A stretch of 64,000 nucleotides of DNA. Source: Paraniabella ginsengisoli (lineage in GTDB: Bacteria > Bacteroidota > Bacteroidia > Chitinophagales > Chitinophagaceae). Shown in pieces: positions 1-64,000 of the stretch. Made by a program: the position numbers and the translations under genes. Location: NCBI RefSeq assembly GCF_022513635.1, contig NZ_JAKWBL010000004.1, positions 496,001 to 560,000 on the forward strand, written 5' to 3'. The notes under the pieces were generated by a model. That model was not told the DNA's origin. It searched no databases and saw only the letters and a list, made by a program, of their open reading frames with translations. How positions within the stretch are numbered: position 1 is the first letter of the stretch; each line of letters begins with the position of its first letter.

Positions 1-512
1 TCGGCCGTTCGTTTAATATTCAAAGTGGCCGTATCAATTTCCACAACAATTCCATTGGGCGCGTTTGGTCCTAGAGCGATCTCACCATTATAAGCGCTGG
101 CATAAACTTTTCCATTTGCAAATGTGATGTAGCGGCAATTTTTAAGCGCAATTGTTTTGATTCGCTTTGCAGTTACAACATCCATTACTTCTATCTTGTT
201 GGATGCATTAATTACAGCATACAATTTAGAACCATACGCACAAATATCATTGCCAACATCACCTAAACCCAACGTTGCGTCAGGGTTTGCCTGCGTATAG
301 ATATTTTTCCGGTAAGTACCGCTTGCATAATCATAATAATCCAGCGATGCCATATTGGTGTTCCAGTTACCTTCGTTCAATACATAAAAACCAGCGATAG
401 TTGTATCTGCTTGTGGCGGTAGCGGAGTCGATTCTTCTCCATTTAAATCGCGCTCTTTCCTACAGGAAAAAAGCAAACATGTTATTGCTATAAGTAGAAT
501 TGTTTTGTTCAT
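1..512 (-). CDS. YncE-like (DUF5074-type) surface lipoprotein, C-terminus beyond window
   Basis: The gene starts at the ATG at 512 and runs off the left edge, leaving about 170 residues. The N-terminus is a lipoprotein signal ending in LLFSCRK. The following sequence (YVLNEGNWN, then repeated strand segments such as KLYAVINASNKIEVMD) is typical of YncE/DUF5074 beta-propeller proteins. It begins 1 base after the btuB stop codon, so the two are surely cotranscribed behind the cobalamin riboswitch. In Bacteroidota such lipoproteins accompany TonB-dependent B12 receptors and probably help capture corrinoid at the cell surface. That role is inferred from context. Confidence 0.75.
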   Translation of the reverse strand, partial: MNKTILLIAITCLLFSCRKERDLNGEESTPLPPQADTTIAGFYVLNEGNWNTNMASLDYYDYASGTYRKNIYTQANPDATLGLGDVGNDICAYGSKLYAVINASNKIEVMDVVTAKRIKTIALKNCRYITFANGKVYASAYNGEIALGPNAPNGIVVEIDTATLNIKRTA

Positions 513-513
513 A

Positions 514-2509
514 TTAGAGATTTACAGTGAAGGAGAAACGATAGCTCCTTCCGGGCATGGGAAAGTTGTGTACCACATCGTAATATTGATTAAATAGGTT
601 ATTGATATCGAGGCCAGCTTTCCATTGCGGACGATGGTTGTTATTTTGATAAACAAAACCAAGGTCGGTGGTGTAAAAAGGTTGTATATAATTAAGTGCT
701 ATATTTTCTGGCAGCGCATAACGCTCACCGGTGTACATAAAACTGTAGTTGAATGATAAAGCTTTCCATAAAATTGAACCATGCGCAGTACCGCTATGCA
801 ATGGCATATATGGTATTTGATGATTGTAGGATGACTGCCCCGTTGTTTTATTGATGGCTTTTTGATAGGTGTAGTTAAACCCGCTATTCCAGGCGATTTC
901 TTTACCAATAAGTTTTGTAACTCCAATATTAGCTTCAATCCCTTTTATTTGTACGCTTCCCAGGTTTAACATCATCCAGCGGAAAAGATTAGCAGAAGGA
1001 ACCGCTACAATTTTATCTCTCACCTGGTTGTAATAAGCATCAGTCTGAATAGAAATATTATCGAAAAGATATTTACTCTCGTGTGTTAAGGTAAAACCAA
1101 GGTTGTATTGCTTTGTGTATTCTGGCTTTAGTAAAGTGTTGCCAATAAGTGTGTAATACAGATCATTAAAAGTAGGCATACGCAAGCTTTCTTTATAAAA
1201 ACTTCTTAGCCTGAAAGCCTTACTGGTAAAGGGTTGATACGAAATAGCTATTGTTGGCGATATCGCTTTTCGATCTGCCGATCCTTCAAAATATTTTACA
1301 TGCTCGTCGAAATAGCAGTATAATAAAGATGCCTGAACGGTAAGGCGCTCCCATTTAAAATTGTTGTTGAAGCTACCGATATAAGAATAGCGTCGAGGAT
1401 AAGCAAAGCGATAAAGATTTGCATCAAGCTTGTTGTAAGAAAAATCTGTTGATAACCCCACTTCCCACCATTTTATGGGTATATATTTTTGAGCAACTGA
1501 AGCATACCATTCGTTTTGTTGATAGGTATTGTTTAATAGCCCGCTGGTTGTGATATAATCAGGATCTAAATATCTTGTATAATCACTTGTATATTTTAGA
1601 TTGATCAGCTGTATGTGTTTAGCAGAAAATGCGTTTTTAAAAGATCCGTGTACAAAAAGTTTCGATCCCATAAACGCTGTGGGTTATAAAACCTGTTTTC
1701 TACAATGGCACCTGGCAAACCTCTGTTGGATTGATAGAAATAACTTTTAATAAATGCTTCGCCCGAGGAGTTTATTTTTTTAAATAAAGCCGCTTCTGCT
1801 CTCCATGCTGTAATATCAGCATTTTGGCGAATAGCAGTTGTGTCGAATAATCCCTCTTGTTTATAGAAACGATACCTGCCGTGAGCCGTTACCAGCTCGG
1901 CATTTGCAGATAAAGAAAGATTATCGGTTAATTTTTGCTGCCAAAGGAAGGATGGGTTTGCCAACCCGAAAGAACCTGTTTTAAAAGCTGCACGTAATTT
2001 TTTCTTTTGTGAAGAATCGAACCGCGGCCTTGTTGTTTGCAGATATAAACCGCTTGAAGCAAAAAAGGCTTTAGCAGGTTGCAATAATTCAGGATTGTGG
2101 CCATTGTATAATTCTATTGCTTCAATATTGTCTAATGAAAACTTGCCCAGATCAACTGTTCCGTTTTGCGCATTGCCAACACTTACGCCGTCTAAAAAAA
2201 CGCCTACATGTTGCGTGCCCATACTGCGAACATTGATGGTTTTTAAACCGCCAATACCGCCATAATCTTTTAGCTGAACTCCGGAAAAATAGCGAATGGC
2301 ATCGGCTACAGAAAAGCTATTCAACCGCTGCAAAGCCGCACCATATAAAGACTGTACAGGCGTTACCGATGCGGCCAAAAATCTTTTTTACTGCTGTTTA
2401 TTTCAACAAGCTCCAGCTGTTTTACATGCAAAGAGTCGGGGGTTTGCGCAAAAACAATATTTACACAAAACAACTGCGCCATCAAAAAACAGCACCTTAA
2501 TGGGTGCAT
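514..2509 (-). CDS. btuB: TonB-dependent vitamin B12 receptor BtuB (two single-base frameshifts)
   Basis: Outer-membrane beta-barrel receptor importing cobalamin with TonB energy. From the ATG at 2509 it has a signal peptide (ending NIVFAQ) and a plug domain (IRYFSGVQLKDYGG, NVRSMGTQHVGVFLDGV). A barrel follows and ends in the aromatic RYSFSFTVNL-type strand. The frame breaks near 2382 and near 1660. In both places a run of five T (coding strand) becomes in-frame if one T is added, giving 665 residues, normal for the family. The B12 substrate is supported by the cobalamin riboswitch about 130 bp upstream and by the surface lipoprotein gene downstream. The frameshifts are more likely base-calling errors than pseudogenisation. 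Confidence 0.85.
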
Positions 2510-2639
2510 TAAACAATACTGCATTAACTATTTGATTAAAAAGAAATCAAACAGCTTTGCGAACGATTGAAAACAAATGGGTTGCTATACAAAAAGCATT
2601 TGCATTCAAGCTTCAGTCCACGAAAGCTTAAAACCTATC

Positions 2640-2845
2640 TGCTTTGGCAGGTCTCCTGACTTGTTCTCATTTTGATCGGCCTTCCCACCCCGAACGTTTT
2701 CGGGACAGTGGCTAAAAGATCTGTCAAAATGTTTGGTTAGAACTTACAGTAGCGGGTCTGTTCAGGATTTACACCTGATTCCCTTTTAATTAACTGCGCC
2801 CGGAAAAGAGCGAGTTAAACCAATGCGGCGCGAAGGTAGGAGTAA
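2640..2845 (-). promoter_or_regulatory. Cobalamin (adenosylcobalamin) riboswitch
   Basis: On the minus strand the segment contains GGGAATCAGGTGTAAATCC and ACCCGCTACTGTAAG, conserved core pieces of the cobalamin riboswitch. It ends in the B12 box AGTCAGGAGACCTGCC (forward 2646-2661). A GC-rich stem (CCCGAAAACGTTCGGGG) lies between them. It sits directly upstream of btuB, as expected for repression of B12 uptake by cobalamin. Confidence 0.95.
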
Positions 2846-2884
2846 TTTTATTAAGATAGAAAAGTAAGCAGGCATGCGTACATC

Positions 2885-3002
2885 CTCGTTGTTGGATTTC
2901 AAAAGCCAAAGCTTTCATCACCCCAGGCGAAGCGAAATAATGAGGTCTGATATCTTATTAAGATGCCTCCACTTCGCTTTGCTACGGTCGGCATGACGAC
3001 CA
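2885..3002. repeat. Dispersed repeat with GAGGTCT/GCCTCC arms
   Basis: The intergenic segment carries aatgaggtctgatatctta, then gatgcctccacttcgcttt and ggtcggcatgacg. A related unit with gcaatctcgat, gagattcctccgctcg and ggtcggaatgacg is at 13418-13525. No gene is visible between 2846 and 3064. Confidence 0.5.
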
Positions 3003-3064
3003 CCACAACAATTCGGAACACATTAGTGGTGTTGCAATTTTTAAGATTTAAAGAGACTCCCACT

Positions 3065-4690
3065 TTATTCGTTTACCACCTGGATAATTTTTGAGTATCG
3101 TTTAGTTCCGTCTTTGTCAACTTGTGCAATGCGCACAAAAAGGTTCTTATTTTCAGGGTCGGTGATTGGATCTTTTTTATTACATGAGTTTGTTACAATA
3201 AAAAATACCAAAGCTGTCAGCGGAATCAGTTTCCATTTTTTTCTGAAACTAAAGCCGAATAATATCGCCACAGCGAAAAGCGAAAATCCCAACACCGTGC
3301 CCAAAGATTCTTTTCCTAACCTTATTTCATAGTTTATTGGCGTGCTACTGTTGCCGTCTGTCGCTTTACTTTCTATTGTTTTTACAACCGAAAATTTTTC
3401 TCCGTCTGTAGAGATTTCGATGTCGAAATGGCTATTATTTGTTTCTGATTCGGTAACCCAGTTTACCTGTAACAGGTTGCTTTTTCGGGTAGCTTTAATG
3501 CTGCCGAAGGTTACAGGCAGGGCGGCATTATCAACCACTTTATAAATTGTGTTGCCTGACAATGACGCAGCATATAAAGTTCCGTTTTCTGCCTCTCCAA
3601 ATGCTACTATATCTGCCGGAAGTCCCGCACTATTCTGTTGTTGTACGTTCCACCCACCAACTCCGTCAGAACTCGCGATCCATTGATTATCGGAAACATA
3701 ATCAGAGAAAATATAATATCCCTGCATGGATGGAAACTCAGCACCTCTATACACGAATCCTCCGGTTACAGATTGTCCGCCGGTAGCATCATCCCGGCCG
3801 TAGGTAAAAATGGGGCTTATATAACTTGATTGAGGAAGGCAATCGGTAGTATTGTATGCAGCAGTGCCTTCGTAACATCGCCAGCCATAATTAATACCAG
3901 CGGTGGCATTTGATGGCCGATAATTTATTTCTTCCTGTGCTGATTGTCCTACATCGGCAATCCACATATCGCCGGTAGTGCGGTCAAAGCTCCATCTGAA
4001 AGGATTTCTCAAGCCTATCGCCCAGATCTCATCCAACACATCAGCATTTGCCACATATGGGTTATCGGGAGGTATTGTGTAAAAAGGAGCGGTAGCTGTT
4101 GTCGTCACATTTATGCGAAGCATTTTGCCTAATAAGCTGTTTCCGTTTTGAGCATTGTTATTAGGATCGCCCCCACTGCCGCCATCACCTGTAGCGAGAT
4201 ATAGATAGCCGTCCGGACCAAATAAGATCTTGCCTCCGTTGTGATTGCTGAACGTGGGATGAGGAATATTGAGTACTATTTCCTTTGAAGCCGGATCGCC
4301 GCTGTTTGCATCTGCACTAACGCTGTAACGAGCAATTTCGAGGCTGAAGTTGGGCAGCGTATAATACACGTAAAAGAAACCGTTGCTTTCATAACTAGGA
4401 TGAAAGGCCAGGCTTAAGAGTCCGCCCTCACCTTCGGTGCCAATGCCGCTAACTGTAAGAAAGTCTGAAAGATAGGTTAATGACTGATCGTAGACTTTAA
4501 TAGTGCCGGTACGTTCCACCACAAAAATTCTATTTGTGCCATCGCCTGCATTTACAATATCTATCGGACCAGTTAAACCCGTGGATATTCCTGATTCGTA
4601 ACCAATTTCGGGTTGAGCGAAGACAGAGGAAATACAAAAGAGGCTTACCAAAACAGGTAAAAGAAAGCAGAGGGTGCGTTTTGCGGCCAT
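3065..4690 (-). CDS. Secreted PQQ-dependent sugar dehydrogenase-like beta-propeller protein
   Basis: 541 residues with a Sec signal peptide (ending SSVFAQ). Residues about 25-390 form a soluble glucose/sorbosone dehydrogenase-type six-bladed propeller: GLTGPIDIVNAGDGTNRIFV, EGGLLSLAFHP, and the HNGG...FGPDGYLYLATGDGG stretch that in this family carries the catalytic His and Ca/PQQ contacts. It probably oxidises aldoses or other sugars in the periplasm; the substrate is unknown. The C-terminus starts like a Bacteroidota sorting-type domain (NWVTESETNNSHFDIEIS). It is interrupted by two hydrophobic helices and a lipobox-like VTNSCNKK before the usual VDKDGTKRYSKIIQV ending, which is unusual. 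Confidence 0.85.
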   Translation of the reverse strand: MAAKRTLCFLLPVLVSLFCISSVFAQPEIGYESGISTGLTGPIDIVNAGDGTNRIFVVERTGTIKVYDQSLTYLSDFLTVSGIGTEGEGGLLSLAFHPSYESNGFFYVYYTLPNFSLEIARYSVSADANSGDPASKEIVLNIPHPTFSNHNGGKILFGPDGYLYLATGDGGSGGDPNNNAQNGNSLLGKMLRINVTTTATAPFYTIPPDNPYVANADVLDEIWAIGLRNPFRWSFDRTTGDMWIADVGQSAQEEINYRPSNATAGINYGWRCYEGTAAYNTTDCLPQSSYISPIFTYGRDDATGGQSVTGGFVYRGAEFPSMQGYYIFSDYVSDNQWIASSDGVGGWNVQQQNSAGLPADIVAFGEAENGTLYAASLSGNTIYKVVDNAALPVTFGSIKATRKSNLLQVNWVTESETNNSHFDIEISTDGEKFSVVKTIESKATDGNSSTPINYEIRLGKESLGTVLGFSLFAVAILFGFSFRKKWKLIPLTALVFFIVTNSCNKKDPITDPENKNLFVRIAQVDKDGTKRYSKIIQVVNE

Positions 4691-4856
4691 AAAAATAGTT
4701 TAGATGGGTCAAACATGGGGTTAGGGCAATTTCTTACAGGCAAATATTGCGCCGATAATCTGTAAAACTTTCGTCTGCATAAACTTATGACAGCATTTTG
4801 TCCGCGGTTTTCACGAATTTGTACAAAAGTTTATATATACATGCTATTTTCGAACT

Positions 4857-5303
4857 ATGAGTTACGACATACATATAACGAGACAAGAATCCTGGTTTGA
4901 TGGAAATGACAATAAAAGAATTTCATTGGATGAATGGAAAGAATTCTTAACGAATGACACTGAGATGAGGCTTGACAATTTCACGGAGACAACAATAGCT
5001 ACAGGTGAGTTAATAAGGGTGGAACGTGATGGACTTTCTGTATGGACAAAATATTCTGGCAATGGACTTGATGGTAACTTTGCCTGGTTTGACTATAATA
5101 ATGGAAACATTGTTTGCAAAAATCCAGATAATGAAATTATCAATAAAATGCTGGATATCGCAGAGCGACTAAACGCAAAAGTTCAGGGTGATGAAGGAGA
5201 ATTATACGAAAAAAACGCAGATCAGAAAATTCACATTAAACAGCAAGCCGAAAACGAAAGCTACAAAATAAATACACAAAAACCATGGTGGAAATTTTGG
5301 TAA
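4857..5303 (+). CDS. Hypothetical protein, 148 aa
   Basis: Small soluble acidic protein starting MSYDIHITRQESW, with a SLDEWKEFL segment and a hydrophobic-aromatic end (PWWKFW). There is no signal peptide or membrane helix. Proteins with the same opening (MSYDIHITR, followed by an EW motif) occur widely in bacteria as uncharacterised stand-alone proteins. It is transcribed alone, against its neighbours. Function unknown. Confidence 0.7.
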   Translation: MSYDIHITRQESWFDGNDNKRISLDEWKEFLTNDTEMRLDNFTETTIATGELIRVERDGLSVWTKYSGNGLDGNFAWFDYNNGNIVCKNPDNEIINKMLDIAERLNAKVQGDEGELYEKNADQKIHIKQQAENESYKINTQKPWWKFW

Positions 5304-5362
5304 TTATTATGTTGCTGTTTCGCATAAAAACGGATGCATCGTAATATCAAACCTAAATCTTT

Positions 5363-5955
5363 TTAAAACTTAATGTTCTTCCTGATCTTATTCATTAGGG
5401 TTGTAACACCGTTGAAAGTTCCGGTATAATATTGCGCTTCTTTAAAGGAGGGTTTGAACTGGCTTTCGATTATTTCAGAGGATTCTGTATCGCTTAGCAA
5501 TTTAGTCACGAACGGACCATAATCGATTCTTATGCGGCGCAGGTTTTTACTGATGCTTATCGTCATGCACTTATCGCTTTTGCCATGAACAGCTGACCAT
5601 TCATCTAATAAAGCCTTGTTGGCCTGGTCAAAATTTTCGGCGGTAATGGATGGGTCTTTTATGGTAACGATCTTTATGGGGATCAGGTTGCTTTTTTCAA
5701 AATTGCGAACTAAGGAATCCAACTTTTTTCTTCTTCTGCTGTAAAAATATCTTCATAATCGTACACATAATTGATATCAGCCGGAGTGGCTATTTGCTGT
5801 GTTGGAAAAACAACATTTGCTTCTGGTTTAGAACGTATTGCTGACGGCAACGAAGATGTTTTGCCAGACGAACCGCATGAAAGCATGAATAGCGTTGAGA
5901 AACTCAACAGTAACCATGCTAAACGAACCGGGGATTGTTTTAAAATTGATGCCAT
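5363..5955 (-). CDS. TPM-domain lipoprotein (one frameshift)
   Basis: Starts at 5955 with a lipoprotein signal (lipobox TLFMLSCGSS). After a short linker comes a TPM (YgcG/Psb32-type) domain: YVYDYEDIFTAEEEK, then LDSLVRNFEKSNLIPIKIVT and RRIRIDYGPFVTKLLSDTES. The frame breaks near 5725 in a run of six A; one more A joins the halves into a 197-residue protein. TPM domains are found in envelope proteins linked to membrane-protein or photosystem maintenance; the role here is unknown. A second, larger TPM protein lies at 54.3 kb. Confidence 0.75.
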
Positions 5956-6041
5956 ATATTCAGAACGATAAACCGAGTCCCGTGAGCGGGATAAACTGTG
6001 GCAATTTCGATGCCAAATGTTCTAAAGCTGGGTCAAAAAAA

Positions 6042-7157
6042 TTACTGATTTAACATCAGCGGCATTACCAGCATCAGCAACTCTTCGCTTTCATCCTGCT
6101 CAACAGGTTTAATAAGGCCCGCCTTTGTTGGCGTGCTTAATTCCAGATAAACTTCTTCGCTATGCGTGCCATTCAGCATTTCTATAAGGAACTTCGCGTT
6201 GAAAGCAATTTGCAGGTCTTCGCCATTGTACTGGCATTTCATGCGCTCGTTACCTTCAAAACTGAAATCAACATCTTGTGCGGCTAATTGAAGATCGCTG
6301 CCGCTAATGTCGAGCGCCACCTGATAAGTGCTTTTGTTACTGAATACACTAACGCGGCGAAGTGCTCCTAAAAACTCCAGCCTGTTAACCGTAAGCCTGT
6401 AAGGGTTTTCCGTAGGGATCACCACTTTATAATCAGGGAAACGGGCATCGATCAAGCGACAGCTAAGGCGTGTGGTGCCATGTGTAACAAAAAAGTGGTT
6501 GCTGTTGTAGTTCAATACTATTTCATCGTCATTGTCGGGCAATGCCGATTTTAATAAGTTAAGCGGCTTGCGGGGAACGATAAAATTGTCGCCTCCGGTT
6601 GCTTTTGCATCTTTACGTTTGTAACGTACCAGGCGATGTGCATCGGTAGCTACAAACTGTATTCCGTTCGTATCCAGCTCAAAGAAAACGCCGGTCATGG
6701 CCGGACGAAGATCGTCTGTGCTGGTAGCGAATAATGTTTTATTGATGGCTGTTACCAGGGCAGAAGAAGTCATTGTGAAAGAAGTGGTATCATCTGCAGC
6801 AGGCTCTTTAGGAAAGTTATCGGGGTTTTCGCCCATCACCTTATACTTACCGCTGTCGCTGGTAATTTCAACACCGAAGTTTTTATCGATATTAAATGTA
6901 AGCGGTTGATCGGGAATATTTTTAAGCGAGTCGATGAGGATTTTACCGGGAATACAAACGCGGCCATTATCCTTTGCTTCAATTTCCATTTCGGTTCTCA
7001 TTACTGTTTCCAGATCGGTGGCTACAATTGTGAGCTTATTGGCTTCAATTTCAAATAGAAAGTCTTCCAATATGGGCAATACGGTATTAGCGTTAATTAC
7101 GCCCGAAAGGTTTTGCAGTTGTTTAAGCAAAGCGTTTGATGATGCGATAAATTTCAT
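6042..7157 (-). CDS. dnaN: DNA polymerase III beta subunit (sliding clamp)
   Basis: 371 residues starting MKFIASSNALLKQLQ at 7157; an upstream in-frame Met at 7229 precedes sequence unlike the family. The protein has the three repeated clamp domains, with motifs VATDLETVMRTEME, RPAMTGVFFELDTNG, ATDAHRLVRYK and the C-terminal LLMLVMPLMLNQ (family LMPMRL-like ending). It forms the dimeric ring that tethers the polymerase to DNA. It stands alone here, not next to dnaA. Confidence 0.97.
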   Translation of the reverse strand: MKFIASSNALLKQLQNLSGVINANTVLPILEDFLFEIEANKLTIVATDLETVMRTEMEIEAKDNGRVCIPGKILIDSLKNIPDQPLTFNIDKNFGVEITSDSGKYKVMGENPDNFPKEPAADDTTSFTMTSSALVTAINKTLFATSTDDLRPAMTGVFFELDTNGIQFVATDAHRLVRYKRKDAKATGGDNFIVPRKPLNLLKSALPDNDDEIVLNYNSNHFFVTHGTTRLSCRLIDARFPDYKVVIPTENPYRLTVNRLEFLGALRRVSVFSNKSTYQVALDISGSDLQLAAQDVDFSFEGNERMKCQYNGEDLQIAFNAKFLIEMLNGTHSEEVYLELSTPTKAGLIKPVEQDESEELLMLVMPLMLNQ

Positions 7158-7199
7158 CCGAGTATATTTTTTGTGCTGCCCCTGATTTACAGGACGCAG

Positions 7200-7229
7200 C
7201 GAAGCTACTATAAAAAAGAATTGGTGCAA
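7200..7229 (-). promoter_or_regulatory. Putative dnaN promoter
   Basis: On the minus strand, TTG and TAGCTTCG are separated by 19 bases, close to the Bacteroidota consensus TTG-N19-TAnnTTTG. The pair ends about 43 bases before the chosen dnaN start. Found by eye only. Confidence 0.35.
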
Positions 7230-7352
7230 TATAATTTATTTATAGTAATCAGGGGGTGATTTGGGCTTGAAATGGAGGCTTGGAGGTATAAACTTTTTTG
7301 GCCGCAGCTTCGCAGATTTTTTTGGCGAATTCTTAAAATGAATCTGCGGCAA

Positions 7353-7769
7353 TTAGTTAATGATCTCTGCTTTTTCAAGTTTTGCCAACCTTTCGCGCCA
7401 TGTTTGAAGTTCTTCGGGTGTTAGCCTTACCCAGTCTGTTACTTCACCAACTATTTTCAATGGTGCCTGGCTGCGATAAGAGCGTGTTGGGTTGCCCGGA
7501 AATTTTTTGTCAGTAACATTGGGGTCGTTTTCAAAGGTTCCCGTTGCTTCCACAATATAAACACGTGCGCGACCATTACCGTTGGCCAGCTCGGCTGCAA
7601 GGCCAGCTCCGTTAGGCAAGGCTGTGAAGTAAATATGATTCATAATGACTTCGGGTTTGTAATTAGAGTTGAAACCCGCTGTTAGCAGATCGCCAACCTG
7701 CAGATCTGCTTTCGTTCCGTGATAAAAAGGGCCGTTGTCTAAAATGTCTGTGAGGGTTTTGCTTTCCAT
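7353..7769 (-). CDS. arr: Rifampin ADP-ribosyltransferase Arr
   Basis: 138 residues, the usual Arr length. Matches the family throughout: FYHGTKADLQVGDLL at the start, NHIYFTALPNGAGLAAELA in the middle, then RVYIVEATGTFENDPN and DKKFPGNPTRSYRS. Arr uses NAD to ADP-ribosylate the C23 hydroxyl of rifamycins, inactivating them. No mobile element or integron borders it, so it is probably intrinsic. Resistance itself is inferred from homology. Confidence 0.93.
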   Translation of the reverse strand: MESKTLTDILDNGPFYHGTKADLQVGDLLTAGFNSNYKPEVIMNHIYFTALPNGAGLAAELANGNGRARVYIVEATGTFENDPNVTDKKFPGNPTRSYRSQAPLKIVGEVTDWVRLTPEELQTWRERLAKLEKAEIIN

Positions 7770-8151
7770 ACTTGTGCTATGAATTTTTTAGGGGATTAAA
7801 AATAAAACATATGTAGAAATGACCTATGGAATAATGTTAAAATAAGTTCCCCGTTCTAACGGCCTGATCTATTTTCTTTTCCACTTTTTTGCTTGCTATT
7901 TCCGGCTGAATTACTATCATCGGTGTGCTTGGCATATCGACGTTTGGATATTTGCTTAGGTCAGGTACTTACACAAAAACTTATTTTGATCAGGGAGTTT
8001 ATTTTGTTTGGGATTGGGTGTTAATATGCGATTTACAAAATAGGCTGAATTCAAAATCTCCCAAGGCAGCAGCGGCTACCGTGGGTTCCGTTTAACTAAT
8101 TTTTCATTGTTCGCCCGCTGGACGTAACGAAAGCTTAGTTATTAGGTGCAG
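7770..8151. other. Non-coding gap of about 380 bp
   Basis: No convincing reading frame. AT-rich, with a short GC-richer stretch near 8060-8120 (cagcagcggctaccgtgggt) that recalls palindromes near the end of the 50.5 kb methylase gene. No clear promoter or terminator. Confidence 0.4.
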
Positions 8152-8726
8152 TTATTTTATTTCAATTTTCATGTCTTCAAATTTCTCAATTAGTTGTTGA
8201 ATGTTGATTGTTTTTATGTCTAACTGAGAACATATTGCTGGTATTTTTTGAACACTTTATGATCGTTGCTTAATTCTGTTTCTTCCGTAACAAGGAATAT
8301 TTCTTTTGTTGGATAGTCTTTTTTGAGATTTAAGCTGGTTAAAATCATTTTCATGTCGGCAGAGTTCATAAAGTCATTCTTTAATGAGTCATACTGCATA
8401 TCAGTAAGTCTTGCTCTCTGAACCGTTACCACAAAATTGTTGTCCACCATTCTATAAAATCTTGCAGGTGCTGGTGGTAAAATAAATTCCGAATTAAGTG
8501 GCAATTTGTTTGTCTTGTTAAATGACTTGTCTTTCAAGAACTCAAGAACTTACAGAACAATTCCCTTTGATGTATACTCACATTCTTCAATTATTTTGTC
8601 AATAACCAAAATCTCGCCAATGGCGATTTTCGTTTTGATGATGTCAAATAAAATGTTCTGTTTGTCAAATGGCAAGTAGTAACGAACCAACGACAATAAT
8701 GAGCTGGTGTCAATTACTATTTTCAT
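8152..8726 (-). pseudogene. PIN-like (DUF4411-type) nuclease, toxin candidate, with in-frame stop
   Basis: Starts at 8726 with MKIVIDTSSLLSLVRYY, a PIN-type first strand with an acidic residue, followed by LVIDKIIEECEYTSKG. It ends with the VTEETELSN and KIPAICSQLDI pattern seen in DUF4411/PIN toxins. A TAA at 8550-8552 interrupts the frame but the protein continues in the same frame on both sides. A second break near 8236 is a six-A run needing one more A. Corrected length is 191 residues. Its start overlaps the end of the ImmA/IrrE gene by 17 bases, the standard arrangement for this predicted toxin pair. Confidence 0.7.
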
Positions 8727-9879
8727 AAAGGAAGTTGTCTATTTTTTCGGGTTTAATGTTTAACTTTTTACAGAATTCATATTCATTAATTACGCCCTCG
8801 TAAAACGCCGTTTGAATTGTAGAAACTAATAAAGGTGATTTTATTGGTATTGGCGTTGAGCCGCCTGTATTGATACCGTTTTGCTTGTCTAGCTCTCTTT
8901 GCTTCTTCAGTTCTTCATTTTTTATTCTAAACTCTTCCTCAAATTCGTTCTTAACTTTTCTATAGTTGACGGGGCTAATTTTGCCCAACAGCAGCAGTTT
9001 TGTAAAAATTGCAAGCCTGCTCAATTGTGTTCTTTCAGAAATAGTTTTGATTACATCTATATTGTAGTCATTTTGGGAGGTAGATTGTTCCAGGCTTTCA
9101 ATGACTTTTTCAAATTCACCACTTAAAAAGTAGTACGCAAATTCATTGCACCAAATTTCAATTTTGGATACATTTTGATTTGCCAAATCGTGATAATCAA
9201 TTTGGTCTATTTCTTCTTCATCTAAAAGATAATGTCCTAATTCGTGTGCAAGTGTGAAAATTTCTCTTTTGAAAGAAATTTGCTGTCTTTTTAAAACAAT
9301 AACATTGGGTTTAAGAAAGAAGCCGTCAATATTTGCTTTTTCTTTCTTATTCCAGGTTTCTACAAATTCAAAAACCAAAATATTTTTTTCAGCAAGTTTT
9401 TTAATTAGCTCTGTCAAATACTCCTTTGGTTTCTCCCTAAATTCAGGATTTATTATTTTCCTTATTTCAGTCGCCACATTTTTGGGGGAAGTATTAATTT
9501 TAAAAACTGGCAAAACTCGTTCAAACTTAATGTCTGAAAGTTCGGCAATAGCTGATAGCGAGATTTTGAATTCTTCAAAGTGGTTAACTATTTTTCTAGC
9601 ACCCAAACTCAAATCAACATCAAATTTTGATTTTCTGAAAAAAATGCTGGCGTCTTTTGAAATATCTGGCGACTTTGGGTCTAGGTAGTAGTGTATTCCT
9701 TTGTTGAAAACTTTGTCAATGCGTTTAAGATGAGAAAGCTCAATGTTAGGATTTAAAACTTGTTCTTTAGTAATTGGTTTTGAAAGTCCTTCGCTAATAA
9801 TATGCAGTAGCTCCTCAACTGACATTTTTAGTAAAATCAGCAAATATTTTAACCTATTTATATTTTGTTCAACTTTCAA
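8710..9879 (-). CDS. ImmA/IrrE-type metallopeptidase-domain protein (antitoxin-like partner)
   Basis: 389 residues. The central M78 zinc-peptidase domain shows TLAHELGHYLLDEEE (HELGH at 212-216), and WCNEFAYYFL about 30 residues later supplies the third ligand region. The N-terminal ~110 residues look like the divergent helical region of COG2856 proteins. A charged linker (KNEEFEEE..KKQRELDKQNG) and a small C-terminal domain follow. Such genes are commonly the first gene of PIN-toxin pairs, and the downstream overlapping gene fits. A role in regulating the pair by proteolysis is inferred. Confidence 0.85.
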   Translation of the reverse strand: MKVEQNINRLKYLLILLKMSVEELLHIISEGLSKPITKEQVLNPNIELSHLKRIDKVFNKGIHYYLDPKSPDISKDASIFFRKSKFDVDLSLGARKIVNHFEEFKISLSAIAELSDIKFERVLPVFKINTSPKNVATEIRKIINPEFREKPKEYLTELIKKLAEKNILVFEFVETWNKKEKANIDGFFLKPNVIVLKRQQISFKREIFTLAHELGHYLLDEEEIDQIDYHDLANQNVSKIEIWCNEFAYYFLSGEFEKVIESLEQSTSQNDYNIDVIKTISERTQLSRLAIFTKLLLLGKISPVNYRKVKNEFEEEFRIKNEELKKQRELDKQNGINTGGSTPIPIKSPLLVSTIQTAFYEGVINEYEFCKKLNIKPEKIDNFLYENSN

Positions 9880-10139
9880 TAAAAGTTATTTTTTTAGATT
9901 GCAAAGTTAGTCAGATTTTTGTCATCAGTCAAGGCTACAACATTAGCAAAAATTGCGCCCCCATCAAATAAATATACGCAAGTTTTTCAACCGCACAAAT
10001 TTTAATCAACTGGTTTTCAGCCTTTTTCTTTTAAATGTCTCACCATATATACAAAATGCGAAGCTCCCTGGATATACAAAACACGACCGTACAAAAATCA
10101 AACACCGCCTCTAAATAGCTTCCCCAATACAGCTAAAAC

Positions 10140-10430
10140 CCTCTTTACCCACCCAAAGGCACGCACCCCTACCTCCAAGGTGAGTAGGGGTACCATTTAG
10201 GTAGGTCAGGGAAGCTAAAACCTACGCTGACGAAGCATAAGAGGTGGGTACCCCCACCCCAAAAGCTTCAAGCACCCACCTGCATAGGTAGGTTCCCCCA
10301 CCTTAAACCTGCGTCGTCCGAGCTTGGAAGCTCCGCCGTTCCGGCTTTGAGGTAGGTCCCCCACCCTAAACCTTCGCCGACCTACCTTAAAGCCGTGCAG
10401 CCGAACCTTTGGGGTGGGTGGAGAAATCCG
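10140..10430. repeat. GC-rich palindromic array (AGGTRGGTnCCCCCACC)
   Basis: Similar short palindromes recur: aggtgggtacccccacc near 10239, aggtaggttcccccacctta near 10285 and aggtaggtcccccacccta near 10351, plus a related hairpin cctacctccaaggtgagtagg near 10170. Copies two and three are both followed by aaacct and gcgtcg/tcgccg. Spacing is about 45-65 bases. The composition differs sharply from the AT-rich surroundings. Confidence 0.7.
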
Positions 10431-10508
10431 AAAGCATAAAAAACCCTATTAACTATTCTCGTTTATATTCTGTAGCAAAAAAATCATTTTTTTATAGTCA
10501 GAGCCTGC

Positions 10509-10545
10509 TCCCTCTCCACCTGGAGAGGGGCTGGGGTGAGGTCTT
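10509..10545. repeat. Dispersed repeat family A (CCCTCTCC...GGAGAGGG)
   Basis: ctccctctccacctggagag followed by gggctggggtgagg. Inverted arms CCTCTCC/GGAGAGG with a short loop. Other copies are at 14470-14525 (inside the nitrilase gene) and 29905-29939. Confidence 0.7.
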
Positions 10546-10589
10546 CCTCCGGATTCAAATGCACGAGACCGCACAGAAATAAACAGCTA

Positions 10590-10675
10590 ATTATTTTTCT
10601 GTGCCGATCCGTGTTTTCCCAGCCCGGATGACCAGTCGGACGGGTGTGAGAATCATTCGTGCATTCGTGGCATTG
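10590..10675. repeat. Dispersed repeat family D, interrupted
   Basis: The sequence ttctgtgccgatccgtgttt...tgtgagaatcattcgtgcat matches the reverse complement of the repeat at 15084-15160 and, loosely, 57460-57556. It is split by a 26-base insertion (10619-10644). Confidence 0.75.
10619..10644 (-). repeat. Dispersed palindrome family B, inserted into repeat D
   Basis: The 26 bases starting ccagcccggatgaccagtcg are absent from the uninterrupted D copy at 15 kb, where gttttc joins tgtgag directly. The element matches copies at 26642-26670, 37769-37800 and 60468-60499 (core ggtcatccgggcgggct). Confidence 0.75.
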
Positions 10676-10749
10676 ATTTCATCGACATGTTGAACCGTTT
10701 TTCAAAACCTTTTGTATCTTTCCTCCCACTCTATCAAAAACAGAAAAGC

Positions 10750-12075
10750 ATGCTAAACAAGCTCATTAACCTGATAAAGGGCAAAAGCGATCCTGCAACT
10801 GAAACCGTACGCATTCCTTTCGGCAGGTACTCCGATAATAATAAATCCGTTACCAAAGGAAGCCGCTGGACCGAAGCCGATAACCTCTTTAAGGATCAGA
10901 AGTATATGGATTCAATCAATGCTTTTTTTGATTACCTCAAAGATGATGATCAGAAGAATGTGAACTTTAACGGTAGCGCCGATAGGTTTGATTTCGAGTT
11001 TTTCCAGGGATCGAAAGTAGTAAGGGGCCGGCTGGAAAATGGTACACTTTCCGCCCAGGTAAAGCTGGCACGGATGCCGCAGCCTTCAGTGCCTGTAATG
11101 CGCCGCCTGCTGGAAATGAACTTTGGACTATATTATAGCCGCTACACGCTGAATAATGATGAGCTCTGCATGCGTTTTGATACCAATATCGAAACAGCTA
11201 ATCCAAGCAAGCTTTATTATGGCCTGAAGGAGCTGGCCATTAAAAGCGATAAACAGGATGACCTGCTGGTGCAGGATTTTTCTTTCCTGGAGCGGCTGGA
11301 TGAAGACCATGTGGATGATATTCCGGAAAATGAGAAGCAGGTAAAATATGAAGGCATGCAAAGCTGGATCAAAGAAACCCTCGAAAAAATTGCTTCCGTT
11401 GATGCAGATAAGTTTTCGGGCGGCATTTGCTACCTCTTGCTGGCGTTGGTATATCGAATAGATTTTTTGATTGCTCCCGAAGGACAGTTATTGAACGAAT
11501 TGGAGAAAATATCAGGTATCTATTTTAAAAAAGATGACCGGCAGATGGTGGAAAAGAACCGGGACATGATCGAGGAGTTTAAGAAACTGCTGGACAAACC
11601 CAAAGAGGAAGTTTTCAAAAACCTGTTCCGGTCCAGGTACACGTTCTCCATCGTTACGCCGCAGCCGCATAAAACTATTGCAGACGCTGTTCATGAAGCG
11701 AACAATAATATGCAGTGGTACAGGGATAACAGCCACGAGTATTTTGCTAATAAAATAATAGAATACGGGCTTACCTATTGCCAGTATTCTTATAGCTTGC
11801 CCAAGCCACTTACCCAGCTGATAGAAATTTTTATGCAGGTAAATTATCCTGAATATTTTAAAGCGCTGGGTTATACCCAACCGTTGTATATGCCTGTGAC
11901 CAATAAGTTTGAGCAGGATGCGATCACCGCGCGCATCAGGCAGATTCAAAACCAATGGCGGCAAAAATATCCGCTCATGAATTTCGACACCAACCAGTTG
12001 TCTTTCACTAATCTTTTAAGGTTCAATCATAGCTTTAGCAACCAGGTTGAGTTGTTGAATATGAATAATGAATAG
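10750..12075 (+). CDS. Hypothetical protein with YbjN/T3SC-like region, partner of protease
   Basis: About 441 residues from the ATG at 10750 (MLNKLINLIKGKSD). An ATG at 10687 would add 21 residues, but a TATCTTTC -7-like box (10716-10723) lies inside that extension. Residues ~75-200 resemble a YbjN or type-III-chaperone-like fold: alternating strands, MPQPSVPVMRRLLEMNFGLY, LNNDELCMRFD, and NPSKLYYGLKELAIKSD. The rest is helical with no catalytic motif. There is no signal peptide or membrane span. The protease gene follows 77 bases on and carries a similar C-terminal domain, so the two probably act together. Function unknown. Confidence 0.75.
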   Translation: MLNKLINLIKGKSDPATETVRIPFGRYSDNNKSVTKGSRWTEADNLFKDQKYMDSINAFFDYLKDDDQKNVNFNGSADRFDFEFFQGSKVVRGRLENGTLSAQVKLARMPQPSVPVMRRLLEMNFGLYYSRYTLNNDELCMRFDTNIETANPSKLYYGLKELAIKSDKQDDLLVQDFSFLERLDEDHVDDIPENEKQVKYEGMQSWIKETLEKIASVDADKFSGGICYLLLALVYRIDFLIAPEGQLLNELEKISGIYFKKDDRQMVEKNRDMIEEFKKLLDKPKEEVFKNLFRSRYTFSIVTPQPHKTIADAVHEANNNMQWYRDNSHEYFANKIIEYGLTYCQYSYSLPKPLTQLIEIFMQVNYPEYFKALGYTQPLYMPVTNKFEQDAITARIRQIQNQWRQKYPLMNFDTNQLSFTNLLRFNHSFSNQVELLNMNNE

Positions 12076-12110
12076 TGAATGGTCATGGTGAATAGTGAGA
12101 TGTACAGAAA

Positions 12111-12138
12111 TCGTAATTCGTACATCGTAATTCGTACA
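12111..12138. repeat. Short tandem direct repeat (tcgtaattcgtaca x2)
   Basis: Two adjacent 14-base copies in the spacer between the hypothetical gene and the protease gene. The spacer also holds gaatagtgaatggtcatggt-type short repeats. Confidence 0.7.
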
Positions 12139-12152
12139 TAAATTTAACAGCA

Positions 12153-13256
12153 ATGAATTCACAAGATATTATAAACATTTATCAGAACGCGATCATTCAA
12201 ATTGCCACGCAAACCGGCACCGGTACCGGGTTTTATTTGAAAAATTATGGACTGATCGTTACCAATAATCATGTTATTGCCAACAACCCGGAAGTAACGA
12301 TCGCTGGTAAAACTTTTGACAAAACCTTGTCGAGAGTTTGGTACACCGATGTGCAGCACGACCTTGCTTTTTTAGAACCGCCAACTGACGTGGATCTGCC
12401 GGAATTAAAATTAGGCGATTATGAAGCTATGAAAGATGGCGATAATGTAATCGCCATCGGGCATCCGTATGGGTTGAATTACTCTGCCACACAAGGTGTT
12501 ATTTCAAAAGTGGATCGCATACGCGAAGGTGAAAAATATATACAGATCGATGCGGCGATCAATCCCGGCAACAGTGGCGGCCCATTGGTAAACTATGCCG
12601 GAGAAGTGATCGGCGTAAACTCGTTTGTTATAAAAGGTGGCGACAATCTTGGTTTTGCGCTGCCGGTAAGCACCTTGAAAGAGGCGCTCGATCTGTATCT
12701 TACTTACAAAGGAAGCGCCGCCACCAGGTGTTCCAATTGCGATTATCTGGTTACTGCCGAAACCATCGATAACAATAAATATTGTCCCAGTTGCGGCTCG
12801 GAAGTGAAGCTGCCCCAATTGCCCGAAAAAGAAATAGAGCCAATGGGCGTTGCCAAACTGGTTGAAGATATTTTGCGCGAACTGGGCAAAGATGTGCGCC
12901 TGGCGCGCGATGGAGCCAATATGTGGAGCGTAAAAGCGGGTTCGGCAAAAGTGAAGATCAGTTACAACCCCGAGAATTATTTTGTAGCAGGCGATGCTTA
13001 TTTGTGTCAGATGCCGCTGGATGCGCAGAAGATAAAACCACTTTATCAATACCTGCTTCAGGAAAATGACAAGCCACACGGATTGGTATTGAGCTGCGTT
13101 AAAAACAATATCGTATTAAGCCGCCTTATTTACGATCTGGATATGACCAAAGAAAGCGGCGTAGCCGAGTTTAAAAATCTATTTGAACAAGCCGATCATT
13201 ACGACGATTATTTAAAAGAAGAGTTTGGGTGTATTGCGAGGTTGGAGGAAGTCTGA
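12153..13256 (+). CDS. Cytoplasmic trypsin-like serine protease with zinc ribbon and T3SC-like tail
   Basis: 367 residues. Residues 1-180 are an HtrA/trypsin-type domain with a visible triad: His40 (TNNHV), Asp70 (VQHDLAFL), Ser141 (NPGNSGGP). Residues 193-214 form a CxxC-x14-CxxC zinc ribbon (CSNC, CPSC). The remaining ~150 residues resemble a YbjN/type-III-chaperone-like domain (VRLARDGANMWSVKAGSAKV, LYQYLLQENDKPHGLVLS). No signal peptide, so unlike DegP/HtrA it should work in the cytoplasm. The pairing with the upstream gene suggests a dedicated two-protein proteolytic system. The target is unknown. Confidence 0.88.
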   Translation: MNSQDIINIYQNAIIQIATQTGTGTGFYLKNYGLIVTNNHVIANNPEVTIAGKTFDKTLSRVWYTDVQHDLAFLEPPTDVDLPELKLGDYEAMKDGDNVIAIGHPYGLNYSATQGVISKVDRIREGEKYIQIDAAINPGNSGGPLVNYAGEVIGVNSFVIKGGDNLGFALPVSTLKEALDLYLTYKGSAATRCSNCDYLVTAETIDNNKYCPSCGSEVKLPQLPEKEIEPMGVAKLVEDILRELGKDVRLARDGANMWSVKAGSAKVKISYNPENYFVAGDAYLCQMPLDAQKIKPLYQYLLQENDKPHGLVLSCVKNNIVLSRLIYDLDMTKESGVAEFKNLFEQADHYDDYLKEEFGCIARLEEV

Positions 13257-13324
13257 AGCATCATTTAATTGAAATGATGAGAATGATTTTTTATTTGACC
13301 AGCAGATGAATAAATATCATCTTC

Positions 13325-13340
13325 CTTGCGTCGCACTCTT
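13325..13340 (+). repeat. Dispersed repeat family C (TTGCGTCGCACTCTT)
   Basis: ccttgcgtcgcactctt; other copies near 20752-20776, 26596-26620, 46252-46280 and 53026-53050, usually next to atcgat and in either orientation. Confidence 0.7.
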
Positions 13341-13417
13341 CAACAGTAGTACTTATGGCATCCTACATAACACAAGTTTTGGGTCTTTTTCCTTTGCGAA
13401 ACGCTTCAAACAAAGCG

Positions 13418-13530
13418 GCAATCGTCATTGCGAATGGAACAAAGTGGAGTTGAGCAATCTCGATGTAGTATAAGAGATTCCTCCGCTCGTTTTGCTTGAG
13501 GCAAAACTTCGGTCGGAATGACGAGCACGT
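13418..13530. repeat. Dispersed inverted repeat (gtcattgcgaa ... ggaatgacga)
   Basis: The outer arms are cgtcattgcgaatg and cggaatgacgagc. The inner arms are agcaatctcga and agagattcctccgctcg. This resembles large hairpin repeats common between Bacteroidota genes. The rest of the recX upstream region has no other recognisable gene. Confidence 0.6.
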
Positions 13531-13712
13531 ATCCCGTCATCGCGAGCGTTAGGAGCGAGTCAAGCGGGTTCAGCTTTATAAATAATTTTAACCCTAACGC
13601 TGTACGAGGTGTCCAATGCTGTTCGAGGCGTCCTCGCCTCAAACTTGTATGCTATCGCCTCCGGGCGATTGATAAAGGAGAAATAAATATTAAGTTTTAC
13701 GGTTTGCAAAAA

Positions 13713-14195
13713 ATGGAACAAAATTTCAAATCCAAACAATCATTGACAAAAGAACAGGCGTTGCAAAAGCTGCGGCATTATTGTGCGTATGCGGAACGTT
13801 GTCATAATGATGTGATCAGCAAATTGTATGATTTGAATGTTTGGAAAAAAGACCATGATGAAATCGTTGCCACACTGATCGAAGAAAATTATCTGAACGA
13901 GGAACGGTTTGCCAAACTCTTTGCCGGCGGGCATTTCAGAACCAAACAATGGGGAAAGAATAAGATCATTCAGGGGCTTAAGCAAAAGGGAATTAGCGCG
14001 TATTGTATAAAAGCCGGATTAAAAGAAATAGATGAAGCCGATTATGAGGCCACACTCCAAAAACTATTTCAGCAAAAATGGGAAAGTGTAAAAGGAACTC
14101 AAAACCGGTTTGCAAAAATGAAAAAGGTTTCAGATTATTTATTGCAAAAAGGGTATGAAGCACAACTCATCAACCAACTATTCAATAAAATTTAA
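13713..14195 (+). CDS. recX: Regulatory protein RecX
   Basis: 160 residues starting MEQNFKSKQSLTKEQAL. An upstream in-frame start at 13518 would read through repeat DNA and is rejected. RecX-type three-helix repeats are visible: LRHYCAYAERCHNDV, the IVATLIEENYLNEERFAK and GGHFRTKQWGKNKI core, and a C-terminal helix set. RecX binds RecA filaments and limits recombinase activity. The stop codon is one base from the nitrilase start, so the two may share a transcript. Confidence 0.9.
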   Translation: MEQNFKSKQSLTKEQALQKLRHYCAYAERCHNDVISKLYDLNVWKKDHDEIVATLIEENYLNEERFAKLFAGGHFRTKQWGKNKIIQGLKQKGISAYCIKAGLKEIDEADYEATLQKLFQQKWESVKGTQNRFAKMKKVSDYLLQKGYEAQLINQLFNKI

Positions 14196-14196
14196 A

Positions 14197-15058
14197 ATGA
14201 AGGATACATTAACGGTTACACTTGTTCAAACAGAGCTGGCTTGGGAGCATAAAGAAGCCAATCTGAAAATGTTGGAGCAAAAAATAAAATCCATTTCAGA
14301 AAAAACAGAAATAGTGATACTGCCTGAAATGTTCTCCACCGGCTTTACGATGAATGCGGCGCAAATGGCGGAAACCATGGATGGCGAGGCCGTGGAATGG
14401 ATGAAAAAATATCAGCTGAGAAACGAATTGTATTAACCGGAAGCCTGATTATAAAAGAGTCCGTTACTGCCCCTCTCCATCCGGAGAGAGCTTGTCCGCC
14501 TGCTGGCGGAGGGCTGGGGGAGAGGCCGTCTACAATCGCCTGGTGTGGATGTTACCTAATGGCCAGTATGGCGTGTACAATAAAAGGCATTTGTTTGCTT
14601 ATGCCGGAGAAAACGAGTTTTATGCTGCCGGTGAAAAACGACTGATCGCTTCGGTAAAAGACTGGAAGATAAACCTGCAGGTGTGTTATGACCTTCGATT
14701 TCCGGTATGGGCAAGGCAGGGGCCTCAAATACCGGGAGAAAACTGGCACGGCTTATATGACGTATTGATCTATGTAGCCAATTGGCCCGAGCGCCGCAGC
14801 CATGCCTGGAAAACATTGTTACAGGCGCGTGCTATAGAAAATCAATGTTATGTTATTGGGGTAAATCGTGTGGGAAATGATGGTAATGGAATTTACTACA
14901 GTGGCGATAGTATGGTAATCGATCCGTTAGGAGAAGTACTGTATCATAAAAAAGATGAAGAAGACATTTTTACCATTACATTGGATAAAAAATACCTAAG
15001 CGCTGTAAGGGAAAAGTTTCCTTTTTGGAAAGATGGGGATGAGTTTAAGATATTTTGA
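14197..15058 (+). CDS. Nitrilase/omega-amidase family hydrolase (two frameshifts, embedded repeat)
   Basis: Carbon-nitrogen hydrolase resembling omega-amidase/YafV. Glu catalytic region: EIVILPEMFSTGF; Lys region: NKRHLFAYAGE; Cys nucleophile: LQVCYDLRFPVW. Frame breaks near 14405 (A6) and 14516 (G5) are repaired by one added base each, giving 287 residues. Between residues ~91 and ~110 the gene holds an extra segment encoded by the family A palindrome. Without it the protein would go from SLIIKE straight to VYNRLVWMLPNGQYG as in relatives. The insert sits before the Lys loop, so activity may survive. Confidence 0.85.
14470..14525 (+). repeat. Family A palindrome inside the nitrilase gene
   Basis: cccctctccatccggagaga, then cttgtccgcctgctggcgga and gggctgggggagaggcc. 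Related to the intergenic copies at 10509 and 29905, with an added inner palindrome (cgcctgctggcgg). With the G5 run read as G6 the insert is in-frame. Confidence 0.7.
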
Positions 15059-15083
15059 TGCAGGACATGCAAACGCATGAAAA

Positions 15084-15160
15084 AATGCCACGAATGCACG
15101 AATGATTTTCTCACAGAAAACACGGATGAACACAGAACAATATTTCTGTGCTATCTGTGA
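15084..15160 (+). repeat. Dispersed repeat family D, intact copy
   Basis: atgccacgaatgcacgaatg, then attttctcacagaaaacacg and an inverted acagaac...ttctgtg segment. Reverse-complement match to 10590-10675. Confidence 0.75.
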
Positions 15161-15225
15161 AAGCGCTGACGCAAAAAATATTATTATTGCCTATGCATAA
15201 GTTTCTGATGTATTGGTAAATTATG

Positions 15226-15233
15226 TATCTTTG
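15226..15233 (+). promoter_or_regulatory. Putative -7 promoter element of the padR gene
   Basis: TATCTTTG matches the Bacteroidota TAnnTTTG box. It overlaps the first possible ATG (15223) and lies just before the GTG at 15238, favouring the later start and a very short or absent leader. Confidence 0.4.
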
Positions 15234-15237
15234 GTTT

Positions 15238-15570
15238 GTGAATAAAACAAACTTATATAAAGGTTGCCTTGAGCCGATTATTCTCAAACTACTTGGCGAT
15301 AATGGTCGAATGTATGGTTATGAAATAACCCAGCGGGTAAAAGAGCTAACGGTTGACGAATTAAAAATTACGGAAGGCGCATTGTATCCATTGTTGCATC
15401 GGTTAGAATCCGAAGGTATTTTAGAAATAGAAATGGAAAGCATTGGCAACCGGGTAAGAAAATACTATTCGCTTACCAAAGCAGGCAAAAAGCAAAAGTC
15501 GAAGGCTTTAGCCGAGTTAGAGCAGTTTAAAAACACTTTGCAACTATTGTTGAACCCAAAACTTGCATAA
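15238..15570 (+). CDS. PadR family transcriptional regulator
   Basis: About 110 residues from the GTG at 15238, giving the family-like opening VNKTNLYKGCLEPIILKLL; an ATG at 15223 overlaps a -7-like box. The PadR winged helix is clear: GRMYGYEITQRV, ITEGALYPLLHRLESEGIL, RKYYSLTKAGK. It is followed by a membrane-protein gene that starts 1 base after the stop. In Bacteroidota such pairs are common, with the PadR protein repressing its own operon. Confidence 0.88.
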   Translation: MNKTNLYKGCLEPIILKLLGDNGRMYGYEITQRVKELTVDELKITEGALYPLLHRLESEGILEIEMESIGNRVRKYYSLTKAGKKQKSKALAELEQFKNTLQLLLNPKLA

Positions 15571-15571
15571 T

Positions 15572-16261
15572 ATGCTAACGCAAGAACAAATACAAGAAAT
15601 AGAAAATCTTTGCTTTTCTGAAGGCGTATACTTTTACGATGTGCGCATGGAAATGGTGGATCATATCAGCCAGGCAATTGAAGATATTTTGAAGCAGCAA
15701 GCGAAAATGTCTTTCGAAGAGGCCTTAAAAACCGCTTCGCAAGAGGTAGGTGTTTATGGCTTCAAATATATTGTAGAAGAAAAAGAGAAGGAAATTCGGC
15801 AAGCAGTTCGGCAGCGGCAATTTAAACTTTTCAGGACATTTTTTACATGGCCAAAAATAGCAGGATGCTTATTGTTATTTGTTCTGGTTATAATACCATA
15901 TTATTATTTTGAGCTGTCGGCAAAAACTTATGTAAACATTAGTCGGCTTACAATGTGTATCATATTGCTATTTTGGTTATTCCTTAGAATGCCATTTAAA
16001 AAGGCAGCAAAAAAGCTGTTAACCGTCAAGGTAATCAATGAGGGAGTATTATCTGCACAATGGTTATTGGGAGTATTCGGACTCGGATCTCTTTTTACTA
16101 ACAATACGGAAGAGGGCTGGACGAATGCTGGGTGGTTTGCTGTGCTTGTTTCCGTAATAACAGCATCAATTATATTATTGTCTTTAGCGGAAATAATGGT
16201 GCATCGAGCTATTTATAAAAGTTCAAGAAGGAATTACCCAACAGTATTTACAAAATATTGA
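15572..16261 (+). CDS. PadR-associated integral membrane protein
   Basis: About 229 residues. A soluble N-terminal ~85 residues (LTQEQIQEIENLCFSEGVYF, VDHISQAIEDIL) resembles the helical N-terminus of membrane proteins encoded beside PadR. Four or so membrane spans follow (IAGCLLLFVLVIIPYYYF, LTMCIILLFWLFL, and others). Its start is 1 base after the padR stop, so the two form an operon. Function unknown; an envelope-stress or transport role would be a guess. Confidence 0.8.
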   Translation: MLTQEQIQEIENLCFSEGVYFYDVRMEMVDHISQAIEDILKQQAKMSFEEALKTASQEVGVYGFKYIVEEKEKEIRQAVRQRQFKLFRTFFTWPKIAGCLLLFVLVIIPYYYFELSAKTYVNISRLTMCIILLFWLFLRMPFKKAAKKLLTVKVINEGVLSAQWLLGVFGLGSLFTNNTEEGWTNAGWFAVLVSVITASIILLSLAEIMVHRAIYKSSRRNYPTVFTKY

Positions 16262-16304
16262 CCAACGTGGTAAAAGAGCAATATGTCTATGCATTTAAAA
16301 AGGG

Positions 16305-16420
16305 CTAATTATTTGCTTCAATCAACTCAGTCACTTTCTTCATTTTAAAATCTTCATTTCTGATAGTTTCAACAGAAGGCGCTTGTATGATGACAACACC
16401 TGATCTTGCATTACGAAATC
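16305..16420 (-). pseudogene. Remnant of S41 peptidase C-terminus
   Basis: About 34 codons (APSVETIRNEDFKMKKV near the end) match the C-terminus of the S41 protease at 19.3 kb (GPSVEAIRKGEDFKMKKV), at protein and DNA level. Upstream sequence no longer aligns except IRFRNARSG. It lies on the other side of the GH2 gene from the intact copy and on the same strand, so it looks like a leftover of a duplication. Confidence 0.6.
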
Positions 16421-16488
16421 TTATATCTTTACGCCCCTTCGCCATACGGCGATATTTTTTAATTGCAAACGCTATATCCAAAACAGAG

Positions 16489-19220
16489 ATGACAAACCTG
16501 CATAACAAGATTACAAAAGCAATATTTTTTTCGTAACGGTAACAATCTGCCTACCAATATTTGGACAAGAGAAAGACCAAAAACCAGATCTGGATCGAGC
16601 TGTACTCAACATTCCTGAATTTTCTACTGCTGGCTTTTATAAGTTGCCAAATACCGGGCGCGAAGTTTTTTCAATGAATCCCGCCTGGCGTTTTTATAAA
16701 GGAAAGGCCGAGGGAGCCTCGGCGGCTACTTACACAGATACAGCCTGGTCGGTGGTAAATCTTCCGAATGGCATTGAATATCTTTCGGAAGAAGCCAGCG
16801 GCGGAAATAATTATCAGGGAGAGGTTTGGTATAGAAAACATTTTACACCCGACAATGCTTTAAAAGGTAAAAAACTGTTTTTGCATTTTGAAGCAATTAT
16901 GGGCAAATCAAAAATCTGGATCAACGGAACATTATTGACCGAACATTTAGGTGGCTATCTGCCCGTAATTGTTGACATAACGGATCATATAAAATGGAAC
17001 AAAGACAACGTAATTGCTGTGTGGGCCAATAATAGTAATGATCCATCTTACCCTCCGGGGAAAGATCAGGAAGTATTGGACTTTGCTTATTTTGGGGGCA
17101 TTTACCGCGATTGCTGGTTAATAGCACACAACCCCATACACATTACAGATCCTAATTATGAAAACGAAGTAGCAGGCGGCGGCACATTAATTGCATTCAA
17201 AAAAGTAACTGAAAAAGAAGCCGATATTTTTTTACAATTGCATTTGCGTAATGAAACACCCAAAAATTTCAAAGGTGCTATTGTTTATCAATTGTTAGAT
17301 GAGAAAGAAAATATTGTTGCAAAGCAAAAAAGCAGCGTCCGGCTTAATGCTTCATCAGCAAAGGCTTTCAGCACTTCTATCAAAATTAATAACCCACACC
17401 TTTGGTCGCCGGATGATCCGCATCTGTACCATTTAAAAATATTGGTACAGGGGAATAAAAACAGCACAATAGATGGCTATAGAAAAAAGATCGGCGTTAG
17501 AAGTATTGAATTTAAAGGGAAAGATGGTTTTTGGCTAAACGGAAAACCTTACCCCGAGCCACTTATTGGCGCCAACCGCCATCAAGATTTTGCTATTGTA
17601 GGCAATGCGCTTAGCAATAATATTCATTGGCGCGATGCTAAAAAGCTAAGAGATGCCGGACTTAAAGTGATTCGCAATGCACACTATCCGCAAGATCCCG
17701 CATTTATGGATGCCTGCGATGAGTTGGGTTTGTTTGTTATTATAAATACACCGGGCTGGCAATTTTGGAACAAAGACCCCCAGTTTGAACAATTGATTTA
17801 TAAAGATATTCGCAATATGGTGCGGCGCGACAGAAACAGGCCAAGTGTGTGGCTTTGGGAGCCTATTTTGAACGAAACACATTATCCAGATTATTTTGCC
17901 AAAAAAGCAAAAGAAACGGTGGAGCAGGAGTTTCCTTATCCAAACTCTTACACAGCTTGTGATGACATGGCAAAAGGAGCCGAATATTATTCTGTTCAAT
18001 TTTCACATCCTTCCGCGGCTGCTAATAATGGCGACACCCCAAAAGCAGATCCATCAAAAACGTATTTTACCCGCGAATGGGGCGATAATGTAGACACTTG
18101 GAATGCACACAATTCTTCCAGTCGGGTGTATCGCAATTGGGGCGAGGGTCCCATGCTAATACAGGCGAAGCATTATGCAAATCCTTCTTATCCTTTTACC
18201 AGCTACGATGTATTATATAAAACCAGCAAACAGCATGTGGGCGGTGCTTTATGGCACTCTTTCGATCATCAGCGCGGGTATCATCCCGATCCGTTTTATG
18301 GAGGGTTGATGGATGTATATCGCCAGCCAAAATATTCTTATTACATGTTTAAGGCGCAACGCCAGGCAACTGTAGAAAATCGTTTATACGAAACCGGCCC
18401 CGTGCTTTTTATTGCCAATGAAATGACACCTTTTTCTAGTGAAGATGTGGTGGTTTACTCTAATTGCGATGAAGTAAGGTTAACGGCATTTAAAGGAGGT
18501 GAAACGCTTACGTATAAAAATCCACATACAAAGGGAATGCCATCGCCTCCCATTGTTTTTAAAGAGGTGTACAACTTTATGCAAATAAAAGCGAGAACAA
18601 GAGGCGGTAAACAAAACGAAGTTTATCTGGCGGCAGAAGGTTTTATTGATGGCAAAAAAGTAATAGCGGACACTGTTTACCCGGCTTATCGGCCCGAAAA
18701 AATAATATTATGGACAGATGATGAAGGCACGAGTTTAATCGCAGACGGATCGGATTTTATAACGGTTGTAGCTGCTGTTGTGGATAAAAACGGAACGATT
18801 AAAAGGCTTAATAACAGTCAGATTTATTTTGAAGTGGAAGGAAATGGAGAACTGATTGGAGACGATCCGCACCGATCCTCATTGAAAAAATTAAACTGGG
18901 GAACAGCACCCGTACTCGTCCGTTCTACAACCCAGGCCGGAACTGTTAAAATAAAAGCCCACCTTGATATGGAAGGTAGCAACCGGCCATCAATGGGCGA
19001 GTTGGAAATTCGCAGTTCTCCGTCAAACAATGAGTTGTTATTTTCCTCAAAAGAGCTTGATGCCTATTTTGAAAATCATACAAAAGTAAAAACAACAAAA
19101 TCGAGTAATGAAAAAGGGCTACAAGCAGAAATAGACCAATTGAAAAAAGAGCTGAATCAGTATAAATTGAAAGAAGTAGAAAAGCAACAGGAAGACTTTG
19201 GTGAGAAAAGAAAGAAATAG
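16489..19220 (+). CDS. Secreted glycoside hydrolase family 2 protein (one frameshift)
   Basis: About 910 residues from the ATG at 16489, with a signal peptide ending LPIFGQ. A seven-T run near 16530 needs one more T to join it to the main frame. Domain order is typical of GH2: N-terminal jelly-roll (GEVWYRKHF, LFLHFEAIMGKSKIWING), immunoglobulin-like domain, then a TIM barrel (IGANRHQDF, VIRNAHYPQDPAFMDACDE, WEPILNETHYP with the Asn-Glu acid/base). C-terminal beta domains and a short coiled coil (residues ~870-900) follow. Probably a beta-galactosidase- or glucuronidase-like enzyme for plant or microbial glycans. Substrate not determined. Confidence 0.88.
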
Positions 19221-19267
19221 CGGTTTTGGAAAGGTTGCTGATTTTTTCTAAACGCATCAAAGCAGAA

Positions 19268-20800
19268 TTATTTAACCGGCCTGTTTATCAACCCGATCAC
19301 TTTTTTCATCTTAAAATCTTCACCTTTTCTGATTGCTTCAACAGAAGGCCCGGCGAAAATATCAGGCTGAACGCCTCGTCCGTTTTGGGGTAACGTTTTA
19401 TCAATGACCATTCTAAACAAAGGTAGTCTGAAACGAACTTTTGTATTAGGCATGGTTACATCCGGGATGATCCATGCAGTAGCGCCATAAGCTGCGCCGC
19501 CGGAAGGTTCCCCAACAATAGTTACGTTGGACTGGCCTTTTAAAGCGCTCAATGCCAAAGTACTTGCCGATGCGGTGTAGCCGCTGCTCAACAAATAAAT
19601 GTTCCCGTCAAAATGTTTTTGTTTTTTGGGTTGATAGCGATGTTTTTCAAAGTATCTATAATGGTATTTTCCATTTCTGTTTTTAGTGCTGAACAAGATC
19701 TGCCAACTGTTCAAAAAGTTATTTTCAATATAGCGGCCGTAGTTTGACGAACGTGAAATGGTGTAAAGTGAGTCGCATATTTTATAGGGATGATCGATCA
19801 AATAGCGGGCGAGAAAAATAAAATTATTTAAGCGACCACCGCCGTTAAGACGCAAATCAATAACCAGATTTTGAACTTGTTGCTTTTCCAATGTTCTGAA
19901 TGATTGGCGAAAGAATTTCTTTAACTGAAGCTTTTCAGAAAAGCTATTCACTTCCATCAATGCATAGCCCTCTTTTATTTCAAAGTGCCGTTGTTGTTTC
20001 AGGCGCTGCTGCTTTGGTATTTTTTCTTTTTTAATTTTCTTTTGAGGCGGTGCTTTTCGCGATGTGTCGGCAACAGCGGAAGTCATTGAAAAAAGAGCGT
20101 TATGCTGCTTGCCTAAAGAATCTGTCAATGAAAGATTATATTCTTTTTGCCATCCCAAAAGTGAACTGTAGAAAGATCCGAAATTGGTTCCGAAACTTAG
20201 CAACTGATCTTTAGCAACCCCGTTGCCACCGTCAGCAGGAATATAGCGGCGAATGGTATCCAGAAGCACTTTTACAGGTTTGCCGTTGATCGAGCTGATA
20301 ATATCACCGCGCTTCATATCAACATTCTTTTTATTTGTTGCAACAAAGACAACGGTGTCGTTCCATGTTTTTACCTGGAAGGGAAATGTTGTTTTTGACT
20401 CAGCTTTATCAATATATTTTTGATAAGATTTTGAAACCCTTACCGATGTATGTCCGCAATTGATAAGCGCCACCACCGGCTGCAATATTTTTCTGAAACT
20501 ATATTCTGTCAGGCTATCTGTAAGCTGCAGCTTTGCTGCGCTGAAAGCGCTGTCCATAGCGGATTTTGGCGTGTACCAATATAAGGAAGGATGGCGTTCT
20601 TCTAAAATATTTTGAAACAATTCATAATCCTGTTGCAATTGTTGCGAGCTGAATTTTTGGTTCGGGTTGAATGTTTTTTGCGACGAACTGCAGGAAGACA
20701 AAACGACTGTTGCAACGAGCGAGATAAAAAGATGAGATATGTTCCACTGTACAAGAGTGCGACGCAAGATCGATGAGTAATATTCTGTCGATGATAACAT
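19268..20800 (-). CDS. S41 family peptidase, lipoprotein
   Basis: 510 residues. A hydrophobic segment and lipobox (VVLSSCSSS) sit near residue 35. A helical region (QQDYELFQNILEERHPSLYW) and a PDZ-like region (MKRGDIISSINGKPV) follow. The S41 protease core shows LVIDLRLNGGGRLNN, then the catalytic-Ser region YLLSSGYTASASTLALSALK and GEPSGGAAYGA. The ending RGVQPDIFAGPSVE is common in the family. The first ~20 residues are encoded by a dispersed family C repeat, so the true start may lie further in. Probably processes or degrades envelope proteins. Confidence 0.88.
   Translation of the reverse strand: MLSSTEYYSSILRRTLVQWNISHLFISLVATVVLSSCSSSQKTFNPNQKFSSQQLQQDYELFQNILEERHPSLYWYTPKSAMDSAFSAAKLQLTDSLTEYSFRKILQPVVALINCGHTSVRVSKSYQKYIDKAESKTTFPFQVKTWNDTVVFVATNKKNVDMKRGDIISSINGKPVKVLLDTIRRYIPADGGNGVAKDQLLSFGTNFGSFYSSLLGWQKEYNLSLTDSLGKQHNALFSMTSAVADTSRKAPPQKKIKKEKIPKQQRLKQQRHFEIKEGYALMEVNSFSEKLQLKKFFRQSFRTLEKQQVQNLVIDLRLNGGGRLNNFIFLARYLIDHPYKICDSLYTISRSSNYGRYIENNFLNSWQILFSTKNRNGKYHYRYFEKHRYQPKKQKHFDGNIYLLSSGYTASASTLALSALKGQSNVTIVGEPSGGAAYGATAWIIPDVTMPNTKVRFRLPLFRMVIDKTLPQNGRGVQPDIFAGPSVEAIRKGEDFKMKKVIGLINRPVK
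20752..20776 (-). repeat. Family C repeat overlapping the S41 peptidase start
   Basis: On the minus strand, catcgatcttgcgtcgcact; read as SSILRRTL in the annotated N-terminus. The same peptide can be read upstream of dus at 46.26 kb from another copy. Confidence 0.65.
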
Positions 20801-20804
20801 AAAA

Positions 20805-21832
20805 TTACTTCAACGGATTCCAGCCTTGCGCCGTAATAGTGTGCTTCGTTCCGCCTTTGGTAACGATCGTGGTTCCTTCCGAGGCTTCAGTCATATAACC
20901 TATAACGCTGATGTTGGCATTGGCAGAAACTTTTTCATAATCGCTTTGTGATACGGTGAATAGCAACTCATAATCTTCGCCGCCGCTAAGTGCGCATGCT
21001 GTGGGATCGATCTCAAATTTGAAAGCGGCCATGCGGCTTTCTTCTGTAACAGGAATTTTATCCTCATGCAAAACGCAACCCAGGTTGCTTTGTTTGCAGA
21101 TGTGCAATATTTCGGAACTTAGCCCATCGCTAATATCCATCATTGAAGTAGGTTGTATTTCGGTTTCTGCAAAAAAGTCGATAATGTCTTTTCTTGCTTC
21201 GGGTTTTAGCAAACGCCCGATTACATAAGTTTCCTGCTCTAAATCGGGCTGCACTCCCGGGCTTTCCAAAAAATCTTTTTCTCTCTTTCAAGAAACAAAA
21301 GACCAATATAAGCTGCGCCTAAATCGCCGCTAACGCAGAGCAGATCACCTTTTTGAGCCGTGCTTCTTTTTACAAACCTGTCGGGCGCTACTTCGCCAAT
21401 AGCAGTAACAGAGATGACAAATCCTTTTTGCGAAGTGGTGGTGTCGCCGCCAATTAAATCAACGCCGTAATGATTACATGCAGCATAAACGCCTTCGTAA
21501 AATTCGTTCAACGCTTCAAGACTTACGCGGTTGCTAAGGCCAAGACTTAACGTAACCTGCGTGGGCACTGCGTTCATCGCATATATATCGCTGATGTTGA
21601 CAACAATACTTTTATAACCCAGATGTTTTAGCGGCGTGTACATTAAATCGAAATGGACACCTTCTAAAAGTAGGTCGGTTGTAACAACGGTTTGTTTGCC
21701 GAAATGGTCTATAACGGCGGCGTCATCGCCTACGCCTAAAAGCGAAGAGGCATTTTGAAGTTCAATATTTTTGGTAAGATGTTCGATCAAACCAAATTCA
21801 CCAAGGTCGGATATTTCTGTGCGGTCACTCAT
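20805..21832 (-). CDS. thiL: Thiamine-monophosphate kinase (one frameshift)
   Basis: ATP-dependent conversion of thiamine monophosphate to thiamine diphosphate. Motifs: LLGVGDDAAVIDHFGKQTVV (Mg/ATP site), TDLLLEGVHFDL, VNISDIYAMNAVP, IGGDTTTSQKGFVISVTAIG, then MMDISDGLSSEILHI and CALSGGEDYELLF. The frame breaks near 21271 in a six-T run; one more T gives 342 residues, normal for ThiL. The start at 21832 (MSDRTEISDLGEFGLI) fits the family opening. Confidence 0.93.
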
Positions 21833-21839
21833 GCTGTTA

Positions 21840-21958
21840 TTACAAATAATCTTTAAGCAGGGTTTTTATTTCTTTATCGGAAATACTGTTTTGTTCCCCT
21901 TTGCGATATATATAAAATAAGGATATCTATTGAAGTTTGCAGAAAGTTCGACATTATA
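21840..21958 (-). pseudogene. Possible remnant coding segment after antitoxin-like gene
   Basis: Minus-strand codons reading NVELSANFNRYPYFIYIAKG and, after one added G in a G4 run, EQNSISDKEIKTLLKDYL followed by a stop. There is no in-frame start codon. It directly follows, out of frame, the antitoxin-like gene. It may be a toxin remnant or the frameshifted tail of the same protein. Not recognised. Confidence 0.3.
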
Positions 21959-22169
21959 GTTCATCCAAAAACTTTTTCAAAGGAACTGTTTTTGCTTTGC
22001 CGCTTTTGATCTTTTGCATTTCTTCAAAGCCTTTGCGTATATGTTTTAACGTATGTGCTTTTTGTTTTGTGCCTTCTTCTTCAATTCCTTTTACATAAGT
22101 TAAGCTTTTGGCTAACTCAATAAAGTGATCATATTCTTCGTCGGTTGTATAGATGGTAACTTGTTTCAT
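21954..22169 (-). CDS. Small antitoxin-like protein, 71 aa
   Basis: MKQVTIYTTDEEYDHFIELA, then basic helices and the ending LKKFLDEL. The overall shape (N-terminal strand, helix FIELAKSL, C-terminal charged helix with F-L-x-E-L) is common among Bacteroidota antitoxins located before RelE/ParE toxins. No intact toxin gene follows, only a short decayed-looking segment. Assignment by pattern only. Confidence 0.5.
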   Translation of the reverse strand: MKQVTIYTTDEEYDHFIELAKSLTYVKGIEEEGTKQKAHTLKHIRKGFEEMQKIKSGKAKTVPLKKFLDEL

Positions 22170-22223
22170 CCGTATTTGTTTATGTCTTACACAAATTTAC
22201 ATTAAACTATTCACCTGTTATTA

Positions 22224-22997
22224 TTACGCCTTACCATTTATCATCTCCAATAATTGGTCATGTATCAATCCATTGGTTGATACAATCCGCGGTTCATAAG
22301 GGTTATAGCGATTTCCTTCAAAATCGGTTACTTTGCCGCCCGCTTCTTCAACAATTAAAAATCCGGCAGCGCTATCCCAGGGCTGCAATTTATGTTCATA
22401 AAAACCATCTAACCTACCAGCAGCAACCCAACAAAGGTCTATTGCTGCAGCGCCTAAGCGCCGAACCGGAACCCCTTCTCTAATAAACCTTTCAAAAACT
22501 TCTAGCGGTCCGTTATTTTGTTGAATGTAAGTATAAGGGAAGCCAGTAACTAAGCAACTTTTCATCACGTCTATCTCCGCGCTAACTTTTAGGGGTTGGC
22601 CGTTAAACGTTGCTCCTTCGCCTTTTTCTGCGAAGAACAATTCATTCATGTGTGGGTTATAAACCATGCCCAGAATCATTTCCCCTTTAAATTCCACACC
22701 GATGGAAATACAGTTTAGTGGAATGCCATGTGCAAAGTTGATGGTTCCATCAATAGGGTCGATGATCCATTTATATTCAGAATCCTGTGGAAGTTCGCCT
22801 GTTTCTTCGGTAAGAATATAATGATTAGGATAAGCCTTCTGTATTACTTCGAGAATTGCTTTTTCTGACGCGTGGTCGGCTTCCGTAACCAGGTTATTGC
22901 GTCCTTCTTTATATTTTATTTCAAAGGTCTTATTGAAATATTTAGACACCTGCTCGCCTCCGGCCATGATGGCTTCGTGTAAAACGGTTTTTAACAT
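22224..22997 (-). CDS. Inositol monophosphatase family protein
   Basis: About 257 residues from the ATG at 22997 (MLKTVLHEAIMAGGEQV). An upstream in-frame start would add non-family sequence. The Mg-dependent phosphatase signature is complete: TEADHASEKAI, ILTEETGE, WIIDPIDGTINFAHG (metal-binding DPIDGT), and a late WDSAAGFLIVEEAGG. It hydrolyses inositol-1-phosphate or related sugar phosphates or nucleotide 3'-phosphates; the exact substrate is not decided by sequence. Confidence 0.92.
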   Translation of the reverse strand: MLKTVLHEAIMAGGEQVSKYFNKTFEIKYKEGRNNLVTEADHASEKAILEVIQKAYPNHYILTEETGELPQDSEYKWIIDPIDGTINFAHGIPLNCISIGVEFKGEMILGMVYNPHMNELFFAEKGEGATFNGQPLKVSAEIDVMKSCLVTGFPYTYIQQNNGPLEVFERFIREGVPVRRLGAAAIDLCWVAAGRLDGFYEHKLQPWDSAAGFLIVEEAGGKVTDFEGNRYNPYEPRIVSTNGLIHDQLLEMINGKA

Positions 22998-23166
22998 AGG
23001 AGCAAAGATAGCGAAGCCGGTTTGTTTGTCGCCCGACTGCGACTGTATTATTATCTCTGAAGCCCAATGCTGAATGATAAAAAAACGGGGAAAATCCCGG
23101 GTTTTTGCAGGCAAGGTATTTGTTTTCTTTGAAGCCTCATTTTCATACTCGCTTAAATTAACAGCA

Positions 23167-23352
23167 ATGAATAACACGATGATCAGCTTCTTAACTAACG
23201 AAAAACTACCCGAAAGACTGCGGACTTCCATCAAAGAACAAAGACAAAAACACGAACGACATGCTAAAAGAGACGGCCAGCTTATAGTTTTTGGAACACT
23301 TTTTTTGAGTACGCTGGCCTGCCTTATTGCTTTGCTGGTGTATTTCTTTTAA
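23167..23352 (+). CDS. Small single-span membrane protein, 61 aa
   Basis: MNNTMISFLTNEKLPERLRT, then a very basic stretch (KEQRQKHERHAKRDG) and one C-terminal membrane helix (LFLSTLACLIALLVYFF). Topology suggests N-in with the tail in the membrane. No family recognised; it lies just upstream of a glycosyltransferase gene on the same strand. Confidence 0.5.
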   Translation: MNNTMISFLTNEKLPERLRTSIKEQRQKHERHAKRDGQLIVFGTLFLSTLACLIALLVYFF

Positions 23353-23410
23353 TTGCCGATGCGATATAACACTATGATTGTTGTTACATTTACTGCTGAA
23401 ATGCAGGTTA

Positions 23411-24277
23411 ATGACATTATCTATCATCATATATAAATTATAATGTAAAATATTTCTTAGAAAAATCCCTACTATCCGTGCAACAGGCGGTTGGAGGAAT
23501 TGATGCAGAAGTTTTTGTTATTGACAATAACTCAACAGATGGCAGCCTGGCTTATCTGCAACCAATTTTCCCTTTTGTGCATTTTATTGCTAACACCAAT
23601 AACCCGGGCTTTGGCAAAGCCTGCAATCAAGGCCTGGCAGAAGCAATTGGCAAATATGTGTTATTTCTGAATCCTGATACAATTATCCCTGCGGATTGCA
23701 TCGTAAAATGTATTAACAAGCTGGAGGAAGATCCTAATATCGGTGCGTTAGGCGTAAAAATGGTAAATGGAGAAGGTGTTTTTTTAAAAGAAAGCAAGCG
23801 AGCTTTACCTGATGCGCTTTCTTCATTGTACAAGCTGTTTGGCATTTCTGCATTATTTCCTAAGTCAAAAATCTTTTCTAAATACAATCTGGGGTATTTA
23901 AACGAAAATGAAGATCATGAAGTAGATGTACTTTGTGGCGCGTTTATGATGATCCCCAAAAAAGTACTTAATGAGGTTGGCGGCTTTGATGAAGCTTTTT
24001 TATGTATGGAGAAGATATTGACCTTAGCTATCGCATTCAGAAGGCGGGATATAAAAACTACTACATGGCAACGCCAACTATTATTCATTTTAAAGGAGAA
24101 AGCACAGACAAAACCAGCTTAAAGTATATCCGGGCTTTCTATGGGGCAATGGTTATATTTGTTGACAAACATTACAAAGGGGTTAAAAAAGGGGTTTTTA
24201 AGAGCCTGCTTATTGCAGGAATTGGATTTAAAGCAAGGCTTGAGACAATTAAACTTAAACTTAAAAAAGCCTTCTGA
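23411..24277 (+). CDS. Family 2 glycosyltransferase (two frame breaks)
   Basis: GT-A fold transferase of the rhamnosyltransferase-like type. From the ATG at 23411 (MTLSIII) the frame breaks within an AT-dinucleotide stretch near 23430, then continues NYNVKYFLEKSLLSVQQ. It has VFVIDNNSTDGSL, FLNPDTIIP (DxD-like), and VDVLCGAFMMIPKKVLNEVG. Near 24000 a six-T run needs one more T, after which MYGEDIDLSYRIQKAGY follows, the usual acceptor-site motif. Corrected length is about 288 residues. Probably adds sugars to cell-surface polysaccharide. No membrane span. Confidence 0.85.
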
Positions 24278-24360
24278 TTGCTTATATTTAAAGAATGGAA
24301 AAAACCATTTTTCACAAAATCGTATCTTGCGGCTTTGCTGCACCCACAAGGTAGTAGTTT

Positions 24361-25894
24361 ATGGCATCAATCATCGATTTTAAAATACCGAAAGCGATTG
24401 CGAAGGCGCTGGGCCTTCCAACATCTGATGCTCAAAAGCAACAGCGAAAAGTGCTTAAAAAGCTGCTGAAGAGGGCAAGATTTACAGAATTTGGTCAAAA
24501 ATTCCATTTTGATAAAGTCCTGCTTAATAAAAATGTAGAAAAGGCATTCCAAGAATCAGTTCCTATTCATGATTATAACAAGATTTATAATGACTGGTGG
24601 AAGAAAACCCTTGACGGGGTTCCTGATGTAACCTGGCCGGGAAAAATTGAATATTATGCGTTAAGCTCAGGAACTTCGGAAGCGGCAAGTAAGTATATAC
24701 CGGTAACTAAAGATCTTCTGCGCAGCAATACCATTAATTATATTAAGCAACTTATCAGCGTATTTGCTTACCAGGAAGCTAACAAAAAAGCGCTGCGGAA
24801 AAGTTTTTTAATAATTGGCGGCACAACCGATTTACAAAAAGGAGATGCAGGTTGGTATGCCGGCGATCTTAGCGGCATTTTGGCCAAAAAACGTCCTTTT
24901 TGGTTTCAAACCTTTTACAAACCCGGCGGCGCGCATCGCTGCCATGAAAGACTGGAACGAAAAGCTGAATGAAATTGTAGAGCATGCGCGTGAATGGGAT
25001 ATTGGTTATATCGTTGGCGTTCCCGCCTGGTGCCAGATGTGCATGGAAATGGTCATAGAAAAGTATAAAGTAAATAATATACACGAAATATGGCCCAACT
25101 TCGGCATTTTCGTTCATGGTGGCGTATCATTTCAACCGTACAAAAAATCTTTCGAAAAATTGTTGGGCAAGCCTATTGTGTATGTAGAAAACTACCTTTC
25201 CAGCGAAGGGTTTATCGGCTATAAAATGAAAGAACATGCATTAGGCATGCAGCTCATAACCAACAATAATATTTTTTTCGAATTTGTTCCCTTCGATGAC
25301 AAAAATTTTGATGCAGAAGGTAATATTAAGCCTGACGCCCAGGCATTGCTGGTTAATGAAGTAGAATACGGAAAGGATTATGCTATATTGTTAAACACCA
25401 ATGCGGGATCATGGCGGTATCTCATTGGCGATACGATTCGTTTTCTGAATGTAGACAAATGTGAAGTGTTGATTACAGGTCGCACCAAACATTTCCTGAG
25501 TTTAGTAGGAGAACATCTAAGCGTTGAAAATATGAACTGTGCTATTGAAGAAGCCAATAACCACTTCAACATCAGTATTCCTGAATATACCGTAACAGGG
25601 TTTCCCTATAACAATTATTTTGCCCATAAATGGTATATCGCAACAGATGATACGGTAGGTTCAGATGAATTGATCATGTTTATTGACAGTAAACTGAAAC
25701 AAATTAATGATGATTATGCTACTGAAAGAACAAGTGCGTTAACTGATATTTTTATAGAAATACTGCCAGAAGAAAAATTTTTAAAGTTTATGGAACTTCG
25801 CGGCAAGCTGGGCAGTCAGAATAAATTTCCCAGAGTTATGAAAGGCAACATGCTTGAAAACTGGGACAAATTTCTCGCTACGGGGAAAATTTAA
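24361..25894 (+). CDS. GH3 auxin-responsive promoter family protein (one frame break)
   Basis: About 510 residues, homologous to the ANL-type acyl-adenylating enzymes named after plant GH3, common in Bacteroidota with unknown substrate. Motifs: YALSSGTSEAASKYIPVT (P-loop-like), LIIGGTTDLQ, VPAWCQMCMEMV, YLSSEGFIGYK, WRYLIGDTIRFLN, LITGRTKHFLSLVGEHLSVE. The frame shifts near 24928 inside cccggcggcgcgc; removing one base joins FQTFYKP to ARIAAMKDWNEK. It probably couples an acid to an amino acid or amine. Confidence 0.87.
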
Positions 25895-25934
25895 CTTCAT
25901 ACCTTAAAAAAACTTCCCTAATCTTGTAGGCACT

Positions 25935-26567
25935 ATGATTGAAGGCTTAATTAAAGGGATAACCTTAGGATTATTGTTAAGCATAGCTGTAGGGCCGGTA
26001 CTCTTTTCTATCATAAAACATAGTATAAATGTTGGTCATAAGGGAGGGTTTGCTTTTGTAGCCGGGGTATCAGCAAGCGACATTACCATTGCGTTTGTAA
26101 GCAACGCCTTTTCTGCTTTATTCGAAGTTATCAGTGAATATAAACAAGCTATTGGCATAACAGGTAGCCTCTTTCTGATGGTCATTGGTGTTTATTTTTT
26201 ATTCTTTAAAAAAGTAAAGATCAACCAGGAAGGAAAAGCTATTCAGATAACATTTCGAAAACGCGATTACGCCACCATGTTTTTTTCTGGCTATCTGATG
26301 AACACCTTAAATCCATCCGTTTTTCTTTTTTGGCTTACAGCATCTACGTCGTTTATCAATCACAATATAGAAGAACGTATTGTTATCTTCACAACTTGCC
26401 TGTTGATTGTGTTGGCTGCCGATATAGCCAAAGTAATGTTGGCTGGCAAAATCCGCAACCGCCTTACGCCGCATAACATCCAGCTCATCAATCGCATTAA
26501 CGGCATTATACTTATCGGCTTTTCCATCGCATTAATTATAGGTTTATTGTTTTATAAAGGACACTAA
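25935..26567 (+). CDS. LysE/RhtB-type amino-acid exporter family protein
   Basis: 210 residues with six predicted membrane helices. The LysE-family opening GITLGLLLSIAVGPVLFSII is clear, followed by GHKGGFAFVAGVSASD and a NTLNPSVFLFWL motif in the middle. A TAATCTTG -7-like box lies 10 bases before the ATG. Substrate unknown. Confidence 0.88.
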   Translation: MIEGLIKGITLGLLLSIAVGPVLFSIIKHSINVGHKGGFAFVAGVSASDITIAFVSNAFSALFEVISEYKQAIGITGSLFLMVIGVYFLFFKKVKINQEGKAIQITFRKRDYATMFFSGYLMNTLNPSVFLFWLTASTSFINHNIEERIVIFTTCLLIVLAADIAKVMLAGKIRNRLTPHNIQLINRINGIILIGFSIALIIGLLFYKGH

Positions 26568-26595
26568 TTTATTATTGAATCAGCAATAAACACAA

Positions 26596-26715
26596 ATCAT
26601 CGAAATTGCGTCGCACACTTGATCTGCAGAATATAGCTCATCCCGTCCGACCGGTCATCCGGGCGGGCTACATAAACGGACTTTCAGACTTTCCGTCTTC
26701 CCGACTTCTCTTTCA
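26596..26715. repeat. Cluster of dispersed repeats (families C, B and G)
   Basis: Family C copy aaattgcgtcgcacacttga (26604-26623), family B palindrome cccgtccgaccggtcatccg (from 26642), then gactttccgtcttcccgact (about 26685-26706), which resembles the array inserted in the NadR-like gene. This fills the gap before mtgA. Confidence 0.65.
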
Positions 26716-26789
26716 AACCATATGCACATCATCACATTAGCTAATTGGCTAATTTCTCTCTCGTTCAACTTTTCCATATATTGCAACCA

Positions 26790-27484
26790 ATGAAGCGACT
26801 TAGAAGAATATGGAGATTCATAAAACGAACGATCATCGTTCTTTTTATTGCACACCTCCTATATATCGTAGCTTTAAAATGGGTAAACCCACCAATAACC
26901 GTAACACAGCTTATGAGTTTTGTTGAAGGACATGGCATGGAAAAGGAATATGTAAGATGCAGCAAATGTCTTCCAATGCAAAGCTAGCAGTGATTGCATC
27001 TGAAGATCAACTTTTCCCCGATCACAATGGCTTTGACTGGAAAAGCATTCAAAAGGCATTGGATTATAACCAGCGCAAGCCGGGCCGTATCCGCGGAGGA
27101 AGTACCATTAGCCAGCAAACAGCAAAAAATGTTTTTTTGTGGCAGGGGCGTAGTTGGGTAAGAAAAGGACTGGAAACCTATTTTACTTTTATGATCGAAA
27201 AGATATGGGGCAAGAAAAGAATTCTTGAAGTGTACCTGAATGTTGCAGAAACGGGTAAAGGCATATTTGGTATCGAAAAAGCTGCTCAAAAATATTTTGG
27301 CAGATCAGCTCAAAAATTATCTCAACTTCAGGCTGCCGCAATAGCTGCATCTTTACCCAACCCAAAGAAGTATACAGTAAAACCAATGAGTCCTTATGTA
27401 TCTGCAAGAAGCAGAAAAATTATGCAGCAAATGAATTTTTTAAGACCCGATAGAGATATACAGGCTATTATCGGCGACAAGTAA
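26790..27484 (+). CDS. mtgA: Monofunctional peptidoglycan glycosyltransferase MtgA (one frameshift)
   Basis: GT51 enzyme polymerising lipid II into glycan strands at the inner membrane. Starts [19 protein letters not shown] with one N-terminal membrane anchor. After a one-base loss near 26955 the frame continues into the catalytic domain: [18 protein letters not shown] (catalytic Glu), [17 protein letters not shown], and [19 protein letters not shown]. Corrected length is 231 residues, typical for MtgA, and there is no transpeptidase domain. Confidence 0.92.
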
Positions 27485-27491
27485 TTTTACC

Positions 27492-27721
27492 ATGATTTTT
27501 ATAAAAAAAATATATTGATTATTGTTGGCTTAGGAATCGGTGCTTTGGTTGGTTTTTTGTACTGGAAATTTGTAGGTTGTAACTCCGGCACTTGTGCTAT
27601 TACATCAAAGCCTTTAAACAGTTCGCTGTATGGAGCATTAATGGGCGGCCTCTTGTTTTCTCTATTCACAAAACGTAAAAAAGAACAGAATGACTTTTCA
27701 GGAAATCATCAATCAGGATAA
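27492..27721 (+). CDS. DUF6132-type small membrane protein (one frameshift)
   Basis: From the ATG at 27492 (MIFIKK), an eight-A run needs one more A, giving [20 protein letters not shown] and then [29 protein letters not shown]. Two membrane helices enclose a CxxxxC segment, matching Bacteroidota DUF6132 proteins often found beside thioredoxins. It overlaps the thioredoxin start by about 30 bases, so the two are translationally linked. Possibly a redox-related membrane partner. Confidence 0.75.
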
Positions 27722-27986
27722 ACCGGTTTTAGTAGATTTTTTTGCAGAATGGTGCGGTCCATGTAAAACAATGGCGCCGGTGCTTGAGCAGCTAAAACAA
27801 CGCGTTGGGGACAACGCAACCATTATTAAAATAGATATAGATAAAAGCCCGCAAGCGGCTAATGCTTACCAGGTGCAGGGTGTACCAACCTTTATTGTTT
27901 TCAAAAATGGCAAACAGGTTTGGAGGCAATCCGGAGTAAGGCCACTTTCCGAACTGGAAAATATACTAAAGGCCAATAGTAACTAG
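27690..27986 (+). CDS. Thioredoxin
   Basis: 98 residues, a single thioredoxin fold with active site WCGPC (Cys22 and Cys25), the conserved [11 protein letters not shown] cis-proline loop and VDFFAEW lead-in. No signal peptide, so cytoplasmic. Shares a transcript with the overlapping DUF6132 gene. Confidence 0.95.
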
Positions 27987-28010
27987 GGTCGTTTAACCAT
28001 AACGTGGCTG

Positions 28011-28072
28011 TCAGGCTGAGTTTGTCGAACCTCAGCCAACTTCCCTTTGACAAACTCAGGGTGAAAATCTAC
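28011..28072. repeat. Dispersed inverted repeat family F
   Basis: Arms gctgagtttgtcgaacctca and ctttgacaaactcagggtga. A related copy with agcttgccgaa/ttcggcaagctt is at 41546-41615. It lies between convergent genes, where it could act as a bidirectional terminator. Confidence 0.65.
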
Positions 28073-28085
28073 ATGAAACAAAACA

Positions 28086-28565
28086 CTAAGCAAAACGGTT
28101 ATGTAATACTTCATAACGAAAGGAAAATATTTCCTTTAACTTTTTAGCTACCATTTTTCCGGCAAACGATCTTCCTAAAAATCCTGCTGGTAGCTTATAA
28201 CTCACTATATCCGTCATCAACACGCCGTTATTCTTGTTCTCGAAATGATGCTCATGATGCCATAAAGTATAAGGGCCATTACGTTGCTCATCAATAAAAT
28301 ATTGGAGCATTGCAATCTGTGTTATTTCAGTAACCCATTTACTTTTTATTACAGGGAAGATACTGATGGTATAAGTGATTATTTTCCCGGGATAGATTTT
28401 TCCATCTGCTCCTGAAGTAATTTCAAATCCCATATTGTTGGGAGTAATGGCTTGTAAATTTTCGGGTGTTCCAAAAAAATCCCAGGCTGTCTGTAAATCA
28501 CAATTTAGTTGCTGCTTTGCCTCCAGTGTGTAAATTCCGGAATGATATGTTATTTTAATGTTCAT
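28086..28565 (-). CDS. SRPBCC family protein
   Basis: 159 residues with the START/SRPBCC pattern: helix-grip opening (LNCDLQTAWDFFGTPENLQ), LQYFIDEQRNGPYTLWHHEH, and a C-terminal long helix (FAGKMVAKKLKEIFSFR). It is like the CoxG/ligand-binding SRPBCC proteins frequent in Bacteroidota. Its start overlaps the end of the NadR-like gene by 11 bases. Ligand unknown. Confidence 0.8.
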   Translation of the reverse strand: MNIKITYHSGIYTLEAKQQLNCDLQTAWDFFGTPENLQAITPNNMGFEITSGADGKIYPGKIITYTISIFPVIKSKWVTEITQIAMLQYFIDEQRNGPYTLWHHEHHFENKNNGVLMTDIVSYKLPAGFLGRSFAGKMVAKKLKEIFSFRYEVLHNRFA

Positions 28566-29190
28566 TTAGAAATTGTTCTGTAGCAGCTATTGCCATTTGC
28601 AGCCTTTGCTCGTTATTACCTTTTATTTCTACCCAGGGGGTCGATTGATTTATTAAAAGATCTTTATACATTTTAAATAAAGTTTCCCTTGTCTCAAAGT
28701 CGGGATATTCGCGCAGTTCATCTTTCGTCCATGGAAGGTCGGTATTACAAAGCAAATACAGATCATATTTACGGGTTACTATTTCATCAAGTATAAATTG
28801 GTGGCATCGACCAAAAACAAATTCACACCATACTTTCATTACATACATGTCGGTGTCGAGGAAGACGGGAAGTTGGGAAGTTGGATAATCGGATAGTCCG
28901 GAAGTCTGGAAGTCTGGAAGTTTGGAGGAAGTATTCACACTACCTGAGTCTTTCTTTCCGTCTTTCCGTCTTCCGGTCTTCCTGACTCTTTCAATAAATG
29001 TCTCCTCCAAATTCAACTGCCCTTTTGCTATTTCGGCTAAATCTTCAAACGTATAGTTCGTTCCATTTTTTAACAGGTATTCCCGCGCATATTCGGGGCA
29101 CCAAACCGTACCGTAATGCTGCGCCAGTTGCTCGCAAAGCGTACTCTTTCCGGTACTTTCAGGCCCTATTATTACAATCTTCTTAATCAT
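28555..29190 (-). CDS. NadR-like ATP-binding protein / nicotinamide riboside kinase, with embedded repeat
   Basis: 211 residues. P-loop GPESTGKSTLCEQLAQHYG, then CPEYAREYL, FLDTDMYVMKVWCEFVFG and LYLLCNTDLPWTKDELREYP are the hallmarks of the NadR kinase domain that phosphorylates nicotinamide riboside. It starts 8 bases inside the end of pnuC, the nicotinamide riboside/NMN transporter, so the two form an NAD-salvage pair. Residues ~67-109 (RKTGRRKDGKKDSGS..., QTSGLSDYPTSQLP) are low-complexity and encoded by a dispersed repeat. Relatives go straight from the GQLNLEE helix to the DTDMYV strand. Confidence 0.88.
   Translation of the reverse strand: MIKKIVIIGPESTGKSTLCEQLAQHYGTVWCPEYAREYLLKNGTNYTFEDLAEIAKGQLNLEETFIERVRKTGRRKDGKKDSGSVNTSSKLPDFQTSGLSDYPTSQLPVFLDTDMYVMKVWCEFVFGRCHQFILDEIVTRKYDLYLLCNTDLPWTKDELREYPDFETRETLFKMYKDLLINQSTPWVEIKGNNEQRLQMAIAATEQFLNEH
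28862..28990 (-). repeat. Family G repeat embedded in NadR-like coding sequence
   Basis: Direct-repeat-rich DNA: ggaagtctggaagtctggaa and gggaagttgggaagttgg on one side, tttccgtctttccgtcttcc on the other, able to pair with each other. A shorter related piece is intergenic at 26685-26706. It stays in frame through about 43 codons. Confidence 0.7.
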
Positions 29191-29852
29191 TCTTCAAAAG
29201 TTCTTGTTGTTTCCTGGCTCTTTGTTGCCATTCAATTAAGCCACCAACGGCCAGGATGAGCAAGATAAAATAATAAACACTTGTAAACACCAGTCCTTTT
29301 ACAAAATACAATGGCATACCGCATATATTGGTAATGATCCACCAGTACCAGCTTTCTACTTTCTTTTTGGCCATAAGCCACATGCCCGTGAATGCACTTG
29401 CAGAAGCTAATGCATCAGCCCACGGAATGGCACCCGGCGCAAAAGCCTGTTTTAAATAGCTTAAAGCAAAAAAGATGCTGACATAAAAAAATCCGAAAAA
29501 GAGTAATTCCTGTATCCATTCACGGCGAGTAGAAAATTTTATACTTAGCAAAACCTGTTGTTGATTGTCTTTCCTCGTCCATAAATACCATCCATAAATA
29601 TTCATGATAGTATAATAGAAATTTACGGTTGCCTCGCCAAACAGATGATATTTAAAGCTAAGCCAAATGTAGATAGCGGTATTGATTAAACCTGTTGGAT
29701 ATACCCAGATATGCTCTTTTTGCTGTACCAAACACTGGCAATACCGGCCAATACCGCAATGTATTCGGGTAGCGTTGTGGCCTTAATACCATTAATAAAC
29801 TGATCAAAAATTTCTTGTAGAGGCAACAGGATGTTTTTCCAAAAATATACAT
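29183..29852 (-). CDS. pnuC: Nicotinamide riboside transporter PnuC (two frameshifts)
   Basis: Inner-membrane facilitator for nicotinamide riboside or mononucleotide. From the ATG at 29852, a T5 run near 29840 and an A5 run near 29722 each need one more base. The protein then reads IKATTLPEYIAVLAGIASVW, EHIWVYPTGLINTAIYIWL, NFYYTIMNIYGWYLW and WWIITNICGMPLYFVKGLVF, about 223 residues with seven or so spans. The WxxxxxxN/YPxGL patterns are typical of PnuC. Overlaps the downstream kinase gene. Confidence 0.9.
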
Positions 29853-29860
29853 TCAACCAA

Positions 29861-29889
29861 AAAGCCGTGCAATAATATTACACGGCTTT
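29861..29889 (-). terminator. Rho-independent terminator of the NifU-family gene
   Basis: AAAGCCGTG / CACGGCTTT stem with an 11-base AT loop. On the minus strand the stem is followed by TTTTT (of tttttggttg). It lies just upstream of pnuC and about 50 bases after the nifU-like stop. Confidence 0.75.
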
Positions 29890-29904
29890 ACAATTATTTT
29901 ATGC

Positions 29905-29939
29905 ACTCCTTCTCCTTTGGAGAGGGTTGGGGAGAGGCT
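29905..29939 (+). repeat. Dispersed repeat family A
   Basis: actccttctcctttggagag followed by ggttggggagagg, abutting the nifU-like stop codon. Same family as 10509 and 14470. Confidence 0.65.
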
Positions 29940-30536
29940 TTATTCTGCTTCAGCAACTACTTCCTTCACTTCCGGAATCATACGTTTCATCATACCTTCA
30001 ATACCGGCTTTTAAAGTGATCATTGACGACGGGCATCCGCTACAACTTCCCTGCATCATCAGGTTTACAACACCATCGTTATAACTCTTGAACTGTATAG
30101 CCCCGCCATCCATTTCAACTGCAGGTTTTACATAGTTTTCTAATAGTTCTTTGATGCGTTTTACCACATCATCATCATCAGCCAACACTTCATTAGAACT
30201 TTCTTTCTTTACCTCAACAATCTCGTCTTCGTTAATTACGGATTTTCCTTCTTCCAAGTAATCTTTCAAAAACTGGCGAATAGAAGGTGTTACATCCATC
30301 CATTCTGCATCTGGGGTTTTTGTAAGTGTCACAAAGTTACTTGCAATGAAGACCGCCTTAATAAACGGAAAACCAAATAGTTCTGTTGCCAGCGGCGAGG
30401 GTTTTGCGCTTTGCGCATCGGGAAAATCAACACTTTTTCCCGGGTATAAAAGCTTGTTAGCCACAAACTTCATCGTTTCCGGGTTGGGTGTCATTTCGGT
30501 ATATATGCTAATAACGGGACTTCCTGTTTTGATCAT
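29940..30536 (-). CDS. NifU-family iron-sulfur cluster scaffold/carrier (NfuA/Nfu1-like)
   Basis: 198 residues. The N-terminal Nfu domain begins ISIYTEMTPNPETMKFVANK, with LFGFPFIKAVFIASNFVTLT. The C-terminal NifU domain has the cluster-binding CSGCPSS in LMMQGSCSGCPSSMITLK. An acidic linker (VKKESSNEVLADDDDV) joins them. It delivers Fe-S clusters to target proteins. Confidence 0.93.
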   Translation of the reverse strand: MIKTGSPVISIYTEMTPNPETMKFVANKLLYPGKSVDFPDAQSAKPSPLATELFGFPFIKAVFIASNFVTLTKTPDAEWMDVTPSIRQFLKDYLEEGKSVINEDEIVEVKKESSNEVLADDDDVVKRIKELLENYVKPAVEMDGGAIQFKSYNDGVVNLMMQGSCSGCPSSMITLKAGIEGMMKRMIPEVKEVVAEAE

Positions 30537-30646
30537 AATTGTGAAAATTAGTACGCAAAGATAACAAATCTTTTGAGTAAAGGTTGGGCAGATTTAAAAG
30601 GCTTTATGGAAGATTCGTTTGTCATGTCCGCATTATCTTTGACAGC

Positions 30647-31006
30647 ATGAAGAAAATTTATTACCTCAGCACTTGCAGCACATGTGCCGACATTATGAAG
30701 GATGCCGGTATAAGCGAATCCACGGGCTTTGAATTGCAGGATATAAGAACACAAAAAATAACTTCCGCGCAAATTGATGAGATGAAGAAAATGGCGGGGA
30801 GCTACGAAGTTTTGTTCAGCCGCCGCGCTTTAAAATATAAAGAACTGGGCCTGAAAGACAAAAAACTCACAGAAAAAGACTACAAAAATTATATTCTCGA
30901 ACATGACACTTTTTTAAAAAGGCCTGTGGTACTTATTGGCGATAAGATATTTATAGGCAGTGAAAAGAAAAACGTAGCAGCCTTGAAAGCTGCTGCAACA
31001 GAATAA
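30647..31006 (+). CDS. ArsC/Spx family protein
   Basis: 119 residues from the ATG at 30647. YYLSTCSTCADIMKDAG carries the CxxC of the ArsC/YffB/Spx thioredoxin-like fold, and RPVVLIGDKIFIGSEKK holds the cis-proline loop. Substrate use as arsenate reductase is not established; many such proteins are of the YffB type. Confidence 0.85.
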   Translation: MKKIYYLSTCSTCADIMKDAGISESTGFELQDIRTQKITSAQIDEMKKMAGSYEVLFSRRALKYKELGLKDKKLTEKDYKNYILEHDTFLKRPVVLIGDKIFIGSEKKNVAALKAAATE

Positions 31007-31068
31007 GGATCGTTAAGCTTAATGCACCTGTACCGACTCTTCTGTTGCCTTGCCCTCGATGATTGCGG

Positions 31069-32294
31069 CTAACGCCGGATCCGTTTTTTCTCTTTCTGTA
31101 AAACTTTCCATGCAATTAAAATGCTGACCAGCATAAACGCCGCCGCTACTAAAAACGCAACGCCCGGAAAATGTACCGGCGCCTGTGGCGAAGTGAAGTA
31201 ATAAAAAAGATAATTCATTATCAGCGGGCCAATAATTGTTGTAATACTCATCAGGCTGGTAAGTGCGCCTTGCAACTCGCCCTGTTCATTAGAAGGAACA
31301 TGGCCTGCGAGAATCGCTTGCAGGGATGGGCTACAGATACCGCCGAGACAATAGGGAATGAGGAAAGCAAACATCATCCATGTTTCAGTAGCAAAAGCAA
31401 ATAACACAAGGCCTAAAGTGTATAATGCCAAACCTATGTAAATACTTTTTTCGTTTCCCAGTTTGGGATTTACAACTCTTGTTAATCCTGCTTGTACCGA
31501 ACCAACAAGTAAACCCACAACTGCTAAAGAAATACCTACCATTTTTTCGTCCCAATTAAAACGATACATGGTAAAATAGTTCCAGTTGCTTTGTACCGCC
31601 TGCGCTGCCATATAAATAAGAAAAAGCAAAAAGCTAAACCAGAAATAGCCGGATATTTTTTCAGAAACATCAAGGCTCCAAAAGGATTGGCTCTGGCCCA
31701 GCTAAAGGGCCTGCGATTTTCTTTGCTTAAAGATTCAGGCAATATAAAGTATCCGTAAAGACAGTTGACTAAACACAACACTGCTGCTGCATAAAACGGT
31801 GCGCGAATGCCCCACCCGGCCAGAAGCCCACCCAGAGCTGGACCGATGACAAACCCTAATCCAAAAGCAGCGCCAATTAACCCAAAGTTTTTGGCTCGGG
31901 TTTCGGGGGTACTCACATCTGCAATATAAGCCGAGGCGGTTGTGAAGCTTGCGCCAGTTATGCCGGCAATGATACGACCGGCAAAAAGCCATGCATATGT
32001 AGGTGCTAATGCAAGAACAATATAATCAATACCAAAGCCCAGTAAAGAAAATAAAAGTATCGGCCTTCTTCCAAAACGGTCGCTTAAGTTGCCGACCATC
32101 GGCGCAAATACAAATTGGGTAATGGCAAATGCAGATAATAACCAGGAGCCATAAGCGCTGGCTTCATTTATTGGAATGCCTTTAAGCTGCGAAATCAAAT
32201 CGGGCATTACGGGAATGATAAGTCCCCAGCCCATAACATCGATTAAAAGTGTTACAAAGATGAACCCGATGGCAGCGCTTTTAGAAGTTTTCAT
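31069..32294 (-). CDS. TCR/Tet-type MFS transporter (one frameshift)
   Basis: About 408 residues and 12 membrane helices when a T5 run near 31635 gains one T. MFS motif A is [14 protein letters not shown]; motif C is [19 protein letters not shown], with [20 protein letters not shown] between. This matches the tetracycline-exporter-like group widespread in Bacteroidota, most of which are uncharacterised. No TetR-type regulator is adjacent, so an antibiotic role is only possible, not shown. Confidence 0.85.
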
Positions 32295-32454
32295 TCGTAA
32301 ATGATTATTGATTTTAGCCGAATGGAACTTATCGGTATAAAATTTTCATTATATGTTTAAAAGAAAATCTTATAATGAAGGTTTCATTAGAACGGTTTAT
32401 TGGGCTGCAAAGATGCAAAAAAGTGCAGACAGTGTAGAGCTGGTTGGATTGCTT

Positions 32455-32943
32455 TTATTTTAATTCTTCAAAAACACCGGTTTGTTTGTTTTTGCGAACA
32501 TTGTCCCAATTGAAATAACGCCCATTCATGGCAACATACACACCATGCGGAAGTGTTTGTGCAAAAGCAAGTGCGCTGCCTAAATTAAATAAACCATCTG
32601 AGCTGCCAAATTTGATTGGGATCATTGCTCCTGTAATAACCACTGTTTTGTTCTTCACAGTTTGGGCAAGTACTTTGGCTGTTTGATCCATTGTATCAGT
32701 GCCATGTGTTATAACGATTCGTTCTTCTTCACACTGCTCGCATTGATAAGCGATCAATTCCCTGTCTTCATCTGTCATTTCCAGGCTGTCGATCATCATT
32801 AAAGTGCGAATTTCAACAGGTGTAAGGTTGCGGCCTTTTTCCAAAAGTTCGTGCAAGTGTGTATCCTTAAAATATAACTTACCATTGAGCATGTTATATT
32901 CTTTGTCGAAAGTGCCTCCTGTAATAAAAATCCTGATAGTCAT
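32455..32943 (-). CDS. Asparaginase-domain protein
   Basis: 162 residues, only the N-terminal asparaginase domain. Both threonine motifs are present: FITGGTFDKEYN and ERIVITHGTDTMDQTAKVL, plus VVITGAMIPIKFGSSDG. About half the length of canonical asparaginase I. Such short forms are common in Bacteroidota and of uncertain activity. Confidence 0.82.
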   Translation of the reverse strand: MTIRIFITGGTFDKEYNMLNGKLYFKDTHLHELLEKGRNLTPVEIRTLMMIDSLEMTDEDRELIAYQCEQCEEERIVITHGTDTMDQTAKVLAQTVKNKTVVITGAMIPIKFGSSDGLFNLGSALAFAQTLPHGVYVAMNGRYFNWDNVRKNKQTGVFEELK

Positions 32944-32944
32944 T

Positions 32945-33211
32945 TGATAGGGTTTGATGCGGCAAAAGTAGGCAATTAGCGAATGTGTAGAAAAGTTGAT
33001 AAGTTGACAAGGGGAAGCAAATAGAGAAGTAGCAAGTAGCCAGTAGGCAGATGACAGGTCTTCAAACTTTACAATGAAGATGGATTATTGAATATTTCCA
33101 TTCTTGTTAATCCGAATAATTAGACATTGGCGAAGAATATGCTGGCTGATATGTATTCTGCTGTTGAAGTGAGTGACACAATACCGATGCCATATATTAT
33201 GCTGCCGGGTA
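32945..33211. other. Non-coding gap before DoxX gene
   Basis: No gene seen. Contains tgttgaagtgagtgacac (near 33162), resembling tgttgaagggagtgacaccc at 37753, so another dispersed repeat. Confidence 0.5.
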
Positions 33212-33244
33212 AATAAAAAAACTGCCGAAAGGATCCGGCAGTTT
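33212..33244 (-). terminator. Rho-independent terminator of the doxX-like gene
   Basis: ACTGCCG...CGGCAGT stem (33221-33242). On the minus strand it is followed by a run of seven T. Sits 22 bases after the stop at 33266. Confidence 0.75.
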
Positions 33245-33265
33245 ACAATTACAGATTGAGTTTAT

Positions 33266-33637
33266 TTAGGAAACCATTGGTTTGTATTTTTCTTTGCTAT
33301 CAATGATGATCCAAATGTTGATCAATAGCATAACACCAGCAATTGCAAGCCCCGATGGCATATAAATAGCGTTGTGAATTATGATTCCCACCATTACGGG
33401 CAATATAACAATAGCGCCTAACGCTCTGGTTTTAGGAAACAGGAACAACAGGCCTCCGAGAATTTCAATAAAGCCTACCAAAGGCATTAGCCATTTGATT
33501 AACATCATGGCTTCAGCAAGTTTAAGCTGATCTCCTTCCAATGGTGGCTTAGGCATATAGTTTAAAAATTTGTCGAGGCCGGCATTGATAAACATGAGGC
33601 CAAACACAACGCAAAGAATGGTTTTTACAATTTTCAT
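33266..33637 (-). CDS. DoxX family membrane protein
   Basis: 123 residues with four membrane helices. Opens MKIVKTILCVVFGLMFINAG, then LMPLVGFIEILGGLLFLFP (the DoxX G-x-x-E-x-x-G-G motif) and IIHNAIYMPSG. Function of these Bacteroidota DoxX proteins is unknown. Confidence 0.85.
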   Translation of the reverse strand: MKIVKTILCVVFGLMFINAGLDKFLNYMPKPPLEGDQLKLAEAMMLIKWLMPLVGFIEILGGLLFLFPKTRALGAIVILPVMVGIIIHNAIYMPSGLAIAGVMLLINIWIIIDSKEKYKPMVS

Positions 33638-33694
33638 TCGAGATGATTTTAGTAATAAAATGGGGTTTATAAAAAAGCCGATAAAGCAGAATCT

Positions 33695-34189
33695 TTACTT
33701 TAAAGTTAATAAGAACTTGTCTAATTTTTCCAAAGTTGATATTAGTCCTTCTTTCATACCCATTTGTACAACTACCTCCAGATCTTCCAGTGATTTGTAA
33801 GTAACAACAGTTTGCACAACTGCGTTATCTTCTTTATCAGTAAAAGTTACATCCCAGTCGGCGCTGGGTAATTCAGGATTTATATTACCTTCTGCATCAC
33901 AAAAAGCATCAACGGATGTGTAATGATCGATCGGATTAATGGTTTTATATGTTGTATAGCCCCAATATTCTGGTCCTTCAGGATCTATCATTGCATAATG
34001 CCAATGCCCGCCAGGCCTAAAGTCCATCGACTTTGTTTTGGTTGTAAAAGGGTCAGGCGCAAACCACTGATTCAATAGCTCGCTTTTAGTATAGCAATCC
34101 CAAACCAACTGCCGGCTGGCAGCAAATTCACGCTTAATGGTGATCGTATTTTTTGCCTTATCTACCAGGAAGTCAAATTGCAGGTTCAT
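33695..34189 (-). CDS. SRPBCC (AHSA1-like) protein, copy 2
   Basis: 164 residues with the Aha1-C pattern: ITIKREFAASRQLVWDCYT, LNQWFAPDPFTTKTKSMDFR, GGHWHYAMIDPEG, and a C-terminal helix (MGMKEGLISTLEKLDKFL). A paralogue of the gene just upstream at 34.2-34.7 kb, with about half the positions alike, so a local duplication. Part of the ArsR operon. Confidence 0.88.
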   Translation of the reverse strand: MNLQFDFLVDKAKNTITIKREFAASRQLVWDCYTKSELLNQWFAPDPFTTKTKSMDFRPGGHWHYAMIDPEGPEYWGYTTYKTINPIDHYTSVDAFCDAEGNINPELPSADWDVTFTDKEDNAVVQTVVTYKSLEDLEVVVQMGMKEGLISTLEKLDKFLLTLK

Positions 34190-34204
34190 TGTATTTGTTT
34201 TATT

Positions 34205-34704
34205 TTATTTTAATGTTGGTAAAAGCTCATCCAGGTTTTCCATGCCCATGGTAAACCCTTCTTTAAAGCCCATTTCTATCAGCTTTTCCAGGTCTTCCAA
34301 TTTCTCAAAAGAAATAGTAATATCAACTGTTGTGTTAGACCCGGTTTCATTAAAATTATTTTCCCATTCAGAACGTGGCATTTCAGAAGACACAACACCG
34401 TTTTCGTCGGAAAAACCATCTAATGCTGTGAAGCTTTTTGATGGATTTATTTTTTTATAATCGGCCACGCTCCAATGTTTTTCACCTTCGGGGCCTACCA
34501 TGGCATATAACCACCGGCCGCCTTCGGTAAAGTTCATCGATTTTGTTTCGGCTTTCCATGGTTTCGGAGCCCACCACTGATCTAATATTTCAGCATCGGT
34601 CCATGCTTTCCAAACTAAGTTTAAGTCGCCTGCAAATTCACGTTTAACATGAATGGTTTTGTTTTCTTTGTTTACAGAGAAATCAAATAAGAGGGTGTGT
34701 TCAT
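34205..34704 (-). CDS. SRPBCC (AHSA1-like) protein, copy 1 (one frameshift)
   Basis: The ATG at 34704 overlaps the ArsR stop (ATGA). A missing C near 34694 (CCC to CCCC) joins MNTP to [20 protein letters not shown], then [20 protein letters not shown] and [13 protein letters not shown]. 166 residues. Same family as the downstream copy. In such operons the SRPBCC protein likely binds a hydrophobic ligand; its identity is unknown. Confidence 0.82.
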
Positions 34705-35021
34705 GATTTTTTATTTTTAAGTTTAGATAATAAATTGTCTAGCTGATTGAACCGGCTTTCCCAGATTTTGCGAAACTGTTCCAGCCATTTGTCTATTTCT
34801 TTCATTTTTTCAATTTCGAGTGTATAATAAATTTCTCGTCCTTGTTGCTCAGGCTTAATTAATTCGCATTCTGTTAATATGCGAAGATGTTTTGATACGG
34901 CTTGCCTGGTGGTGTCAAAATGTTCTGCCAAGGCATTTGGGGTCATTGCTTGTAAAGCGATCAATGCAATAATGGCTCTTCTTGTTGGGTCGGCTATTGC
35001 CTGAAAAACATCTCTTCTCAT
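34701..35021 (-). CDS. ArsR-type winged-helix transcriptional regulator
   Basis: 106 residues. The HTH core is [20 protein letters not shown], then [20 protein letters not shown] and [20 protein letters not shown]. It lacks the metal-binding Cys of ArsR/SmtB sensors and belongs to the group typically encoded before SRPBCC genes, which it probably represses. Confidence 0.9.
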
Positions 35022-35117
35022 CTTTTAAAAATTCAATTAAGAAACCGTTCAGTTGCAAATATATGCGCAACTATTTGGTTTCTCAAAATTTTTCTGATAA
35101 ATTTTTATAAAAAAGAT

Positions 35118-35474
35118 TTAAGTGCTTGTTTCTCCGAAGGTTAAAAGGTTGCTATCCGGATCAAGTAAAGCAAACTCTTTTTGTCCCCACGGTTTTATTT
35201 GAAGAGGAGCATTAGGATGTATGGCAACTTTTTTATCTAAAAGCGATTGATAATAAGATTCAATTTGGGATGTACGTATATAAATCTGGCCATAATTTTC
35301 TTTTGGATCAAGATCTTCAAATTTGAAAAAATGAATTTCAATATCGTCCTTTTTTAGCATTAGATAATCTTCATAATCGCCTCCGCATTGAGTGAAGCTT
35401 AATTGACCGATGTAATAATCCAACGTAACAGATTTGTTGCGCATGGGTAGTTTAGGGTGAACAGAATTGAGCAT
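35118..35474 (-). CDS. VOC family (glyoxalase/bleomycin-resistance-like) protein
   Basis: 118 residues with the paired beta-alpha-beta-beta-beta pattern: VTLDYYIGQLSFTQCGGDY, IEIHFFKFEDLDPK, and GQKEFALLDPDSNLLTFGE. These small VOC proteins can bind bleomycin-like drugs, but most in Bacteroidota are uncharacterised. Confidence 0.8.
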   Translation of the reverse strand: MLNSVHPKLPMRNKSVTLDYYIGQLSFTQCGGDYEDYLMLKKDDIEIHFFKFEDLDPKENYGQIYIRTSQIESYYQSLLDKKVAIHPNAPLQIKPWGQKEFALLDPDSNLLTFGETST

Positions 35475-35494
35475 GTAATGATTTATTTATTTTT

Positions 35495-37711
35495 TTATAA
35501 ACCCAGCACCTTGTCTGGTGTTATAGGAAGATCTTTCAACCGCTTACCAGTTGCGTTATAAATGGCATTTGCTATAGCCGCTGCCGTACCTATAATGCCC
35601 ACTTCGCCTAACCCCTTTGCGCCAGTTGGGTTGATATGAGGATCTGGTTTATTAATAAAAGCAACATCAATGATCGGTGCATCTGCATTAACTGCAAAAT
35701 GATAGCCGGCTAGATCATTACCTACAAGGCTCCCAAGTTTTGCATCTGCCAATTGTTCTTCCATCAAGGCCATGCCTATACCGCCAACCGCTGCCCCTGA
35801 CATTTGATTGGCTGCGGCTTTTTCATTTACGATCTTTCCGCCATCTGCTACGCATACCAACTTTTCTATTTTCACTTTGCCTGTTTTGGAGTGCACCCGT
35901 ACCCTGCAAAAGTGCGCGGCGGAAGAACAAAATGCATACTGTTTTCTTTCTTCACCCGGGCCCGAACTGGCTTCTACAGCTATCGTTGTAAGTTGATGCT
36001 TATCCCAAAGTTGCGAATAAGAGATTGGTTGATTGCCAGGTGTTTTATAAGAAATTCCTTTGTCAGAAAACAATATATCGTTGGGTGTACTGTTTTTATA
36101 GACATTATTAATAGTAACGGCATATGCTGCCAGCTTCAATTTTAAAGCATTGCAGACAGCAACTACAGCACCACTAACGGAAGATAAGCCAGTACTACCG
36201 CCCTGACTGGGAGCTGGTGGCAGATTAGAGTTGCCCAACTCAATTTTAATTTTGCTTTTAGAAATGCCGGTTACTTCGTGAGCAATATTTTGCATGCCCG
36301 TTCCTGTTCCAGTTCCAATGTCAGTCATGGCGGTTTGTAAAGTAATGGTACCATCTTTTTGCATTTCAATGCCTGCGCTGGCATTGTTTCGCCCTGCGTT
36401 CCACATGCCAACGGCCATGCCGTAACCTTTATGCCAGTCGCCATCGGTAAGCTGAAGGGGTTTTGGCTTCCGGTCCTGCCAATTAATAATGGCCGCGCCC
36501 TTTTCAATACATTCATTAATAAAGTTAGTAGACCAGGGCAGGCCCGAATCGGGATGTTTATCCAATGCAAGATTTTTCAATCGCAACTGTACGGGGTCGA
36601 TGTTGAGTTGATAACTCAAATCGTCAATGGCGCTTTCAATGGCGAAATCGCCGGTACAGTCGCCGGGGCCGCGCATCCATGTTGGGGTGCTAAGATTAAG
36701 CGGAACAACCGCCGATTCAGTTTTAAGGTTTGGGAAATGATAGATTAACCGGGTAACGCGTGTTATGCCTTCACTAAAGCTTTCATATACTGAACTTCCA
36801 TTTTTTGCCTGATGTAAAATGCCGATGAATTTACCATCTTTATCGGCACCAAGTTTTATTTTTTGCCATGAAGCCGGCCTGTAGCCAACAGAATAAAACA
36901 TTTGCGGACGAGAAAGCATAAGCTTCACAGGACGTTTTACCTGCTTTGCCGCCATGATTGCTGCTAATACATGTGGCCAAACGCGAAGCCCTGAACCAAA
37001 TCCGCCACCCATAAACTCACTAATAACTTCTATATTTTTTTCGGGAATTTCGAAAAGTTTTGATACCGTGCGTTGCACATTATTAACGCCTTGGGTTTTA
37101 TCATAAAGTTTTAATTGATCAGTTGCTGTCCATTCTGCAATGGTGGCATGCATTTCCATTGGATTATGTATTTCCGCCGCAATAGTGTATTCTGATTCAA
37201 CTATATATGGTGCCTTGTTCAAGGCATTTATAGAACCCCTTTCCTTGCCGGCTTCAGCCAAAGATTGTTTAGTATGTGCTTCTTCAAAATCTACTACAAA
37301 GTTGTCTGGTGTATAGGTTGCCTCTATAAGTGAAGCCGCATATATAGCATCTTCCAATGTTTCGGCAACAACCGCTGCTATTGGCTGTCCTTTAAAATAG
37401 ATTTTATCTGTGTGAAAAAGTGGTAATCCAAAACGGGAATCTTTTATTTTACTTTCGTCTGAAAAGCCCGGCACCAACTGCTTTTGCTGATGGGTGATGA
37501 TTTGAATAACCCCCGCCACCTGGGCAGCTTTATTAATGTTGATGTTTTGGATGGCGCCTGCGGCCACCGCACTATCAACCAGTACTGCATAACACATATG
37601 CTCTGCAACATATTCTGCGGCATACTTTCCTTTGCCAGTTACTTTGGCCAGTGCTTCTACGCGACCTTCAGGCGGTGTGAGTAAAGAGAATGATTCATCA
37701 AAAAATGCCAT
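35495..37711 (-). CDS. Xanthine dehydrogenase/aldehyde oxidase family, molybdenum-cofactor subunit
   Basis: 738 residues. Motifs of the large subunit: RVEALAKVTGKGKYAAEY, FKGQPIAAVVAETLEDA, EFMGGGFGSGLRVWPHVLAA, TPTWMRGPGDCTGDFAIE, and the active-site Glu in TGAKGLGEVGIIGTAAAI. Oxidises aldehydes or N-heterocycles with water. Last gene of a three-subunit set transcribed from 39.4 kb. Substrate unknown. Confidence 0.93.
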   Translation of the reverse strand: MAFFDESFSLLTPPEGRVEALAKVTGKGKYAAEYVAEHMCYAVLVDSAVAAGAIQNININKAAQVAGVIQIITHQQKQLVPGFSDESKIKDSRFGLPLFHTDKIYFKGQPIAAVVAETLEDAIYAASLIEATYTPDNFVVDFEEAHTKQSLAEAGKERGSINALNKAPYIVESEYTIAAEIHNPMEMHATIAEWTATDQLKLYDKTQGVNNVQRTVSKLFEIPEKNIEVISEFMGGGFGSGLRVWPHVLAAIMAAKQVKRPVKLMLSRPQMFYSVGYRPASWQKIKLGADKDGKFIGILHQAKNGSSVYESFSEGITRVTRLIYHFPNLKTESAVVPLNLSTPTWMRGPGDCTGDFAIESAIDDLSYQLNIDPVQLRLKNLALDKHPDSGLPWSTNFINECIEKGAAIINWQDRKPKPLQLTDGDWHKGYGMAVGMWNAGRNNASAGIEMQKDGTITLQTAMTDIGTGTGTGMQNIAHEVTGISKSKIKIELGNSNLPPAPSQGGSTGLSSVSGAVVAVCNALKLKLAAYAVTINNVYKNSTPNDILFSDKGISYKTPGNQPISYSQLWDKHQLTTIAVEASSGPGEERKQYAFCSSAAHFCRVRVHSKTGKVKIEKLVCVADGGKIVNEKAAANQMSGAAVGGIGMALMEEQLADAKLGSLVGNDLAGYHFAVNADAPIIDVAFINKPDPHINPTGAKGLGEVGIIGTAAAIANAIYNATGKRLKDLPITPDKVLGL

Positions 37712-37749
37712 AGTACAATATTTAGGGATGATAGTTCAATAGTATTACC

Positions 37750-37830
37750 GAATGTTGAAGGGAGTGACACCCGTCCGAACGGAATTCATCCGGGCGGGCA
37801 ACGAAGCTGATAGTAGTACTGTTGCTCACA
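37750..37830. repeat. Dispersed repeats including a family B palindrome
   Basis: tgttgaagggagtgacaccc, then the family B unit ccgtccgaacggaattcatc...cgggcggg (37769-37800), between the FAD and Mo subunit genes. Confidence 0.65.
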
Positions 37831-37839
37831 AACTAAAAA

Positions 37840-38809
37840 TTAACCTGTTAAACAATTATGCAAAGCAGTTTCAATAGCGCCTCGTAACATAATGGCCTTG
37901 AAACCATTGTCAGACAAAGGTTTTACACCTTTAACGGCGATGGCTGCTGCCTCGGAAAAAGTGGCTTTTGTTGCTTGCTTCCCTTTTAAAAAATCTTCCG
38001 CTTCGTACCAGCGCCATGGCTTGTGCGCCACACCACCTGATGCAAGCCTTGCTGCTACTATAGTGTCTCCGTTCAAATGCAATGCAGCTGCTACAGACAC
38101 CAGCGCAAACGCGTAACTATCCCTGTCTCGTACCTTCAGGTAATGATAATTTTTTTGAAAAGGATTATCGGGAATTTCGATTAATGTAATGATAGCATTA
38201 ATAGGTAAATTATTATCCAATTGTGGTGTATTACCTGGCAGACGGTGAAAGTCTTTAAAGAGGATAACAGATTTATTTTTTTATCTGAGATGTAAACCCG
38301 CGCATTTAATGCTGCAAGCGCCACACAAAGATCTGACGGGTGTACCGCAACACATTGTTCGCTGTAACCAATAATGGCATTCATGCGGTTATGGCCATTC
38401 AGAGCACTACAACCACTACCTGGCTTTCGTTTGCAGGGTGTAGTAATATCGTAAAAATAGGGACAACGTGTACGCTGCAGCAGGTTTCCTCCGGTGCTCG
38501 CCATGTTGCGTATTTGTGGTGAAGCGCCTGCCAGCACTGCTTTTACGAGTAAGGGATTTTTTGCGAGTATGATTTCATTAGTAGCAATGGCGCTATTGCG
38601 AACCATTGCGCCAATGTGTGTACTGTTGTTTTTTATTTCTATTTTATCAGATAAGGCAGAAGTGATATCAATGAGCGCATCGGGTGTAGCAATATTCTTT
38701 TTCATCAGGTCAACCAGGTTGGTGCCACCGGCAATGAATTGCGCATTTTCTTTTTTTCGCTTACGATTTGTACAGCGTTTTTTGATTTTGTAAAACTGAA
38801 TGGTTTCAT
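37840..38809 (-). CDS. Xanthine dehydrogenase family FAD-binding subunit (two frameshifts)
   Basis: From the ATG at 38809 ([20 protein letters not shown]), A7 runs near 38755 and 38285 each need one more base to give about 323 residues. The FAD motif [17 protein letters not shown] is clear, followed by [34 protein letters not shown] and [16 protein letters not shown]. It passes electrons from the Mo subunit through Fe-S clusters. Its ATG overlaps the Fe-S subunit stop. Confidence 0.9.
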
Positions 38810-39399
38810 GATGCTGCAACTTTTTGAATAGATTCAACAATACCGTTGTACGCTCCGCAGCGGCAAAGATTGCCGCTCATAAACTCTTTTATTTCACTAA
38901 CCGACTTAGTACGTCCTTCGTTTACACAAGCTACCGCCGACATGATTTGCCCTGGTGTACAATAGCCACATTGAAAACCATCACATTCAATAAATGCTTG
39001 TTGCATGGGGTGCAGTTGCTCGTTATGGGCTAAACCCTCAATAGTTGTAACTTCTTTGCCGGGAACTGTTGCCGCCAGCGTAAGACAACTTAAAACTCTT
39101 TCGCCATTAAGGTGAACAGTACACGCACCACACTGTCCATGATCGCAACCTTTTTTGGTGCCGGTAAGTTGGAGGTTTTCCCGCAACAGGTCTAGCAATG
39201 TTGTTCGTGTATCGGCTGTTGTTTTATATGTTTTTTTGTTGATGATGATGGCGAGTGGCATTGTTTGTTTGGGTACTACAAAGAACTTTTTTACATCTTG
39301 ATAAAAAGCTTTTACAGAAGAAGGAATTGCTGCCAGTGAAGTTAATACTGCTGATATTTTAATGAATGAGCGCCGGGAATGTTTATGTGCCTGTTTCAT
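38806..39399 (-). CDS. (2Fe-2S)-binding subunit with Tat signal
   Basis: 197 residues. A twin-arginine signal (SRRSFIK) precedes the CO-dehydrogenase-small-subunit-like domains. The ferredoxin-type cluster is held by the [12 protein letters not shown] Cys ligands and the second by [14 protein letters not shown] plus [10 protein letters not shown]. The Tat signal implies the whole complex is exported to the periplasm as a folded hitchhiker, as in IorA/PaoABC types. First gene of the set. Confidence 0.93.
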
Positions 39400-39452
39400 T
39401 GTGAAGCAGAGGTGTTAATGAGAGAATAGTTTTCGAGTTACTAAAGATAAAC

Positions 39453-39485
39453 AAAAAGGCCGCTCCATAAATGAGCGGCCCTGAA
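39453..39485 (-). terminator. Rho-independent terminator of the alcohol dehydrogenase gene
   Basis: GGCCGCTC/GAGCGGCC eight-base stem with a 7-base loop. On the minus strand it is followed by TTTTTG. About 20 bases after the stop at 39504. Confidence 0.8.
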
Positions 39486-39503
39486 TATTTTAATGTTGGA
39501 AAA

Positions 39504-40562
39504 TTAATTTTTAAGACTTGCCATATCGATCACAAATCGATAACGCACATCGCTTTTTAGCATGCGCTCGTAAGCATTATTAATATCCTGCATTTTTATA
39601 ATTTCTATTTCTGAAACGATATTGTGCTTGCCACAAAAATCAAGTAATTCCTGCGTTTCGGCGATGCCGCCGATAAGAGAACCTGCAATAGATTTTCTGC
39701 CCAGCACCAATGGCGCCGTGTTTAACATGGGTTCCAGGTTTCCAAGAAAACCTACTAATACCAATGTGCCGCTTGCATGCAATGTTTGTATATAAGGATT
39801 CAGATCGTGTACATAAGGTACGGTATCAATGATGAGATCGAACTTACCTTGCACCGTTTTCATTTGATCAGCATCGGTTGAAATAATTACTGAATCTGCT
39901 CCTAAAGACTTAGCTTCTTCTGTTTTGCCAGCGCTCCTGGAAAATAAGGTTACTTCAGCGCCTAATGCATGCGCGAGTTTCAAAGCCATGTGTCCAAGTC
40001 CGCCCAATCCTATAACCGCTACTTTGCTTCCTTCTTTTACGTTCCAATGTCTTAACGGCGACCATGTTGTGATACCGGCACAAAGCACGGGTGCCACCGC
40101 CGCAAGATCCAGGTTTTCGGGTACTTTCAAAACAAAATGTTCATCAACTACTATTTTTTCTGAATAGCCACCAAAAGTGTGTTTTCCAGAATGTTTATCT
40201 TTTCCATTGTAAGTTCCTGTAAAGCCATTTAAACAAAATTGCTCCAGATCCTGCTTGCAGTTATCACAAGTTTGACAACTATCCACCATGCAACCCACTG
40301 CAGCCAGATCGCCAGTTTTGAATTTTGTAACATCGCTACCGACCCTTGTAACTTTACCTACAATTTCGTGTCCCGGAACGGAAGGGTATTTACTGCCGCC
40401 CCAGTCATTGCGGGCCGTGTGCAGGTCTGAGTGGCACACACCACAATATAAAATTTCAATTTCCACATCTTTGGTGGTAATTTCTCTGCGATCAATTTGC
40501 ATTGGTTCAAGATCCGCGTCAGCGGCTTCGGTTCCAAAAGCTTTTACTGTATTCGTGTTCAT
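39504..40562 (-). CDS. Zinc-dependent NAD(P) alcohol dehydrogenase (cinnamyl-alcohol/YahK type)
   Basis: 352 residues. Catalytic zinc Cys in LYCGVCHSDLHTARNDW, GHEIVGKVTRVGSDV, structural zinc Cys cluster CQTCDNCKQDLEQFC, Rossmann GLGGLGHMALKLAHALGAEV. Reduces aldehydes with NADPH. It is single and minus, with its own terminator. Confidence 0.93.
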   Translation of the reverse strand: MNTNTVKAFGTEAADADLEPMQIDRREITTKDVEIEILYCGVCHSDLHTARNDWGGSKYPSVPGHEIVGKVTRVGSDVTKFKTGDLAAVGCMVDSCQTCDNCKQDLEQFCLNGFTGTYNGKDKHSGKHTFGGYSEKIVVDEHFVLKVPENLDLAAVAPVLCAGITTWSPLRHWNVKEGSKVAVIGLGGLGHMALKLAHALGAEVTLFSRSAGKTEEAKSLGADSVIISTDADQMKTVQGKFDLIIDTVPYVHDLNPYIQTLHASGTLVLVGFLGNLEPMLNTAPLVLGRKSIAGSLIGGIAETQELLDFCGKHNIVSEIEIIKMQDINNAYERMLKSDVRYRFVIDMASLKN

Positions 40563-40736
40563 AAAATTTTGTTGATAGTTAATGATATGCTCTTCTATTT
40601 AGAAGATTTTAGACGTATAACTTCTGTTATGGAATGATAACAAGTTAAGCTACTTATTGTTTTTATAATATTGAAATAATATGCAGCGTAAAAGTAACTG
40701 AGAAAAGTTAGCCTGCGTATAAATTGAATGCAATCA

Positions 40737-41507
40737 TTAAAACCTAAAAGCCACTAATATACCGGTTCTAACTCCGGCCCACGAGCCTTTCGCATCAATT
40801 CTGCCGCCATTTGCATTTACAGTTATCGATTCTCTTACAAATGGTATGTCAATATTATCCAAATAAGTGCGTAATTCATCCTGCGCCTCAGCGGGGAGTG
40901 TTTGGTTTGAAATTCCAATAATATTGCCTGAAGCACCACCAAAGGAAGGGCCTGCGATCCACAGATCAAGGCTAAAATGTTTGCTTAAATGCCATTGTGA
41001 GCCGATCAATATTCCTACGGTATTTGTAGAAAGATCACCAGACAGCGACAGGTCATAACTTTGATCTGCCTCTACTTCATAAGATAAAGTTGTTGCATGC
41101 ATTTTGTATTTTGCAAACCTGTAATATGGACCAACATAGAACCCCTCTCCATAACCCTTTTTGCTAAGGTAAAAGCGGACTTCCGGAGTAATTGCGAAAT
41201 TGCTGAAATCAACTTTGTTGATAATGTCGGATACAAGTTGATTGTCCTCTTGTATTATTTGCCTTTTAATAAAACCCTTTAAAGGAATTGTTGTGGCAGG
41301 CATTATCCTTCCTGAAACAGCTATTGATAGTCGTTTGTTAATGACCCTTTCATACTGAACAGCATAGTTTTTCAAAATGGGTGAAGTTATATTTAGCTTT
41401 ACAATGTTTTTCGATCCGGGCCGCAATGTATTAACGGGAAGTGCGGTTTGCGCAATTGCAGAAATAGTAATGCCTAGAAAAACAGGAATGAGGATAAAGG
41501 GCTTCAT
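40737..41507 (-). CDS. Outer-membrane beta-barrel protein (DUF3575-like)
   Basis: 256 residues with a signal peptide ending ISAIAQ. Alternating amphipathic strands follow (NYAVQYERVINKRLSIAVS, ITPEVRFYLSKKGYGEGFYV) and a terminal strand ending VAFRF. No plug or OmpA domain. Resembles DUF3575-type barrel proteins of Bacteroidota. Function unknown. Confidence 0.8.
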   Translation of the reverse strand: MKPFILIPVFLGITISAIAQTALPVNTLRPGSKNIVKLNITSPILKNYAVQYERVINKRLSIAVSGRIMPATTIPLKGFIKRQIIQEDNQLVSDIINKVDFSNFAITPEVRFYLSKKGYGEGFYVGPYYRFAKYKMHATTLSYEVEADQSYDLSLSGDLSTNTVGILIGSQWHLSKHFSLDLWIAGPSFGGASGNIIGISNQTLPAEAQDELRTYLDNIDIPFVRESITVNANGGRIDAKGSWAGVRTGILVAFRF

Positions 41508-41545
41508 GAATATTGTATTAGTTATTAATGTCTTGTCAACTATAA

Positions 41546-41615
41546 ATTGTCACCCTGAGCTTGCCGAATGGTCGCTGAAGGGCTTCGGCAAGCTTAGTCT
41601 GACAGACATTGTTAA
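41546..41615. repeat. Dispersed inverted repeat family F
   Basis: caccctgagcttgccgaatg pairs with cttcggcaagcttagtctga. Sister copy at 28011-28072. Between two minus-strand genes. Confidence 0.65.
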
Positions 41616-41652
41616 TTAACGTAGCACTAAGTTATTCAATCTTCTATTTATG

Positions 41653-43431
41653 TTATATTATTTCCATTTTTTTCATTAAATAAGAAGCGCTTAAAGAGTT
41701 ACATACGCCATCGGTTAGCTTATAATCAAATAATAATTCATCATTAATAATTTCCGATTCAAATGCTTTATTTCCGATGAAGTTGGGATATTCTTTTATA
41801 AGATCTGCTACCACTACATCATGTGTCGCAATAATTCCAAATGTGTCGAATGTTGCCATTTTTTTAATAAGACCAATTGTACCATTGCGCTTGTCGTTAC
41901 TATTTGTTCCTCTTAAAATTTCATCAAGAATAATAAACGAATGGCCTCCGCCTTCCAGGCTTTTGATAATGGACTGCAAGCGTTTTAGTTCAGCATAAAA
42001 CAACGATTCATCGTCCTGTAAAGAATCGGTTATGCGCATACTTACAAATATGTCGAAAGGATAACATTCAAAGTGTGTGGCGCAAACTACCGAGCCAGCT
42101 TTAGCCAGCATAAGATTGGTACCCAATGTTCTTAAAAAGGTGCTTTTGCCACTCATGTTAGAACCGGTGAGAATCACAAATTTTTGTTGATTGAATGAAA
42201 CATCATTGCATATCCTCTTTTCTGATCTCACCAGCACATGACCGAGGCCAGTTGCCTGAAATGCAGGTTGTGCCGTTATTTCAGGAAAACAAAACGCAGC
42301 ATTATTATAAGATAAATTACCGAAACTGCTCAGTGCCTCAAACCTTCCAATAAGCTGTAACCACTCTTTTATTTTGTGGGCATGTTGTTTTTTCCAGTTA
42401 CCTAATCTGAATAAAATATGTACGTGAAAAAGAAAAAGCCCGTTTAAAAATATGCTCACAACAAGGTTAACAACCGTCTCCAGGTAATTGAACAAAGAGG
42501 CCAATTGCCCTATTAAATGAGAAGCCGTGTTGCCTTCTTTATTTAATTGCTGCTGGTATTGCATCAATAATCCAGATTGTACATTTTCCTTTTCAATCAA
42601 ACTCAACTGGTTGCTAAAGTTTTGTAATATTTTGGTAACCGATGTAGATACCGATAATTGAGCTGTTATCTTTTTTGTAAATGCACCGGCAATGATTAGG
42701 TTCAATACAAATAATTTAAAGAAGGTAGAAAGAGCGGCTTCGCTTTCTGAAGTAAAATAATATATAAGACTTCCAATTGTTGCTAAAGGAAAAATCATCA
42801 GAAAATAATACCATCGCTTGTCGATCAGTTTCGTTTCGCCATCAACCCATTGCATTAATCTTTCAAGGTCTTTCTTCTTTGTTTGATGAAGGCTTCCATG
42901 CGCATATAGCTGTTGTCTGAAATCGATTTTATCGGCGAGTTCTTTCACCGCTTCTTGTTTTTCAGGAATAATGGAAATATCAGGTTGCAGCAAATCCTTT
43001 GCTAATTGCTCTTTACCAAATGATGTGCCGCACCGATTTAGGTATCCGTACAAACCTCCTTCGCTGAATAAATCCAGATCATAAGAAAACGGGTGGTGCG
43101 GATCTTCATACTCTTGTCCGGTTTCATAAACGGATTTATTCGTTTTTAAAAACTCCATTTCCCTTTCATTCCATTCGGCTAAAGCAATGTAATATTGCTT
43201 TTTCTGTTGCAGTTTATCATATTGATTAACCAAAACTAAAAATGCTGCAAAAAACAGAATAGCACCGGTTATTGTAAAAACAGCACCGGTTTGGGTAGAT
43301 GTGTAAAGAAAATACACAAAAAGTAAAAAAGATAAAAGTCGCACAAAGCTTAACCAGGATAGCCTGTGTTTCAACACTTCAGCTTTCGAGCGAAAGGTTT
43401 CGCCTCTGGTTTTATAGGTATCAAAAAGCAC
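41653..43431 (-). CDS. Membrane-anchored MutS-like ATPase
   Basis: 592 residues. Two N-terminal membrane helices (SFVRLLSFLLFVYFLYTS and VFTITGAILFFAAFLVLV) and another pair near residue 220. A MutS core-like helical region and a C-terminal MutS ATPase domain follow: Walker A GSNMSGKSTFLR, Walker B SFIILDEILRGTNSNDK, and IIATHDVVVADL. It lacks the mismatch-recognition domain, so despite the name it is unlikely to do classic mismatch repair. This membrane form is common in Bacteroidota and has no assigned role. Confidence 0.88.
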   Translation of the reverse strand: MLFDTYKTRGETFRSKAEVLKHRLSWLSFVRLLSFLLFVYFLYTSTQTGAVFTITGAILFFAAFLVLVNQYDKLQQKKQYYIALAEWNEREMEFLKTNKSVYETGQEYEDPHHPFSYDLDLFSEGGLYGYLNRCGTSFGKEQLAKDLLQPDISIIPEKQEAVKELADKIDFRQQLYAHGSLHQTKKKDLERLMQWVDGETKLIDKRWYYFLMIFPLATIGSLIYYFTSESEAALSTFFKLFVLNLIIAGAFTKKITAQLSVSTSVTKILQNFSNQLSLIEKENVQSGLLMQYQQQLNKEGNTASHLIGQLASLFNYLETVVNLVVSIFLNGLFLFHVHILFRLGNWKKQHAHKIKEWLQLIGRFEALSSFGNLSYNNAAFCFPEITAQPAFQATGLGHVLVRSEKRICNDVSFNQQKFVILTGSNMSGKSTFLRTLGTNLMLAKAGSVVCATHFECYPFDIFVSMRITDSLQDDESLFYAELKRLQSIIKSLEGGGHSFIILDEILRGTNSNDKRNGTIGLIKKMATFDTFGIIATHDVVVADLIKEYPNFIGNKAFESEIINDELLFDYKLTDGVCNSLSASYLMKKMEII

Positions 43432-43676
43432 TTATTAAAATTTCGCTTAAAAATAAAGGAATATAGGCAAGAATGTTTGTATTTTCGACGCTGGTAAGAG
43501 GAAGGGTTTTAAACCAGCCTCATGTTTTTAATTACTTTTTTATTCGCTTAAAGTAGCGCGTTTGTTTTTTCTTAAAATCCGATGAAAGGTTTCCATAACA
43601 GGCTTTTGAATGATTCAGGCCCAAAAACCGACGGTAAAAAATCAACGTATCATTACTGGCGGTTTAAACAAATTCA

Positions 43677-44405
43677 ATGGCTATTTTAATATTCTTTTTG
43701 GCTCACTGGTTCTTGTCGCTTTTTTGTCAGACATTTTTTCTACATCGTTATGCTTCTCATAAAATGTTCACCATGAGCAAATTTTGGGAACGATTTTTTT
43801 ATGGTTTCACCATCATTGTTCAGGGTTCATCGTTTTTAAATCCCAGGGCTTACGCCATCATGCACCGCATGCACCATGCGTATAGCGATACAGAAAAAGA
43901 TCCACATTCGCCTCATTTTTTCAAAGATGTTTGGCACATGACTATGCATACCAAAGATATTTATCTAAACTACGCAAAGTATAAAACCCAGCCCGAAAAG
44001 GCTTTTCAGGGAAATTATCCCGAATGGCCGTTGATGGATAAGATCAGTGATATGTGGAGCGTGCGCATTTTATTCGGCATCGGTTACTTTTTATTTTATT
44101 GGTTTTTTGCAACTGAATGGTGGATGTTTTTGCTGCTGCCTATACACTTTTTTATGGGTCCGGTGCACGGCGCTATTGTAAACTGGTGTGGACACAAATA
44201 TGGTTATTCTAATTATGAAAACCACGACCATAGTAAAAATTCACTTCCATTGGATTTTCTGTTGATGGGTGAATTGATGCAAAACAATCATCACAAAAGC
44301 CCCAATAGCGTAAACTTTGCCAAAAAATGGTTTGAGTTTGATCCTACTTACCCGGTTGTTTTGGTGTTGAATAAGTTAAGGGTTATCCGGTTGAGGAGGG
44401 AATAG
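43677..44405 (+). CDS. Acyl-CoA/fatty-acid desaturase
   Basis: 242 residues with four membrane helices. The three histidine boxes are visible: HRYASH, HRMHHAYSD, and NNHHKSPN. Introduces a double bond in membrane acyl chains using di-iron and O2. Lone plus-strand gene. Confidence 0.92.
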   Translation: MAILIFFLAHWFLSLFCQTFFLHRYASHKMFTMSKFWERFFYGFTIIVQGSSFLNPRAYAIMHRMHHAYSDTEKDPHSPHFFKDVWHMTMHTKDIYLNYAKYKTQPEKAFQGNYPEWPLMDKISDMWSVRILFGIGYFLFYWFFATEWWMFLLLPIHFFMGPVHGAIVNWCGHKYGYSNYENHDHSKNSLPLDFLLMGELMQNNHHKSPNSVNFAKKWFEFDPTYPVVLVLNKLRVIRLRRE

Positions 44406-44438
44406 TGAAGTTGGAATTACCTTTTCAAGAAGAAAAAA

Positions 44439-44798
44439 TTAATATGCCTGTATTAATACTTCTGCAGGAATGCGGAGCTTTTCTGTAAGTTTCCGAATCA
44501 TCGATAAATTTAACTTTCGACTGCCGGATAATATCTCTGATTTCCTGGAGCGATATCCCAAGATATCGGATAATTCGGATTCAGACATGTTCATTTGATC
44601 CAATCTAAATCTAATTGCTTCTATTGGATTTGGTTTAGGAACCTGAAAGTGTATGTTTTCGTATTCTTTAATCAGAATAGAAAGAATTTCCAATTCGTCA
44701 GATTCTTGGGAGTCTTGCTTAATATCTTTTTGCATCAATATATAAACTTTGGCCAAAGCATCTTCATACTGCTGGCTATTTTTTATTGGCTTTAACAT
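44439..44798 (-). CDS. higA: HigA-type antitoxin
   Basis: 119 residues. An N-terminal helical region (QQYEDALAKVYILMQKD) and a C-terminal HTH (MNMSESELSDILGYRSRKSE, LSMIRKLTEKLRIPAEVLI). It overlaps the end of higB by 23 bases. In this subtype the toxin gene comes first and HigA binds both toxin and operator. Confidence 0.88.
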   Translation of the reverse strand: MLKPIKNSQQYEDALAKVYILMQKDIKQDSQESDELEILSILIKEYENIHFQVPKPNPIEAIRFRLDQMNMSESELSDILGYRSRKSEILSGSRKLNLSMIRKLTEKLRIPAEVLIQAY

Positions 44799-45093
44799 AA
44801 CTTACTTTTTTCGCATCAATTTTATCATATTGTTTGTGAGATCCAAACCACACTACAAATACTATTTTTAATCGGTATTCAATATCTGCTATTAATCGAT
44901 AACTATTTCCGTGAATGTTGAAAACAACTCTCTTATCTGTTATTATAGATGCATTCCGATATTGATCTTTTAATTCATTTGGATTATTCCAAATTGCCGC
45001 TTCAGCTTCCTCAAACCAAGACAGAAGCGCCTGCTCTGCTTGAGGAAATGTCTTTAAGTAGCCCTTAAGTGTATTTACGGCGATAACCCGCAT
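44776..45093 (-). CDS. higB: HigB-type mRNA interferase toxin
   Basis: About 105 residues from the ATG at 45093 (MRVIAVNTLKGYLKTFPQAE). The HigB pattern is complete: ALLSWFEEAEAAIWNNPNEL, VVFNIHGNSYRLIADIEYRL and VFVVWFGSHKQYDKIDAKK. A ribosome-dependent RNase of the RelE superfamily. Both genes look intact, so the module is probably active. Confidence 0.92.
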   Translation of the reverse strand: MRVIAVNTLKGYLKTFPQAEQALLSWFEEAEAAIWNNPNELKDQYRNASIITDKRVVFNIHGNSYRLIADIEYRLKIVFVVWFGSHKQYDKIDAKKVSYVKANKK

Positions 45094-45113
45094 TAGCAAA
45101 GGTACAAAATAAT

Positions 45114-45130
45114 GTTACCGTTTTGGTAAC
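45114..45130. promoter_or_regulatory. Probable higBA operator palindrome
   Basis: Perfect inverted repeat GTTACC-gtttt-GGTAAC, 21 bases upstream of the higB start and next to a TACCTTTG -7-like box (minus strand, 45097-45104). Position and symmetry fit an autoregulatory HigA site. Confidence 0.6.
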
Positions 45131-45161
45131 GAAATTATATTTATAAGGGAAAATAGTATAC

Positions 45162-46239
45162 TCACCCACATTTTTCATGATAATTGATTAACTCAATCGG
45201 CGTAGCTTCTATTTCGTAATTAGAATAGCGGATAATTATCTCATCTAAAATTGCTTCTATTGCTGCGGGATCGTTAAGTGTAACCAGTTTGCTTCGGTAT
45301 TCTTTGATATTGGGAAGGCCCTTTAAGTAATTAGCGTAATGGCGGCGCATTTCATTGATGCCCACAATCGGGCCTTTCCAATCAAGGCTTTTATGTAAGT
45401 GTTTGCGAACTACATTTACCCGTTCTTCAACCGTAGGCGGCTCCAGTAATTCGCCGGTTTGCACAAAGTGTTTTATTTCTCTAAAAATCCAAGGATAACC
45501 AATTGCTGCGCGGCCAATCATCACACCATCTACACCATAACGATTTTTATATTCGACTGCTTTTTGCGGACTGTCGATATCGCCATTCCCAAAAATGGGA
45601 ATATGCATGCGCGGGTTGTTTTTCACTTTTCCAATCAGTGTCCAGTCAGCATCGCCTTTGTACATCTGGCAGCGGGTGCGGCCGTGAATGGCTAATGCCT
45701 TGATGCCCACATCTTGCAAGCGCTCGGCTACTTCTTCAATATTCAGCATGCTGTCGTCCCAACCAAGCCGGGTTTTTACCGTAACCGGAAGCGATGTGCT
45801 TTTTACAACAGCTTCGGTAAGGCGTACCATTAAATCTATATCTTTTAATACACCGGCTCCGGCACCTTTTAACGCTACTTTTTTAACAGGGCAGCCGAAG
45901 TTGATATCTAATAAATCGGGCTGTGTAACATCTACAATTTTTGCAGCAAGAGAAAGGCTTTCTTCATCGCCGCCAAATATTTGTATGCCGACGGGGCGTT
46001 CGTAATCAAAAATATCCAATTTGCGGCGGCTTTTAATAGCGTCGCGAATCAGCCCTTCGCTACTGATGAACTCGGTGTACATCAGATCAGCACCGTTGTC
46101 TTTGCAAACCGCCCGAAACGGCGGATCGCTTACATCTTCCATAGGAGCGAGTAGCAAAGGGAACTCGGGTAATGATAAGCCCCTGAATCCCCGAAGGGGG
46201 ACTAATAATAACACGGTTTGTATTTATGTCTGATGCCAT
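45162..46239 (-). CDS. dus: tRNA-dihydrouridine synthase (embedded repeat, frame breaks)
   Basis: FMN enzyme reducing uridine in tRNA D-loops. Motifs: LLAPMEDVSDPPFRAVCKDN, TEFISSEGL, GIQIFGGDEE, INFGCPVKKVALKGAGAG (catalytic Cys), IPIFGNGDIDSPQKAVEY, GVMIGRAAIGYPWIFREI. The start at 46239 (MASDINTNRVII) is separated from the conserved SLPEFPLLLAP by a dispersed palindrome. Two one-base gains there (C5 and G4 runs) give an in-frame SPPFGGFRGL insert. Corrected length is 359 residues. Confidence 0.9.
46176..46203 (-). repeat. Palindromic repeat embedded in the dus N-terminus
   Basis: On the minus strand agtcccccttcggggattca then ggggctta, with arms CCCC/GGGG. Encodes about 10 extra residues before the first conserved Dus strand. 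Confidence 0.65.
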
Positions 46240-46251
46240 ATAATCGGTACG

Positions 46252-46280
46252 ATGAAGAGTGCGACGCAATATCGATGATA
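46252..46280 (-). repeat. Family C repeat upstream of dus
   Basis: aagagtgcgacgcaatatcg on the plus strand, just before the dus start. Same unit as at the S41 peptidase start. Confidence 0.7.
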
Positions 46281-46380
46281 GTAGTACACAGCTCACTCAA
46301 TAATTAATAAATCAAAAACAAGAAAACATTTAATCTTATTTTTGAGCCTGCAAAAATACACACTTATTTTAATATAAATT

Positions 46381-47307
46381 ATGACAAGGTTAAGCGAGAA
46401 GGGCGTTTCGTACATGGCAGGCTTTTTTATGCTGGTGGCTTTTAGCGTTGCGGGAAATATTATTGGCAGCTTTATTGGCGTTTCTGTTGCCGCGGCTATG
46501 AGTGGCCAAAGCGTTATGTTTATTATGACCCATTTGCAGAAAATGATGGGAGATGCGGCTTTTTTGAGAGAAATGCAGGTGATACAATCTTTTACAGCTG
46601 TGTTTGGATTTTTGCTTCCAACCTTATTTACGGCATCTCGGTTAAGCCGGGAACCACTACAACTAACAGGTTTTAAGGGTATTATTAGCGGAAAACAGGC
46701 CGTGTTGACCCTATTTATAATAGCAGCAGGACTCGCATTAAGCGGTGCCTTTGGATACTTTACCTATAAACTTCCGTTTCCGATAAACTGGCGAATCACC
46801 TTTGACCAACTTGAAAATACCTATGCCGAAGCAGCCGCAGGCTTGATTAACCTGGATTCAATGCCAGAATTACTTTTGTCGATTGGTGTGCTGGCGTTAA
46901 TGCCTGCTATTTGTGAGGAAGCCTTTTTCAGGGGCGGCTTGCAAAATTATTTGTACCGCGGCACGGGCAAAATGTGGCTGAGCGTTATTATTGTAAGTGT
47001 TATTTTCAGCGCAGTGCATTTTTCTGTATATGGATTTTTATCGAGAGTGGCGCTGGGAATCATCCTGGGGTTACTATATCAATACAGCGGAAAATTGTGG
47101 TTAAGCATCCTGGCTCACTTTATTAATAATGCCACAGCTGTGATTATGATGTACGTTGCCAAAACAAACGGCAAATCGATGCAGGATATTTTGAATGATA
47201 AAGATGGTAGTTACCTGGGTTTTATTGCCATTCCAATCGTGATCTTTCTTTTTATACAGTATAAAAGAAGCTCCAGTCCTTCAACAAGTTTAGCTGATGG
47301 CGTTTAA
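46381..47307 (+). CDS. CPBP family intramembrane metalloprotease
   Basis: 308 residues, about eight membrane helices. The ABI/CPBP motifs are present: EEAFFRGGLQNYLYRG (EExxxR), FSAVHFSVYGFLSRVALG, and LSILAHFINNATAV. It overlaps the cdsA start by 11 bases, so the two are cotranscribed. Substrate unknown; some relatives are Rce1-like or confer self-immunity. Confidence 0.88.
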   Translation: MTRLSEKGVSYMAGFFMLVAFSVAGNIIGSFIGVSVAAAMSGQSVMFIMTHLQKMMGDAAFLREMQVIQSFTAVFGFLLPTLFTASRLSREPLQLTGFKGIISGKQAVLTLFIIAAGLALSGAFGYFTYKLPFPINWRITFDQLENTYAEAAAGLINLDSMPELLLSIGVLALMPAICEEAFFRGGLQNYLYRGTGKMWLSVIIVSVIFSAVHFSVYGFLSRVALGIILGLLYQYSGKLWLSILAHFINNATAVIMMYVAKTNGKSMQDILNDKDGSYLGFIAIPIVIFLFIQYKRSSSPSTSLADGV

Positions 47308-48186
47308 CTGGTCAACCTTTTGGACACGCGCTTTTACAGCACTGATATTTGTTGCTGTAATGATGTTTGGCCTGCTATTTAATGCATGGAGCCTTTTTGT
47401 GCTTGTTAGCGTTATTTATTTTGGATGCTGGTGGGAGTATGTGAAACTAACCGAAAAAATAACAAACGCCTCGTTGCATATTTATGCAAAGCTGGGCAGC
47501 GGACTTGTGGGGTATCACATTTTTCTGCTATTGGCGGCGGATGATTTACAATTAGGGAGTTATAATATTCAAAAAAGCTTCAGCCTTCCTTTTTTATTAG
47601 CGGGACTGATTTTATTTATATGGGGCATTTTTAAAACAAATGCTGTATCAAAGTCGCTGCTGCTGCGCCTTTTAGGTGGTTTAGCATATATACCTGTTTC
47701 GCTTGGGTTGCTTGAACAACTTCTAATTCCCACATACGATATTCATTTGCACGACACCTTTTATGTAATAGGAGGCAAGCATATTATCCTGTTTATTTTC
47801 GGCAGCGTATGGATCAACGACACGATGGCTTATTTGTGCGGATCGATTTATGGTAAAACGCCATTAACTAAAATATCACCTAAAAAACATGGGAAGGAAC
47901 GGTTAGCGGCATTATATTAAGTGCAGCATTAACCTGGTTGCTGTTTTCGCTTATCTTCTTAAAGAAGGTTGAATGGCAGCTTGCTATTCCCGGGGCTATG
48001 ATCAGCTTTTTAACTGCAGTTTCTGCAACTTTTGGCGATCTGTTTGAATCCAAGTTAAAACGCCAGGCAGGTGTAAAAGACAGCGGCCGTATTATGCCGG
48101 GGCATGGCGGTTTTTTAGACAGATTTGATTCCATATTATTTGCAGCGCCTGTTGTGTGGGCTTTTATCAAAATTTTTGGAGGATAA
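47297..48186 (+). CDS. cdsA: Phosphatidate cytidylyltransferase (one frameshift)
   Basis: Makes CDP-diacylglycerol for phospholipid synthesis at the inner membrane. About 296 residues with eight or so helices. The frame breaks in an A6 run near 47885; one more A gives SPKKTWEGTVSGIILSAA, the conserved substrate loop. The C-terminal signature KDSGRIMPGHGGFLDRFDS is intact. Confidence 0.93.
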
Positions 48187-48224
48187 TTACTTTAAGCATA
48201 CGAAGATTGGCGGTATAGATATGT

Positions 48225-48480
48225 AAAACGTGGCTGAGCACGTTCTGCAATCCGTTTACCACGTTGCACAACGGGGTGAACCACGTTCCGCAATCCGCTG
48301 ACCCCGTTGTACAACGGGGTAAACCACGTTCGGTATTCCATTTACCACGTCGTATAACGTGGTTGACCAGGTTTAGCAGCCCGTTAATGGGGTTATACAA
48401 CGTGGTAAACGTAGTAAAAGACGTGGTGAACCACGTGAAATACCCCAATAATGCAGTGAAAGACGTGGTGAGCCCCGATT
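48225..48480. repeat. Tandem array of ~21-bp degenerate units (accacgttgnacaacgnggt)
   Basis: Seven to nine units of 20-22 bases, each starting near gttc/gttg and ending accac or acccc: gttgcacaacggggtgaacc, gttgtacaacggggtaaacc, gttctgcaatccgtttacca, gtcgtataacgtggttgacc and others. Alternate units pair as inverted repeats (acgtggt/accacgt). Reading frames cross it on both strands but none looks like a protein family. It separates cdsA from the restriction-modification operon. Confidence 0.75.
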
Positions 48481-48736
48481 TTAAGGTTAACGGGCTATTC
48501 ATTAGCGGCCTAGCTATGCATACAACAATATGCGATGTTGAGTATTTACAGGCATCGTATTTTAGATATTTTCAAAGTTATTTAAAAGTGGCTTCTGATT
48601 TTCAGAAGAAAATTTTTCGTATGTGGTACTATTTCGGAGTTGGCGACTATTGTATCCGATCAGCTTGCGGACTTGTAACATTCGTTCCGTGACACAGCAC
48701 ACAGCAAAGACGGACAATATTTACTATTTTTGACGA

Positions 48737-49621
48737 ATGAGTGTGGACAAAAAAGATTTACAACCTTTAGGCGAAGTTTTCGGCTTTCCTATTGACAATG
48801 AAAGTGATAGAGCAAAGCGTTATAGGGATAACAAGCTATGTCCATACAACAACATTGTTTCAAATTGTACTAAAAACAGCATTGAGTTTCCATTGGGCAT
48901 TTGCAGCCTAAACCATAAAGGCAAGCAAGTAATCATTTGCCCGATAAGATTTCGTGAAGATTGGACAATTATTAGCGATGCGGCAAACTTCATTTTTGAC
49001 GGAAAAGCGACATGGACACACGTTGGGGAGGTAAGACTTAAAGACAAGCATGGTAAATCAGCAGGTAATATTGACTATGTTTTAGTTTCTTATGACGACA
49101 AAGGCCGAGTTTTAGATTTTGGTTCACTTGAAGTTCAGGCAGTTTACATTTCAGGAAATTTGACAGGACCCTTCACCGCTTATTTGGAAAACCCGACACC
49201 TGATTTTAGTTGGACACAAGCCTTTAAATATCCCGAGCCTGACTATCTCTCTTCGTCACGAAAAAGACTTATTCCTCAGATAATTGCCAAAGGCTCAATC
49301 TTGAAGCAATGGAACAAAAAACAAGTCGTTGCATTACAGACGAGCTTCTACAATACATTGCCTGCACTTCCTGAATTTGAAAAAACAGAATCTGACTTTG
49401 CATTTTTTCTTTACAATCTTGTTCCTGACATGAGAACAAAAGTTCTTTCTCTTAAACTTACCCGAATAATTTATACAAAGTTCGCAAATGCTTTAGAGCA
49501 GATTGCAAAATTTGAAGCAGGTTCTATAAGTCAGTTCACAGAAATATTACAGAAGAAACTTGATGCCAAAAGAGCAGGTGCTTCTGACATTGATAACCTT
49601 GAAAACATAGTTGTAGAATGA
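48737..49621 (+). CDS. NotI-family type II restriction endonuclease
   Basis: 294 residues. The N-terminal part holds four cysteines (35, 44, 56, 68: LCPYNNIVSNC, PLGICSL, VIICPIRF), as in the NotI iron-binding Cys4 fold. The PD-(D/E)xK-type core shows Asp113 (AGNIDYVLVS) and Glu132-x-Gln134 (FGSLEVQAV), matching the D...ExQ arrangement of NotI. Overlaps the methylase gene by 4 bases. The recognition site may differ from GCGGCCGC, because the partner is an adenine methylase. Confidence 0.82.
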   Translation: MSVDKKDLQPLGEVFGFPIDNESDRAKRYRDNKLCPYNNIVSNCTKNSIEFPLGICSLNHKGKQVIICPIRFREDWTIISDAANFIFDGKATWTHVGEVRLKDKHGKSAGNIDYVLVSYDDKGRVLDFGSLEVQAVYISGNLTGPFTAYLENPTPDFSWTQAFKYPEPDYLSSSRKRLIPQIIAKGSILKQWNKKQVVALQTSFYNTLPALPEFEKTESDFAFFLYNLVPDMRTKVLSLKLTRIIYTKFANALEQIAKFEAGSISQFTEILQKKLDAKRAGASDIDNLENIVVE

Positions 49622-50511
49622 AAAATCAAATGACTATGTTTGACTTAGGCGAACAATCTATTGGACAGGCAATAATCAATGTCGCATCTGTTCCCCAGCG
49701 AAGCCCATTCCGTTATCCTGGGGGCAAGACTTGGTTAATTCCTACCGTAAGGCAATGGCTGAAACAGGAAAACAAAATTGCAAAGGAATTAATTGAGCCT
49801 TTTGCTGGTGGTGGCATTGTAAGTTTGACGGCTGCTTTTGAAAAAATGGCCGAACAAATTATAATGGTTGAAAAGGATGAAGAAATCGCAGCAGTTTGGG
49901 AAGTTATTCTTAACGGAAAAAATAAGTGGCTTGCTGAAAAGATTTATTCGTACGACTTAACACATGCAAACGTAAAAGCAGAGTTAGAAAATCCAAATAA
50001 AGAACTTCAAGACATTGCATTCTGTACCATTTTAAAAAACAGGGTTTTTCATGGCGGAATTCTTGCAAAAGGTTCGGGCATGATTAAAAATGGTGAAAAT
50101 GGAAAAGGAATTGCTTCGCGTTGGTATCCTAAAACTTTGCGTGACAGAATTCTTGCTATTAACTACGTAAAGGACAAAATCAGTTTTATATCAGGAGATG
50201 CATTTCAAGTTTTAGAAGAAAACTTAGATAATAAAAATGCTTACTTTTTTATAGACCCACCCTACACAATTGCAGGCAAGCGACTTTACACACATTTTGA
50301 CATTGACCATGAAAATCTTTTTCAATTGACCGCACAACTCAAAGGAAAATTCATGTTGACATATGACGACACGCCAGAAATACGGCAACTTACAGAAAAA
50401 CATAATTTACAATACAGGACAATTCCAATGAAGACAACTCTTCACTTTGAGAAGAACGAGATCATTATTTCTGACAACTTCTCATGGTGGGCAGACAGCA
50501 ACAGCCGCTAA
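49618..50511 (+). CDS. DNA adenine (N6) methyltransferase, D12/Dam class
   Basis: 297 residues. AdoMet-binding motif I FRYPGGKTWL (residues 31-40) with EPFAGGGIVSL. Catalytic motif IV DPPY at 213-216 (YFFIDPPYTIAG). Then the Dam-like end HFEKNEIIISDNF. Protects host DNA against the NotI-like nuclease encoded just upstream (ATGA overlap). AT-rich codon use and the flanking repeat suggest horizontal acquisition. Confidence 0.92.
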   Translation: MKNQMTMFDLGEQSIGQAIINVASVPQRSPFRYPGGKTWLIPTVRQWLKQENKIAKELIEPFAGGGIVSLTAAFEKMAEQIIMVEKDEEIAAVWEVILNGKNKWLAEKIYSYDLTHANVKAELENPNKELQDIAFCTILKNRVFHGGILAKGSGMIKNGENGKGIASRWYPKTLRDRILAINYVKDKISFISGDAFQVLEENLDNKNAYFFIDPPYTIAGKRLYTHFDIDHENLFQLTAQLKGKFMLTYDDTPEIRQLTEKHNLQYRTIPMKTTLHFEKNEIIISDNFSWWADSNSR

Positions 50512-50743
50512 CACCGGTTTGGTTATAGCCATATGCGGCTGAAGTGCATCTATGAAACACTTATGCAAAGTTCAACATTAGCTCTTGATTGAACTTTTGT
50601 ACTAAAAATCCCCGCCTTCAGCAATACCCAAATCGTTAGCCACAACTTTACCTACGTCACCCAACTTCACGAAAAGCTAAAATTCTTTGCCCATCCTTGT
50701 CTTCCATGAAAAATAATATTTAAATTAGTGTTGCTAACTTTCA
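50512..50743. other. Gap after the restriction-modification operon
   Basis: No gene. Starts with an imperfect hairpin agccgctaac...atgcggct (50503-50540), then AT-rich DNA before dprA. It may mark the border of a transferred cassette, but no attachment site is recognised. Confidence 0.4.
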
Positions 50744-51841
50744 ATGAGTACAACACTTTTATACCAAATTGCGCTAACGCTTATTCCCGGCATTGGATGT
50801 GTACAAGCCAGAAACCTGCTGGAACACATGGAGCCCGAAGAAATATTTAAAGCGCCAAAAAAACTTCTTGAAAAAATTGACGGATTGGGTGAAGTAAGAA
50901 TCAAGAAGATCAGGGATTTCAAAGATTTTACAACAGCAGAAAAAGAAATTGCATTTATTGAAAAGTATAAAATAAGTCCTCTTTTTATAAACGATTCAGC
51001 GTATCCGCAAAGGCTGTTGAATTGTTATGATGCCCCGATTATGTTATACTATCGGGGTAGCGCCCATTTGAATCAATCTAAAGTAATTGCAATAGTTGGC
51101 AGCCGGGCTCATACCGAATATGGAAAAAGCATAACTGAAAATATGATTTCCGAATTGGCACAAGAAGATATTCTTGTTGTCAGCGGATTAGCTTACGGCA
51201 TTGATTCGGTAGCGCACAGGGCCTGTTTAAAAAACAATATTCAAACGGTTGGTGTGCTGGCTCACGGACTCGACAAAATATACCCTTCTCATCATACAGA
51301 TATGGCAAAAGATATGATAAAGCATGGAGGCCTGCTTACCGAGTTTAGAAATGAAACCATACCAGACCGCCACAATTTTCCAAGCCGCAACCGAATAGTG
51401 GCCGGGATGAGCGACGCTACTATTGTTGTTGAAACCGACATTAAAGGAGGAAGCATGATCACCGCAGAACTAGCCAATGGATACAATAAGGATGTGTTTG
51501 CCTTTCCTGGAAAAATTATGGATAAGAAAAGTACTGGTTGTAACTATCTTATAAAAAGCAATAAGGCATTGTTGCTTACAGATGCTCAACAACTGCTTGA
51601 AGCAATGGGTTGGACAGACAATAAAAAAGCGAAAAGGGCGGCTACACGAGAATTGTTTTTAAACTTTACTGCAGACGAAAAAGTTATTATTGATTTACTT
51701 ACAGAAAATCCCACTTTAAGTATTGATGAGATTAATTTGCGAACTAGCCTGAGCAGTAGCGCTATTGCGGCCAGCATCTTAAGTCTGGAAATGAAAAATG
51801 TTTTACAGCGACTTCCTGGTAAATTATACCAGATCATATAA
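50744..51841 (+). CDS. dprA: DNA-processing protein DprA
   Basis: 365 residues. An N-terminal SAM-like helical domain (ALTLIPGIGCVQARNLLEHM, IDGLGEVRIKKI), the Rossmann core (IAIVGSRAHTEYGKSITENM, VVSGLAYGIDSVAHRACL, TEFRNETIPDRHNFPSRNRI), and a C-terminal winged helix. Loads RecA on incoming single-stranded DNA in natural transformation. Confidence 0.94.
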   Translation: MSTTLLYQIALTLIPGIGCVQARNLLEHMEPEEIFKAPKKLLEKIDGLGEVRIKKIRDFKDFTTAEKEIAFIEKYKISPLFINDSAYPQRLLNCYDAPIMLYYRGSAHLNQSKVIAIVGSRAHTEYGKSITENMISELAQEDILVVSGLAYGIDSVAHRACLKNNIQTVGVLAHGLDKIYPSHHTDMAKDMIKHGGLLTEFRNETIPDRHNFPSRNRIVAGMSDATIVVETDIKGGSMITAELANGYNKDVFAFPGKIMDKKSTGCNYLIKSNKALLLTDAQQLLEAMGWTDNKKAKRAATRELFLNFTADEKVIIDLLTENPTLSIDEINLRTSLSSSAIAASILSLEMKNVLQRLPGKLYQII

Positions 51842-51867
51842 AAAAGCTGCCCAACCGGACAGCTTTA
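51841..51867. terminator. Bidirectional terminator between dprA and the ytxH-like gene
   Basis: AAAGCTG/CAGCTTT stem around cccaaccgga. On the minus strand it is followed by TTTTTT, so it serves the ytxH-like gene best. It may also terminate dprA. Confidence 0.7.
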
Positions 51868-51897
51868 ATCATATAGGTTTAATAGTTAAGTTCTTGC

Positions 51898-52125
51898 TTA
51901 AATAGCTTCTGAGCGAATATTTTCAGTTTTCATATTTGCATAATCTTCAACTTCATCAGCTGTATGCTCAAATTTTCCAGCGATATTGTCGATGAAATCA
52001 GCAAACTGATCTTTTAAATCATTGCCCTTGTCGCTAATTCTTTTACGCGTATAGGTCCCTTTTTCCGGTGCATATAAAACACCCACCAATAATCCTAACG
52101 CGAAGCCTGTAAGTAGTTTATTCAT
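51898..52125 (-). CDS. YtxH-domain protein
   Basis: 75 residues. N-terminal glycine-rich membrane helix LLTGFALGLLVGVLYAPEKG followed by the amphipathic KRISDKGNDLKDQFADFIDN segment that defines YtxH proteins. Stress-associated small envelope protein in other bacteria. Confidence 0.85.
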   Translation of the reverse strand: MNKLLTGFALGLLVGVLYAPEKGTYTRKRISDKGNDLKDQFADFIDNIAGKFEHTADEVEDYANMKTENIRSEAI

Positions 52126-52221
52126 AAAGTTTTATTTATTCTGTTTTATTAAAGTTCAAATATAGTTACACAAATTTTTTGCCAAAAAGGATAAATATTA
52201 AAAATTATTTAAAATCACAAG

Positions 52222-52956
52222 TTAATCCCTGTACGCACGGCCTGTTAATTCTAAAAAAGGCCTTCCAATCCATCCTGTTTATGCGCTTCCAGCAAGTTGG
52301 CCAAAGAGTCGCGCACAATAATAGAACCCTGATCGAAAAGAGCCACGCTATTGCAAAGGTCCTCGGCCTCATTTAACTGATGCGATGTGTACACTAAAGT
52401 TGTCCCGGCTTTATTAATATCTTTTAAAAAAGAAATGATAGCATTTCTTGATTGCACATCAACACCTACAGTAGGCTCATCTAAAAAAGTATTTTAGGCT
52501 GATGCATTACACCAATTGCAAGATTAACCCTTCTTTTCATCCCCCGGAAAATGTTTTAACGGGCTTGTCAGCAACCTGCCCCAAACCCATAATATCAAGC
52601 AATTCCCTGGCTCGTTGCTTTGTAGTTTCTTTTCTCAGCCCATACCAGGCTCCAAAAAATTCCATATTTTCTTCAGGACTTAAATCTTCATAAAAAGAAA
52701 AGTCCTGCGGTACTAAACCTATAATCTTATTGATCTCTTTCTTATTCGCTTCTACTTCTTTATCAAAAATCTTTATGCTGCCTTGCTTGTAAGGAAGCAG
52801 TCCGGTAATCAGGCTCATCAGCGTCGTTTTGCCAGCGCCATTAGGCCCAAAAATGCCAAAGCGTTCACCTGCTTCTATGCTAAGCGCCAGATTGCTTATC
52901 AAAGAAGTTTGATCCTTGTATTTAAACGAAAGTTGTGTTACGTTAACTGCTTGCAT
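52222..52956 (-). CDS. ABC transporter ATP-binding protein (three frameshifts)
   Basis: From 52956 (MQAVNVTQLSFKYKDQ): Walker A FGPNGAGKTTLMSLITG, Q-loop GLVPQDFSFYEDLSP. After one added G near 52553 comes FSGGMKRRVNLAIG; after one added T near 52495, ILFLDEPTVGVD and YTSHQLNEAEDLC. A T6 run near 52253 needs one more T to end LELTGRAYRD. 245 residues, DrrA/CcmA-like exporter type. No permease gene is adjacent on this side. Such ATPases are frequent in flexirubin/aryl-polyene clusters. Confidence 0.88.
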
Positions 52957-53025
52957 CTAAAGCGAAAGTATTGAAAATGATGAGTTCTTCGTAAGTTTTA
53001 TTTTGATCAACTGTCAACAAATGGC

Positions 53026-53187
53026 ATCGATCTTGCGTCGCACTCTTGTACTTTTGTACATAGCTCAACCTACATATTCAATAACTATTGTACACAATCC
53101 TATCCTACACACATCTGTCAACGGCTGATAAAAGACGCTGTTCCTTTTCACCAATTGGTCAGACGGAGACCGTCAGACCAAGTACCG
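53026..53187. repeat. Family C repeat and inverted repeat in gap
   Basis: tcgatcttgcgtcgcactct (53026-53046) and a small hairpin ggtcagacggagaccgtcagacc near 53157. No gene between 52957 and 53187. Confidence 0.6.
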
Positions 53188-54252
53188 CTACCTCAACAAA
53201 GCGTAAACGGCAAACGAAGCCAGCCAATGCTCTCCGCCATAACCGCCATTAAATATTTTTGGCAAAGATTCGTTCAAAAACTTATCGGCATTTTTATTAA
53301 ACAAGGTTTTGTATTTATGAGACGAAGGCAATTTGTCGCTAATATTGCGCATACACCAGGCGCGGCTAAAGCTCAATCCATCTAAATGCACAATATGATA
53401 ATCGTTTCTATCGCTAACAACAGGCAGTTCTCCAATGCGCTTTACGCCAGCTTCCGTGTAATAGGCATTGAGCCATTTTACAAAATCGGCCTGCGGCAAT
53501 ATTCTGGTCATTAAATCGGCAGCCATCAGGCTGGGAGAGAAAAAATCGGCACCATCGGGTTCTAAATGGGCGGGAATATTTTTATTGTTCAAATAAAAAT
53601 CTTTCGCTCTTTTAATAATCAGTTTTTCAAATTCCACATCTTTTTTAGCCCGCGCCCAATCCAACGCAAAGCATAGTCCAAAAGCGGTATTGCCATGTAC
53701 GCCGCTTCGGTTGGGGTAAGTTTGTTTGGGAAGAAATGCTTTCCACAACGTTTCTATTTTTTGTGTTAGCGGCTGCATGGCTTGATGCCATTTGTGGCCT
53801 AACGAATCGTTCCAGGATAACAATTCTTCATCCAGTTTTAAAAGCCATGCCCAGCCATAAGTTCGTTCGTAATTTTGAGATGCGGTGTATTTGCCAAAGT
53901 ATTCCGCTTCCTTTCGCATTTTATCTAACTGAAAAGAGTTGTCCAAAACCGCAACGATGCTATCTCTTTTTGGTAAATCAGGAAATTGTTTTAATAGTTT
54001 TATCAGCATCCAATGTCCGTGTACGCTGCTGTGCCAGTCGAGGCAACCATAAAAAACCGGGTGTAGCTGGTGCGGCAACAAACGCGCATCTTCAGGTCCA
54101 TCACTTAAATGAGATGTTTTGTTGGGAAATTCTGTATTGATGCAATGCAATGGTAATTGACTGAGGCTTTGCGCCACATCTAAAGTTAATTTGGTTTGAG
54201 CAATACTCTGCGCGCACAGAAACATCAATAGCGGTAATGTTAGCTTTTTCAT
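53188..54252 (-). CDS. DUF2891 family secreted protein
   Basis: 354 residues with a signal peptide (LMFLCAQSIAQ). The mature part is helical and matches DUF2891: HPVFYGCLDWHSSVHGHWML, LKQFPDLPKRDSIV, YGWAWLLKLDEELLSW, SGVHGNTAFGLCFALDWARA and GGYGGEHWLASFAVYALL. The alpha/alpha-barrel look and Trp/His content suggest a carbohydrate-related enzyme; activity unknown. Confidence 0.88.
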   Translation of the reverse strand: MKKLTLPLLMFLCAQSIAQTKLTLDVAQSLSQLPLHCINTEFPNKTSHLSDGPEDARLLPHQLHPVFYGCLDWHSSVHGHWMLIKLLKQFPDLPKRDSIVAVLDNSFQLDKMRKEAEYFGKYTASQNYERTYGWAWLLKLDEELLSWNDSLGHKWHQAMQPLTQKIETLWKAFLPKQTYPNRSGVHGNTAFGLCFALDWARAKKDVEFEKLIIKRAKDFYLNNKNIPAHLEPDGADFFSPSLMAADLMTRILPQADFVKWLNAYYTEAGVKRIGELPVVSDRNDYHIVHLDGLSFSRAWCMRNISDKLPSSHKYKTLFNKNADKFLNESLPKIFNGGYGGEHWLASFAVYALLR

Positions 54253-54295
54253 CCGTTAAAAATAATAAATTGCGTGTTCATTAGCAGCGCTATAT

Positions 54296-55741
54296 ATGAT
54301 AAAGCAAACCACTCTTATTTTTCTTCTGCAGCTAACTTTTCTTACCGGCTTCAGTCAATATAAAGTTGAAACTATTCCCGACCCAAAAAGTCAGGGGCAA
54401 AACTATTATGTAAGCGACCCTGACGGAATTATTGGCAGTGCCATTGACAGTCTTAACAACATTTGTGCAGCTATTGGCGAACAAAGTTCCGCAGAGGTAG
54501 CTATTGTGGTAATTGATGATTTTGAAGGCAGCAGCGACTTTGACTTTGCTTACAACTTGTTTAATCATTGGGGCATTGGAAAGGCGGCTAATAATAACGG
54601 GCTTCTGCTTTTTATAGCAAAGGATAGAAGAAGATATCAATTCATAACTGGCTATGGTATGGAAGGAAGTTTGCCCGATGTAACGCTCGGAACAATCGGG
54701 GAAAGGTATCTTGTACCCAAGTTTAAAGAAGGTGATTATGGCGGCGGGGCAATTGATGCCATGAACGCGATCAAGAAAATTTTGCAGGATCCGGATGCTG
54801 TCAAGACGTTGAAAGCAGAGGCCCGGAAAACGTCGTTCTGGTATAAGCATCAGGCCTCTTTACTTACAGCTTTGTTGTTACTTATCGTACTTATTATTGT
54901 CTATATCTGGATGGCTTCTGTTTCAAAAAAATGAAGCTGCAAAAGAAAAATCCTGCAGCCCCGATCATCGCTGCTTTTGGATGTCTTTTTTTATCGGATT
55001 TGCCAGCATTTTTGTGATTATGTTTATCGGCATTAAAGGAAGTGATGTTTATAACATGCAAACACTTCCATGGATCGTGGCTTTTATTGCCAATATTGTT
55101 TTGTTTGCAAAATATATACAGGGAAGATCGGCGGTAATACATTCTTATAAAGATGAAGAAAACATTGTAAATAAATTAGCTGACTATAACAAACAAATGG
55201 CTTTGCCCATGTTGCTCACGCCATTGAGCTTACTTTTCTTAATCGGATTTTTTAAAAGAAAAGCCCAGTTAAAGCAACGATTACAGCCACCGGATGACTC
55301 AGGAAAATGGACAAGATTAAACAGAGATAAGATTCGAGGCATATCTGCATACCTGGATGAAGGTCAGCAAAAAGAAGAAAAAATAAAGTCGGTAAGTTAT
55401 GAAATCTGGCAACACGACGACAATGCGGATATCAAACTGATAAAATGGAACGGTAACAAGTTTAACAAATATGAAGACTGCCCTAAATGCAAATATCATA
55501 CACTTAACAAAGTATATGTGAAAACTTTAAAAGCTGCAACCTATTCTTCTTCTGGAACCGGTGAAAAAATACAGGATTGCAATAATTGTGATTATAAACA
55601 ATCTTTTGGTACGGTTGTATTGCCAAAAAAGTAAGAAGTTCTTCGTCAGGTGGCTCGGGTAGTTCTTCCCGCAGTTCGTCAAGCAGCGGTAGTTGGGGCG
55701 GCGGCAGAAGTGGTGGTGGCGGGGCTGGTGGAAGTTGGTAA
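54296..55741 (+). CDS. TPM-domain membrane protein with Gly/Ser-rich tail (three frameshifts)
   Basis: Signal peptide ending LTGFSQ, then a TPM domain (VSDPDGIIGSAIDSLN, EVAIVVIDDFEGSSDFDFAY, RYQFITGYGMEGSLPDVTLG). Three runs need one more base: A7 near 54928, T7 near 54989 and A6 near 55632. The continuous protein has membrane helices, a CPKC...DCNNCDY zinc-ribbon-like pair and a Ser/Gly tail ending GGAGGSW. Corrected length is 482 residues. This matches the YgcG-like architecture with a GGxGxSW-type end. Confidence 0.82.
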
Positions 55742-55746
55742 AAACA

Positions 55747-57441
55747 TTAAGGAACAGGATTACTTTGCTTTGATTTTTCAGCCGGAGTTGGTTTTCTTAT
55801 CCAGGAGTTGTCATATTCCTTAAATGTTTCTGATTTTAAAACATCGGCTACGGAAGTTTTTCCATCCATATAATTAGCAAATATTTTAAAGGCCGGTTTA
55901 TTTTCCTTTTGTAAAATTAACAAAGCTGCATTAGCGCCAGCTTTAACAGCAATAGGTACACCACCACCCAGTTCAGCCCACTGTCCACCGATTAATAAAT
56001 TTTTCACAGGTGTATGGTAATGTGCTATTCTGCTTTTCATATTTTTTCTGCTGGGCTTGGCTCCCATCATAGTGCCATTTTTATTTCCGGTGTACCTCCA
56101 ATGCGTAACCGGTGTGGCTACTTCATAAAACAAAATATGTGACCGCAATCCCGGCGCGACTAATTCTTCAACATGTTGTAAAATAGTTTCTGCAATTTCT
56201 TTTTTAAGTTGCTTGTAAGCATCGGTGCGAACATAGTTTCCATTAACGTCGGTAGTTGTTTGCCAATTATTTTTATAATTCATGCAGGCCGGCGCATAAA
56301 TGGTAAGCGTGCCATTGCCTTTACCAGCCAGCGATTTGTCTCTTAGAGAAGGTGCAATAATTGATATCTCAGATAAAAAATCACTTTCATGCTTCTTTTT
56401 CCTGAGGAGATATGAATTAATTCTTCATTAAAACCCAAAGACTCTGTGGGACAATTTAACGCGATCGATATAGTAATGGAGCTGTCATATATTTCAGCAT
56501 TATCAAGCTTTTCTTTAAGCTTATTCGAGATGATATTTTCAGGAAGCATTTTATTATAAAGCGTTTCCACATCTACCGCAGCAATTATATATTTAGCATT
56601 AATGCTATAATCTTTCCCATTGCGGGAAAGCTGAACTCCCGTTGCTGTATCTTGTTCAAGTAGTATCTTCTTTACATTGCATTTAAAAAAGATATCGTTT
56701 TTATAATAATTTACAACATGCTGAAGCCATTCGGGTATTACCTGTCCGCCACCTTCAGGGGGACTTTGAAAATCTTTATAATAAGCCCACCCGATAGGTA
56801 CGAGACAACCGATAAGCTCATCATCGCAAGCGAAAACATCCAATAGTTTTTGTTCTGTAAAAAATTTGCTCAAACCTTTTTCAAACCTTCCTTTCCTGAA
56901 AAACCGATGTATGGAATAAAGGCCATGCCAAATTTTATAAGCGGCAATTTATTTTTGACCTTTTCCCAATAGCCCATACTTTCCTCGGTTCTGAATACAC
57001 TGCTATAATTATTAAAAGCAGCGCCAATTTTTTTGCCGCTTTAAAAAACCTTTCTATGCCGGCTTTTTCTTTAGGAAATTCCTGAATCCATTCGTTTTTA
57101 AGTTCGTCTGGATTGTGAGTCAATAAATAATTATGATTGGTGCCTATATATCTTCTTATCCTTTTTTGAGGAATGGCTTTCGGATGGTCACTTCCAAGAA
57201 TGGAAAATATTTTTTCGACTACGCCGTTTTGAGCGCATTGATTCAACCAGTGTATTGCCGTATCAAATCTAAAATTATGTCTTCTGAAACCTGCAAGATA
57301 GCCGCCTGCATGAGGTTCTTTCTCTAATACACAAACCGAATGCCCTGCTTTACTTAATAACGAAGCTGCTGTAAGGCCGCCAACGCCAGCACCAATTATT
57401 ACCACATCATAATTTGATTGGGGGAAATGTGCATATTGCAA
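55747..57441 (-). CDS. Phytoene-desaturase/carotenoid-isomerase-like FAD oxidoreductase (three frameshifts)
   Basis: From 57441: FAD-binding VVIIGAGVGGLTAASLLSKA, LEKEPHAGGYLAGFRRHNFR, FDTAIHWLNQC. One added A each near 57030 (A7), 56885 (A5) and 56394 (A5) gives one ~565-residue protein. It includes PPEGGGQVIPEWLQHVVNYY and the C-terminal LIGGQWAELGGGVPIAVKAG, typical of CrtI/CrtISO/retinol-saturase proteins. It is in the dialkylresorcinol gene cluster and probably desaturates or isomerises the polyene chain. Confidence 0.85.
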
Positions 57442-57459
57442 AGTAAGGCATTATTGTAT

Positions 57460-57556
57460 TGAAAGATTTTTTCTCACGGAAAACACAAAAGTTCACAGAA
57501 GTATTTTTCTGTAGTTGTATTAATAATCTGTGCTATTCTGCGGATTCTGTGAGAAC
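57460..57556. repeat. Dispersed repeat family D (diverged)
   Basis: ttctcacggaaaacacaaaa, then ttctgtagttg...ctgtgctattctgcgg and attctgtgagaa. Matches the D unit order in diverged form. Confidence 0.6.
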
Positions 57557-58602
57557 TATTTTGCCTTTTTCACGGCCGCTCTTAACTCCTGAAAAGCCTT
57601 TTTCTCCAGTTCAGAAATTTCAATCAGCCTATCGCCCATATTATCATAATCAGCCTGCGTTCCAAGCCGGCCTTTATAAATGCCGCTGGCTTGTATGGCT
57701 GCATCGCGCCATTTGTCGCCTGTGGAGGTTATTTGTTTCGATACATCCAATAATTCATCAATGGGTAAATAGGCGTGGGCCTGTTGCAAAAACGCACCGT
57801 AAATAAAACGAAATCCACCTCCACCTGTTCCAATTTCTTCCTGCATACGCACCAGTTGCGCAAGATAGCCACGTGCTTTTTCATCGCCGAGTTTATTTTT
57901 CCAATTTTTAATTTGACGGCCGGTGTAAGCAATGCCTTTAGCGCCGCCGAAAGAACCCGGAATCATCAGCATGTCGCGGCAATTTCTTTTGATACCTGTA
58001 ATAATTCCGTTCCGGATTTGCTCATCTGTTGCTTCGCTTAAGTTATCGCCGGGGTAATACATTTGTCCACGCGGAGCAAACGCACCTTTCGCAAAGCGAA
58101 CACGCTGTAGCTCATAGCTGTTCATGGTTACCAGCGTTTCCATAATAGGATCACTGATAATATAATCATCGCCTTTCTTATCTACTACAATTAAATTATG
58201 CGCATTAAAATGAAAACGATATTCTTTAGGAAAATAAGTTAGATAGAAAACACCAACCTGGCAGGCTGTAGGCTTACCAGCGGCAAGCCTTTCGTCTAAC
58301 TCTTGCATGGCTTTTTGTGGTGATGCAAATTTTTTCCGTGTAACCGGAATATCTAATGCTTTGCAAGTGCGCTTAAATATAAGGCCGGGCATGGTGCGAA
58401 AAGAAATGGCTGGTCCGCCATTTACTTTCATAAAGGGCAACTGTATGTAAAACAGACCAGAGCCAATTCCAAAAGCCATTGGTTCCGTTAGTTTATGTAC
58501 GCCGTAATGTTTTAAGAGGGCTGTTGTTACGCCGTTTTCGCAATGAGCGGCTTGCAAATGGTGAAAGCCATTTTCTATTGTTGATTGATTTATCTGATCC
58601 AA
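57556..58602 (-). CDS. BtrH-N-terminal-domain protein (butirosin BtrH-like, DUF4872)
   Basis: 348 residues. The opening GFHHLQAAHCENGVTTALLK (Cys and His near the N-terminus) and AMGIGSG-like region mark the BtrH acyltransferase fold. The middle has FHFNAHNLIVVDKKGDDYII and the C-terminal DUF4872-like half has YLAQLVRMQEEIGTGGGGFR. BtrH transfers an acyl group from a carrier protein in butirosin synthesis. Homologues are standard members of flexirubin/aryl-polyene clusters. Acyl transfer here is inferred. Confidence 0.82.
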   Translation of the reverse strand: MDQINQSTIENGFHHLQAAHCENGVTTALLKHYGVHKLTEPMAFGIGSGLFYIQLPFMKVNGGPAISFRTMPGLIFKRTCKALDIPVTRKKFASPQKAMQELDERLAAGKPTACQVGVFYLTYFPKEYRFHFNAHNLIVVDKKGDDYIISDPIMETLVTMNSYELQRVRFAKGAFAPRGQMYYPGDNLSEATDEQIRNGIITGIKRNCRDMLMIPGSFGGAKGIAYTGRQIKNWKNKLGDEKARGYLAQLVRMQEEIGTGGGGFRFIYGAFLQQAHAYLPIDELLDVSKQITSTGDKWRDAAIQASGIYKGRLGTQADYDNMGDRLIEISELEKKAFQELRAAVKKAK

Positions 58603-58668
58603 AATTTTTATTTCCGATTTAGGATTTGAGTACTTTGATTATATTTTCTATGAACAATTAACTATCAA

Positions 58669-59068
58669 CTATGAACCAAAAGGTTGCTTTAATTCTTCTA
58701 CACTTACTTCAAAAAGCTCGGCGTATTTTTTTAATTTTTGATCTGAAAGGCTTTTAAATACAGAAGGTTTCATGTGTTTTTTATGGTCCATTTCCAAAAA
58801 CCTGTATAGGCCGATAAAATAGAAAGATCCATAATCCGCTTTTCCATGAAATACAAAATAGGACTGGCTTCACCGTTCGAAACTTTTTGTTTAGCCGATT
58901 CTATTTTTCTTTCGACCTCGTTCCACGTACGTTCAGTGCTTCGGTTTTTACGTTCCATCCGCTGCTTTGTGCCGTTTCGTATTTGCCGTCTTCACCCACT
59001 ACATAGGTTACTTCCTTTGCAATACGGCCAAGCGCGCCATCATCTTGTGGAATTTCTTCTTTCTTCAT
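58669..59068 (-). CDS. Small cluster protein, 133 aa (two frameshifts)
   Basis: ATG at 59068 (MKKEEIPQDDGALGRIAKEV). An A5 run near 58951 and a T5 run near 58796 need one more base each to give WNEVERKIESAKQKVSNGEA, SPILYFMEKRIMDLSILSAY and the tail VSVEELKQPFGS. Soluble, charged. No family recognised, but it lies between the DarB and BtrH-like genes in the same direction, so probably part of the pigment operon. Confidence 0.65.
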
Positions 59069-59238
59069 TTTACTGAAAATATTTATACGAGCAAGCTAAT
59101 AAAATTTAATGAATTGCTAATACCTGAAATAAGTGACCACAACTAAAGAAAATACCGACATGCTATTACATAAAAAAAGTGAAGAGTCTTCACACCTCAC
59201 TTTTAAAATTTTTAACCCGACAACCTTCCAACTATAAA

Positions 59239-60386
59239 TTACACCGCCGTCAGCAAAGCATACATATAACTAAATCTAGAGCTTTCAGGTACAAGCAAAA
59301 ATATCTTGTCTCCTTTTTTAAGTTTCCCACTATTCAACAGTTCATCTACCATAAAGTAAACTGATGCGGCCCCAACATTACCTACATAACTGAGATTTAC
59401 AAACCATTTTTCATAAGGAATATGATGGCCTAATTTTAAATGTTCCTCATAAATTTTATCCTTGAAAAAATTACTGCTCATGTGCGGGCAGTACCAGGTA
59501 ATATCATCCGGGTTTAATCCTCTTCTTTCAAAAAGTTCGGGGAGCGGGCGACCACCCAGCGGAACAATATTTGGGCTAAGCAGTTTTACATCCTGCTTAA
59601 TACTCATAACCGATTTTTCGTTCAACTCTTCATGGGTAAACTCCAGGTAACTCTTCAATGTTCCATCCTCTTGCTTTTCTGCACCACAATACATGCAACT
59701 TTCCATATCGTCCGCATAGGAAATGCCTTCCATCCATTCAATCTTTAAACTAGGGCCATCATTATTAGGCTTGTTGCTTAGCAAAAAAGCCGATGCGCCG
59801 TCAGAAAGCATCCAACGTAAAAATTCTTTATCAAAACTGATATATGGATTTTCTTCCAAAGCTTCCAGTTTATGCACTTCGTCTTCAAATTGGTTAGCTA
59901 CCAAAGAAGCTGAAAAACGCTCAGAACCTGCGGCTACAGCCGTATCTGCATCGCCTGTTTTTACGGCCATGTATGCATATTTTAGGCATGCATACCTGCA
60001 CAGCAAACACCACTTGGCGACACCACTTCAAGTTTTCCAAGTTCTGGCAACCACCCATGTACCATTACTGCGTGCGATGGCATTATCTGGTCGGGAGAGG
60101 AGGTTCCGCAAGAAAGTACATCAACATTTTTAATGGCTTCCGCGTCGCTTTTAAATAATTCCTTGATGGCTTCTGCAGTTAATTGGGCATTAGTATGAGT
60201 AGCTTTTCCGCCTTTCTCCAAAGCGTAATAACGATTGGTAATACCATTATTTCTTAAAACAATCCTGCGCGACTTAGATGGTTTCCCATTAATGTAGCCA
60301 AGATATTCTTCCATCTCCTCATTACCCACCGCATCATTAGGAAAATAATGTGAAGTACGATTAATATAAACTTCGTTTAATGACAT
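59239..60386 (-). CDS. darB: 3-oxoacyl-ACP synthase III family protein, DarB-like (one frameshift)
   Basis: About 382 residues from MSLNEVYINRTSHYFPNDAV. One base is missing near 60000. The thiolase-fold nucleophile is in SPSGVCCAGMHA, followed by AAGSERFSASLVANQF. The catalytic His (ITWYCPHMSSNFF) and Asn (LSYVGNVGAASVYFMVDEL) are both present. DarB makes the cyclohexanedione intermediate from two beta-keto thioesters in dialkylresorcinol synthesis. The neighbour darA supports this over plain FabH. Confidence 0.85.
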
Positions 60387-60467
60387 ATTTGTTTGATCAT
60401 TTTTATTTCAGCAAAGAACAATTATCATCGATTTTGCCACGCCCGGTTCATCGTTCGGATATTTTTC

Positions 60468-60499
60468 ATCCCTGTTTGACCGGTCATCCGGGCGGGCTA
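60468..60499 (+). repeat. Dispersed palindrome family B
   Basis: tccctgtttgaccggtcatc followed by cgggcgggct, between darA and darB. Same core as 26642. Confidence 0.7.
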
Positions 60500-60560
60500 C
60501 TTATTCAACAGTTATCGAATCTTCACTATTGAATTTGCTTTGATTTTTTATTTATCTGCT

Positions 60561-61478
60561 TCAAATAATTTCTCTAAAATCAACGCTTCTGTAATATTCC
60601 ATTTGCCTCTTGATTTTTCTTTGTGAAAAGGGCCGGAAAAGTACAAAATCTACCGCTAATATAACGGGAGATGCTACCAATAGCGCAACAGCAAGATAAT
60701 ATTTATAAGCAACAAGAATATTTTTCCTTTTTTGAGGAAATTTGTTAATAATATCTACCCATTTTTGAAATATTTTACCTGCTTTTTTCTCTATAAACAT
60801 TAAAGAATATTTTACGGGAGCGGCGCCCATTTTTACAAGGTCTTGCTGCAATCCATCCCATTTTCCTTCTCTCAGATATTCTTTAGTAACATCTCCGAAT
60901 TTAGAAGCACCCGAAATATCTTTTTCAGATACACCCGGCCTTGGAAAAACACCCCATTTCCTGTCTTTTCGACCAGTTCCCAACCAATGAAAAATAGTAA
61001 AATAGCTTAGGTGATTTGGATGCCTGTCTACCAAAGCAATGTTGCCCACCAACATTGCTCCGGCTGCCTTTAACAGCTTTTTGTTTTTTTCCTGGGCATT
61101 GATCCACATATTTCTACAACCGCTGATTGTAATGACAGGTGTATCTTTTATGAGTGATTTGAATTTCTCGTCCTGTAAAATAGAGCTAAAAGGAATACTA
61201 GGAGACAGGTTCCAGGGCTGCCATCCCAAAACGACAAGATCATACTTTTCGAAATCTGTTTTCCACGGCTGGAGCGGCGTAGGAATTACTTCAACAGATT
61301 CAGGAACGGTATCGAAAAAAACCGGAATAGTCCATGGAAAAGGAAACTGGTGTACAGGCTTAATTTGCAAGTATTCAACATCATTTCCATCTGCAGCTAT
61401 TGGCTTTATGAAATTATCTACGATTGTTTTAGTTTGCCCGGATTGTGAGAAATAAACCGCTAAAATTCTCTTTTTCAT
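60561..61478 (-). CDS. darA: Dialkylresorcinol condensing enzyme DarA
   Basis: 305 residues. The flavodoxin-like N-terminus ILAVYFSQSGQTKTIVDNFI, then FPFPWTIPVFFDTVPESV, is characteristic of DarA proteins. LVVLGWQPWNLSPSIPF and VITISGCRNMWINAQEK follow, with a C-terminal membrane-associating helix (YYLAVALLVASPVILAVDFV). With DarB it forms the aromatic dialkylresorcinol head of flexirubin-type pigments. Confidence 0.85.
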   Translation of the reverse strand: MKKRILAVYFSQSGQTKTIVDNFIKPIAADGNDVEYLQIKPVHQFPFPWTIPVFFDTVPESVEVIPTPLQPWKTDFEKYDLVVLGWQPWNLSPSIPFSSILQDEKFKSLIKDTPVITISGCRNMWINAQEKNKKLLKAAGAMLVGNIALVDRHPNHLSYFTIFHWLGTGRKDRKWGVFPRPGVSEKDISGASKFGDVTKEYLREGKWDGLQQDLVKMGAAPVKYSLMFIEKKAGKIFQKWVDIINKFPQKRKNILVAYKYYLAVALLVASPVILAVDFVLFRPFSQRKIKRQMEYYRSVDFREII

Positions 61479-61590
61479 CTGTATCTTTTTATATTTTTTA
61501 GCGGTCAGAGGATTCGAAAGCTATCAGATTCGCTATAAAACAATCAGCATTTTGTGTGTAAAGTATTACTATAATTCATTCAGCATATTT

Positions 61591-62079
61591 CTATTGTAGC
61601 CCACTAAGAACTTTGGATGATTTGCTATAAGCCACTATGGCATTCTGCACCACAGCCGGTAATGATTTATATCCATTCTTCAAAAGTTTGGCATCTTCGG
61701 CTACATTCTTATTATATCCAACTATTTTGGGGGCATTCTCCTGTATCATCAGGCGTAAAAATTTATACTCAATATTAGCCGGCTCCTTGCTAATAGCCGT
61801 TTCCAACAAACCATGTCCCTTCTTAAACATTGATAATTTCTGGCCGGGTGTTTTTTGAGAACCGGATTTTCGCATTAATAGCGCTCCCTCATAAGCGGCC
61901 TTATCGTTGCCCTTCATGGCTTTTAACGCTTCCAGTTGTTTATTCCAAACTGAAGTACTGTTAGATGCCATAGCATTATAAAATGCTTGTTTTCCTGCTC
62001 CATCTTGCGCTTTCGTAGTAAAAAGCATTGCAAATATTGCAATAAAAAGCCCCAATATTGATTTTATAATACTTCTCAT
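61591..62079 (-). CDS. Hypothetical secreted protein
   Basis: 162 residues from the ATG at 62079 (MRSIIKSILGLFIAIFAMLF, signal ending TTKAQ). An earlier in-frame ATG at 62136 precedes non-signal sequence. The mature part is helical (YNAMASNSTSVWNKQLEALK, EPANIEYKFLRLMIQENAPK), like small TPR-like secreted proteins of Bacteroidota. It probably belongs to the pigment cluster by position. Confidence 0.7.
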   Translation of the reverse strand: MRSIIKSILGLFIAIFAMLFTTKAQDGAGKQAFYNAMASNSTSVWNKQLEALKAMKGNDKAAYEGALLMRKSGSQKTPGQKLSMFKKGHGLLETAISKEPANIEYKFLRLMIQENAPKIVGYNKNVAEDAKLLKNGYKSLPAVVQNAIVAYSKSSKVLSGLQ

Positions 62080-62262
62080 TAAAGTTTGCAAATTTATACA
62101 ATATAATCTTTTTGCAGGGGCGAAAAATGGAAACACGAACCCATTTCCGTTATTTCGGTATTATATTTGTTAAAATAATACTAAAGCCCTTTTAAATCTT
62201 ATTATTTCATAACGAAGTCTTTAGCCACTTAAAACCCATTAAAAGACTCTAAAACTATTTAG

Positions 62263-62783
62263 ATGAAAAAACTTAACCTATTCGTTGCTTTCCTGTTTTG
62301 CCAATTTTTAGTTAACGCGCAAGCTGACTATAAAAGTGCTTTTGGTTTCGGGTTACATCACATATTACGTTCGATATGGTTGCGCTCTCATATAAAACTT
62401 TTTTATCTGATCACAACGCGATTGAAATTAATGCAGGTTATGGGGGCCGAAATACTAAGACAGGAGGGAAAACCGATTTTTCACCGGGAGTTAGTGTTTC
62501 GGGTTCTTACCAATATCATGACGATATATACACTTCTACTGACGAACATCTTCGTTGGTTTGCCGGGGGCGGTGTGAATCTTTTTAAAACATTTTCAGAG
62601 CGCAAAGCCTATGAAGGTTTTGGAGCTACCATTTTCGGAACAGCGGGAATAGATTATAAATTTAAAGCGGCCCCTGTAAATCTATCTGTTGACTGGCGCC
62701 CTACGATATACATCAAATCTCCGAACGATTTTCTTCCTTTGCAAATTGGAACCCTTGGCTTAGCAGCGAGATATACTTTTTAG
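62263..62783 (+). CDS. Small outer-membrane beta-barrel protein (one frameshift)
   Basis: Signal peptide MKKLNLFVAFLFCQFLVNAQ. A missing base near 62355 joins DYKSAFGFG to TSHITFDMVALSYKTFLSDH, followed by alternating strands (GYQYHDDIYT-like, GTAGIDYKFKAAPVNLSVDW) and a final IGTLGLAARYTF with terminal Phe. 173 residues. Likely an eight-stranded barrel. Function unknown. Confidence 0.72.
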
Positions 62784-62911
62784 TTTTCTGATTTCATCTG
62801 TATATCTTTAAGTATAATGCTAAAATATGCTCATTTCGTGCTTATTTTTGGGGCTTGAAGCATTTATGTTCGTCTATATCTCTTTTAAACATTAGCCAGG
62901 CTTTTAACGAC

Positions 62912-64000
62912 TTGAAGGTTTGCGTTATTATTCCTACATATAATAATGCATTAACCTTGGAAAATGTAATAGCTGATGTGTTGCAATATACCAATAACAT
63001 CATTGTTGTAAACGATGGCTCTACTGATGATACTGAAAGCATCCTCAAGCATTTTGAAAGCATCACTGTAGTTTCTTATAAACCTAATGCAGGCAAAGGA
63101 ATGGCATTGCGCAAAGGGTTTAAAAAAGCGATTGAGCTGGGCCATGAATATGCAGTAACCATAGATTCGGATGGACAACATTTTGCTAAAGACCTTCCTA
63201 TATTTATAGAAAAGCTTAAAACGGATGGGCCAGGGCTAATAATGGGTGCCCGCAACATGGATTCAGCAGACAATGTTCCGGGTAAAAGCAGTTTCGGTAA
63301 CAAGTTCAGCAATTTTTGGTATAAGGTGGAAACAGGCATTGAGCTGCCTGATACACAAACTGGCTATAGGCTTTATCCTTTAAAGCCTATCTGTAAAATG
63401 AATTTTTTTACCCGTAAATACGAGTTTGAAATAGAAATCATTGTACGCCTTGCGTGGGCTGGAACAAAAGTGTCTTCCGTTCCAATAACTGTATATTATC
63501 CGCCCAAAGAAGAAAGAATTAGCCATTTTCGTCCGTTTAAAGATTTTACCCGCATCAGTATTGTAAATACAGTACTGGTTATTATTTGCTTTTTTTATAT
63601 ATGGCCCCGTAATTTTTTTAGAAGATTTTATAAAAATAAAAACTGGAAACTGGAAGTAAAGCAAATGTTACTCAAACCCGGAGAAACCAACCTGGCAAAA
63701 GCTAATGCTATTGCATTTGGTGGCTTTATGGGCGTCGTTCCTATTTGGGGTTTTCAGCTAATTGTAGCTATTGCGTTGTCGCATGTATTCAAACTCAATA
63801 AAGCGTTGGTTGTATTGGCTGCGCATATAAGCTTTGCGCCCATGCTTCCGCTGATCATTTTCTTCAGCTATAAATTGGGCAAACCATTTATGGGAAGTAG
63901 AGCAGTAGACATTTCATTGGATAAAGAATTGACACTTTCCAAAATAGGACAAAATTTGGAGCAGTACATTTATGGAAGCATGTTACTTGCTATTATTGTT
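62912..64000 (+). CDS. Family 2 glycosyltransferase fused to DUF2062 (C-terminus beyond window)
   Basis: Open to the right edge, over 360 residues. TTG at 62912 is the first start that gives the family opening (LKVCVIIPTYNNALTLENVI); the frame is open back to 62855, so an earlier start or a lost base is possible. GT-A motifs: NIIVVNDGSTDDT, TIDSDGQHFAKDL, PDTQTGYRLYP. Then comes a DUF2062 membrane domain (ANAIAFGGFMGVVPIWGFQL, AHISFAPMLPLIIFFSYKLG). GT2-DUF2062 fusions are regular members of flexirubin/aryl-polyene clusters. Confidence 0.87.
   Translation, partial: MKVCVIIPTYNNALTLENVIADVLQYTNNIIVVNDGSTDDTESILKHFESITVVSYKPNAGKGMALRKGFKKAIELGHEYAVTIDSDGQHFAKDLPIFIEKLKTDGPGLIMGARNMDSADNVPGKSSFGNKFSNFWYKVETGIELPDTQTGYRLYPLKPICKMNFFTRKYEFEIEIIVRLAWAGTKVSSVPITVYYPPKEERISHFRPFKDFTRISIVNTVLVIICFFYIWPRNFFRRFYKNKNWKLEVKQMLLKPGETNLAKANAIAFGGFMGVVPIWGFQLIVAIALSHVFKLNKALVVLAAHISFAPMLPLIIFFSYKLGKPFMGSRAVDISLDKELTLSKIGQNLEQYIYGSMLLAIIV

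Follow-up and report, generated by a model that had tools for sequence, protein, structure and literature searches.

Rickettsia palindromic elements (RPEs) were reportedly treated by Ogata in 2000, and the STRR repeats of cyanobacteria are short-unit tandem repeats. In the accessible part of one account, RPEs are palindromic, have a length of about 150 bp and a conserved peptide each, and lie in frame in protein genes of Rickettsia (PMC10969869). Direct repeats of the heptamer TAACTGA are described, in the accessible text of another paper, from Beggiatoaceae, Cyanobacteria and five Bacteroidetes; these arrays are mostly intergenic and sometimes lie in ORFs, mainly at the periphery or the ends of the protein (PMC4679880). 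ERIC/RU and other small mobile sequences with units of 103–168 bp are fused to enterobacterial ORFs at 24 annotated loci, as given in the accessible part of the report (Delihas, 2007; PMC2759123). Going by the accessible text of two of these sources, the in-frame capture of repeats has so far been described mainly from Rickettsia and from some enterobacterial fusions (PMC10969869; PMC2759123). Among the titles and abstract openings of the top matches listed in literature searches, none reported arrays of the kind described below at these linkers or in Chitinophagaceae proteins, which does not imply absence.

The window, i.e. the whole 64 kb stretch of DNA that was analysed and to which all coordinates refer unless another locus is named, contains a NadR-like gene of the ribosylnicotinamide-kinase type (AAA_28) on the minus strand at 28555–29190 (ORF of 211 amino acids, open throughout). 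The ORF matched PF13521 (AAA_28) with an E value of 3.4e-30; NadR models from NCBIfam matched it as well, yet below the curated cutoffs of NCBI. The P-loop GPESTGKST and the DTD motif that mark the NadR type were invariant columns in an alignment of 32 kinase sequences, and the best Foldseek matches of the predicted fold were the NadR entries 8x7f and 1lw7. By its motifs and its modelled fold, the host protein is predicted to be a NadR-type ribosylnicotinamide kinase. The adjoining gene (29183–29731, minus strand) encodes an NMN transporter of the PnuC family (PF04973, E value 5.1e-44).

The kinase gene carries repeat DNA between two conserved motifs, as the initial annotation had proposed, and this DNA is read in frame without correction. 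The linker between GQLNLEE and FLDTDM, read from the DNA, spans 138 nt or 46 codons (28864–29001, minus strand), and a period-8 array with an inverted arm occupies 28860–28990. One tandem arm lies on the plus strand at 28860–28936 and consists of a degenerate 8-bp unit, GGAAGTCN (Tandem Repeats Finder and pattern matches; the end at 28936 was read by eye); on the coding strand it is the C-rich arm and reads ...SKLPDFQTSGLSDYPTSQLP. Tandem Repeats Finder reported 28860–28926 with a period of 8, the consensus GGAAGTCT and a score of 53. The inverted tandem arm, with the unit GGAAGACG/GGAAAGAC, lies on the minus strand at 28946–28990 (repeat-pair search, with minus-strand pattern matches at 28960–28982); it is the G-rich arm of the coding strand, where it reads VRKTGRRKDGKKDSG. 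The repeat search gave 28860–28880 and 28954–28974 as an inverted pair. The direct and inverted repeats noted earlier are present, but their layout is that of two arms, G-rich and then C-rich on either strand and separated by a short loop, rather than that of a plain repeat.

The tandem score of the linker, 27, was reached by none of 507 segments of the same length from the same 8 kb and by none of 300 shuffles. With one mismatch, GGAAGNCNGGAAGNC matched the window seven times against 0.10 expected; with up to three mismatches, GGAAGTCNGGAAGTC matched it ten times against 2.35 expected, and all ten matches fell within 26679–26709 or 28860–28982. The former interval is an intergenic relative of the array (minus strand; repeat search and pattern matches), the existence of which had been noted before at 26685–26706, coordinates that are corrected here; one repeat family groups 26673–26708 with 28946–28989. 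Over 26679–26709, no stop-to-stop frame reaches 80 codons. Its neighbours are what we take to be an ORF for a LysE-type transporter on one side and a split transglycosylase gene on the other. The latter (26745–27484), presumably monofunctional transglycosylase-like, is made up of two overlapping frames, 26745–26987 and 26957–27484, which suggest an indel in this assembly.

The array shares with RPEs, as these appear in the accessible text, its dispersed repeats with intergenic copies and in-frame copies in unrelated housekeeping genes. It differs from them in its 7–8-bp units, in a varying array length, in a peptide that is set by the unit and in its host, a member of the Bacteroidota; furthermore, the family that occupies a given linker site varies from genome to genome. 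The array in the window is not an RPE; it works like RPEs but is a different element. Head-to-tail units of 7 or 8 bp in many genomic places are common to these arrays and to those of the TAACTGA and STRR type, and no TAACTGA array was among the arrays listed for 78 kinase linkers. In contrast to the TAACTGA type, the arrays described here often have two inverted arms, lie in internal linkers of conserved enzymes and recur at orthologous sites, and one segment looks domesticated. The ERIC/RU fusions resemble them in that intergenic repeat DNA is read as part of a protein, and differ in that the accessible text on those fusions contains no repeated use of the same orthologous site. MITEs are recognized by the terminal inverted repeats of a parent transposon together with a target-site duplication; the arrays here have inverted arms.

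The DNA of 17 genomes of the same genus, including that of the window, was used to read the linker that joins GQLxLEx to F(I/L)DTDM. This linker measured exactly 42 nt (14 codons) in nine of them. Three linkers contained the GGAAGTC family (138 nt in the window, 114 nt in G045 and 99 nt in G035), and that of G046 (72 nt) contained a different 7-bp array, CATCCGG; the remaining four (72, 66, 54 and 36 nt) had no array at the 0.01 level. The compact linker is probably ancestral in the genus, in the tree of which three of 14 inner branches are well supported. Relative to the 42-nt linker, the window has a net gain of 96 nt or 32 codons, and the size of about 43 codons given initially for the repeat segment was too large by this measure.

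For a wider comparison, kinase relatives of the Chitinophagaceae type were fetched as the best 80 of 380 matches; together with the window, 78 linkers were parsed (L062, L097 and L109 were left out of the counts as their linkers were not parsed). This set contains at least six linkers (L031, L032, L033, L081, L083 and L103) that are letter-identical to linkers among the 17 of the genus, so that the two sets overlap and are not independent. Arrays were scored by a local tandem score at periods 6–9, and a linker was considered to contain a significant array if it exceeded more than 99% of the same-length segments of its own locus and more than 99% of 300 shuffles. The 78 linkers were 36 to 162 nt long. 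Significant arrays were found in 24 of them, with a best period of 7 or 8 in every case; the other 54, some of them long, had no array at this level, which answers only in part the earlier question of whether distant homologues contain the same insert without repeats. The units vary between genomes and include GGAAGTCN, GGTCAAT/GGTGAAT, AATTACG, AAGTACG, AATTCCC, GTTGACA, ACGAGAA, CGAACAA, GTCAGGA, CGTCATT and ACTGTAA, among others.

A kinase tree was built without the linker columns; 43 of its 75 inner branches were weak. The presence or absence of an array changed state 16 times on this tree, at least four of these changes being forced by well-supported branches, and the changes include decay, so that 16 is not a count of insertions. 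The array label was clustered on the tree (a mean of 20.7 changes on shuffling, with four of 500 shuffles as low as 16); as the changes also mix gains with decays, the number of independent arrivals is uncertain. The supported clade of L069, L075 and L090 contains three units, two of which (those of L069 and L075) are one base apart.

The units were also sought elsewhere in the genomes. With one mismatch, GGAAGNCNGGAAG was found at 140 places in the 4.5-Mb genome of the window, compared with 57 for the reversed control. A survey of 20 stretches of 5 kb around such matches and of the window itself gave 18 clusters with at least two matches; five stretches gave none. L127, a single unit, was left out of the array counts. 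Three of the 17 arrays surveyed lie inside conserved proteins (the kinase, MutS and IspG), one lies in the N-terminal part of an agmatine-deiminase-like frame (PF04371) and one supplies the final residues of an aldo-keto reductase, while the other 12 lie between genes, before a likely start codon (L123 and L125) or over short frames. Five short frames over arrays were scanned and gave no Pfam family. Among the fetched loci, the G-rich arm came first in 12 of 13 distinct two-armed clusters, seven of them in kinase or IspG genes; the exception was L053.

Pattern counts over 24 genomes were made with one mismatch allowed and with the kinase copies included. GGTCAATGGTCAATGG was found at 98 places (five for the reversed control) and was present in 17 of the 24 genomes, and GGAAGTCNGGAAGTC at 199 places (18 for the reversed control). 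The genome of the window had 17 places for GGAAGTCNGGAAGTC, two of them in the kinase, against one for the reversed control; in the three genomes with clear kinase copies, that of the window among them, the counts were 17, 47 and 50 (two of the 17 and five of the 50 in the kinase). G006, G014 and G018 each had 15 to 25 GGAAGTC places even though their kinases carry other units, and G002 (L033), the kinase copy of which is degraded, had two, one of them in the kinase. CGAACAACGAACAACG was found at 18 places in the genome of L086, the kinase of which carries this unit (two places at the kinase linker), and at zero to two places in each of the other 23 genomes; its reversed control gave a total of 14 places over the 24 genomes and none in that of L086. 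For AATTACG, enrichment in its own genome was not found: AATTACGAATTACGAA had three places in the genome of L075, of which two coincide with the kinase linker, while in G019, the kinase of which carries another unit, it had 27. Of 119 genomes drawn evenly from the class, 31 contained the GGTCAAT pattern, at 69 places versus eight for the control; the genome of the window had the highest count (18) and the three other genomes of the same family in this draw had no GGTCAAT pair. Several of the units are dispersed families.

Neither 7 nor 8 is divisible by 3, so that all three frames of such an array encode the same cyclic peptide of 7 or 8 residues, and a unit that lacks TAA, TAG and TGA leaves every frame of its strand open. 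Of eight GGAAGTC-type units tested, seven were open on both strands and GGAAGTCA had a stop on one of them; the open direction is forward for GGTCAAT and backward for GGTGAAT. In coding copies, of which L064 is an example, the first arm is made up of GGTCAAT-type units and the second of CACC-type units (ATTCACC). Over both strands, 18 array intervals from the genome of the window, the ends of which were partly set by hand and from which the loops were left out, contained 27 stops per 901 bp, compared with 58 in 500 shuffles (standard deviation 5.5, lowest value 43). Stop avoidance acts as a filter and is not a mechanism of movement.

Orthologues of MutS and IspG were sought in 30 genomes, 23 of which (G000 included) have array-bearing kinases, so that the following fractions do not reflect frequencies in the population. 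In ten of 26 loci, the linker that precedes the C-terminal QLSIF-type motif of MutS contained a significant 7- or 8-bp array (the MutS paralogues L157–L160 were left out), and the IspG linker after VKRY did so in ten of 23 with coding segments as the control. With all segments of the locus as the control, the IspG counts were four of 19 by both tests and eight of 19 against shuffles alone; the low count of four is probably owing to further arrays in some of the loci. L161, L177, L184, L186, L188, L189 and L190, the linkers of which were not parsed, were left out of the IspG counts, and G000's own IspG is among those left out because its frame is broken. One genome, G004, has an 8-bp GGAAGTC array in the kinase (L036) and a 7-bp CAGTCGG array in IspG (L178). 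The peptides of the MutS array linkers (L131–L156) show mainly the G-rich, hydrophilic arm, and those of the kinase and IspG linkers often show both arms. As a bolder conjecture, the MutS array might serve as a reversible mutator switch, since the gain or loss of a unit would change the reading frame. In this assembly, the IspG frame of the window's genome (L112, 2182–3470) has an interruption close to its array, and 25 of the 29 other fetched IspG loci have an open frame of at least 660 codons; as the assembly breaks other genes too, the interruption was not read as biology.

An AlphaFold model of the window protein (32 sequences) had pLDDT values of 66, 47 and 52 for residues 71–80, 81–90 and 91–100, and 15 of its 22 ten-residue blocks had values of 93 or more. 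The insert is predicted to be a flexible loop of low confidence on a confident core. We consider it likely that the segment in the window is a copy of a dispersed two-armed 8-bp array that came to lie in a tolerant linker at the protein surface, where it is translated into a flexible loop, and that arrays of this kind have repeatedly entered linkers of conserved proteins. The earlier proposal of a repeat turned into protein gains support from the dispersed unit family, from the compact linker in nine of the 17 same-genus kinases and from the predicted loop; it had concerned a single case, to which similar ones can now be added from this site of the kinase in other genomes and from two more genes. 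In outline, many genomes of the Chitinophagaceae type carry array families of 7- or 8-bp units, a dispersed copy of which would arrive by insertion in a tolerant linker, the tolerance presumably being the reason for the insertion site. Copies would persist if the sense strand is free of stops and the frame is kept, and the insert would be translated in the cell. Their later fates may be mutational decay, loss, replacement or, possibly by way of decay, a conserved protein segment. Against insertion, neither an insertion junction nor a recent insertion was seen. The uneven enrichment also counts against it, with few places elsewhere for the kinase units of L075 and G002, 15 to 25 GGAAGTC places in G006, G014 and G018 despite other units in their kinases, and no GGTCAAT pair in the three other genomes of the family in the even draw.

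Alternatively, the arrays may have grown in place by replication slippage in a length-tolerant loop, their likeness to intergenic arrays reflecting a shared slippage bias. The tolerance of the linker is clear from its range of 36 to 162 nt, the unit of L075 is hardly present elsewhere in its own genome, sister linkers differ in array state, and the one-base difference between the units of L069 and L075 within one clade also fits this origin. Simple slippage, however, does not make two inverted arms of the fixed polarity found in 12 of 13 cases, some of the units match families that are dispersed in the same genome, and growth within a gene should favour multiples of three, whereas the best period was 7 or 8 in all 24 arrays. 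Slippage is an unlikely origin for the arrays as such, although locally it could have made or enlarged some of them.

Under the insertion of dispersed copies, one segment appears to have gone further. A 99-nt linker is common to 13 kinases, all of which fall in a single well-supported clade; this clade has 28 rows and includes other linkers as well. W10, P31 and L33 are invariant in this class, and pN was lower than pS in all 78 pairs (mean 0.34 versus 0.75, with pS near saturation and the pairs not independent); the flanks of the linker are under stronger constraint (pN/pS of 0.14, versus 0.46 for the linker itself). In four of the 13 (L054, L093, L094 and L095), a significant 7-bp array is still present at the DNA level. 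In an AlphaFold model of L094 (27 sequences), residues 71–100 had pLDDT values of 85–92, with strands at 74–77, 80–83 and 88–90. We infer that the 13 linkers represent one old array at different stages of decay, and sequence and model together suggest that this segment is an array that has turned into a conserved part of the enzyme. Somewhat more speculatively, the stop-free and frame-neutral 7/8-bp arrays of the Chitinophagaceae may be a lasting reservoir for new protein segments that repeatedly seeds the linkers of housekeeping enzymes, at least one such seed (the 33-residue QWS..V...WVNPHSL of a Sediminibacterium-like group) now being conserved and folded within the kinase. Relatives have other repeats at this position and in two more housekeeping genes, so that junk-like repeats seem to give rise to protein segments again and again. 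With different families in the same linkers of different genomes, arrival, decay and domestication become comparable across species, and the origin of protein from noncoding DNA can be put to a direct test in a group that has cultured representatives.

The inverted arms can pair, and the array might act at the level of DNA or RNA, as an mRNA hairpin, in recombination or in the regulation of NAD salvage, with the peptide as a by-product. Only six of 200 shuffles folded as well as the segment as single-stranded DNA and only seven of 200 as RNA, and heptamer arrays before start codons in Beggiatoaceae are proposed to be regulatory in the accessible text on these repeats (PMC4679880). With z values of −2.0 for DNA and −1.8 for RNA, however, the fold beats the shuffles only modestly, 54 of the 78 kinase linkers do without a significant array, the peptides of the array-bearing MutS linkers represent mainly the G-rich arm and the conserved protein sequence of the 13-member class favours the peptide, all of which makes such a role very improbable. 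Structured RNA was rejected as the main explanation given these weak z values. A search of the window against Rfam at gathering thresholds gave no RNA family at the insert; the sole match, elsewhere, was a cobalamin riboswitch (RF00174, 2629–2839, minus strand, 108.5 bits). An assembly or sequencing artefact can practically be dismissed: the assembly of the window does contain broken genes (the split transglycosylase-like gene and the IspG frame) and a MutS open frame of 527 codons compared with 873 to 1000 in 22 of 25 others, but the kinase frame is intact and arrays at the same site occur in many separate assemblies, including a complete Niabella chromosome (L033).

Repeats of other kinds were observed in the window. 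An inverted repeat at 28011–28064 (TCAGGCTGAGTTTGTCGAA / TTTGACAAACTCAGGGTGA) is another kind of palindrome, the core of which, TTTGTCGAACCTCAG, occurs once in the window with up to three mismatches; the gene before it is presumably thioredoxin-like. A palindrome-like sequence, CTCCTTCTCCTTTGGAGAGGGTTGGGGAGAGG, lies between genes at 29905–29940; a C-run/G-run motif may also occur in the IspG linker of the same genome (L112), where it reads SPLPPKGG. A tandem repeat at 48239–48331 has a period of 43 with 2.2 copies, 88% matches and a 22-bp sub-period, and two short ORFs (111 and 142 amino acids) lie over it.
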